The translations under genes were made by a program, and so were the position numbers. Source: an uncultured Bacteroidota bacterium (GTDB taxonomy: Bacteria; Bacteroidota; Bacteroidia; JABEUT01). From it: a stretch of DNA of 32,825 nucleotides. Of this stretch, positions 1 to 32,825 are shown piece by piece. Position 1 is the stretch's first letter; each line of letters starts with the position of its first letter. The notes under the pieces are model-generated. The model was not told the origin of the DNA. It made no database searches and saw only the letters and a program-made list of their open reading frames with translations. The stretch is taken from contig CAIPDV010000073.1 of NCBI GenBank assembly GCA_903863935.1, positions 1-32,825 on the forward strand. The letters run 5' to 3'.

Positions 1-27
1 CAATTCCTGATAAACTTCCTTTGACAT
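1..27 (-). CDS. Possible 5' end of a minus-strand gene running off the left edge
   Basis: Read on the minus strand, an ATG at 27-25 opens a frame of nine codons (MSKEVYQEL) that continues to the window edge. Nothing identifies the product. A small inverted repeat (TTTGACA at 20-26, TGTCAAA at 37-43) overlaps this start and lies in A/T runs, so the region could instead be the terminator of something outside the window. I see no good TAnnTTTG box upstream. Low confidence. Confidence 0.25.
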
Positions 28-118
28 AGTTTTTTTTGTCAAAAAAAGCAGGTATCACAATACTACCGTAAATCCTTTTACTGATTTATTCAACAGCTTA
101 ATGTTATTTAGGAAAGAT

Positions 119-163
119 GTCTAATGACTTTTTAAGAAACCGCTTTTTCATGCACTATCTTTG
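119..163 (+). promoter_or_regulatory. Conserved promoter box of repeat element A
   Basis: The 39-bp box at 125-163 starts TGACTTTTT and ends TATCTTTG (156-163), a perfect Bacteroidota TAnnTTTG -7 box. It matches the box of element B at 36 of 39 positions and that of element C at 29 of 39 by my count. Just upstream is GTCTAATGAC, a degenerate form of the GTCAnTGAC palindrome found at the same place in B and C. An ATG follows 4 nt after the box (168), so the transcript should start at or close to that ATG. Confidence 0.7.
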
Positions 164-354
164 CTCTATGAAAAACAGCAACAGGTTTTTAAGCGCGGAA
201 AATTGGTTATTGGGATACTTATTTCCATTGCTCTATTGCTTAACCATTGCAAAAGCAATAGATGATTTTTGTAATACGTTGGTATATAAAATAATACGAA
301 AATTCAAGTTTGAAAATTTCATTGCAAACGCATTGCTCTTGCCATTGCTTACTT
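164..354 (+). ncRNA. Repeat element A: putative structured RNA with repeat/anti-repeat hairpin and short array
   Basis: Predicted transcript downstream of the element A promoter. In order: an ATG at 168, a leader of about 60 nt, ATTGC repeats at 227, 235 and 246, a perfect 9-bp stem (CTATTGCTT 233-241 with AAGCAATAG 253-261), a 59-nt spacer containing ATTCAA (302-307), and a direct array of ATTGC units at 321, 332 and 344. Elements B and C share the order and parts of the backbone but have different repeat sequences. An open frame of 80 codons starts at 168 (alternative start 117) and ends at 410, encoding a hydrophobic peptide. I treat it as secondary because the repeat spacing does not keep frame. 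The array end overlaps the stop codon of the convergent gene at 349. A is the weakest copy, with three units and no T tract. Confidence 0.5.
321..354 (+). repeat. Array of three ~11-bp direct repeats (element A)
   Basis: ATTGC cores at 321, 332 and 344 (spacing 11 and 12), as ATTGCAAACGC, ATTGCTCTTGCC and ATTGCTTACTT. The same core builds the hairpin at 233-261. The last unit contains the stop codon (349-351, read on the minus strand) of the convergent substrate-binding protein gene. Confidence 0.6.
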
Positions 355-1950
355 CTTCCTTACAAACCTCAAATCAAGTGAATTCAGTGGGTCAAGCGGG
401 AGGCCCGTAACACCTTTATGCACTAAGTGTATTACCTCATCATAATACAAAGGCACAACCGGAGCGGCATCCATAATCATTTTATCCATGTCGGTGTATT
501 CAACAGTTCTTATGGAATCATTGGTCTCGATAATGGATTTTGTATACAATGAATCGAAAGTAGAATTAGAAAAATGCGTGTAGTTTATCCCACCCGGAGA
601 AAAGTTTTTGCTGTAAAAGAGCGAGAGGAAATTTTCACCGTCAGGGTAATCTCCAATCCATGATTTTTTGAAAAAGTAACATTGCCCGTTTGCCACGCCC
701 TCAGCAAGAATAGCAGGTTGTTCAGTTTCCACTTTCAATTTTATTCCCACATTTTGTAATTGCGATTGTATGATTTCCGCCAGTGCATAATCTTGTGAAG
801 CAACAAAAAGAGAGATCTCCGGCAAACCTTGTCCGTTGGGGTATCCGGCCTGTTTCAATAAATCAAGTGCTTTATTGGGATTGTAAGTATACCCCTCTAT
901 TTTTCCATGCCCCGGCAGGAAGGGAGGTATGAAACCATTCACCGCCGGAATGCCGGTATTGTAGCGCAGGTAGCGTACTATCTCTTCACGATTAATCGCA
1001 TAATTTATGGCTTGTCTTACTAATGGATTTTTCAAAACAACATTCGCTTTATTGTCCATAATAAACCCCAAATAATCGGTTTTAATAAAGGGAGTCCGTT
1101 GTATGTAAACCTTGTCGGCAAAATCTTTCCGAAGCTCACCTCCTGGTGTAAAAGCAACTCTCGGATTGATAGCACTAATCCCCGAAACCATATCAAATTT
1201 GCCATCCATAAATTCAAGAAAAGAGGTTTCTTCATCCTTCAAAAATGAAATGATAACTCCATTCAAATAAGGCAAATTATTTCCGGCAGAATCTTTTTCA
1301 AAATAATTGGGGTTGCGTTTTAATACCAAAGCATTGCCATGCTCCCAACGCTTCAAATAGAATGGGCCGGTCCCAACGGGGTTCTCACCGAAATCTATTC
1401 CCCACTTCTTGACTGCCTCTTCAGGTACCACGGAGAAATACTTCATCAACAGTATATGGAGAAACGGACCAAATGGGGTTTTTAAATGAATAACAAAAGT
1501 GGAATCATTGGGTGAAGTAAAATTGTCAACTTTTTCAAGTAACGATGTTGCATCCGATACTCTCGGGTCAAGCAAGCGGTTGAAGGTGAAAACAAAATCA
1601 TGAGCATTCACTATTCTCCCTTTACCGTTCGGAAACACCTCATTATCTTGAAAAAATACGTCATTCCGCAAGTGAAAAGTATAGGTCAGTCCATCGGTTG
1701 ATATTTCCCATTTCTTGGCAATACAAGGCTTTATGCTGAATGAATCTCCCGTCTGGATAAGTCCGTTATAGAGTTGGTTATCCACCCAAAGGTTTTCAAA
1801 ATTGCGGGCTTCGGCAGGGTCGAGAGAAGTAACATCACCCATCTCGTTATACCTGAAAACATTGCTGTTCTCATACTTCGCATTCCTTCCGCATGAGAGG
1901 AATAAAAGAGTATAACACAAGATAAAAACAGGTATTAGTTTTCTCAACAT
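349..1950 (-). CDS. Peptide ABC transporter substrate-binding lipoprotein (family 5, OppA/DppA-like)
   Basis: A 533-residue periplasmic solute-binding protein of the extracellular family 5 type, expected to capture short peptides or similar ligands for an ABC importer. The N-terminus has a hydrophobic stretch ending in the lipobox LSC, so the mature protein should be lipid-anchored. Family-typical segments include MGDVTSLDPAEARNFEN near the mature N-terminus, NPVGTGPFYLKRWEHG in the first third and NPLVRQAINYAINREEIV in the middle. I choose ATG 1950: a TTG nine bases upstream lies inside the TATCTTTG promoter (1964-1957), which sits 6 nt before this ATG and suggests a leaderless or nearly leaderless mRNA. 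No permease or ATPase gene is adjacent, so it is an orphan binding protein. Its stop codon overlaps the array of element A. Confidence 0.9.
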   Translation of the reverse strand: MLRKLIPVFILCYTLLFLSCGRNAKYENSNVFRYNEMGDVTSLDPAEARNFENLWVDNQLYNGLIQTGDSFSIKPCIAKKWEISTDGLTYTFHLRNDVFFQDNEVFPNGKGRIVNAHDFVFTFNRLLDPRVSDATSLLEKVDNFTSPNDSTFVIHLKTPFGPFLHILLMKYFSVVPEEAVKKWGIDFGENPVGTGPFYLKRWEHGNALVLKRNPNYFEKDSAGNNLPYLNGVIISFLKDEETSFLEFMDGKFDMVSGISAINPRVAFTPGGELRKDFADKVYIQRTPFIKTDYLGFIMDNKANVVLKNPLVRQAINYAINREEIVRYLRYNTGIPAVNGFIPPFLPGHGKIEGYTYNPNKALDLLKQAGYPNGQGLPEISLFVASQDYALAEIIQSQLQNVGIKLKVETEQPAILAEGVANGQCYFFKKSWIGDYPDGENFLSLFYSKNFSPGGINYTHFSNSTFDSLYTKSIIETNDSIRTVEYTDMDKMIMDAAPVVPLYYDEVIHLVHKGVTGLPLDPLNSLDLRFVRKK

Positions 1951-1956
1951 AGGATT

Positions 1957-1964
1957 CAAAGATA
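1957..1964 (-). promoter_or_regulatory. TAnnTTTG promoter of the substrate-binding protein gene
   Basis: TATCTTTG on the minus strand, separated by 6 nt from the ATG at 1950. It is divergent from the mtaB promoter at 2007-2014, so the two genes share a roughly 70-bp divergent control region. Confidence 0.6.
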
Positions 1965-2006
1965 ATATCCCTAATCACAGCAAAGGTGAGATTTCCCGCA
2001 AATGCC

Positions 2007-2014
2007 TATTTTTG
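2007..2014 (+). promoter_or_regulatory. TAnnTTTG promoter of mtaB
   Basis: TATTTTTG lies 4 nt before the ATG at 2019. With the usual short distance from this box to the transcription start, the mRNA should begin at or within a few bases of the start codon. This makes the upstream in-frame GTG at 1986 an unlikely start. Confidence 0.6.
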
Positions 2015-2018
2015 CTCT

Positions 2019-3428
2019 ATGGAGGCTAACCCCACATTTGCAATTCACACCCTCGGCTGCAAGCTGAACTATTCCGAATCATCGGCAATAGGGCAGCGTT
2101 TGGTTGAACAGGGTTTTAACAAAGTCAACTTTAAGGAGAAGGCTGATGTGTATATCATCAACACCTGTTCGGTTACTAACGAAGCTGACAAGGAATGTCG
2201 AATGGTGGTGCGAAATGCTTTGCATGCCTCACCCGAAGCTTTTATTGCTGTAATTGGTTGTTACGCCCAACTTAAGCCCGAAGAAATTGCCAAGATTGAA
2301 GGGGTGGATATTGTGCTTGGAGCTTCTGAAAAATTTAATATTGCAAACTATTTAAAGAAGATAAATAAGAAACAATTCACGGAAATTCATTCTTGTGAAA
2401 TTGAACAACCCTTAGAGTTTCATTCATCATATTCTTCAGGTGATAGAACTCGCAGTTTTTTGAAAGTGCAAGATGGTTGTGATTATAGCTGTTCTTACTG
2501 TACCATACCATTAGCGCGTGGTAAAAGCCGCAGCAATACAATTGAAAATGTGTTGAAGGATGTTTATGAAATCCCTTCCAAAGGAGTAAAAGAAATTGTC
2601 TTGACAGGTGTTAATTTGGGTGACTTTGGCATTCCACCCCAAACCCCTAAAGGGGCTTTGAATAGTGCTACTCAAAGCCCCTTTAGGGGTTTGGGGCAAA
2701 GAGAAACCTTTTTCGAATTAGTTCAGGAGTTGGAAAGCGTGAATGTTCCTGTTCGTTTCCGCATATCTTCAATTGAACCGAATTTGTTGACTGACGAAAT
2801 TATTAAATTCATTTCTACTTCAGAAAAATTTGTACCGCATTTTCATATACCGCTTCAATCAGGCTCCAACACTATACTCAAGGCTATGCGCCGTAGGTAT
2901 TTGAGGGAACTTTATATTGAGAGAGTTGCGTTAATTAAATCACTGATGCCACATTGCTGCATCGGCGCGGATGTTATTACCGGCTTTCCTGGCGAAACAG
3001 AAGAACTATTTTTAGAGACCTATAATTACCTGAATGAATTAGATGTTTCTTATTTACATTCTTTCACTTATTCCGAACGAAGCAATACACTGGCTGCGGA
3101 AAGTAAAGAGGTGGTTCCTGTTGATGTTCGGAGAAAGCGAACTAAAATGTTGCGAATCCTATCGGAGAAAAAATTACGCAATTTTTACACTCAAAATTTA
3201 GGGCGAGAAAGAGTTGTTCTATTTGAAGGACATATTAATGATGGTTGGCAATATGGACATACGGATAATTATGTTCGGGTAAGAATTCCTTCCAACGAAA
3301 TATTAAAAAACTCTATTTATTCGGTGCGACTAAATTCAATTAATGAGGAAGGAAGTGTGGATGGAGAAATTGTAAATTCGTTGCATGAAGTTTCGACTAA
3401 CCACTTACAACTGATAACTGACTACTGA
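2019..3428 (+). CDS. mtaB: tRNA t6A37 methylthiotransferase (MtaB family)
   Basis: A 469-residue radical-SAM methylthiotransferase that should convert t6A to ms2t6A at position 37 of ANN-decoding tRNAs. The N-terminal UPF0004 domain has the three cluster cysteines (C14 in HTLGCKLN, C50 in NTCSVTN, C81 in VIGCYAQ). The radical-SAM motif CxxxCxxC is at C154, C158 and C161 (GCDYSCSYC). The segment RISSIEPNLL, the phrase HFHIPLQSGSN and a C-terminal TRAM-like region fit the MtaB/MiaB class; the HTLGCKLNYSES opening favours MtaB. Residues about 207-226 (PQTPKGALN... SPFRGLG) are not part of the normal fold: they are encoded by a perfect 60-bp palindrome (2637-2696) inserted in frame after VNLGDFG. 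The insertion keeps the frame and falls in what looks like a surface loop, so the enzyme is probably active. lgt follows after 2 bp. Confidence 0.93.
   Translation: MEANPTFAIHTLGCKLNYSESSAIGQRLVEQGFNKVNFKEKADVYIINTCSVTNEADKECRMVVRNALHASPEAFIAVIGCYAQLKPEEIAKIEGVDIVLGASEKFNIANYLKKINKKQFTEIHSCEIEQPLEFHSSYSSGDRTRSFLKVQDGCDYSCSYCTIPLARGKSRSNTIENVLKDVYEIPSKGVKEIVLTGVNLGDFGIPPQTPKGALNSATQSPFRGLGQRETFFELVQELESVNVPVRFRISSIEPNLLTDEIIKFISTSEKFVPHFHIPLQSGSNTILKAMRRRYLRELYIERVALIKSLMPHCCIGADVITGFPGETEELFLETYNYLNELDVSYLHSFTYSERSNTLAAESKEVVPVDVRRKRTKMLRILSEKKLRNFYTQNLGRERVVLFEGHINDGWQYGHTDNYVRVRIPSNEILKNSIYSVRLNSINEEGSVDGEIVNSLHEVSTNHLQLITDY
2637..2696 (+). repeat. 60-bp palindromic element inserted in frame within mtaB
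   Basis: Perfect inverted repeat with 24-bp arms (2637-2660 and 2673-2696) around a 12-nt loop. The left arm begins CCCCAAACCCCTAAAGGGGC. The length is a multiple of three and no stop codon appears in the used frame; the opposite strand is also open and gives a closely similar TPKGAL...SPFRGLG peptide. I recall TPKGA/SPFRGLG peptides in other Bacteroidota proteins, which suggests a dispersed family that tolerates insertion into genes. That recollection is unverified here. Confidence 0.85.
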
Positions 3429-3430
3429 TT

Positions 3431-4600
3431 ATGTACGCATCGCTATACGAATTATTTGACGCTTGGTTTGGAATAAAAATTCCATTTCTCAAGATACTGC
3501 ATACGTTTGGTTTCTTTATGGCACTTTCCTTTCTCGCTGCGGCATGGATATTGTCTAAAGAACTTCACAGAAAAGAAGATCAAGGCTTATTAAAACCAAC
3601 ACCAACCAACAATTGGGTGGGCAAGCATGCAACCAAAAGTGAATTGGTTGAAGCCTTTTCACTTGCTTTTATTATATTTTTCAAATTGGTTTATATTGTT
3701 TTAAATTTTACTGAATTTAAAACCGATCCGCAGGCCACCTTACTATCACTTAAAGGAAATATTTTTGGTGGAATAATTGCGGGCGTTCTTTATGCTTTCC
3801 TTAGCTATAAGGACAAAGCTCGGAAAAGTCTTCCCGATCCTAAGTTAGAAACCACACTTTTGCATCCGTATATGTTGGTAGGAAATATCACCTTAATAGC
3901 GGCTATAGGCGGGATAGTCGGAGCCAAACTTTTTGATGCACTTGAAAATTATCAGGACTTCTTTCAAAATCCTGCCATGTTATTTTCTTCCAGTGGACTC
4001 ACTATTTATGGAGGATTAATTGTTGGCGCAATTTCTGTTCTAGTTTATGCACGCTCAAAGAAAATTCCACTTTTGCATTTGATAGATGCTGCTGCTCCTT
4101 CTATGATACTGGCTTATGCCGTTGGCCGCATTGGCTGCCAAATGGCCGGTGACGGCGATTGGGGAATTGTAAATACAAATCCTAAACCTTCCATTATCGG
4201 TTTTCTTCCCGATTGGATGTGGTCTTTTGGATATCCTCACAATGTGGAACATGCCGGTGCAGCCATTCAGGGATGCACAGGAGAGTATTGCACAATGCTA
4301 AATCCTGGGGTATATCCAACACCGTTTTACGAAACGGTTATGGCCACAATTATATTTTTCATTTTGTGGAGTATGCGGAAAAAAATTCATGCCCCTGGAG
4401 TTTTATTTTGCTGGTATTTGGTCTTTAACGGGATTGAAAGATTCTCTATAGAATTGATTCGAGTAAATGTTCAATATCACTTTTTCGGAATTAATGCAAC
4501 GCAAGCCCAGCTTATATCTCCCATGTTTTTCATTCTGGGAGTAATAGGTATTTTCTACTTCACAAAAAAGGCAAAAAACAATGTCCAACAAGCCACTTAA
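3431..4600 (+). CDS. lgt: Phosphatidylglycerol-prolipoprotein diacylglyceryl transferase
   Basis: A 389-residue inner-membrane enzyme that transfers diacylglycerol from phosphatidylglycerol to the lipobox cysteine of prolipoproteins, the first step of lipoprotein maturation. Multiple hydrophobic segments are visible. The Lgt signature region reads AVGRIGCQMAGDGDWG (about residues 231-246), where the classic GRxGN motif has Cys in the Asn position, a variant I associate with Bacteroidota. YPTPFYETV and FNGIERFSIELIRVN are the usual C-terminal motifs. It is longer than E. coli Lgt (about 290 residues) because of the N-terminal region and insertions. It follows mtaB by 2 bp and overlaps the next gene by 20 bp, so the three are probably co-transcribed. 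The window encodes several lipoproteins that would be its substrates. Confidence 0.92.
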   Translation: MYASLYELFDAWFGIKIPFLKILHTFGFFMALSFLAAAWILSKELHRKEDQGLLKPTPTNNWVGKHATKSELVEAFSLAFIIFFKLVYIVLNFTEFKTDPQATLLSLKGNIFGGIIAGVLYAFLSYKDKARKSLPDPKLETTLLHPYMLVGNITLIAAIGGIVGAKLFDALENYQDFFQNPAMLFSSSGLTIYGGLIVGAISVLVYARSKKIPLLHLIDAAAPSMILAYAVGRIGCQMAGDGDWGIVNTNPKPSIIGFLPDWMWSFGYPHNVEHAGAAIQGCTGEYCTMLNPGVYPTPFYETVMATIIFFILWSMRKKIHAPGVLFCWYLVFNGIERFSIELIRVNVQYHFFGINATQAQLISPMFFILGVIGIFYFTKKAKNNVQQAT

Positions 4601-5414
4601 GCTAAAAAAGATTTGCAAAGAAGTCATCGAACTCACACACGAGGTTGGTGCTTTTATTTTAAAAGAAAAGAACAAATTCAATCCTTCTGATATTCAGAAA
4701 AAAGGGTTTAATGATTTAGTTTCTTATGTAGATAAAACCTCTGAAAAGCACCTTATTAAAGGCTTACAGAAAATATTACCCGGCAGCGGAATTCTCGGAG
4801 AGGAGGGCGGAGGCAACTTCGATAAGAAATATACCTGGGTAATTGACCCACTAGATGGCACTACCAATTTCATTCACAGGTTGCCTTGCTTTGCTATTAG
4901 TATAGCCTTGTTTGAGAATAAAACTCCGATAATCGGAGTAGTTAACGAATTAAATTTTAAGGAATGCTTCTCAGCCATAAAAGGTAAAGGAGCAAAAGTT
5001 AACGGGAAGAAAATAAAAATTTCTCCGCAAAAGAAGTTGGGTGACTCGCTCATTGCTACTGGCTTTCCATACAATGATTTTGGTCTGCAAAAAGAGTACA
5101 TGCAATTGTTTGAAGAGTTAATGAAGTGTACCCAGGGCTTGCGCCGGATCGGGTCTGCTTCGGTAGATTTGTGCTATGTTGCTTTGGGTCGGTTTGATGC
5201 TTTTTATGAATACGGCCTCAAGCCCTGGGATGTTTCAGGCGGGGCTTTGATAGTGCAGGAAGCAGGCGGCAGACTGTCAGACTTTGACGGTGGAAATGAT
5301 TATCTGTTTGGGAAAAGTATAGTTGCCACTAACGGGCATACCCATAAAGCATTTATGGAAATTGTGAAGAAACATTTTAAGGGGAAACTGAAGAAATTAC
5401 ACGAGTTCAGATAG
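4581..5414 (+). CDS. Inositol monophosphatase family protein (SuhB-like)
   Basis: A 277-residue Mg2+-dependent phosphatase of the IMPase fold. The metal-binding motifs are clear: GEEGG (about residues 73-77), WVIDPLDGTTNFIH (about 85-98, the Asp/Asp/Thr metal site) and WDVSGGALIVQEAGG (about 214-228). The natural substrate could be inositol-1-phosphate, another sugar phosphate or a 3'-phosphoadenosine nucleotide; the motifs do not decide, although SuhB/IMPase fits better than CysQ. The start lies inside the last codons of lgt (20-bp overlap), typical of translational coupling. Confidence 0.88.
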   Translation: MSNKPLKLKKICKEVIELTHEVGAFILKEKNKFNPSDIQKKGFNDLVSYVDKTSEKHLIKGLQKILPGSGILGEEGGGNFDKKYTWVIDPLDGTTNFIHRLPCFAISIALFENKTPIIGVVNELNFKECFSAIKGKGAKVNGKKIKISPQKKLGDSLIATGFPYNDFGLQKEYMQLFEELMKCTQGLRRIGSASVDLCYVALGRFDAFYEYGLKPWDVSGGALIVQEAGGRLSDFDGGNDYLFGKSIVATNGHTHKAFMEIVKKHFKGKLKKLHEFR

Positions 5415-5489
5415 AAAACCGATAGTTATTGTTTTACTACCATTCACCGATATTTATTTCTTTATTTGAGTTTCAACCGAATAAATAAA

Positions 5490-5963
5490 ATGATAATAAA
5501 AAATACTATAATTTGGGAGAATTACTTGAAAGGTAAATTGAAATGCATACTTAAATCCAAGGCTTATTCGTTTAATAATATTCATTCTGAGATACCTGAT
5601 AATTTAGGAGGCGTTTATTTAATGACACTCAAATCAGGTAAAAAAGAATATCCACTTTACATTGGAAGAGCAGGAAGACTCCATCAAAGGATTTATACCA
5701 ACCATTTAATGGGTTCAGGTAGCAGTTCTCAATTAAAAAAGTACCTGCTTAAAGATGAACAATTAAAAGCTCTTTTAAAAGGTGATTGGAGAAAAGCAAA
5801 AGAGTATATTAAAAGTGAATGCTACATTCGCTGGATAACGGATAATGAAATAAGTAAAAACTGTCCTTTACAAGAAGAGCAAATCTACAAGCTACGAAGT
5901 GCTCTTGAAGGTTATTTTACCGGTATGCTTTTCCCTAAGTATGGCATTTACAAGGAGCATTGA
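5490..5963 (+). CDS. Small GIY-YIG nuclease-like protein
   Basis: About 157 residues from ATG 5490; an in-frame TTG at 5466 would add eight. A GIY-YIG-like core is visible: GGVYLM followed by YPLYIGRAGRLHQRIYTNH, supplying the paired strands and the conserved Arg. Near the C-terminus ALEGYFTGMLFPKYG resembles the family's metal-binding Glu followed by a Pro. No partner domain is present, so it is a stand-alone module. Such proteins occur as homing-type, restriction-like or repair nucleases; I cannot assign a target. It is 75 bp downstream of the IMPase gene and ends only 7 bp before the palindrome of element B. Elements A and C have no such neighbour. Confidence 0.65.
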   Translation: MIIKNTIIWENYLKGKLKCILKSKAYSFNNIHSEIPDNLGGVYLMTLKSGKKEYPLYIGRAGRLHQRIYTNHLMGSGSSSQLKKYLLKDEQLKALLKGDWRKAKEYIKSECYIRWITDNEISKNCPLQEEQIYKLRSALEGYFTGMLFPKYGIYKEH

Positions 5964-5970
5964 TATACCG

Positions 5971-6014
5971 GTCATTGACTTTTTAGGAAAACGCTTTTTC
6001 ATGCATTATCTTTG
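5971..6014 (+). promoter_or_regulatory. Conserved promoter box of repeat element B
   Basis: Begins with the palindrome GTCATTGAC (5971-5979), followed within the 39-bp box (5976-6014) by TTTTT runs and TATCTTTG (6007-6014) as the -7 box. The box is 36/39 identical to that of element A and 31/39 to that of element C by my count. The palindrome is also present in C (GTCAATGAC), preceded in both by CCG, and would sit about 40-50 bp upstream of the start point, a typical activator or operator position. An ATG follows 5 nt after the box (6020). Confidence 0.72.
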
Positions 6015-6268
6015 TATACATGAAACAAGTTCAGTATAGGTTTATGAAAAATGAAATCATACAATTTTTACAAAGAATTTTGGGTGTATTATGTTTATTA
6101 CTTTCTTGTTATTTGTTGTTATTAACAACGAATTTTCTTGGAACATGCTCGTATTCAATCTATGTTAATAACGAACAACATTGTTATTCTGTTGTTATTT
6201 CCTTGTTATCGGCTTGTTCCTGCCTTGTTCCTGCCTTGTTATTTCGTTGTTATTTTTTTACAATTTTT
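6015..6268 (+). ncRNA. Repeat element B: putative structured RNA with anti-repeat hairpin and 7 x 11-nt array
   Basis: The clearest copy of the family. After the promoter and the ATG at 6020 comes a leader ending GTTTATTACTTTC, which resembles the leader of element C. Then: two repeats (6106, 6116); a 9-bp stem TTTGTTGTT (6112-6120) with AACAACGAA (6124-6132, one G-U pair) closing an ATT loop; a 48-nt spacer with TATTCAA (6152-6158); and seven 11-nt repeats (6181-6257). The last repeat can pair its TTGT with ACAA (6260-6263), followed by TTTTT (6264-6268). An 87-codon open frame (6020-6283) spans the element, but 11-nt units rotate through all reading frames, so repetition is constrained at the nucleic-acid level. 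Pyrimidine-rich repeats lack stop codons and could leave the frame open by composition. A small two-helix membrane peptide remains possible. Confidence 0.6.
6181..6257 (+). repeat. Seven 11-bp direct repeats in perfect register (element B array)
   Basis: TTGTT begins at 6181, 6192, 6203, 6214, 6225, 6236 and 6247, exactly 11 bp apart each time. Units: TTGTTATTCTG, TTGTTATTTCC, TTGTTATCGGC, TTGTTCCTGCC (twice), TTGTTATTTCG, TTGTTATTTTT. The first five bases are invariant and the rest drift. The period is not a multiple of three. Confidence 0.9.
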
Positions 6269-6308
6269 CCCTGCATAAAATAGTTAACCCAGTTCTTAAA
6301 ACCTATGC

Positions 6309-6316
6309 TAATTTTG
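6309..6316 (+). promoter_or_regulatory. TAnnTTTG promoter of the MscS gene
   Basis: TAATTTTG, 25 nt upstream of the ATG at 6342 and downstream of the element B array, so the channel gene has its own start point. Confidence 0.5.
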
Positions 6317-6341
6317 TATTTTTAATCTCACACGGAATAAA

Positions 6342-7409
6342 ATGTTTCTCCAAGTTTTAAATACTCCAAAAACTACTGCACTCACTAATGATATTACCTT
6401 GGTGAAAGATTGGTTTACTCCCATGTTCATTGCAGGAGCCATCCTATTTGCGGGTATAATTATTCAGCGAATTATTATTATTTACATAAAGCGCATCTCC
6501 AAAAAAACAGGTTGGAAAGGCGGTATGGTATTGGCCAGTTCTTTGAGAGGAATGATTATTTTAATTTCTCTTATATCAGGAGTTTATTTCGGGATGACTC
6601 AAGCACCTTTGGATGCACACACAGTACTGGTAGCTCAAAGTTTGCATAAAATACTGGTTGTTATATTAATTTGTTTCATTATTGCCAGGACCTTATCGGG
6701 TCTGTTAAAAGCCTATTCCAGCAGGGAAGAAAGCTCCAAGAGCTCTCTTTCGTTATTTAAATCAATTATCAATATTGTAATTTATTCCGTCGGCCTTCTG
6801 GTAATATTACAATCATTTGGTATTTCAATTACACCAATACTTACGGCATTGGGAGTAGGCGGTCTGGCTGTCGCTCTCGCTTTACAAGATACACTTTCCA
6901 ATCTTTTCGCCGGGATACAAATAACGCTAACGCGCACTATCAAACCCGGGGATTATATTCATTTAACCAGTGGTGAAGAAGGCACTGTTGTTGATATAAC
7001 CTGGAGATCAACTACCCTGCTCACACAAATGGATAATATGACCGTTATTCCAAATTCGAAACTAGCTACAACTATTATTACCAACTATTCTTTACCCAAA
7101 AGAAATCTTTCTATTTCGATTCCTGTAAATATTGCATACACCAGTGATTTAGATAAAGTGGAACAGATAACAATGGAGGTTGCCGCAACCCTGATGAAGG
7201 AGAATGGGATAGATTCTGAACCGGTTTTCCGCTACAAAGAATTTGGAAGTTCTTCAATTTTGTTTGGCATTGCAATGGATATAAATGATTTTCACCAGCA
7301 ATATCCTTTGCGTCATGAATTTATCAAACGCCTTAATAAAAGATTTAAAGCCGAGGGCATTGAAATAGCCTATCCATCAACGAATGTTTATTTGAAAAAG
7401 GAGATTTAA
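6342..7409 (+). CDS. MscS-type small-conductance mechanosensitive channel
   Basis: A 355-residue inner-membrane channel that should open under membrane tension and release solutes on osmotic downshock. The N-terminal half has several hydrophobic helices. The pore helix and following beta domain carry the family signature LTALGVGGLAVALALQDTLSNLFAG, then IKPGDYIHLTSGEEGTVVDITWRSTTLLTQMDN and VIPNSKLATTIITNYS. The C-terminal alpha/beta domain ends EGIEIAYPSTNVYL, close to the usual motif FPxxTVYL. Length fits the compact MscS class. Its stop overlaps the stop of the convergent PAP2-like gene by 4 bp, leaving no space for an independent terminator. Confidence 0.9.
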   Translation: MFLQVLNTPKTTALTNDITLVKDWFTPMFIAGAILFAGIIIQRIIIIYIKRISKKTGWKGGMVLASSLRGMIILISLISGVYFGMTQAPLDAHTVLVAQSLHKILVVILICFIIARTLSGLLKAYSSREESSKSSLSLFKSIINIVIYSVGLLVILQSFGISITPILTALGVGGLAVALALQDTLSNLFAGIQITLTRTIKPGDYIHLTSGEEGTVVDITWRSTTLLTQMDNMTVIPNSKLATTIITNYSLPKRNLSISIPVNIAYTSDLDKVEQITMEVAATLMKENGIDSEPVFRYKEFGSSSILFGIAMDINDFHQQYPLRHEFIKRLNKRFKAEGIEIAYPSTNVYLKKEI

Positions 7410-8038
7410 GCGGGATGGGTATGGAAGAAAAATACTAATGCCTGCGTTGCGATTCCAATTATTAAACCCAAATAAATTTCAAAAGCTTCATGTGCTTTTA
7501 ACTTATATCTCGCCAAAGCAGTTAAAATTACAAGCGCAAAGGCACCTGCCAGCCAGGTAAACATATTTGTATGAGTATATTGCATAAGCCCAATTACCGT
7601 TCCCAGCAAGCCCCCTACGCCCACACTGTGAAAACTTACTTTGGTAAAAAGGGACGTTATTAATGTGGTGATTATTGAAATATTAATTCCCAGCATAAAT
7701 GTTTTTAATGATTGTGCCGATGAAGGAAAATTATGGAACGAATAATACACCAGAATAAAGCACAGTGACGTAAAGCCAAGCAGAATGTGCCGGTCATTTT
7801 CCGTGGGGTGCGAGATGCTTGAAATCCTACCCATTTTAAAAAGAGAGAAACTCAGTATTAATGGTAAAACATACGTGCAGATAAAAACAACCCCCAAAAC
7901 AATAACCCAAGGCTCTACATTAGCTTCCAGAGGGATGAACAAATAAGGGTCATTCCATAAAACCACAAAAGTTCCCAGTGTAGGCATTATAGCCGGATGA
8001 AAAAGATACGATATGAAAGTCCAGATTTTTTTCCCCAT
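7406..8038 (-). CDS. Integral membrane protein, PAP2-like
   Basis: A 210-residue protein with about six hydrophobic segments. KVSFHSVGVGGLLG and ARYKLKAHEAFEIYLGLIIG resemble the second and third phosphatase motifs of the PAP2 (lipid phosphatase) superfamily, with the SR/AR..H..D-type motif seen as AR(x5)H(x3)E. The first motif (KxxxxxxRP) is not obvious, so catalytic activity is uncertain; possible substrates would be undecaprenyl pyrophosphate or phosphatidate. The start is an ATG at 8038, just outside the GxxExxY cassette. Confidence 0.55.
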   Translation of the reverse strand: MGKKIWTFISYLFHPAIMPTLGTFVVLWNDPYLFIPLEANVEPWVIVLGVVFICTYVLPLILSFSLFKMGRISSISHPTENDRHILLGFTSLCFILVYYSFHNFPSSAQSLKTFMLGINISIITTLITSLFTKVSFHSVGVGGLLGTVIGLMQYTHTNMFTWLAGAFALVILTALARYKLKAHEAFEIYLGLIIGIATQALVFFFHTHPA

Positions 8039-8047
8039 GCTTATTAG

Positions 8048-8504
8048 ATTGGAACGCAGATAACGCAGATTTGTATGATTAAATAAGATTTTTTCAATTT
8101 GAAAAGACTTTACGTTTTACTTCTGGCTTCTTCCCAAAATTCAAAAGTACACCCACTTCTATTTCTGTTGCTTTCAAATAATTGATTAGTTGAAATTCAT
8201 GTTCTTCACATAAAGATTCTGCTGCTTTTAATTCTACAATTACACATTCGTCAACAAAAAGGTCCGCAAAATATTCTCCTACCTCTTTTCCCTCATAATA
8301 AACCTTAATATGCTTTTGCTTCTCAACAAGCAAACCCATACTTGTAAGCTCAATAAATAAAGCATTCTCATATACTTTTTCTAAAAAACCATACCCTAAT
8401 GCATTATATACTTTATAAAATGCCTTAATGATTTTTTCTGTAATATCCGAATGCTTATAATTATCAGCGTAAATCATATCAATCTGCGTTATCAGCGTTC
8501 CATT
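8048..8504. mobile_element. GxxExxY gene cassette with ~30-bp terminal inverted repeats
   Basis: The left end (8051-8080, starting GGAACGCAGATAACGCAGAT) and right end (8472-8501) are inverted copies matching at 27 of 30 positions. They enclose only the GxxExxY gene, whose ATG (8477-8475) lies within the right repeat. Each end is followed or preceded by ATT (8048-8050 and 8502-8504), a possible 3-bp target duplication. A second copy of ACGCTGATAA follows inside the gene start. No transposase is present, so movement would need a trans-acting enzyme. I recall GxxExxY genes with similar flanks elsewhere, unverified here. Confidence 0.65.
8094..8477 (-). CDS. GxxExxY family protein (TIGR04256-type, PD-(D/E)XK-like)
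   Basis: 127 residues. The name-giving motif is visible as GFLEKVYENAL (about residues 29-39), followed by LFVDECVIVELKAAESLCEEHEFQLINYLKAT. The strand with ...ADLFVDECVIVELKA has the D-x-n-E-x-K arrangement of the PD-(D/E)XK nuclease fold, so a nuclease-related role is plausible although the family's function is not established to my knowledge. The gene fills the space between two inverted repeats and is probably the cargo, or the reason for maintenance, of that cassette. It starts at ATG 8477 within the right inverted repeat. Confidence 0.88.
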   Translation of the reverse strand: MIYADNYKHSDITEKIIKAFYKVYNALGYGFLEKVYENALFIELTSMGLLVEKQKHIKVYYEGKEVGEYFADLFVDECVIVELKAAESLCEEHEFQLINYLKATEIEVGVLLNFGKKPEVKRKVFSN

Positions 8505-8507
8505 GTT

Positions 8508-9968
8508 TTATATTTCTTTACGCATTCTTGCAACGGGAATGTCCAACTGTTCCCGGTATTTAGCAACTGTACGCCTTGCAACTTTGTACCCTTTTTGTTG
8601 AAGCAGTATTACCAATGCATCGTCATTAATTGGATTTTTTTTATCTTCTGTATTGATAATTTCATGCATCAAATTTTTTACCTCATTAATTGAAACTTCC
8701 TCTCCGCTTTCCTTTTGGAAGGATTCAGAAAAAAGCGTTTTTAACAAAAATGTTCCGAAGTTTGTTTGCACATATTTACTACTTACCACACGTGAAATAG
8801 TAGAAATATCAAGTCCCGTTTCTTTGGCTATATCCTTTAACAGCATAGGTTTCAGTTTGCTCTCATCTCCCGATGAAAAATAATCGGGTTGATAATCAAG
8901 TATGGTTTGCATTACCCGCTGCAGTGTATCTTCCCGTTGTTTTATTGCATTGATAAATCCTCCTGCATCTTCAATTTTCGATTTTGCAAACGAAGCTGCT
9001 TCCCGTTGCATTTTATCCATACCCTTTTTCCTTTCCGACATTTCCAAATAGAGTGGACTCAACCGCAAATTATTGGATATCCTGCCATTTACAGATGCTT
9101 TCATTTCATCCTCTGAGTTGGCAATAACAAAATCAGGAACAACGTGGGAAGCAGCAGTGGCAGCATCTGAAAAGGCCTGTCCCGGTTTAGGATTCAGCCT
9201 GATGATTTCATTTACGGCTTCGCGCAATTTTACCTCATCTGTTTTAACAATCTCTTTAAGCTTCTCGTAATTCTTTTTTGAAAACTCTTCAAACCCCTTT
9301 TCTAAAATTTGAATAGCAAGTTTTGTAATATCACTTTTATGTTCCTCTCGTTTTAGCTGTATTAAAAGGCATTCCCGGAGATCTCTTGCTCCAACTCCAG
9401 GAGGATCAAACTCATGAATTATTTTTAGGAGTGGTTCCATTTCCTTTTCATCGGTAAGGATATTCTGCTGAAAAGTTATATCGTTTGATATGGAATATAA
9501 GTCCCGGCGCAGGTATCCATCCTCATCAATATTTCCGATAATATAATCACCTAACATTTGCTGGCGTTCATTCAGGTGTTCAACTAGTCCCAGTTGAAAG
9601 TGAAGCGAATCCTGGAAAGAAGATGCATCTGCAAAAGATGCTTCACGTGTTTCCTGCTCTGCATAATTATCAGACGATAATTTATAAGCGGGAACATATT
9701 CCTCACTTTCTTCCATGAATTCAGAAGCATCAAAATCATCGTCGGTGTTACTCTCTTCAAAATCGTCGTTATCGTTTTCTAAAATCTCTTCTTTTGGCTC
9801 ATCCAAAGGCTCAGTAATATCTTCAAGTGCAGGATTATTTTCAATTTCTTCCTTTATCCGCTGCTCCATAGATGCAACCGGCAACAACAGCAACTTCTGC
9901 ACCAATATTTGATTGGGCGTAAGTTTGAGTTGCTGTTTTAATTGCTGCGTTTGTCGGAGTTGGGCCAT
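8508..9968 (-). CDS. rpoN: RNA polymerase sigma-54 factor
   Basis: 486 residues, the usual length. Region I is at the N-terminus (LKQQLKLTPNQILVQKLLLLP, glutamine and leucine rich), followed by an acidic linker (about residues 45-95). The core-binding region includes FDPPGVGARDLRECLLIQL, and the HTH-containing C-terminal part ends with the RpoN box ARRTVAKYRE (about 467-476), which reads the -24 promoter element. It directs transcription from -24/-12 promoters with AAA+ activators; none is encoded in this window. The start MAQLRQTQQL is close to the family norm. The 3' end lies 3 bp from the GxxExxY cassette, so the cassette inserted just beyond the rpoN stop. Confidence 0.95.
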   Translation of the reverse strand: MAQLRQTQQLKQQLKLTPNQILVQKLLLLPVASMEQRIKEEIENNPALEDITEPLDEPKEEILENDNDDFEESNTDDDFDASEFMEESEEYVPAYKLSSDNYAEQETREASFADASSFQDSLHFQLGLVEHLNERQQMLGDYIIGNIDEDGYLRRDLYSISNDITFQQNILTDEKEMEPLLKIIHEFDPPGVGARDLRECLLIQLKREEHKSDITKLAIQILEKGFEEFSKKNYEKLKEIVKTDEVKLREAVNEIIRLNPKPGQAFSDAATAASHVVPDFVIANSEDEMKASVNGRISNNLRLSPLYLEMSERKKGMDKMQREAASFAKSKIEDAGGFINAIKQREDTLQRVMQTILDYQPDYFSSGDESKLKPMLLKDIAKETGLDISTISRVVSSKYVQTNFGTFLLKTLFSESFQKESGEEVSINEVKNLMHEIINTEDKKNPINDDALVILLQQKGYKVARRTVAKYREQLDIPVARMRKEI

Positions 9969-10000
9969 AGCTATTTTGGACTAAGGACGAATAAAGCTAT

Positions 10001-11383
10001 TTAAAACTCTGCATTCTTCGGAGTTCGTGGAAAAGGTATTACATCGCGTATGTTGGTCATGCCGGTAACAAACAAGATGAGTCGTTCTAAACCAAGTCCA
10101 AAGCCGGAGTGCGGAGCTGTTCCGAATTTACGAAGCTCCAGATACCACCACATTTCTTTTTCTGGCAAACCCATTTCTCGGATGCGGGCAATTAGCTTAT
10201 CATAGTTCTCCTCACGCTGTGAACCGCCGATAATTTCCCCGACATACGGGAAAAGCACATCCATAGCCCTGACGGTTTTACCATCTTCATTCTGCTTCAT
10301 GTAAAAAGCTTTGATACCGCGTGGGTAGTCAGTAATAATAACGGGGCACTTGAAGTGATCCACCAAATGGTTTTCGTGTTCTTTTTGTAAGTCTTTACCC
10401 CATTCAGGTTTGAATTCAAATTTTTTATTTGCAGCTATTAATATGTCAACACCTTCGGTATAGGTAATACGCTTAAAAGTGGAATCCTTCACCATATTCA
10501 AACGGTTGAGCAATTCCTTATCATACCTGCTGTTTAAGAAAACCAGATCGTCCATGCAATTCTCTAATGCGTATCTAACCAAATATTTCAGCATGTCTTC
10601 CGCCAGATCCATGTTATCGTTGATATCATTAAAAGCCACTTCCGGTTCTATCATCCAAAACTCAGCAAGGTGACGGGGCGTATTGGAGTTCTCTGCTCTA
10701 AATGTCGGGCCAAATGTATAAACTTTTGAAAGTGCCATGGCAGCAGTTTCTGCTTCCAATTGACCCGAAACGGTCAAGTTGGTTTCCTTTCCGAAAAAGT
10801 CTTCTTTGTAATCTATAGAACCGTCCTCATTTTTTGGGAGTTTGTTTAAATCTAAGGTTGTAACCCGGAACATTTCTCCTGCTCCTTCTGCATCAGAACC
10901 TGTTATTACAGGCGTATGCAGGTAATAGAATCCATTATCATTAAAATATTTGTGTATGCCATACGCCATGGCATGACGAATGCGCAATATGGCCCCAATG
11001 GTATTGCTGCGCGGACGCAGGTGGGCTACTTCCCGCAAAAATTCAAGGGTAATATCTTTCTTTTGCAGCGGGAATGTTTCATCCACCATTCCGTAAATTT
11101 CAATTTCAGTTGCCTGAATTTCAACAGTCTGCCCTTTTGCCGGAGACTTTACAAGAGTGCCTGTCACTCTAACACAAGTTCCGGTACCTATTCTTTTCAG
11201 CAACTCTTCCGGAAAGGCATCAATCGCGGCAACGGCTTGTATATTGTGGATAACAGAGCCATCGTTAATGGCCATAAAAACAACCTGCTTGCTGTCGCGC
11301 TTGGTACGAACCCAGCCCTGCACAGTTACTTCCTTGTCATACTCGGTGGATTTCAATAACTCTTTTACGTTCGTTCTTTTCAT
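10001..11383 (-). CDS. asnS: Asparaginyl-tRNA synthetase
   Basis: A 460-residue class IIb aminoacyl-tRNA synthetase that charges tRNA-Asn. The N-terminal OB-fold anticodon-binding domain begins [24 protein letters not shown]. Motif 2 is [21 protein letters not shown], and motif 3 is [29 protein letters not shown] at the C-terminus. FxPEWG and the [23 protein letters not shown] block are typical of AsnRS rather than AspRS. I choose ATG 11383 ([10 protein letters not shown]): the open frame extends 15 codons further upstream with a basic, unconserved peptide that overlaps the end of the ridA-like gene. It lies 28 bp after that gene on the same strand and may be co-transcribed. Confidence 0.95.
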
Positions 11384-11411
11384 GATATTTTTTCTTCTTT
11401 TATTTTTATAA

Positions 11412-11870
11412 TTACTTTGCCGCAACAACTGATATTTCTATTTTGGCATTGGCAGGCAGGGCGGATACTTGCACCGTTTCACGTGCCGGATAATTCCCGT
11501 TAAAATATGAGCCATAGACTTCATTCATCTTTTTGAAATCATTCATATCGGTAAGGTATATAGTAGCTTTTACAATATTATCCATTCCCAATCCTGCTGC
11601 TTCCAAAACTGCTTTCACATTATTCATTACCTGAGTAGTCTTCTCCTTAATGCTATCATTCTTCATGGCCCCGGTTGCAGGGTCTTTTGCAATTTGTCCG
11701 GAGACAAATACAAGATTACCAGTTTTAATAGCCTGACTGTATGGACCTATCGGTGAAGGAGCATTTTTAGTTGCAATAACCATTTTTGTTGCAGTTTGTG
11801 AAAACACCATCTGGCTCAAGCCGATGGATACTGCTAGCATACTAGTTTTATAAACGCCTCTAAATTTCAT
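11412..11870 (-). CDS. RidA family protein with export signal
   Basis: 152 residues: an N-terminal hydrophobic signal-like stretch (about residues 9-25, ending VFSQ) followed by a complete RidA/YjgF domain. Conserved segments are [51 protein letters not shown] and [29 protein letters not shown], with the substrate-binding Arg in PARE. Cytosolic RidA hydrolyses reactive enamines and imines; this copy appears exported to the periplasm or surface, where the substrate is unclear. A TAnnTTTG promoter lies at 11897-11890. Confidence 0.87.
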
Positions 11871-11889
11871 GTAAGGTTAATTCAAGGTG

Positions 11890-11897
11890 CAAAGTTA
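11890..11897 (-). promoter_or_regulatory. TAnnTTTG promoter of the exported RidA gene
   Basis: TAACTTTG on the minus strand with 19 nt between box and ATG 11870. It may also serve asnS downstream. Confidence 0.55.
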
Positions 11898-11914
11898 TTC
11901 GAATCTCTGAACAT

Positions 11915-13144
11915 TTAATTCTCATCCCGTTCCCAGTGACTGAATTTTCCCGCACCCACTTTTCCCCAGAAATATTTTCTAAAACCTTTTTTTGCAATAT
12001 CTTCCTTATGTGGTTTAGTGGCTACATTTTCCTTTACTAAGTTGTACTTGCTATCGGCAAAAGTATAGCGGCTTTTTATAGTAAAATCGAAATTATCTTT
12101 ACGTTTCCCTATCGGCTTAATTATATCCAGTGCTACTTCCGCTGCATCATTCCCATCATCCATCGGGTCAATATAGGTAGTTGAATAATCGCCTTTAGTC
12201 GTAAATATCAAATCGGGAAAACCGTTACTTGTCTTTGATGTATCTACAGAAATTATAGCATCCCAAACATTCCGGTCTCTGTTACCTCTACATGTATTAT
12301 CTCTTACAAGTATATTTTTAAATGTAGTATCTATAACCCCAAATACATATGCAGTAATGTATGCAGGACTACCTGCACCCTGATTTATATTACCTATATA
12401 ACAACCAATTCTATGCTGACCAAGTATCAAGGCATGAATATCCGGAATGGTTTCATAGGAACCAAAACAACCAATGGCCGGATTAAATGCCTTTAATAGC
12501 CAACTATTATTTTCTTCTATAAACAAAGCCAAGCCCATAAATGGTCCATCACCATTTCCCATGCCAATAAAATCTTCTTCAAAATAGGTAGTTTGAAAAG
12601 AAATTATAATGCTTCTTCTGCCATTAGCATCTGTAAAAAGAATTGTATCGCCCACCTGTGTTTCATTACTATCTGGGTATGGGAATCTTTCTTCCCAGTC
12701 AGGATCACAGGCTTGCTTAAATATATGCTTTGTACAAGCTTTACAAGACCAGGCTTCAAATACTACCGAATCGTTAAAACTCTTCCATAGTTTGTAATAA
12801 TTACCCGGATATAATTTTATAAGAGCACTATCAAGATTAAAAGGCCCTGCAATTGAAACCTCATGAAAATTATATAAGTTGTACCTGATTCTTTTTGTGG
12901 TTATATTAGTATCACCCATGGTTTCTACGTAGCCGCTATCTTCATTCGTATTATTGTAAGTTGGGCTATCATCCCGGGCTATTGGTTTTATAGTATCCTT
13001 CTTTAAAGTTGGGGGTGTAACAGAATTGTTAGGTTGCTGCGCTGCAATGGCCTGATTATTTGCATTTGTATTTGGTGTATCGGGCTTTGGATGGCATGAT
13101 AACACAAATAAAGGCACGAATACAATTCCGATTAGCTTATTCAT
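11915..13144 (-). CDS. Lipoprotein of unknown function
   Basis: 409 residues. The N-terminus MNKLIGIVFVPLFVLSC ends in a lipobox (VLSC), followed by a low-complexity linker rich in Asn, Pro and Thr (about residues 20-60). The rest is a soluble domain with many Asp, Tyr and Cys residues, including WSCKACTKHIFKQACDPDWEE, and a C-terminal RKYFWGKVGAGKFSHWERDEN. I do not recognise the family. The gene ends 44 bp upstream of the ridA-like gene on the same strand, but that gene has its own promoter, so a shared role is not implied. Confidence 0.75.
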   Translation of the reverse strand: MNKLIGIVFVPLFVLSCHPKPDTPNTNANNQAIAAQQPNNSVTPPTLKKDTIKPIARDDSPTYNNTNEDSGYVETMGDTNITTKRIRYNLYNFHEVSIAGPFNLDSALIKLYPGNYYKLWKSFNDSVVFEAWSCKACTKHIFKQACDPDWEERFPYPDSNETQVGDTILFTDANGRRSIIISFQTTYFEEDFIGMGNGDGPFMGLALFIEENNSWLLKAFNPAIGCFGSYETIPDIHALILGQHRIGCYIGNINQGAGSPAYITAYVFGVIDTTFKNILVRDNTCRGNRDRNVWDAIISVDTSKTSNGFPDLIFTTKGDYSTTYIDPMDDGNDAAEVALDIIKPIGKRKDNFDFTIKSRYTFADSKYNLVKENVATKPHKEDIAKKGFRKYFWGKVGAGKFSHWERDEN

Positions 13145-13276
13145 TCCAAGTTTATTTACTTATTTAAAGTATTCTTAACCAATAGTCGTCTACTAATCAA
13201 TCAGGCATATAAAATTAACGGTTTTTCCGGGTGCCTGAATCCCCAAATTTAATAAAGCAATAAAAAATATTTTAAG

Positions 13277-13312
13277 AAAACTATGGAAACTAAAAAAGTT
13301 TTCATAGTTTTG
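13277..13312 (+). promoter_or_regulatory. TetR operator overlapping the efflux-operon promoter
   Basis: Near-perfect inverted repeat: AAAACTATGGAAAC (13277-13290), a 7-nt A-rich centre, and GTTTTCATAGTTTT (13298-13311), matching at 13 of 14 pairs. The right arm overlaps TAGTTTTG (13305-13312), a perfect TAnnTTTG -7 box, 18 nt before the TTG start of the TetR gene. A repressor bound here would block polymerase, so autoregulation and control of the downstream efflux genes is the straightforward reading. Confidence 0.8.
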
Positions 13313-13330
13313 CAGCCTCATTTATAAAAA

Positions 13331-13948
13331 TTGACCACCGAGGAACAAATATTAAAGGGAGCTGAAGACCTCTTTTTCCGTTACGGAATAAAGGGAATCA
13401 CCATGGATGATGTAGCAAAACACCTATCTATGTCCAAGCGCACTATTTATGAAAAGTTCCCGAATAAGGAGGCTATTGTGGAGATTCTCCTTAAAGACCA
13501 CTTAGGGAAACACCTCGATGATTGTAAAAAGTTCCGCAATGCAGCAACAAATGCTATAGAGGAAATATTTATGATGCTTGCTCCGCTTAAAGAACTTTTT
13601 GAAGCGATGAATCCCCGCCTATTATTCGAACTGAAAAAGTTTCACCCTAAAGCATGGCAGGAATTTACCGAGTTCAAACGGACCACTTTACTTGAGAGTA
13701 TGATTGCCAATATGAAAAGAGGCATTAAGGAAGGTTTATACAGAGATGATATTGATATACATATCCTTGCCATTTTACGGATTGAAGAAGTGGAACTGGC
13801 TTGGAACCAGGAAATATATCCTTCAGCTAAATTTGACCTGGCCAAAATACATGTAAACTTACTGGAACATTTCCTGTACGGAATTACCAATGTAAAAGGA
13901 CACCGTGTAGCTGAGGACTTTAAGAATCAATTAAAAATTAAAGGTTAA
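13331..13948 (+). CDS. TetR/AcrR family transcriptional regulator
   Basis: 205 residues. The N-terminal HTH is canonical: EQILKGAEDLFFRYGIKGITMDDVAKHLSMSKRTIYEKFPNKEAIV. The C-terminal ligand domain is not diagnostic. The start is TTG 13331: the next in-frame ATG (13403) would delete half of the HTH. The tolC-like gene follows after 1 bp. As the first gene of an efflux operon under a palindromic operator, it is most likely the local repressor, released by a pump substrate or membrane stress. Confidence 0.9.
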   Translation: MTTEEQILKGAEDLFFRYGIKGITMDDVAKHLSMSKRTIYEKFPNKEAIVEILLKDHLGKHLDDCKKFRNAATNAIEEIFMMLAPLKELFEAMNPRLLFELKKFHPKAWQEFTEFKRTTLLESMIANMKRGIKEGLYRDDIDIHILAILRIEEVELAWNQEIYPSAKFDLAKIHVNLLEHFLYGITNVKGHRVAEDFKNQLKIKG

Positions 13949-13949
13949 C

Positions 13950-15305
13950 ATGATAATGAAACGAACCGGAATTTTATTCGCCTTACTGCTTTTGATGTTG
14001 CAGGCGTATGCACAACAAAAACCAGATAGTGTTTTCAGGCTGTCTCTGCAACAGAGTATACAGTATGCAATGGCCCATCAGCCAGATATTGCTAATGCGA
14101 AATATGATGAAGGCAAAGCCGATGCTAAAGTAAAAGAAATCACCGGAATTGGACTCCCGCAAATTAACGGGTCTGTAAATTTTATGGACTATTTACAAAT
14201 CCCTACCACCCTTATTCCAGCACAATTCTTTGGAGGTCCGGCCGGTACTTTTGCTCCTGTAAAATTTGGTACTCAATATAGCTTAACAGGACAAATTGAT
14301 GGTTCTCAAATTCTTTTTGACGGAACATATATTGTGGGATTACAGGCTGCAAAAATATACCGTACCGTGTCCACTCAGGCACTTGAACTTGCCAATATAA
14401 ATGCAACGGCGCAGGTAACTAAAGCATATTACCAGGCCTTGGTTGTTAACTGGAAACTTCAAATGACTAAGGCGGATGCCAACAGGTTGAAAAAGTTGAT
14501 GGATGAAACGCAAAAACTATATGAAACAGGGTTTACTGAGAAGATAGATTATCAGCGGATAAAGGTTAGTTACAACAATTTAAAAACATTGGAAACCACT
14601 ATGGGAAGGATGCTTACCATGAGTTACAAGATGTTGAAATTCCAGATGGGGATGCCGGTGTACGATAGCATTGCACTTACAGATAGCCTTAAAACCATAC
14701 CTATGAATCCGGACCTGGAAGGAGATACAGCTTTCAGGGCTGGTAACAGAATAGAAATGCAGATGGCGCAAACTGATTTATATGGCAACCATGAACTATT
14801 GAAAAAAGACCGCTTTGCCTACCTGCCGAACCTTATCTTATTTGGTTCGGTAAATAGGGTTAACCAGGGTGCATCAACTGATTTTTTCAGTGGTGCTCAA
14901 CCGTGGTATCCTACTGCCATTGTAGGTTTAAAAATGAACATCCCGATTTTTGACGGACTCCAAAAAAATTATCGCATTCAACAAGATAAATTTAGTGTAC
15001 AAGAAGCTGAATTGAAAATAAACACACTTAAGCAAAGCATCTCACTACAAATTTCAAGCAGCACAACTAACCTCGCCAATGCCCTTGCCGACCTGAAAAA
15101 TCAGAAAGAAAATATGGAACTCGCACTAAGTGTAGAGCATGATACCAAAATAAAATATGAGGCCGGAACAGGCTCTAACCTTGAAGTGGTGGATGCCGAA
15201 ACATCCCTGATAGAAGCGGAAACGAATTACTACAATGCACTTTATAATGCACTTATTGCAAAGGTAGATTATGAACAGGCCAAAGGAACTCTTTTAAAAA
15301 AATAA
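13950..15305 (+). CDS. TolC family outer-membrane efflux protein
   Basis: 451 residues. A signal peptide ends near AYAQ (about residue 22). The rest has the duplicated OEP helical repeats of TolC proteins: LSLQQSIQYAMAHQPDIANAKYD at the start of the first repeat, and EHDTKIKYEAGTGSNLEVVDAETSLIEAETNYYNALYNALIAKVDYEQAKGTLLKK at the end of the second. It should form the trimeric outer-membrane duct of the tripartite pump encoded with the next two genes. ATG codons at 13950 and 13956 both fit. Confidence 0.92.
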   Translation: MIMKRTGILFALLLLMLQAYAQQKPDSVFRLSLQQSIQYAMAHQPDIANAKYDEGKADAKVKEITGIGLPQINGSVNFMDYLQIPTTLIPAQFFGGPAGTFAPVKFGTQYSLTGQIDGSQILFDGTYIVGLQAAKIYRTVSTQALELANINATAQVTKAYYQALVVNWKLQMTKADANRLKKLMDETQKLYETGFTEKIDYQRIKVSYNNLKTLETTMGRMLTMSYKMLKFQMGMPVYDSIALTDSLKTIPMNPDLEGDTAFRAGNRIEMQMAQTDLYGNHELLKKDRFAYLPNLILFGSVNRVNQGASTDFFSGAQPWYPTAIVGLKMNIPIFDGLQKNYRIQQDKFSVQEAELKINTLKQSISLQISSSTTNLANALADLKNQKENMELALSVEHDTKIKYEAGTGSNLEVVDAETSLIEAETNYYNALYNALIAKVDYEQAKGTLLKK

Positions 15306-15321
15306 ATAAATTTTTAGCTAT

Positions 15322-16458
15322 ATGAAAAAGCAACATATTGTACCTGTATTTATTGGAATGTTTTTATTAGTGTTGGCGACTGGCTGCAAACACACTAAGG
15401 ACAACACACTTGAGGCAAACAAGAAGAAACTTGCCGATCTTAAAAAGCGGGACGGCGCTATGCGAGATAGTATTCAACTGCTTGAAGACTCCATAAAAGC
15501 CGAAGGTGGAAAAGAAATTAAAACTATTAAAGTTGCGGTGCAGAATATTTTTTTACAACCGTTCCGACACTATGTGGAGGTGCAGGCATCGGTATATGGC
15601 CAGGATAATATTAACGTAAACACACAAATGCCGGGTGTAATAAAAAGCATTTCGGTTACCGAAGGTGATAAAGTTACCAAAGGCCAGGTGCTTGCCAGTA
15701 TTGATGATGCAGTGCTACAACAAAACATACAGGAGTTGCAAACCAACCTTGATCTGACAAAAACCCTGTATGAAAAACAGAAGAGTTTGTGGGATCAGAA
15801 GATTGGAACCGAGGTTCAATATCTGAGTGCAAAAAGCAATTATGAATCACTCCAAAAAAGAATGTCAGCAATGCAACAACAGGATGACATGACCAAAATA
15901 AAATCTCCGATTGACGGAACAGTTGATGCTGTAAAAATCAGGATCGGTGAATCTGTTGCTCCGGGTCTTCCTACCATCCAGGTGGTAAATACCGAGCAAT
16001 TAAAGGTTCGCGGTTATGTTACGGAATCCTACATTTCCGATATTCATGAAGGTGATTCTCTGCTAATAAATTTCCCTGACCTGAATAAGGATATAGTATC
16101 AGTTGCCAGTTACGTTTCCAAATCCATTGATATGGTGAACAGAACATTTACAGTTGAAGTAAAACTTCCACAGGATGCCAATTATCATCCGAATATGATT
16201 GCCATGATGAAGATCATCGACTACTCAAAACCAGCTTCGGTTGTTATCCCTATCAACATAGTACAGAATGATCCTACCGGTTCATTTGTATTTATTGCTG
16301 TGAATGAAAAGGGTACCATCATTGCTAAGAAGGTTCCTGTTAAACTTGGCAAAGTATATGACGGTAATGCTGAAATTACAGATGGTTTGAAAGCAAATGA
16401 TAAGATCATTACAGTTGGTTATGACGACCTGAATAACGGAGATGCAGTGAGTTTGTAA
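15322..16458 (+). CDS. RND efflux membrane-fusion lipoprotein (HlyD/AcrA family)
   Basis: 378 residues. A lipobox (LATGC, Cys about residue 22) predicts lipid anchoring. A coiled segment rich in Lys, Asp and Leu (about 30-65) precedes the biotinyl-lipoyl-like half motif MPGVIKSISVTEGDKVTKGQVLASIDD, a helical hairpin (about 130-190) and the second half motif IKSPIDGTVDAVKIRIGESVAPGLP. Beta-barrel and membrane-proximal domains follow and end KANDKIITVGYDDLNNGDAV. It bridges pump and outer-membrane duct. It starts 16 bp after the tolC-like gene. Confidence 0.92.
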   Translation: MKKQHIVPVFIGMFLLVLATGCKHTKDNTLEANKKKLADLKKRDGAMRDSIQLLEDSIKAEGGKEIKTIKVAVQNIFLQPFRHYVEVQASVYGQDNINVNTQMPGVIKSISVTEGDKVTKGQVLASIDDAVLQQNIQELQTNLDLTKTLYEKQKSLWDQKIGTEVQYLSAKSNYESLQKRMSAMQQQDDMTKIKSPIDGTVDAVKIRIGESVAPGLPTIQVVNTEQLKVRGYVTESYISDIHEGDSLLINFPDLNKDIVSVASYVSKSIDMVNRTFTVEVKLPQDANYHPNMIAMMKIIDYSKPASVVIPINIVQNDPTGSFVFIAVNEKGTIIAKKVPVKLGKVYDGNAEITDGLKANDKIITVGYDDLNNGDAVSL

Positions 16459-16556
16459 AGTAGAAAGTCTGTAAAGTTCATAAAGTGAAAGATCCCTTTT
16501 ATGACTATACAAACTTTATAACTTTATGAGCTTTATAAACTTTATAAACTTATTTT
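16459..16556 (+). repeat. Hairpin and CTTTAT repeats between membrane-fusion and RND genes
   Basis: The 98-bp gap holds a 15-bp inverted repeat, TAAAGTTCATAAAGT (16472-16486) with ACTTTATGAGCTTTA (16521-16535), fully paired if one G-U pair is allowed. CTTTAT recurs around 16514-16545 (five near-tandem AACTTTATA-like units). The sequence lies inside the operon, so it could reduce or process read-through into the pump gene, or be a small dispersed repeat. No promoter box is visible. Confidence 0.6.
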
Positions 16557-19500
16557 ATGAAAGATATATTTAAAGAATTTAAACCAAGCAGTTGGGCAAT
16601 AGATAACCGGACCAGCATTTTTGTGGTTACCATTATCATTACCCTGATGGGGTTGATGTCTTACTTCAGTATTGCCAAGGAAAAGTTTCCGGATATTGAG
16701 CTCCCTACCATTGTTGTTCAAACCATTTACCCGGGTACCTCTCCGGCTGATATGGAGAACCTTGTTACACGCCACGTTGAGAAAGAAGTGAAAGCTACTT
16801 CGGGTGTTAAGAAAGTTACCAGCCATTCTTACCAGGATTTTTCGGTAATTATTATTGAGTTTAACACGGATGTGTCTATTGCTGATGCCAAACAAAAAGT
16901 GAAGGATGCGGTTGATAAAGCAAAACCATTTTTGCCTACCGATCTTCCAAACCCGCCACAGGTAGCCGATATAAACTTTGCAGATTTCCCTATCTTATAT
17001 GTAAACCTTTCCGGAGATTTTGATCTTTCACGCCTGAAAAAATTTGCCGACGATACCAAAGACAAGATTGAAGCATTGCCCGAAATTACCCGCGTTGATG
17101 AAGTTGGTGCACTCGACCGCGAAATACAGATCAATGTGGATATGTATAAAATGCAGACCGCTCAAATTACCATGCGGGATATTGAACAGGCCATTCAATA
17201 TGAAAACCTGGTTGTATCCGGCGGAACAGTAACCATGGGAAATAAGCAACGCTCACTCACTGTATCGGGGCAGTTTACCAATATGGATCAGATACGTAAC
17301 CTCGTACTGCGTTCTATGGGCGGTGCTACGCTATATCTGAAAGATATTGCTTCGGTGAAAGACACCTTTGCAGATGCCAAGAGTTATGCACGTCTTCACA
17401 AGAAAAACGTTATCTCCCTTAACATTATTAAACGCAGTGGAGGCAATCTGATCGATGCATCTGATAAAGTGCAGAGCCTGATAAAAGATTTACAGACAAA
17501 CGTATTTCCTCAAAATCTGCATGTAACTATTACAGGCGACCAGAGCGACCAGACAAGGCATACTCTGCATGACCTTATCAACACCATTATCATCGGGTTT
17601 ATTTTGGTTACCATATTATTAATGTTCTTTATGGGCCCTACAAATGCTTTGTTTGTCGGGCTTTCCGTACCATTGTCCATGTGTGTGGCATTTATGATTT
17701 TGCCCGGAATAGATTATTCCATGAACATGATCGTACTATTCGCATTCCTGCTAGGGCTGGGAATTGTGGTAGATGATGCGATTGTGGTTATCGAAAACAC
17801 ACACCGTATATTCGATAATGGGAAAGTGGATATAATCACGGCCGCCAAGGGTGCTGCAGGGGAGGTTTTCCTTCCTGTGCTTGCCGGTACGCTTACAACC
17901 CTTGCACCATTTGTTCCACTCGCATTCTGGGGCGGTATTATTGGAAAGTTCATGCACTATATGCCGGTTACCCTTATCATAACCCTTATGGCATCCTTGT
18001 TTGTGGCCTATATCATAAACCCGGTGTTTGCAGTTCAGTTTATGAAACCACATTCTGAAAATGAAAATAAGCATGGTAAGTGGACCAAAGGACTTTCCAT
18101 TACTGCTATCATATTTGCTGCACTGGCACTTATATTTTACGGTGCAGGCTCCAGAGGAACGGGCAACTTCATCGTTGCGCTTTTCCTGATCCATCTTTTA
18201 TATCGCTTCCTGCTTTATAAGGCTGTTAAAACATTCCAGACAAAGTCCTGGCCTTCATTCCAACAGGGATATGCCAACTTTATGAATTGGTGTGTTAGAA
18301 AATGGACCCATTCATTAATTATTATAGGTTGTTTTATAGGTATTTTAATTTTTACTATTGGTTTATTTAAGGCACGAACACCCAATGTGGTATTCTTCCC
18401 GAAAGGTGATCCGAATATGATCAACGTATTCCTGAATCTGCCAATTGGTACGGATATTAAGTATACTGACTCGATTACAAAAATTCTGGAAAATAGGGTA
18501 TATAAAGTAATTGGAGACACCAATCCTATTGTGCAATCGGTTATTACAAATGTGGCCATAGGCGCATCCGACCCTGCAGATAACGATAATGGTACCTATT
18601 CCAATAAGAGTAAAATAACTATTGCATTTGTTGATTATTCATTGAGGCATGGTGTTTCTACAGCAACTTACCTTGACACGCTGCAGAAAGCCATGGTTGG
18701 CATTCCGGGTGCCGAAATAACGGTTGATCAGGAAAAGAACGGGCCTCCTACGGGTAAACCAGTCAATATTGAAATTCGCGGCGACGATTATAAAAAACTG
18801 GTAAATGTTTCGCAAGGATTATTGCACTACCTCGATTCACTTGATATTCCCGGTGTGGAAAAACTGAAATCGGATCTACAGAAAAACAAACCTGAAATTG
18901 TTTTTGACATTGACCGTGAACGCGCCAACTTCGAAGGGGTAAGCACGGGGCAAATCGGGCAGGAAATACGAACCGCAGTATATGGTTATGAAACCTCTAA
19001 ATTCCGCGACCTGAATGATGAATACCCTATTATGGTGCGTTACCAAAGGAACCAGCGTGAAGATGTAAATGCATTACGTAACCTCGACCTTACTTTTCGC
19101 GATATGAATATGGGTGGCAAGATACGCCAGATTCCTATTTCCACATTTGCCAATGTGCATTATGGAAGGACCTATGGTGCCATAACCCGTTTGAATGAAA
19201 AACCGGTTATTATTATTTCTTCGAATGTGCTTGGCGGCTTTAACCCCAATAATGTGGTAACACAGGTAACGGCTGCTATACATAGTTACCAGGCCCCCGC
19301 CGGAGTTGATATTGAACTTACCGGTGAACAGCAAGATCAAAAGGAAACCGGAGCTTTTCTCGGACGTGCTTTCATGATTTCCATTATGCTTATTTTCTTA
19401 ATTCTGATAACCTTGTTTAACTCCATCAGCAAACCATTTATTATTCTTACCGAAGTAATTTTCTGCGTGGTTGGTATTATGCTTGGATATGCCATTACTA

Positions 19501-19946
19501 AAATGGATATATCAATTGTAATGAGTGGAATTGGCTTTGTGGCATTGGCGGGGCTTGTGGTGCGTAATGGTATTTTGCTGGTAGAATTTACCGATATGCT
19601 TATGGATCAAGGAATGTCAGTAAAAGAAGCAGTTGTTGAAGCAGGAAAGATTCGTATGACTCCGGTTATTCTTACTGCCATTGCAACCATCCTGGGATTG
19701 ATTCCGCTGGGATTGGGCCTGAATATTGACTTTGGAACCCTTCTCAGCGACCTTAACCCGCACCTTTATTTTGGTGGTGACAGTGTAGCCTTCTGGGGTC
19801 CGCTTTCATGGACCATGATATTCGGTTTGAGTTTTGCAGTGTTCTTAACCTTGATACTTGTACCAATAATGTATTATGGTACAAACAGGTTAAAAGCAAA
19901 GTTGAAAAGGAAACCAAAAACAATTGAAGTCGCAGTTGCAGAATAG
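16557..19946 (+). CDS. RND family efflux permease (AcrB-like)
   Basis: 1129 residues, about 80 longer than E. coli AcrB, with the extra length partly in an insert with hydrophobic segments after the first transmembrane block (about residues 500-560). Signatures: NRTSIFVVTIIITLMGLMSYFSI near the N-terminus, PGTSPADMENLVTRHVEKEV, the transmembrane segment GIVVDDAIVVIENTHR with the paired Asp of the proton relay (about residues 405-406), and GLVVRNGILLVEFTDMLMDQGMS in the C-terminal half. Drug or lipid export is expected; the substrate is not decided by sequence, and heavy-metal CzcA-type motifs are not evident. It is the last gene of the TetR-controlled set, with only 3 bp before the convergent acetyltransferase stop. 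Confidence 0.94.
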   Translation: MKDIFKEFKPSSWAIDNRTSIFVVTIIITLMGLMSYFSIAKEKFPDIELPTIVVQTIYPGTSPADMENLVTRHVEKEVKATSGVKKVTSHSYQDFSVIIIEFNTDVSIADAKQKVKDAVDKAKPFLPTDLPNPPQVADINFADFPILYVNLSGDFDLSRLKKFADDTKDKIEALPEITRVDEVGALDREIQINVDMYKMQTAQITMRDIEQAIQYENLVVSGGTVTMGNKQRSLTVSGQFTNMDQIRNLVLRSMGGATLYLKDIASVKDTFADAKSYARLHKKNVISLNIIKRSGGNLIDASDKVQSLIKDLQTNVFPQNLHVTITGDQSDQTRHTLHDLINTIIIGFILVTILLMFFMGPTNALFVGLSVPLSMCVAFMILPGIDYSMNMIVLFAFLLGLGIVVDDAIVVIENTHRIFDNGKVDIITAAKGAAGEVFLPVLAGTLTTLAPFVPLAFWGGIIGKFMHYMPVTLIITLMASLFVAYIINPVFAVQFMKPHSENENKHGKWTKGLSITAIIFAALALIFYGAGSRGTGNFIVALFLIHLLYRFLLYKAVKTFQTKSWPSFQQGYANFMNWCVRKWTHSLIIIGCFIGILIFTIGLFKARTPNVVFFPKGDPNMINVFLNLPIGTDIKYTDSITKILENRVYKVIGDTNPIVQSVITNVAIGASDPADNDNGTYSNKSKITIAFVDYSLRHGVSTATYLDTLQKAMVGIPGAEITVDQEKNGPPTGKPVNIEIRGDDYKKLVNVSQGLLHYLDSLDIPGVEKLKSDLQKNKPEIVFDIDRERANFEGVSTGQIGQEIRTAVYGYETSKFRDLNDEYPIMVRYQRNQREDVNALRNLDLTFRDMNMGGKIRQIPISTFANVHYGRTYGAITRLNEKPVIIISSNVLGGFNPNNVVTQVTAAIHSYQAPAGVDIELTGEQQDQKETGAFLGRAFMISIMLIFLILITLFNSISKPFIILTEVIFCVVGIMLGYAITKMDISIVMSGIGFVALAGLVVRNGILLVEFTDMLMDQGMSVKEAVVEAGKIRMTPVILTAIATILGLIPLGLGLNIDFGTLLSDLNPHLYFGGDSVAFWGPLSWTMIFGLSFAVFLTLILVPIMYYGTNRLKAKLKRKPKTIEVAVAE

Positions 19947-19949
19947 TAG

Positions 19950-20501
19950 TTATACCTTGTTCAGCAGCGAATAAATTACGGTATCCTGGAAACTATTTTT
20001 GTGAAAGAAGTTCTCTTTAAAGTGAGCTTCTTTTACAAAATGGTTTCTTTCCAAAAGTTTTATTGTGGCCGCATTATCCGGATTTATAACCGCTTCAATC
20101 GAATGCAATTTCATATCCTGGAAGCCGTAATTGATTATTGCAACCAGCGATTCCTGCATGATTCCACGGTTCCAAAAATCGGGATGAAGTTCATACCCTA
20201 CCTCCCCACGATAATGCTCTTTATGGATATTCCATAAACAAATAGTGCCTATTATTTTATTTTCATTTTTAAGGGTAATACCCCAGAGTATCGATTCATT
20301 ATTGGCAATATTTGTATCTATTTTCGGGATGAATGCACTCGCTTCATCCACAGATTTATAAGGTGGGCGCGGAATATATTTCCCAACCAGTTCATTCGAG
20401 CGCAGCCAAAAAAGATCATTTATATCATCCATTGTAAGCTGCCTCAATATGAGTCGTTCGGTGGTAATGGTAGGGAATGGAGTAAAATTTAGGGTAAGCA
20501 T
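19950..20501 (-). CDS. GNAT family N-acetyltransferase (RimJ/RimL-like)
   Basis: 183 residues. The opening TTERLILRQLTMDDINDLFWLRSNE is the typical start of RimJ/RimL-type acetyltransferases. The acetyl-CoA region is GEVGYELHPDFWNRGIMQESLVAIINYGF, in which the usual Q/R-x-x-G-x-G/A is seen as WNRGIMQE, followed by IEAVINPDNAATIKLLERNHFVKE. The acceptor could be a protein N-terminus or a small amine. A weak TACCTTTA box lies 18 nt upstream of ATG 20501. The stop is 3 bp from the RND gene stop. Confidence 0.88.
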   Translation of the reverse strand: MLTLNFTPFPTITTERLILRQLTMDDINDLFWLRSNELVGKYIPRPPYKSVDEASAFIPKIDTNIANNESILWGITLKNENKIIGTICLWNIHKEHYRGEVGYELHPDFWNRGIMQESLVAIINYGFQDMKLHSIEAVINPDNAATIKLLERNHFVKEAHFKENFFHKNSFQDTVIYSLLNKV

Positions 20502-20586
20502 TTTTAATTTTTAAGCTATAAAGGTATCTAATAATTGCCTTAATTAAGGAGTAAATTTATGAGGGAAGAAGAACAATTTTTTCATG

Positions 20587-20811
20587 AAAAACTGTGAAAA
20601 ATAACAGGGAAATAACAGGAAGATAACAGGGAAAATAACAGGAGGATAACAGGGAAGCATAATTTTATGTGCTTTGAATATCAATATATTAGATATTATT
20701 TTCCTGTTAATTACAGGATTTAACAGGAAATGCATAAACGATATACTGCCAAAAATCATTTGTTTGTTCGCTGTTTTATGTCTACCGAATAGATTCTTTT
20801 GAAACATGAAA
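20587..20811 (-). ncRNA. Repeat element C: putative structured RNA with anti-repeat hairpin and 5-unit array
   Basis: Minus-strand copy of the A/B family. After the promoter come an ATG (20807), a leader containing GTTTATGCATTTC that aligns with element B, and a perfect 11-bp stem TTTCCTGTTAA (20730-20720) with TTAACAGGAAA (20710-20700) around a 9-nt loop that itself contains CCTGT. Then a 46-nt spacer with TATTCAA (20680-20674) and five direct CCTGTTAT repeats (20653-20598). The last repeat can pair CTGT with ACAG (20595-20592), followed by TTTTT (20591-20587). In element B the equivalent pair is TTGT with ACAA, so the 3' arm changes together with the repeat. An 87-codon frame (20807-20544) spans the element, with hydrophobic stretches from the pyrimidine-rich repeats; I do not call it as a gene. 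Confidence 0.6.
20598..20653 (-). repeat. Five 11-12 bp direct repeats (element C array)
   Basis: CCTGTTAT begins at 20653, 20642, 20630, 20619 and 20608 on the minus strand (spacing 11, 12, 11, 11). Units: CCTGTTATCCT, CCTGTTATTTTC, CCTGTTATCTT, CCTGTTATTTC, CCTGTTATTTT. The first eight bases are invariant. The single 12-nt unit shows that reading frame is not maintained. Confidence 0.9.
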
Positions 20812-20855
20812 CAAAGATAATGTATGAATATTCACTTTGCCAAAAAGTCATTGAC
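20812..20855 (-). promoter_or_regulatory. Conserved promoter box of repeat element C
   Basis: On the minus strand: palindrome GTCAATGAC (20855-20847), TGACTTTTT at the start of the 39-bp box (20850-20812), and TATCTTTG at its end (20819-20812). It matches box B at 31 of 39 and box A at 29 of 39 positions by my count, with identical spacing. The ATG at 20807 follows by 4 nt. Mismatches cluster in the middle of the box, while both ends are conserved, as expected for two bound sites with a spacer. Confidence 0.7.
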
Positions 20856-20938
20856 CGGGTTTTTGAAAATTCGCAAGCAGCCTTTGTCTTTCCTTATCAT
20901 ATTTGCTTTTTAGCGAAACACTTATTCCCAATAGTTTC

Positions 20939-20946
20939 TATATTTG
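20939..20946 (+). promoter_or_regulatory. TAnnTTTG promoter of the M1 peptidase gene
   Basis: TATATTTG, 17 nt upstream of ATG 20964. It is divergent from element C, whose promoter lies about 90 bp away. Confidence 0.5.
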
Positions 20947-20963
20947 TTTTATAATTCCCATAC

Positions 20964-23360
20964 ATGCGCACAAAAATATTTTTTATAGCTGCTTTTCTAT
21001 CCGGGTTTATCATCAACGGATTCTCCGCATCAACAAATTTCCCGGCACCCGATACAAATGGCTTCCGGAGCGATACTATTGACATCCTGAAATACACCAT
21101 CAACCTTACTGTTACGGATTTTACAACCGACACTATTAACGGAAATACGGATATCAGGTTTGTTCCAAAGATGAATAACATTAAAACCTTGTGCCTTGAT
21201 TTACTCCGGTTGAGTATTGACTCAATCACCATGAATAATTCAATTCTAGGTTACACCTATAATGATACCCTTATTACCATAAACCTTCCCGGAATTAAAA
21301 ATATAGGCGATACTTCCGATGTGATTGTTTATTACCATGGCAAACCCCATAATGATGTAGGCGGAGTTGGAGGTTTTTATTATGAGGCTCCATTTGCATT
21401 TAATATGGGTGAAGCCGTTCAGGCGAATCCACATACATACGGACGAGCCTGGTATCCATGTTTCGATAATTTCCGTGAACGGGCCCTTTATGAATTTAAT
21501 ATTACAACTAATGGAAGTAATACGGCTTATGCCAATGGCCATCTGGTAAAAGATACCACTGTTTTGGGTAACCGCACAAGGACATGGGTTATTGATAGCA
21601 CTATGCCTGCTTACCTTGCAGCTATTGATGTTGCCCCTTATGTTGAAATGCATGATAAATTCTTTGGTTTTGATACCATCCCTATTCTTTTGAATGCCCT
21701 TGCTACAGATACAGCAAAGATGCGTGCATCATTTATCCATTTAAAAAATGCAATCTCTATTTACCAAACCTGTTTTGGCCGATATGAGTGGAGTAAGGTA
21801 GGCTACTCAGAAATTGGCCCCAATGGTGGTTCTATGGAACATGCCACCAATATTGCCTATCCACAACCTTTAATTGACGGCACTACTGCTAATGAACCTG
21901 TAATGGCGCATGAATTATCGCACCATTGGTTTGGAGATCTGGTTACAACATGGGCCGCCAGTGATATGTGGCTTAATGAAGGTTTTGCAAGTTACAATGA
22001 AGATATTTTTGAAGAATATCTGTATGGCGAACCCACATATCATTCATGGGTTCGGGGTGACCGGGAATATGTGCTCCATCTGGCGCATATTAACGATGGA
22101 CACCATTTTTTACCATTATCCGGTATTCCCCAACAATATACCTTTGGAACAACAACCTATAATAAAGGTGAGACCGTGGTTGGAACACTCCGGGGTTATT
22201 TAGGCGATACGCTTTTCTTCAACGGGCTTAAATACTATTTGAACACCCATAAATACCAGGCTGTGCATACCGATACGCTGGAGCACAGCATGGAGCGTTT
22301 CACCGGCACCAACCTAACTGACTTTTTCAATGGATGGGTGAAAGCACCGGGCTTTCCACAGTTTTCTATTGACTCCTTTACAACTTCTCCAAATGGACCC
22401 AACTACAATGTTACTTTGTATATAAAACAAAAGCTTGATAACGCACCTGCTTACTATAACAATGTGCCGTTGAACGTTACGTTCAAATCATCAATTACCA
22501 AAGGCACAACACAAAGAATTGTTGTGTCCGGACCAATTTCCACTTATACATTAACCGTTCCATTCAAACCGGTTTTTGTTGCTCTCAACCTGGATGAAAA
22601 AATCGGTGAAGCCATTGCACCCGACACGCTGATGGCCACAACTGCCAATGCTTACAGCATGTACAATTCCCGGTTTTTTGTATCGATAAAAACTCTGCCT
22701 GATACTGCGTTTATGTTTTTCGAACATAATTTCGCTCCACCTGACCCGTTGAAAAATACTTCATTGGGTTATCGTATCTCTTCTTATCGTTATTGGAAAT
22801 TCACGGGCATACTACCAACAGGGTTCAAAGCAACTGCACAACTTTATTATGATGGCACGAAATCGGTAAATTATTTGAACGGTGTTGTTACCGCTTATCT
22901 CGATACTGACCTCACTGTTTCAACTGACGACAGTATACTTTTACTATACAGGCCAAGTGCCGCTTATGATTGGACGGAATTCACCCGGTACACCAAACAT
23001 AAAATAAGTACCGATTACGGATATATGCAGCTCGATTCGCTCCCTACCGGTGAATATGCTTTTGCGAATGGCAAGTCAAATGCTTTAGCTATCAATGAAA
23101 CAAAAGAAGTTACTGGAAACTTGTCAGTATATCCTAATCCAGCATCCGATAACACCACAATAAGTATTTCGAATGTATTAGGTAACGAACACATAAATCT
23201 ATATGATATGCAAGGGAAGTTATTGCAGGAAATAAAACTTGAAACCGGCCAAAAAACCTATTCGCTTTCAACCGGTAATATGAAAAATGGAGTTTATATT
23301 CTATCGCTTTTTGAGAATGGGAAGGAACTTGCAAAGCAACAATTGGTAGTTAGTCATTAA
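20964..23360 (+). CDS. Secreted M1 family metallopeptidase with T9SS sorting domain
   Basis: 798 residues. A signal peptide (about residues 1-22) leads into an aminopeptidase N-like domain. Zinc ligands are H316, H320 and E339 in HELSHHWFGDL...WLNEGFASY, with catalytic E317. The upstream substrate motif reads GPNGGSMEHATNIAYP, where typical aminopeptidases have GxMEN; the His in place of Asn may alter N-terminal amine recognition. The last 75 or so residues (LSVYPNPASDNTTISISN ... GVYILSLFENGKELAKQQLVV) are a type A T9SS C-terminal domain, so the enzyme should be exported across the outer membrane and anchored or released. It probably degrades peptides outside the cell. Confidence 0.92.
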   Translation: MRTKIFFIAAFLSGFIINGFSASTNFPAPDTNGFRSDTIDILKYTINLTVTDFTTDTINGNTDIRFVPKMNNIKTLCLDLLRLSIDSITMNNSILGYTYNDTLITINLPGIKNIGDTSDVIVYYHGKPHNDVGGVGGFYYEAPFAFNMGEAVQANPHTYGRAWYPCFDNFRERALYEFNITTNGSNTAYANGHLVKDTTVLGNRTRTWVIDSTMPAYLAAIDVAPYVEMHDKFFGFDTIPILLNALATDTAKMRASFIHLKNAISIYQTCFGRYEWSKVGYSEIGPNGGSMEHATNIAYPQPLIDGTTANEPVMAHELSHHWFGDLVTTWAASDMWLNEGFASYNEDIFEEYLYGEPTYHSWVRGDREYVLHLAHINDGHHFLPLSGIPQQYTFGTTTYNKGETVVGTLRGYLGDTLFFNGLKYYLNTHKYQAVHTDTLEHSMERFTGTNLTDFFNGWVKAPGFPQFSIDSFTTSPNGPNYNVTLYIKQKLDNAPAYYNNVPLNVTFKSSITKGTTQRIVVSGPISTYTLTVPFKPVFVALNLDEKIGEAIAPDTLMATTANAYSMYNSRFFVSIKTLPDTAFMFFEHNFAPPDPLKNTSLGYRISSYRYWKFTGILPTGFKATAQLYYDGTKSVNYLNGVVTAYLDTDLTVSTDDSILLLYRPSAAYDWTEFTRYTKHKISTDYGYMQLDSLPTGEYAFANGKSNALAINETKEVTGNLSVYPNPASDNTTISISNVLGNEHINLYDMQGKLLQEIKLETGQKTYSLSTGNMKNGVYILSLFENGKELAKQQLVVSH

Positions 23361-23378
23361 TGGCTTTTATTTTTTACG

Positions 23379-25829
23379 GTGCGGGGGTTTAAAACATTTT
23401 TAGTCACTTTTTTGCTTTTTGCTTTTTCATTTGGAGCCTCAGCCTCCGTTCTGAAAGGTAAGATATCCGATGAAAATAATCAGCCAATTCCGTTTGTAGC
23501 GGTTTATATTGAGGGGACAACTCAGGGCACACTTTCCAATATTGATGGAGAGTATTCGCTTGAACTTGCTCCCGGAACCTACAGAATGGTCTATCAGTTG
23601 ATAGGTTTCACAACCCGCACCGAGATTATAATTATTGGTTCCGATGCAGTTATTCATAATGAACAATTGAAATCAGAAGGCATACAGATATCGGCTGTAA
23701 CTGTGAATGCAAGCGGCGAAGACCCGGCGTATGCTATTATGCGCAAGGCAATAAAAATGCGTAAGCATTATCTCGATCAGGTAAAAGCATATTCATGCGA
23801 TGTGTACATAAAAGGAGTGCAGCGCATAAAAAAACATCCGCAAAAACTTTTCGGACAGGAGTTAAACTTCAGCCGCATGGATAGCAATTCAGGTATTATT
23901 TATTTATCGGAATCGGTTTCGAAATTCAACTTTATGCAACCCGATAAAATAAAAGAAGAGATGATATCCTCGAAAGTTAGCGGGAACAACAGGGCTTTCA
24001 GCTATAACCAGGAAAGTGATATGCTCATTAACTTTTATCAGAATAATATAAATTTTGATGAACTGAGTGAGCGTGGATTCATTTCTCCTATAGCTAACAA
24101 TGCAATGTTTTATTACAATTATAAACTGGCAGGAACCATTTCGGACAGTGGCAGGTTAGTAGATAAAATTGAAGTGATTGCAAAACGTAGCAACGATCCT
24201 GTTTTCCGGGGATATATTTACATTATGGAAGACGGATGGCGTATTTACAGCACCGACCTTTACCTGTGTAAGGCATCACAAATTGAATTTGTAGATACAC
24301 TTTACATAAACCAGGTTTTCCTTCCGGTGAAACCGGATACATGGATGATGTTCTCCAACAAACTGAAATTTACATTTAACTTTTTCGGTATTGTTGGCGA
24401 AGGTGTCTTCCTTGCAATGAACAGCAACTACAATATAAACCCCGATTTTCCTGCCCATTTTTTTAATGGCGAAGTGATGAAGGTTGACACAGGTTCGAAT
24501 AAAAAAGATTCATCGTATTGGAAAAAAACCAGACCTGTTGCCCTTACCAAAGAAGAGACACACGACTATCACAAGCGCGACAGCATGCAAAAAATTTATG
24601 ATTCAAAACCATATCTTGATTCTATTGACAGACGATCGAACAAGTTTCACATATCTACTATTTTTATAGGCCATACTTATTTTCAACGGTATAAAAAGCG
24701 TACCTGGTATTTACGTCCTCTCATTGAATCAGTCAGCTTTAATACAGTGCAGGGCTGGTGTGCCGGGTTGAGAGTTAACTACATGAAAGAATACAAAGAG
24801 AATAAACGCCTGTTTGCCTATGCCTCCGCCGGATATGGATTTTCAAGCAAACAACCCTATGCCAATCTCAACTTTTCATATAATTACGACCCGGTAAAAT
24901 GGGCTATGGTAAGCCTTGGTGGGGCTGTTGATGATGCCCAGTTCAACCATAACAACCCGATTTCTCCATTTATTAATTCCATTTACACGCTTTTTCAGGA
25001 CCAAAATTATATGAAACTTTACAGGCGTGCCAACATCTTCGTCTATCATAAAAGAGATCTTATAAATGGGGTTTCACTTGCTGAATCAGTAAGCTATTCT
25101 GATAACTCTCCGTTGATGAACACTACCAATTACAGGCTCATAAATATTCCCGGCAGGGTATATACTTCCAATGACCCGTTGTTCCCTAATAATGACGTGA
25201 CAAACTCAATTACTCACTCGAGCACATTGAGCGGTTTACTCCAGGTGGACATTCATTTCAACCAGAAATACATGACCTATCCGAATCAAAAAATTCTGAT
25301 GGATTCCAAATACCCTATACTGAGTTTCGCTTATAGAAAGGCTTTCGGGGGCTATTCTTCCGATGCGGCTAATTACGATTTTGTGAAAGCAACACTTACC
25401 GGCCAGTTAGGGTTGAAACTTTTAGGAACTTCCAAATTCTATGTTTCTGCCGGAAAATTCCTGAATACGCAAAATGTTCCATTTATGGATTACAACTACT
25501 TCAATGGCAATCAAACTATATTTTCTTCCTTTGGAAGTAGTGTTTTTCAATTATTACCTTACTATACTTACAGCACCACTGGTCCTTTTGCTGAAGTGCA
25601 TTTTGAACACAATTTCCAGGGTTTTCTTTTTAACAAGCTGCCTCTTATCCGTAAACTTAAACTGGATGAAATTGCAGGCATAAGTTATCTTACAACCAAC
25701 AACCTGCATAACTATTACGAATACTTTATCGGCGTTTCAAAATTAGGCGTTTTACGTTTTGAAGTAGTGGGCTCATATTCCAGAGAAACGGGATTTAGTA
25801 AGGGTTTCAGACTAGGAATAAGCTTATAA
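23379..25829 (+). CDS. DUF5686/carboxypeptidase-like regulatory domain outer-membrane protein
   Basis: 816 residues. The signal peptide is MRGFKTFLVTFLLFAFSFGASA. Residues about 24-105 form a CarboxypepD_reg-like domain (LKGKISDENNQPIPFVAVYIEGT...GTLSNIDGEYSLELAPGTY). The DUF5686 region follows, with AYAIMRKAIKMRKHYLDQVKAYSCDVYIKG, and the C-terminal half looks like alternating amphipathic strands ending FRLGISL, consistent with an outer-membrane beta barrel. The function is not established. The start is GTG 23379, 18 bp after the M1 gene; the nearby ATG at 23360 is out of frame. It is likely co-transcribed with the M1 gene. Confidence 0.8.
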   Translation: MRGFKTFLVTFLLFAFSFGASASVLKGKISDENNQPIPFVAVYIEGTTQGTLSNIDGEYSLELAPGTYRMVYQLIGFTTRTEIIIIGSDAVIHNEQLKSEGIQISAVTVNASGEDPAYAIMRKAIKMRKHYLDQVKAYSCDVYIKGVQRIKKHPQKLFGQELNFSRMDSNSGIIYLSESVSKFNFMQPDKIKEEMISSKVSGNNRAFSYNQESDMLINFYQNNINFDELSERGFISPIANNAMFYYNYKLAGTISDSGRLVDKIEVIAKRSNDPVFRGYIYIMEDGWRIYSTDLYLCKASQIEFVDTLYINQVFLPVKPDTWMMFSNKLKFTFNFFGIVGEGVFLAMNSNYNINPDFPAHFFNGEVMKVDTGSNKKDSSYWKKTRPVALTKEETHDYHKRDSMQKIYDSKPYLDSIDRRSNKFHISTIFIGHTYFQRYKKRTWYLRPLIESVSFNTVQGWCAGLRVNYMKEYKENKRLFAYASAGYGFSSKQPYANLNFSYNYDPVKWAMVSLGGAVDDAQFNHNNPISPFINSIYTLFQDQNYMKLYRRANIFVYHKRDLINGVSLAESVSYSDNSPLMNTTNYRLINIPGRVYTSNDPLFPNNDVTNSITHSSTLSGLLQVDIHFNQKYMTYPNQKILMDSKYPILSFAYRKAFGGYSSDAANYDFVKATLTGQLGLKLLGTSKFYVSAGKFLNTQNVPFMDYNYFNGNQTIFSSFGSSVFQLLPYYTYSTTGPFAEVHFEHNFQGFLFNKLPLIRKLKLDEIAGISYLTTNNLHNYYEYFIGVSKLGVLRFEVVGSYSRETGFSKGFRLGISL

Positions 25830-25841
25830 CCACATTCTCTG

Positions 25842-25880
25842 AATGTTCATCGCGTGAATCAACTTCTATGCGAGAACATT
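25842..25880. terminator. Possible bidirectional hairpin between convergent genes
   Basis: AATGTTCATCGC (25842-25853) can pair with GCGAGAACATT (25870-25880) with one bulged base. It lies between two converging genes and is followed by TTTATTTCTTCT on the plus side. It is a modest stem with a long loop, so it is a weak terminator candidate. Confidence 0.4.
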
Positions 25881-26338
25881 TATTTCTTCTCTCCTAAAAT
25901 ATTAAGCGATTCCTTAATGGTAATCCGGTCGCCATTTTTGTAAGCAACTATACAGGCGTCTTCGAAACCTGATTTTTTAAGTTGATCCTTAAAATCGGTA
26001 GCGGATTTCAGATCTTTAAACTCGCCGATATAATAACGGGTGAACCCATTATTTTCAAACGAATAAACTTCTCCTTCCACTCCATTTACCTTAATTGATT
26101 CAAGGTTGATCGCCTTCTTCAGAGCAAGAATTTGCACCCGGTATAATACGTTCACAGGCTCATAGGTACGTGATGTACCGTCTGGGTTAGCATCCGGTGT
26201 AACAACTATTTTAGCTCCTACATTCACTATTGCAGCTCCCTCCCCTATATGCAATGTATCTCTGGAAGCCATTGCCAGAAAAGGCAAAAGCATAAGTACT
26301 CCGGCTACTCCTTTCAAGCGAAAATTTATATTTTTCAT
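25880..26338 (-). CDS. SPOR-like domain protein, exported
   Basis: 152 residues. A signal peptide ends near LAMA (residue 24). Residues about 68-140 (VLYRVQILALKKAIN ... FTRYYIGEFKDLKSATDFKDQLKKSGFEDACIVAYKNGDRI) follow the SPOR pattern: a first strand with RVQI, a middle RYYIGEF strand, a helix, and a final ACIVAY strand. SPOR domains bind denuded glycan strands of peptidoglycan, so a periplasmic role in envelope or division processes is plausible. No transmembrane anchor or lipobox is visible besides the signal peptide. Confidence 0.78.
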   Translation of the reverse strand: MKNINFRLKGVAGVLMLLPFLAMASRDTLHIGEGAAIVNVGAKIVVTPDANPDGTSRTYEPVNVLYRVQILALKKAINLESIKVNGVEGEVYSFENNGFTRYYIGEFKDLKSATDFKDQLKKSGFEDACIVAYKNGDRITIKESLNILGEKK

Positions 26339-26370
26339 GCTTCTTTTGTAATTTGGTTTTGTGTTACGTA

Positions 26371-26378
26371 CAAAACTA
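26371..26378 (-). promoter_or_regulatory. TAnnTTTG promoter of the SPOR gene
   Basis: TAGTTTTG on the minus strand with 32 nt between the box and ATG 26338. Confidence 0.5.
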
Positions 26379-26845
26379 GCTACTATAAACGCGGAGTTTC
26401 TGGCCCCAAATAGGATGTTATAAACAATGGATTGTAGAAATCGTAAGGTTTTTACACCTTATATGCCCTGCTCTACTAATAGGGATAGGGGTTTATAAAA
26501 AATGAATTGGGGTAAAACATGCCAATCCCCATAGGAACATCTCCATCTTTTTCTTCCACCTATCAGCATATTGAACGCTGCATCGTATTTTTTTGGTTCA
26601 GTATAACATGAGCTGACCTTTTAATTCTTTCATGATACCCTTTCAATTTATTGAACAAAAGAAAGAATACGATACCTGAAAACCTGTTATTCGTCATGAT
26701 TATCGATGTTCTACCCTGAAAATCCATTTTAATTATTTGAATAGTTACCTATATCATAATAATCCGGAAACAAAATCATTATCTTCGTGAAAAGGCAGCT
26801 ATACAAGTGTATAATTTAACCCCTACCAGGCCCTTTATAACAAGC
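26379..26845. other. 467-bp non-coding region with an imperfect long hairpin
   Basis: No convincing gene. A paired region is visible: ATCGTATT (26582-26589) with AATACGAT (26666-26673), continued by GTTCA (26596-26600) with TGAAC (26652-26656), separated by unpaired T/A runs and enclosing about 50 nt. Smaller repeats include TAAGGT/ACCTTA near 26444-26460. A degenerate -7 sequence, TTATCTTCG at about 26779-26787, may serve the lipoprotein downstream. One CCTGTTAT (around 26683) occurs without the rest of the element A/B/C architecture. It may be a structured RNA or a decayed insertion. Confidence 0.4.
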
Positions 26846-27679
26846 ATGAAAAAATTACTTTGGATAATCCCTATAGTGCTTCTATTTTCGTGCAACTACA
26901 GCAACTCCGATGTATTAAATTTTAAAGTGGAGTATAAACCCGATTGTGTTTATAAACAGACCATGACCGACAAAACGCAAACGGAAACCAAGTATGATGC
27001 TACCCCTGAAGTTCTTCAAACCTTAAAAGATAAAGGCATTCAAAATCCATCTAAACTCAATAACAATATTTCTGTTTTAATTACTTTGAAAACCGGTAAG
27101 CTGGGACCCCAGAACATCTATCCGTTTACAATGAACTATATTAAAACGGAAAGCAAGGACGGTAAAAAGGAAATTCCTGACAACACCTTTTTTTATGGAA
27201 CCGATACGCTTGGGCGTGTTCCGATGATTGATTCTGTTTCACCCTTGCCCGATATGACCGCAGATGCTAAAAAGAAATTGGTTTCTGCAGTGCAGGACAT
27301 GCTGCAGGAATCGTGCGGACCTGAAAAGAAACTAAAGGTTGGCGAGCAATTTACACGGGAAGCACCTATGAATGTTGATATGGGATTTACCAAACTGCGC
27401 ATGACCGTTACTTCAACGTACAGTTTAAAGAACATTGCAAACAATGTAGCTACATTCGAAATAACACAGGTTTACGCATTAAACTCTACCATTAAGAACC
27501 ATACTTTTAAAGCCGATGGGGTTGGCAAAGGCAATATAGTATATGATATATCGGACAACTATTACAAAGATTATGCCATTAATATGACCCTGAACATGTC
27601 GATGGATAATGGAGGCATATTTGCCAATATTAAAACGGATAGTAATATCGACATTCAAACTTCACTGGTGCAGAATTAG
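26846..27679 (+). CDS. Lipoprotein of unknown function
   Basis: 277 residues from ATG 26846 (MKKLLWIIPIVLLFSC); the frame extends upstream to a GTG at 26807, but the signal peptide and lipobox (LLFSC) favour the ATG. The mature part is a soluble, strand-rich domain with VEYKPDCVYKQTMTDKTQTETKYD near the start and FTREAPMNVDMGFTKLRMTVTSTYSLKNIANNVATFEITQVYAL later. It resembles Bacteroidota lipoproteins of the DUF6263 type in general appearance, but I am not sure of that assignment. No operon partner is visible. Confidence 0.7.
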   Translation: MKKLLWIIPIVLLFSCNYSNSDVLNFKVEYKPDCVYKQTMTDKTQTETKYDATPEVLQTLKDKGIQNPSKLNNNISVLITLKTGKLGPQNIYPFTMNYIKTESKDGKKEIPDNTFFYGTDTLGRVPMIDSVSPLPDMTADAKKKLVSAVQDMLQESCGPEKKLKVGEQFTREAPMNVDMGFTKLRMTVTSTYSLKNIANNVATFEITQVYALNSTIKNHTFKADGVGKGNIVYDISDNYYKDYAINMTLNMSMDNGGIFANIKTDSNIDIQTSLVQN

Positions 27680-27729
27680 CATTTCACCCTGTCACAGAAA
27701 GCTAACGAAGTTTATACTTAGGAACTATA

Positions 27730-28650
27730 CTAATTGAACGATTCCCTGAATTCCACCGGGGAAAGTTTGGTTTTGGTTTTGAACAACTTACTGAATGATT
27801 GCGGATGTTCAAAGCCTAAAGTATAGGCTATTTCACTAACGGATAAATGGGTAGTGGAAAGCTTTTCCTTAGCTTTTTCCAGTAGTTTATCATGAATCAA
27901 TTGTTGGGTGCTTTGTCCGGTTAATGTTTTAAGCAAGCCACTTAAATAACCAGCAGATACATTTAATGTGTCGGCAATATATTTAACCGAAGGCAATCCC
28001 TTTTCTGCCAGATTCTCATTATCAAAATATTCCGTAAGAATAGTTTCGAGGCGTTCCAGAATTTTATGGTTGGTTATTTTCCGTGTTATAAACTGGCGAT
28101 TATAAAATCGTTCGGAATAAGTAAGCAACAATTCCAGTTGCGCAATGATGACATCCTGGCTAAACTTATCAATATTGGAATGATACTCGAGTGCCATATT
28201 CTGCATCAGGTTTATAATCATCGTCTCTTCTTTATCGGAAAGAAACAAAGCCTCATGCACCGAATAATCAAAATATTCGTATCGTTTTATTGTTTTGGCT
28301 AAAGCAGTGTTCCAGAAAAAGTCAGGATGCACCAGCAACAGCCACCCCGAATGTGTTATTGCTTTACCTTCCTCTACTTCAATTCCAAAGACTTGTCCGG
28401 GAGAAATAAAAGACATCGTGCCTTCGTCAAAATCATATTCCTGTTGACCATATTTCATTTTAGCATTGAAATTCCTTTTCAAAGAGATGGAGTAGAAACC
28501 AAATACTATACGTGTCGGTTTTTTGCTTGGTAAATGTTTAATGGATTCAAAATTTATCACACTTATTAGTGGATGCTCCGGTTTTGGAAGCCCTGTAACC
28601 TGGTGATAATCGCTTATGGTTTTAATCCTGTAAGGCTGCGTGCTTGGCAT
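27730..28650 (-). CDS. AraC family transcriptional regulator
   Basis: 306 residues. The N-terminal part is a cupin-like sensing domain (about residues 30-150). The C-terminal 100 residues carry the two AraC HTH motifs: LPSVKYIADTLNVSAGYLSGLLKTLTGQS and LSVSEIAYTLGFEHPQSFSKLFKTKTKLSPVEFRESF. It lies 15 bp downstream of an NmrA-like oxidoreductase gene on the same strand, so it is probably co-transcribed and controls that gene. Tandem GTAGTCAAA repeats upstream of the pair are the likely binding site. Confidence 0.92.
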   Translation of the reverse strand: MPSTQPYRIKTISDYHQVTGLPKPEHPLISVINFESIKHLPSKKPTRIVFGFYSISLKRNFNAKMKYGQQEYDFDEGTMSFISPGQVFGIEVEEGKAITHSGWLLLVHPDFFWNTALAKTIKRYEYFDYSVHEALFLSDKEETMIINLMQNMALEYHSNIDKFSQDVIIAQLELLLTYSERFYNRQFITRKITNHKILERLETILTEYFDNENLAEKGLPSVKYIADTLNVSAGYLSGLLKTLTGQSTQQLIHDKLLEKAKEKLSTTHLSVSEIAYTLGFEHPQSFSKLFKTKTKLSPVEFRESFN

Positions 28651-28665
28651 ATTGCAATTTACTTC

Positions 28666-29559
28666 TTATTTATTATATACCACGGCAAATTCTTTTGCAT
28701 AGTCTTTTAGTTTTACTTTACCCAGTTCAGGTTTGTTCAGGTAATAATCCCGGTAAAATTCTCCGCTATGCATGCTTGCTTGCATTTCCACCAAACCGGC
28801 AACAAGTAGTTTAGACATTCCGAATCCTTCGTATGCGCTTTGTAATTGTTCATTGGTAATCAAGTCCCATTTTAAATCAGGTTTACCGATAGCAGCACCT
28901 AAAATACTTGCTACTTCGTTACAAGTTAGCTCTTCACTTGCTACGTAAAGCACTTTTCTGTGCGCAAGAGTGGATGTTATTATTTCTGTTGAAATAGTTG
29001 CAGCAATGTCAATGGGAGAAACCCATGGTATCAAATCATCACTTCCATAGTTTGACGCAATACTACCCCTGTTTTTTATAGCAGGTATAAAAAGTAATAA
29101 ATTATAATAGAAACCAACGGGGCGGATGAATGTAATTTCAACATTTTGTAGTTTACTAAGAACAAATTCTGCATTACGATGACCAATAATGATACCTGAA
29201 TTCTTAGTCATATCCGCACCAACACTACTGAGGTGAACCACTCGTTTTACCTCGGATTTTTGGATAGCCTCTGCGAAGTTGTTTACGAGTTTGTTCCAAT
29301 TCTCCATCAGGTCAAAGTTAGGAACGCCGAAATGAGGTGGAGGTATCATTGTATATATGGCATCGGCCCCTTTAAAAGCGGATGTAAGGAATGGAACATC
29401 CTCCAAATTGCCGATTGCGGCTTTTGCGCCCAATGCTTCAATATCCTTTTGTCTTTCGGCTTTGCTGCTGATAACCGTAACTGTATGTCCCTTTTGCACT
29501 AATTCTATTGCTAAAGGCTTGCTGATGTTCCCTAACGAACCTGTAAGTGTAATTTTCAT
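28666..29559 (-). CDS. NmrA-like NAD(P)-binding oxidoreductase or sensor
   Basis: 297 residues with an N-terminal Rossmann motif MKITLTGSLGNISKPLAIELVQKGHTVTVIS, in which the usual GxxGxxG is seen as TGSLGNIS. ADAIYTMIPPP, VVHLSSVGADM and FIRPVGFYYNLL are typical of the NmrA / atypical short-chain dehydrogenase group (QOR2-like). The catalytic Tyr-x-x-x-Lys is not obvious, so it could bind NAD(P) as a redox sensor or reduce a quinone-like substrate. It is the first gene of the pair with the AraC regulator. Confidence 0.88.
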   Translation of the reverse strand: MKITLTGSLGNISKPLAIELVQKGHTVTVISSKAERQKDIEALGAKAAIGNLEDVPFLTSAFKGADAIYTMIPPPHFGVPNFDLMENWNKLVNNFAEAIQKSEVKRVVHLSSVGADMTKNSGIIIGHRNAEFVLSKLQNVEITFIRPVGFYYNLLLFIPAIKNRGSIASNYGSDDLIPWVSPIDIAATISTEIITSTLAHRKVLYVASEELTCNEVASILGAAIGKPDLKWDLITNEQLQSAYEGFGMSKLLVAGLVEMQASMHSGEFYRDYYLNKPELGKVKLKDYAKEFAVVYNK

Positions 29560-29609
29560 TTTTCTGTTTTTTTATTACTGCAAAGGACTACATAAACAAA
29601 CTGACAGAA

Positions 29610-29639
29610 GTAGTCAAATCTACTATTGTTGTAGTCAAA
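29610..29639 (-). promoter_or_regulatory. Tandem AraC-type operator repeats
   Basis: GTAGTCAAA occurs at 29610-29618 and 29631-29639, start-to-start distance 21 bp, i.e. two helical turns, 51-80 bp upstream of ATG 29559. Two direct half-sites on one face of the helix is the classical AraC-family arrangement. A related GTAGTCCTTTG (minus strand, about 29582-29592) lies between this site and the gene and overlaps the promoter region. Confidence 0.6.
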
Positions 29640-29725
29640 AACGGGTATCTAGGATATATAAGGAATTTGTGCAGAGAAATCACACCTGCACGCTGTTCAT
29701 TTTTATTTTTTCACTATTTCCCCCA

Positions 29726-29785
29726 GTAGGCACTGATTTGTAATCAGTGCCTACGAGATTTAAAATTGCCAGTCGGGCTCCGACT
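29726..29785. repeat. Double-palindrome intergenic repeat at the 3' end of the PNGase F-like gene
   Basis: Two perfect hairpins in a 60-bp unit: GTAGGCACTGATT (29726-29738) with AATCAGTGCCTAC (29742-29754), 13 bp and a 3-nt loop; and AGTCGG (29771-29776) with CCGACT (29780-29785). The second overlaps the stop codon (29786-29784) of the minus-strand gene. There is no T tract after the stems in the direction of that gene, so this is a REP-like element rather than a simple terminator. I recall similar sequences in other Bacteroidota, not verified here. Confidence 0.75.
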
Positions 29786-32003
29786 ATTTTGTCACCATTA
29801 CCTTCTTCACCACTTGTCCATCGGTGTTGGAGATAATAACACAGTAAATTCCGGCAGCAAAACCATTCAGGTTTATGTTGTAGTGTTCCAATCCAGCACT
29901 TACTGTTTTTTCATACACAAGTGTACCCATTGCTGAAAATATCTTTACGTTTTTATCTTTCTGCGAAGCATCTAATCCGGAAATGGTGAGTTGTGTGCTG
30001 GCAGGGTTTGGATATACATTGTAATCAATGGAGTATTTCATTTCACCATCGTTGGTGATAACACCTACGGTAAAATTTTGGCTTATTGAAGTTCCGAAAT
30101 CAGCATTGAATGTAGCAAGACCTCCCACAGTTACTTTTCTGAATGAGAGGGCACCATTACCATCGCTATTGGCAAAAAAGGAAAGGCCATCCTTACCCTG
30201 GTCATTCAACTGGAAGTGGTAGCAACCCGGTGCAAGGTTCCAAACAGTATCGTAATAGGTTGTAGTATTTGAAAAACCCGATTTGCTGTATACTATGTTT
30301 CCATTTACATCTTCAATAAAGTAGGACGATTCCCAGGCTGCCTTATTGGTAAATAGTTTAATTACAAATGAAGACGGATAAGTAGGCACGGTATCATAAG
30401 GAACTATCATGTAGTTATTATCGGCATATTGGTCGGTTCCTCCATTCGGATTGCCAATGGTTACTTCAAATTTATTGATGTTGGAAGATTTCAAATGCAC
30501 CCATGGCAGATAAACCAGGGCAGTATCATCGAACGGTAAATTACCTGTCCATGTATAGGTATTATGCGTTGAGCCAATCTGTCCGTAATAGAAAGTGAGG
30601 CTCTTCAAAGTATCCGCTCCTGTATTGCGAATTACCACCTGCGGGTTTCCACAACTTGGGTTAATTCTGCTATAGGGTGCATATTTATTAGGCGATAAAA
30701 TATCTTCAACAGCGGCATCCAGTTTATATTTTATTGGACCGTAGTAAATAAGAGCTGAGCCAAAAATGTAAACGCTTCCTCCGTTAGGAGAAATGTATGG
30801 GTCCATATCTACGCGAATGGTATCAGTTCCACCACGGGTAACATAAGGGGTAAGGTCATCGAGATATGGATTAACCAAATCTCCCGGACACCAGTTAGCC
30901 CGGTCGAAAAGCCACGTTCCGCTTTGCGCCCATAGTGCATTCAATCCGCAATTATCGCGCCATACATAAGGGTTGTAACGTTGTTTACCATCTACATACA
31001 CATGCTGATAATTTCCGCAGAACTCAGTACAGTTATTACCATCTTCACCATGTCCGGTTTGTATAATTCGTAAGCGAGTTCCATGTGCTGCTGTATCAAT
31101 TTTAGCAGCGTAAGGAGTCAGGTAATTCGATATAGGATTGCTTACACTTCCATACGGAAATGTACCTGTCCAAAGCTTAATAGCTTTGTATGGTTTATGA
31201 TCCGGATTACCGGTTATCATTTCAAAATCGCAAGATGCTAAGAAGCCATCGGACCAACCGCTGTAGAATACCGAAATTTGAACTGAATCATGAAGCAATG
31301 AAGAGAAATCTGTAATATCGAATTTGTAAGGATTGGTCCATGTGCTGCCGTAGTAGCTGCCATAGGGAGTTATCATCCGGGCAATTTCATATTGGGCAAT
31401 GGAATCATACACCGAATAATATGGGCAATAGGCAAGATACATGGAAGTATCCGGAGTTACATAAATGGAGTCTACAATATTTCCGAGGTTATCGTAATAG
31501 TGATTATAATAACCTGCTACCCACCAATGCACTGTATCAGTAGGCACTGTAGGTTGCAAACAATTTTTGTACTGAACAATGGTGTAGGCCGCATTTTTGG
31601 TTGAATCGGTTGCGTTAGTTGTGGTATCGTAATAGGTAACCCAGGTAGTATCAAACTTTACTTTTACAGAATCCATTTTGTTTCCGTTCACAGTAAAAGC
31701 AGGCCCCTGCATTAAGGTAGAATCTTTATGGTGAGTATTTTGATTGAGGTAAATATCCACCGTATAATCCCATCCGCTGCAACGAGGAGAAGGGCATCCC
31801 AATGTAAAATTCAAATATACTTTACGATACGAAACCGTATCTGCCGGAAACACGCCCCATCCGTCATACGATGCCGGAGGCGAGGTCATGTGTACCTTTG
31901 TTTGGGTAATAACATGAATGGTATCAGGAGTTTGGGCTGTTACCGAAATTGTAAACAGAAGAACGAACAAGGGAAAAAGTGAAGCAAGAATAGCCTTTTT
32001 CAT
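29784..32003 (-). CDS. Secreted PNGase F-like protein with T9SS sorting domain
   Basis: 739 residues from ATG 32003; a TTG two codons upstream is unnecessary. A signal peptide ends near TAQ (about residue 24). Two regions resemble the peptide-N-glycosidase F fold: YLNFTLGCPSPRCSGWDYTVDIYL near the N-terminus, and TGHGEDGNNCTEFCGNYQHVYVDGKQRYNPYVW...GTWLFDRANWCPGD around residues 310-370. In PNGase F the corresponding blocks contribute to the two jelly-roll domains and the active site, so amidase activity on N-glycans is possible but not assured. The C-terminal SIDYNVYPNPASTQLTISG ... GIYCVIISNTDGQVVKKVMVTK is a type A T9SS domain, so it should be secreted. Its stop codon lies inside a palindromic repeat. 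Confidence 0.8.
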   Translation of the reverse strand: MKKAILASLFPLFVLLFTISVTAQTPDTIHVITQTKVHMTSPPASYDGWGVFPADTVSYRKVYLNFTLGCPSPRCSGWDYTVDIYLNQNTHHKDSTLMQGPAFTVNGNKMDSVKVKFDTTWVTYYDTTTNATDSTKNAAYTIVQYKNCLQPTVPTDTVHWWVAGYYNHYYDNLGNIVDSIYVTPDTSMYLAYCPYYSVYDSIAQYEIARMITPYGSYYGSTWTNPYKFDITDFSSLLHDSVQISVFYSGWSDGFLASCDFEMITGNPDHKPYKAIKLWTGTFPYGSVSNPISNYLTPYAAKIDTAAHGTRLRIIQTGHGEDGNNCTEFCGNYQHVYVDGKQRYNPYVWRDNCGLNALWAQSGTWLFDRANWCPGDLVNPYLDDLTPYVTRGGTDTIRVDMDPYISPNGGSVYIFGSALIYYGPIKYKLDAAVEDILSPNKYAPYSRINPSCGNPQVVIRNTGADTLKSLTFYYGQIGSTHNTYTWTGNLPFDDTALVYLPWVHLKSSNINKFEVTIGNPNGGTDQYADNNYMIVPYDTVPTYPSSFVIKLFTNKAAWESSYFIEDVNGNIVYSKSGFSNTTTYYDTVWNLAPGCYHFQLNDQGKDGLSFFANSDGNGALSFRKVTVGGLATFNADFGTSISQNFTVGVITNDGEMKYSIDYNVYPNPASTQLTISGLDASQKDKNVKIFSAMGTLVYEKTVSAGLEHYNINLNGFAAGIYCVIISNTDGQVVKKVMVTK

Positions 32004-32009
32004 AACCAA

Positions 32010-32048
32010 TATTTTAGTGAGTTAATGTGCGTTGAAAACACTAAAATA
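32010..32048. repeat. Inverted repeat upstream of the PNGase F-like gene
   Basis: TATTTTAGTG (32010-32019) and CACTAAAATA (32039-32048), perfect 10-bp arms around 19 nt, 7 bp before ATG 32003. It could be a regulator-binding palindrome, a 5' UTR hairpin or the terminator of the upstream DUF2807 gene. No TAnnTTTG box is visible nearby. Confidence 0.5.
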
Positions 32049-32080
32049 CATTATTTCTGATTACCCCGCTTTGGTAAAGC

Positions 32081-32825
32081 CTATTCTTTGTACTTTACAG
32101 ATCCTGTGCCTGTACTTTGCAATTCCATAACCTTTGCCGGGCCGGCATAACTTACATCTCCTGTACCAGACGCTTCTATGTAAATAGAATTTGAGGCGTA
32201 TAAAACAGCATCTCCGGTACCTTCTAATTTTACATGGAGTTCCTTTACCTTAAATTTTTCGGCTCTTAACGATCCCGTTCCATCCTCCGAAATGCTTGCA
32301 TAGTTTGCTTTTCCAGCCAGTGTTAAACTTCCCGTACCTTCATTCGATATTTTAAGTGTATCTGTATTAAGTAACAAATTTGAACTACCCACACCCGGAA
32401 AATCAAATACAATATTTTTGAGATTAAGTGTATCGCTGCATGTTGTTTTACAAACGCCCTCAATGCTCAGCGAGTTTATACTCACAAGGGTTATGTATAC
32501 AGTTGTAGTGGTGCCGCTTAAAAACCGGACATGCAAGCTATCCGTTAAAATCAGGGCATTTCCCTTATTATATATTTTCATCATAGGCGAATAATCTCCT
32601 TTTATGGTCACACTTTCTTTAGCTCCCTGCGACAATACAATATCATATACCCCATCTGCTTTTATTGCGCTGAAAGGCCCTACATTTATGTTTTTGCCTT
32701 CAGGTGGAAGTTTTGTAAACTTGTCCATGGCACTTAATGTATTTACATAATGAGTGATGGTTACGAAAAACACAGTTATTATAATCAGCCCCACAATAAA
32801 GAAACCCAACAAAAGTTTGTTACTC
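32081..32825 (-). CDS. DUF2807 head-GIN-domain protein, 5' end beyond the window
   Basis: At least 247 residues; the frame stays open to the right edge, reading SNKLL before LGFFIVGLIIITVFFVTI, so the true start is probably just outside and the TTG at 32812 is only an internal candidate. An N-terminal membrane segment is followed by a DUF2807-type domain (putative auto-transporter adhesin, head GIN): FSAIKADGVYDIVLSQGAKESVTIKGDYSPMMKIYNKGNALILT, then repeated strands with GTGS motifs (NEGTGSLTLAG, EDGTGSLRAE, LEGTGDAVLYA, ASGTGDVSYAG, STGTGSVKY), characteristic of the beta-helix-like fold. The function is unknown; it is cell-envelope associated. Confidence 0.85.
   Translation of the reverse strand, partial: SNKLLLGFFIVGLIIITVFFVTITHYVNTLSAMDKFTKLPPEGKNINVGPFSAIKADGVYDIVLSQGAKESVTIKGDYSPMMKIYNKGNALILTDSLHVRFLSGTTTTVYITLVSINSLSIEGVCKTTCSDTLNLKNIVFDFPGVGSSNLLLNTDTLKISNEGTGSLTLAGKANYASISEDGTGSLRAEKFKVKELHVKLEGTGDAVLYASNSIYIEASGTGDVSYAGPAKVMELQSTGTGSVKYKE

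Follow-up and report, generated by a model that had tools for sequence, protein, structure and literature searches.

What holds a run of short repeats in exact register is the question raised by positions 6181 to 6257 of the window, by which we mean the whole 32,825-nucleotide contig of an uncultured Bacteroidota bacterium that was analyzed. The initial annotation had described seven TTGTT motifs there at constant 11-bp steps, and had attributed them to selection on spacing in DNA or RNA rather than to coding or recent slippage.

The array and its dispersed family

The positions of the repeats were confirmed. TTGTT starts at 6181, 6192, 6203, 6214, 6225, 6236, and 6247, always on the plus strand, and every step is 11 bp. 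TRF called 6181 to 6254 as a tandem array of period 11 (6.7 copies, 77% matches); the pattern of four TTGTT motifs in a row occurred 4 times in the window and not once in 100 dinucleotide-preserving shuffles, and that of two in a row occurred 6 times, with 0.31 expected. The units at 6214 and 6225 are identical neighbors (TTGTTCCTGCC twice), indicating that some unit duplication took place. Two further arrays in the window, those of elements A and C, also showed the steps ascribed to them (11 and 12 bp in element A; 11, 12, 11, and 11 bp in element C), and each of the three arrays is preceded by the same head, GTCAWTGAC...CTTTTT...TATCTTTG. The features of these elements, with the array at 6181 belonging to element B, are as follows.

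120 to 163, plus strand: head of element A, in which an IS-like end (...TTTAGGAAAGATGTCT) at 1 to 122 has replaced the 5′ edge
233 to 261, plus strand: palindrome of element A, with the inverted unit GCAAT at 255 to 259
320 to 348, plus strand: array of element A, CATTGC at 320, 331, and 343
5415 to 6341, plus strand: segment missing from congeners G005 and G002, holding a 165-aa ORF (5466 to 5963) and element B
5971 to 6014, plus strand: promoter-like head of element B, with GTCATTGAC at 5971 to 5979, T-tracts, and TATCTTTG
6007 to 6014, plus strand: TATCTTTG of that head, a Bacteroidetes −7 type box
6020 to 6283, plus strand: ATG frame of 87 codons crossing the inverted unit and the array, with a hydrophobic translation
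6106 to 6129, plus strand: upstream sense units and palindrome GTTGTTATTAACAAC, with the inverted unit AACAAC at 6124 to 6129
6130 to 6180, plus strand: spacer from inverted unit to array, from the alignment (family consensus ...TATAATnCnCTCATATTCAATATG...)
6181 to 6257, plus strand: array of seven 11-bp units, core TTGTT, from repeat positions, TRF, and shuffles
6254 to 6270, plus strand: T-rich tail (TTTTT n5 TTTTT) that follows the last unit and is also seen in other copies
20598 to 20656, minus strand: array of element C, core CCTGTT
20703 to 20708, minus strand: inverted unit of element C, AACAGG on the minus strand
20812 to 20855, minus strand: head of element C

The array of element B begins 167 bp downstream of the TATCTTTG box and is the downstream half of a dispersed element of about 300 bp. 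A sequence-only model built from 14 copies matched about 57 copies in the window's genome (E below 3e-5), and a single congener, G007, yielded about a dozen of full length. The copies are mostly intergenic, and most lie among apparent host genes. The layout is a head of GTCAWTGAC, 27 bp, and TATnTTTG, followed by about 100 bp, an inverted unit, a spacer of about 55 to 68 bp, and 3 to 9 direct units. On a finer scale, an ATG stands about 4 nt beyond TTTG in about half of the copies, one or two sense units come before the inverted unit, ...TATAATnCnCTCATATTCAATATG... lies within the spacer, and a T-rich tail follows the array. The core falls into different classes in different copies (TTGTT, CCTGTT, CATTGC, and CATAGT). 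At three loci (L018, L021, and L032) and at 6017 to 6045 of the window, an insert of about 30 nt (ATACATGAAACAAGTTCAGTA...) separates the head from the start codon. In one copy (L077, contig C18), a first array of CATTGC is followed directly by another, which has the core CATTAT and a palindrome of its own. In another genome of the class (G050, L060), about ten 11-bp units, TTGTTATTGGG, form a run that looks unrelated. Our search of the literature on 11-bp interspersed repeats in Bacteroidetes found no matching element.

The copies are well diverged (median end branch 0.34 changes per column), and across about 60 of them the core changed but the step remained 11 or 12 bp. The constant 11-bp period applied within element B, but the family as a whole has 144 steps of 11 bp and 51 of 12 bp. 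In 105 pairs of copies, the array region gave 0.323, 0.318, and 0.323 substitutions per site at codon positions 1, 2, and 3, and its gaps were often not multiples of three; the same method applied to a gene that follows some arrays, encoding a DUF5681 protein, gave 0.30, 0.19, and 0.48, with all 14 gaps multiples of three. The equal rates and the gap lengths show that protein sequence is not conserved in the array region. Combined with the constancy of the step across diverged copies, the absence of codon-position bias largely supports conservation of spacing in the nucleic acid itself, and the part of the proposal that concerned selection on spacing stood to that extent. Simple slippage was rejected as the source of the arrays, as units differ and steps are kept over about 60 copies, although unit duplication does occur and the exclusion of recent slippage must be read with that reservation.

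Heads shared with phage genes

The head, which like the covarying inverted unit had no place in the initial annotation, links the family to phages. Exact matches to the head motif numbered 34 in the genome, compared with 1, at one mismatch, in the control, and the offset from TGAC to TATn was 31 bp in 53 of the 60 copies in which it could be measured. The −7 box of Bacteroidetes promoters is TAnnTTTG, which the TATnTTTG part of the head resembles. Of 295 genomes of the class, 4 had an exact form of the motif, and these all belong to the window's genus; the exact pattern was not found in GTDB genome contigs, and six viral contigs matched the core motif of the head, with low scores on the full head matrix. 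Use of the element as a promoter for downstream host genes was rejected, as about two thirds of the nearest downstream ORFs point the other way.

In G005 and G007, the same head stands before virion genes of prophage-like clusters, including those for tail sheath, baseplate, and head maturation protease and those of the lysozyme region; in the window's genome, it stands before lone TerS-like genes on C42 and C69 and before a TerS-TerL pair on C81. At the latter (G000:C81:58785-60649; L285, L286), a head promoter is followed by a TerS-like gene and a terminase large subunit, with no other phage genes recognized nearby. The former, at G000:C42:44034 and C69:28453, are HTH genes resembling small terminase subunits; similar genes occur in G005, G007, and G002, and most of them lie behind the same or a related head motif, among apparent host genes. 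A search with the head protease found no virion gene cluster in the window's genome, its one weak match looking like cellular ClpP. On contig C35 of G005 (L137, L138, L382), a cluster of virion genes (capsid, sheath, baseplate, and lysozyme-like) carries many copies of the head motif, interleaved with host-like genes and with no terminase recognized on the contig; it is possibly a domesticated phage or gene transfer agent (GTA).

A DUF5681 gene lies right after the array in 5 copies (C75, C78, C39, C122, and C108 of G007), and about 50 copies have no such gene. The five proteins are 101 to 124 aa long, are 61 to 66% identical to the first, and start shortly after the array. Pfam and PHROGs label DUF5681 as of unknown function, and the literature that we found mentions the family without explanation. 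In 7 of 7 tested loci (viral contigs and one MAG), a terminase large-subunit gene adjoins or shortly follows the DUF5681 gene, and because of this adjacency we regard DUF5681, by gene position only, as a small-terminase (TerS) candidate. No 11/12-bp chain of four or more units was present around DUF5681 in 52 viral or genome loci, showing that the array is not a general feature of this gene family.

What the array may do

The most economical reading, and the one that we tentatively prefer while allowing that it may well be wrong, is that the array is a phage-type packaging-recognition (pac-like) site captured as a small dispersed element. An oligomeric small-terminase-type protein would read the array and inverted unit together as a DNA target of many sites, with 3 to 9 of them presented on one face of the helix, one turn (11 to 12 bp) apart, and the target would be transcribed along with the late genes of phages. 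On this view, the copies that include DUF5681 would be the more complete form, and the roughly 50 array-only copies would be derivatives that may steer phage- or GTA-type packaging toward host DNA nearby or may be decoys; each core would stand for a recognition specificity of its own. Consistent with this are the identical head spacing (common to prophage virion genes), the restriction of the head to this genus, its position before the TerS-like genes and the TerS-TerL pair, the non-coding array, its 11/12-bp steps, the covariation of core and inverted unit described below, and the adjacency of DUF5681 and terL. Against it stand the 52 DUF5681 loci without arrays, the failure to find a virion cluster in the window's genome, and a stop-free frame that packaging does not explain. 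The DNA-binding domains of SF6 TerS, moreover, bind pac without sequence preference (PMC4737164), which also counts against such a site; nucleosome-type wrapping is disputed, and TerS-pac recognition is unsettled (PMC9611059).

The covariation is also evidence for a reading at the level of RNA, which we consider possible but rather doubtful, in which the inverted unit of the transcript pairs with array units to form a long-range stem, many sense copies facing one antisense copy in a switchable or redundant manner that would control the transcript or its translation. The inverted unit is the reverse complement of its own array's core class in 48 of 62 elements; 20,000 label shuffles, which ignore shared ancestry, gave a mean of 17.5 and a maximum of 31. 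A tree of head, 5′ part, and spacer was poorly resolved, with different cores side by side (for example, in the supported pair C35/C83); an independent-pairs test for co-switching, confined to supported branches, had too few pairs to reach significance, although nearly all of them changed in the same direction. Unconstrained RNAalifold paired the inverted unit with the first array unit over 8 bp, with two-sided changes at 5 of the 8 pairs; 88% of cells were paired, and there were 19 two-sided cells compared with 9.2 in shuffles, slid controls being lower. In contrast, whole transcripts folded no better than shuffles (z −0.32, −1.66, and −0.98), many array units bear changes that break the pairing, and Rfam covariance models gave 0 matches to the window at the gathering threshold. 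The last array unit was the best or joint best partner of the inverted unit in 17 of 35 elements, which is not decisive. The same covariation would also be produced by inverted repeats bound by a DNA-binding protein.

Coding as the reason for the repeats was rejected in the sense of amino-acid conservation, by the codon-position rates, but mere translation was not. From the ATG to the inverted unit, frame 0 contains 8 stops in 913 codons (0.9%), all of them in 3 of 32 copies, whereas the other two frames contain 67 and 55 (7.4% and 6.2%), and this avoidance of stops qualifies the original claim that the sequence is not coding. This rarity of stops could reflect a translated 5′ part, common descent of the copies, or a peptide that changes fast or is unconstrained, and translation of part of the element is compatible with the data. 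A phage-triggered small hydrophobic membrane peptide (holin-like, or an abortive-infection toxin) made from a late-type promoter would fit the ATG placed just after TATnTTTG, the rarity of stops downstream of it, the T-rich 11-bp unit that reads as hydrophobic in all three frames, and the open frame that continues through the array in most of the first 23 copies. Such a peptide would nevertheless need very fast or unconstrained amino-acid change: the region avoids stops and shows neither of the codon-level constraints seen in the adjacent DUF5681 gene. Several copies also stop before the array, and comparison of the array frame with Rfam, Pfam, PHROGs, and PADLOC matched nothing. We judge this explanation unlikely.

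Still less probable, in our estimate, is a selfish or relict MITE-like repeat with no present function, its array grown by unit duplication and homogenized with the inverted unit by recombination. The number of mostly intergenic copies and the identical neighboring units would fit, as would an empty site in congeners: G005 and G002 have the inositol monophosphatase gene directly beside the MscS gene and lack the element, so that they offered no orthologous array for comparison, and no exact empty-site junction emerged. The 165-aa ORF, absent from both together with element B, ends a few bases before the head and has by eye a GIY-YIG-like motif (YLMTL..YIGRAG); Pfam and PHROGs gave no clear family match. 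The same or a similar IS-like end as in element A abuts heads at AATGAC/ATTGAC in six copies, mostly near contig ends (window 1 to 122; loci L020, L021, L022, L024, L025, and L034), which also fits a mobile repeat, and the IS appears to target the GTCAWTGAC site. In the copy ends inspected, however, no terminal inverted repeats or target duplications were seen, the head spacing is kept and shared with phage genes, and the steps are strict and core changes coordinated among well diverged copies.

Highly improbable is an array of sites for an OmpR/PhoB-type regulator, which binds direct repeats at 11 bp, for although arrays with a superficial similarity (TTGTTATTGAC/TTGTTAATGAC) occupy intergenic positions in class relatives (L051, L056, L058), two of the three preceding an ORF that by eye resembles a sensor kinase, the present array is not upstream of or in the promoter but about 170 bp downstream, inside the presumed transcript, its cores differ between copies, and no regulator gene is linked to it.

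Relation to known systems

A packaging site, the reading that we prefer, invites comparison with the pac sites of headful phages (SPP1/SF6, P22, and P1), in which clusters of direct repeats lie near a promoter, as they do here, and near the terS gene, for which the DUF5681 gene of five copies is our candidate. The pac site of P1 has hexamer groups. That of SPP1, a precedent for the layout, has three sets of direct repeats spanning promoters and the start of terS (PMC4737164). Our element differs in having more than 50 chromosomal copies, mostly without terS and none seen with virion genes nearby, and in its strict 11/12-bp steps with a core that differs between copies and is mirrored by the inverted unit. 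No such array accompanied the homologous gene at the 52 DUF5681 loci; pac sequences differ between phages, so this is not strictly defining. Phage satellites of the PICI/SaPI type share with it a phage-type promoter, a small-terminase-like gene in some copies, and a chromosomal location; the element, in contrast, measures about 300 to 700 bp, no integrase, replication, interference, or capsid-redirecting genes and no att sites were found, and the neighboring ORFs look like unrelated host genes among the copies annotated. OmpR/PhoB-type boxes are 11-bp direct repeats one helical turn apart, a likeness that does not extend to an array downstream of the promoter, to differing cores, to an inverted unit, or to a dispersed family. 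BrickBuilt of Porphyromonas gingivalis is likewise an element dispersed in a Bacteroidetes genome, with a leader and an internal tandem array, but it is a MITE/minisatellite with 23-nt repeats and short terminal inverted repeats (PMC4596501), whereas here the units are of 11/12 bp, no terminal inverted repeats were seen, the promoter is of phage type, and the core covaries.

The array family is real, conserved in spacing and not as protein, and tied to phage-type promoters; its function is what we infer. If one goes further, host chromosomes of this genus might have more than 50 minimal packaging-type sites scattered along them, with several specificities represented. Every site would come with a phage-late-type promoter, and some would include a small-terminase-type gene; phages, or a domesticated, GTA-like phage, could then package chosen host regions or be diverted to them. 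This would be a minimal class of phage satellite consisting of a promoter and a recognition array, a proposal that we offer as speculative and somewhat improbable. Were the RNA stem or the peptide correct instead, the family would be a dispersed, phage-promoter-driven gene family undescribed in the libraries searched. If the arrays are packaging sites, one genome would supply dozens of naturally occurring arrays, spanning at least four cores and each paired with its matching inverted unit, and thus a compact and countable system for how small terminases recognize DNA and change specificity.
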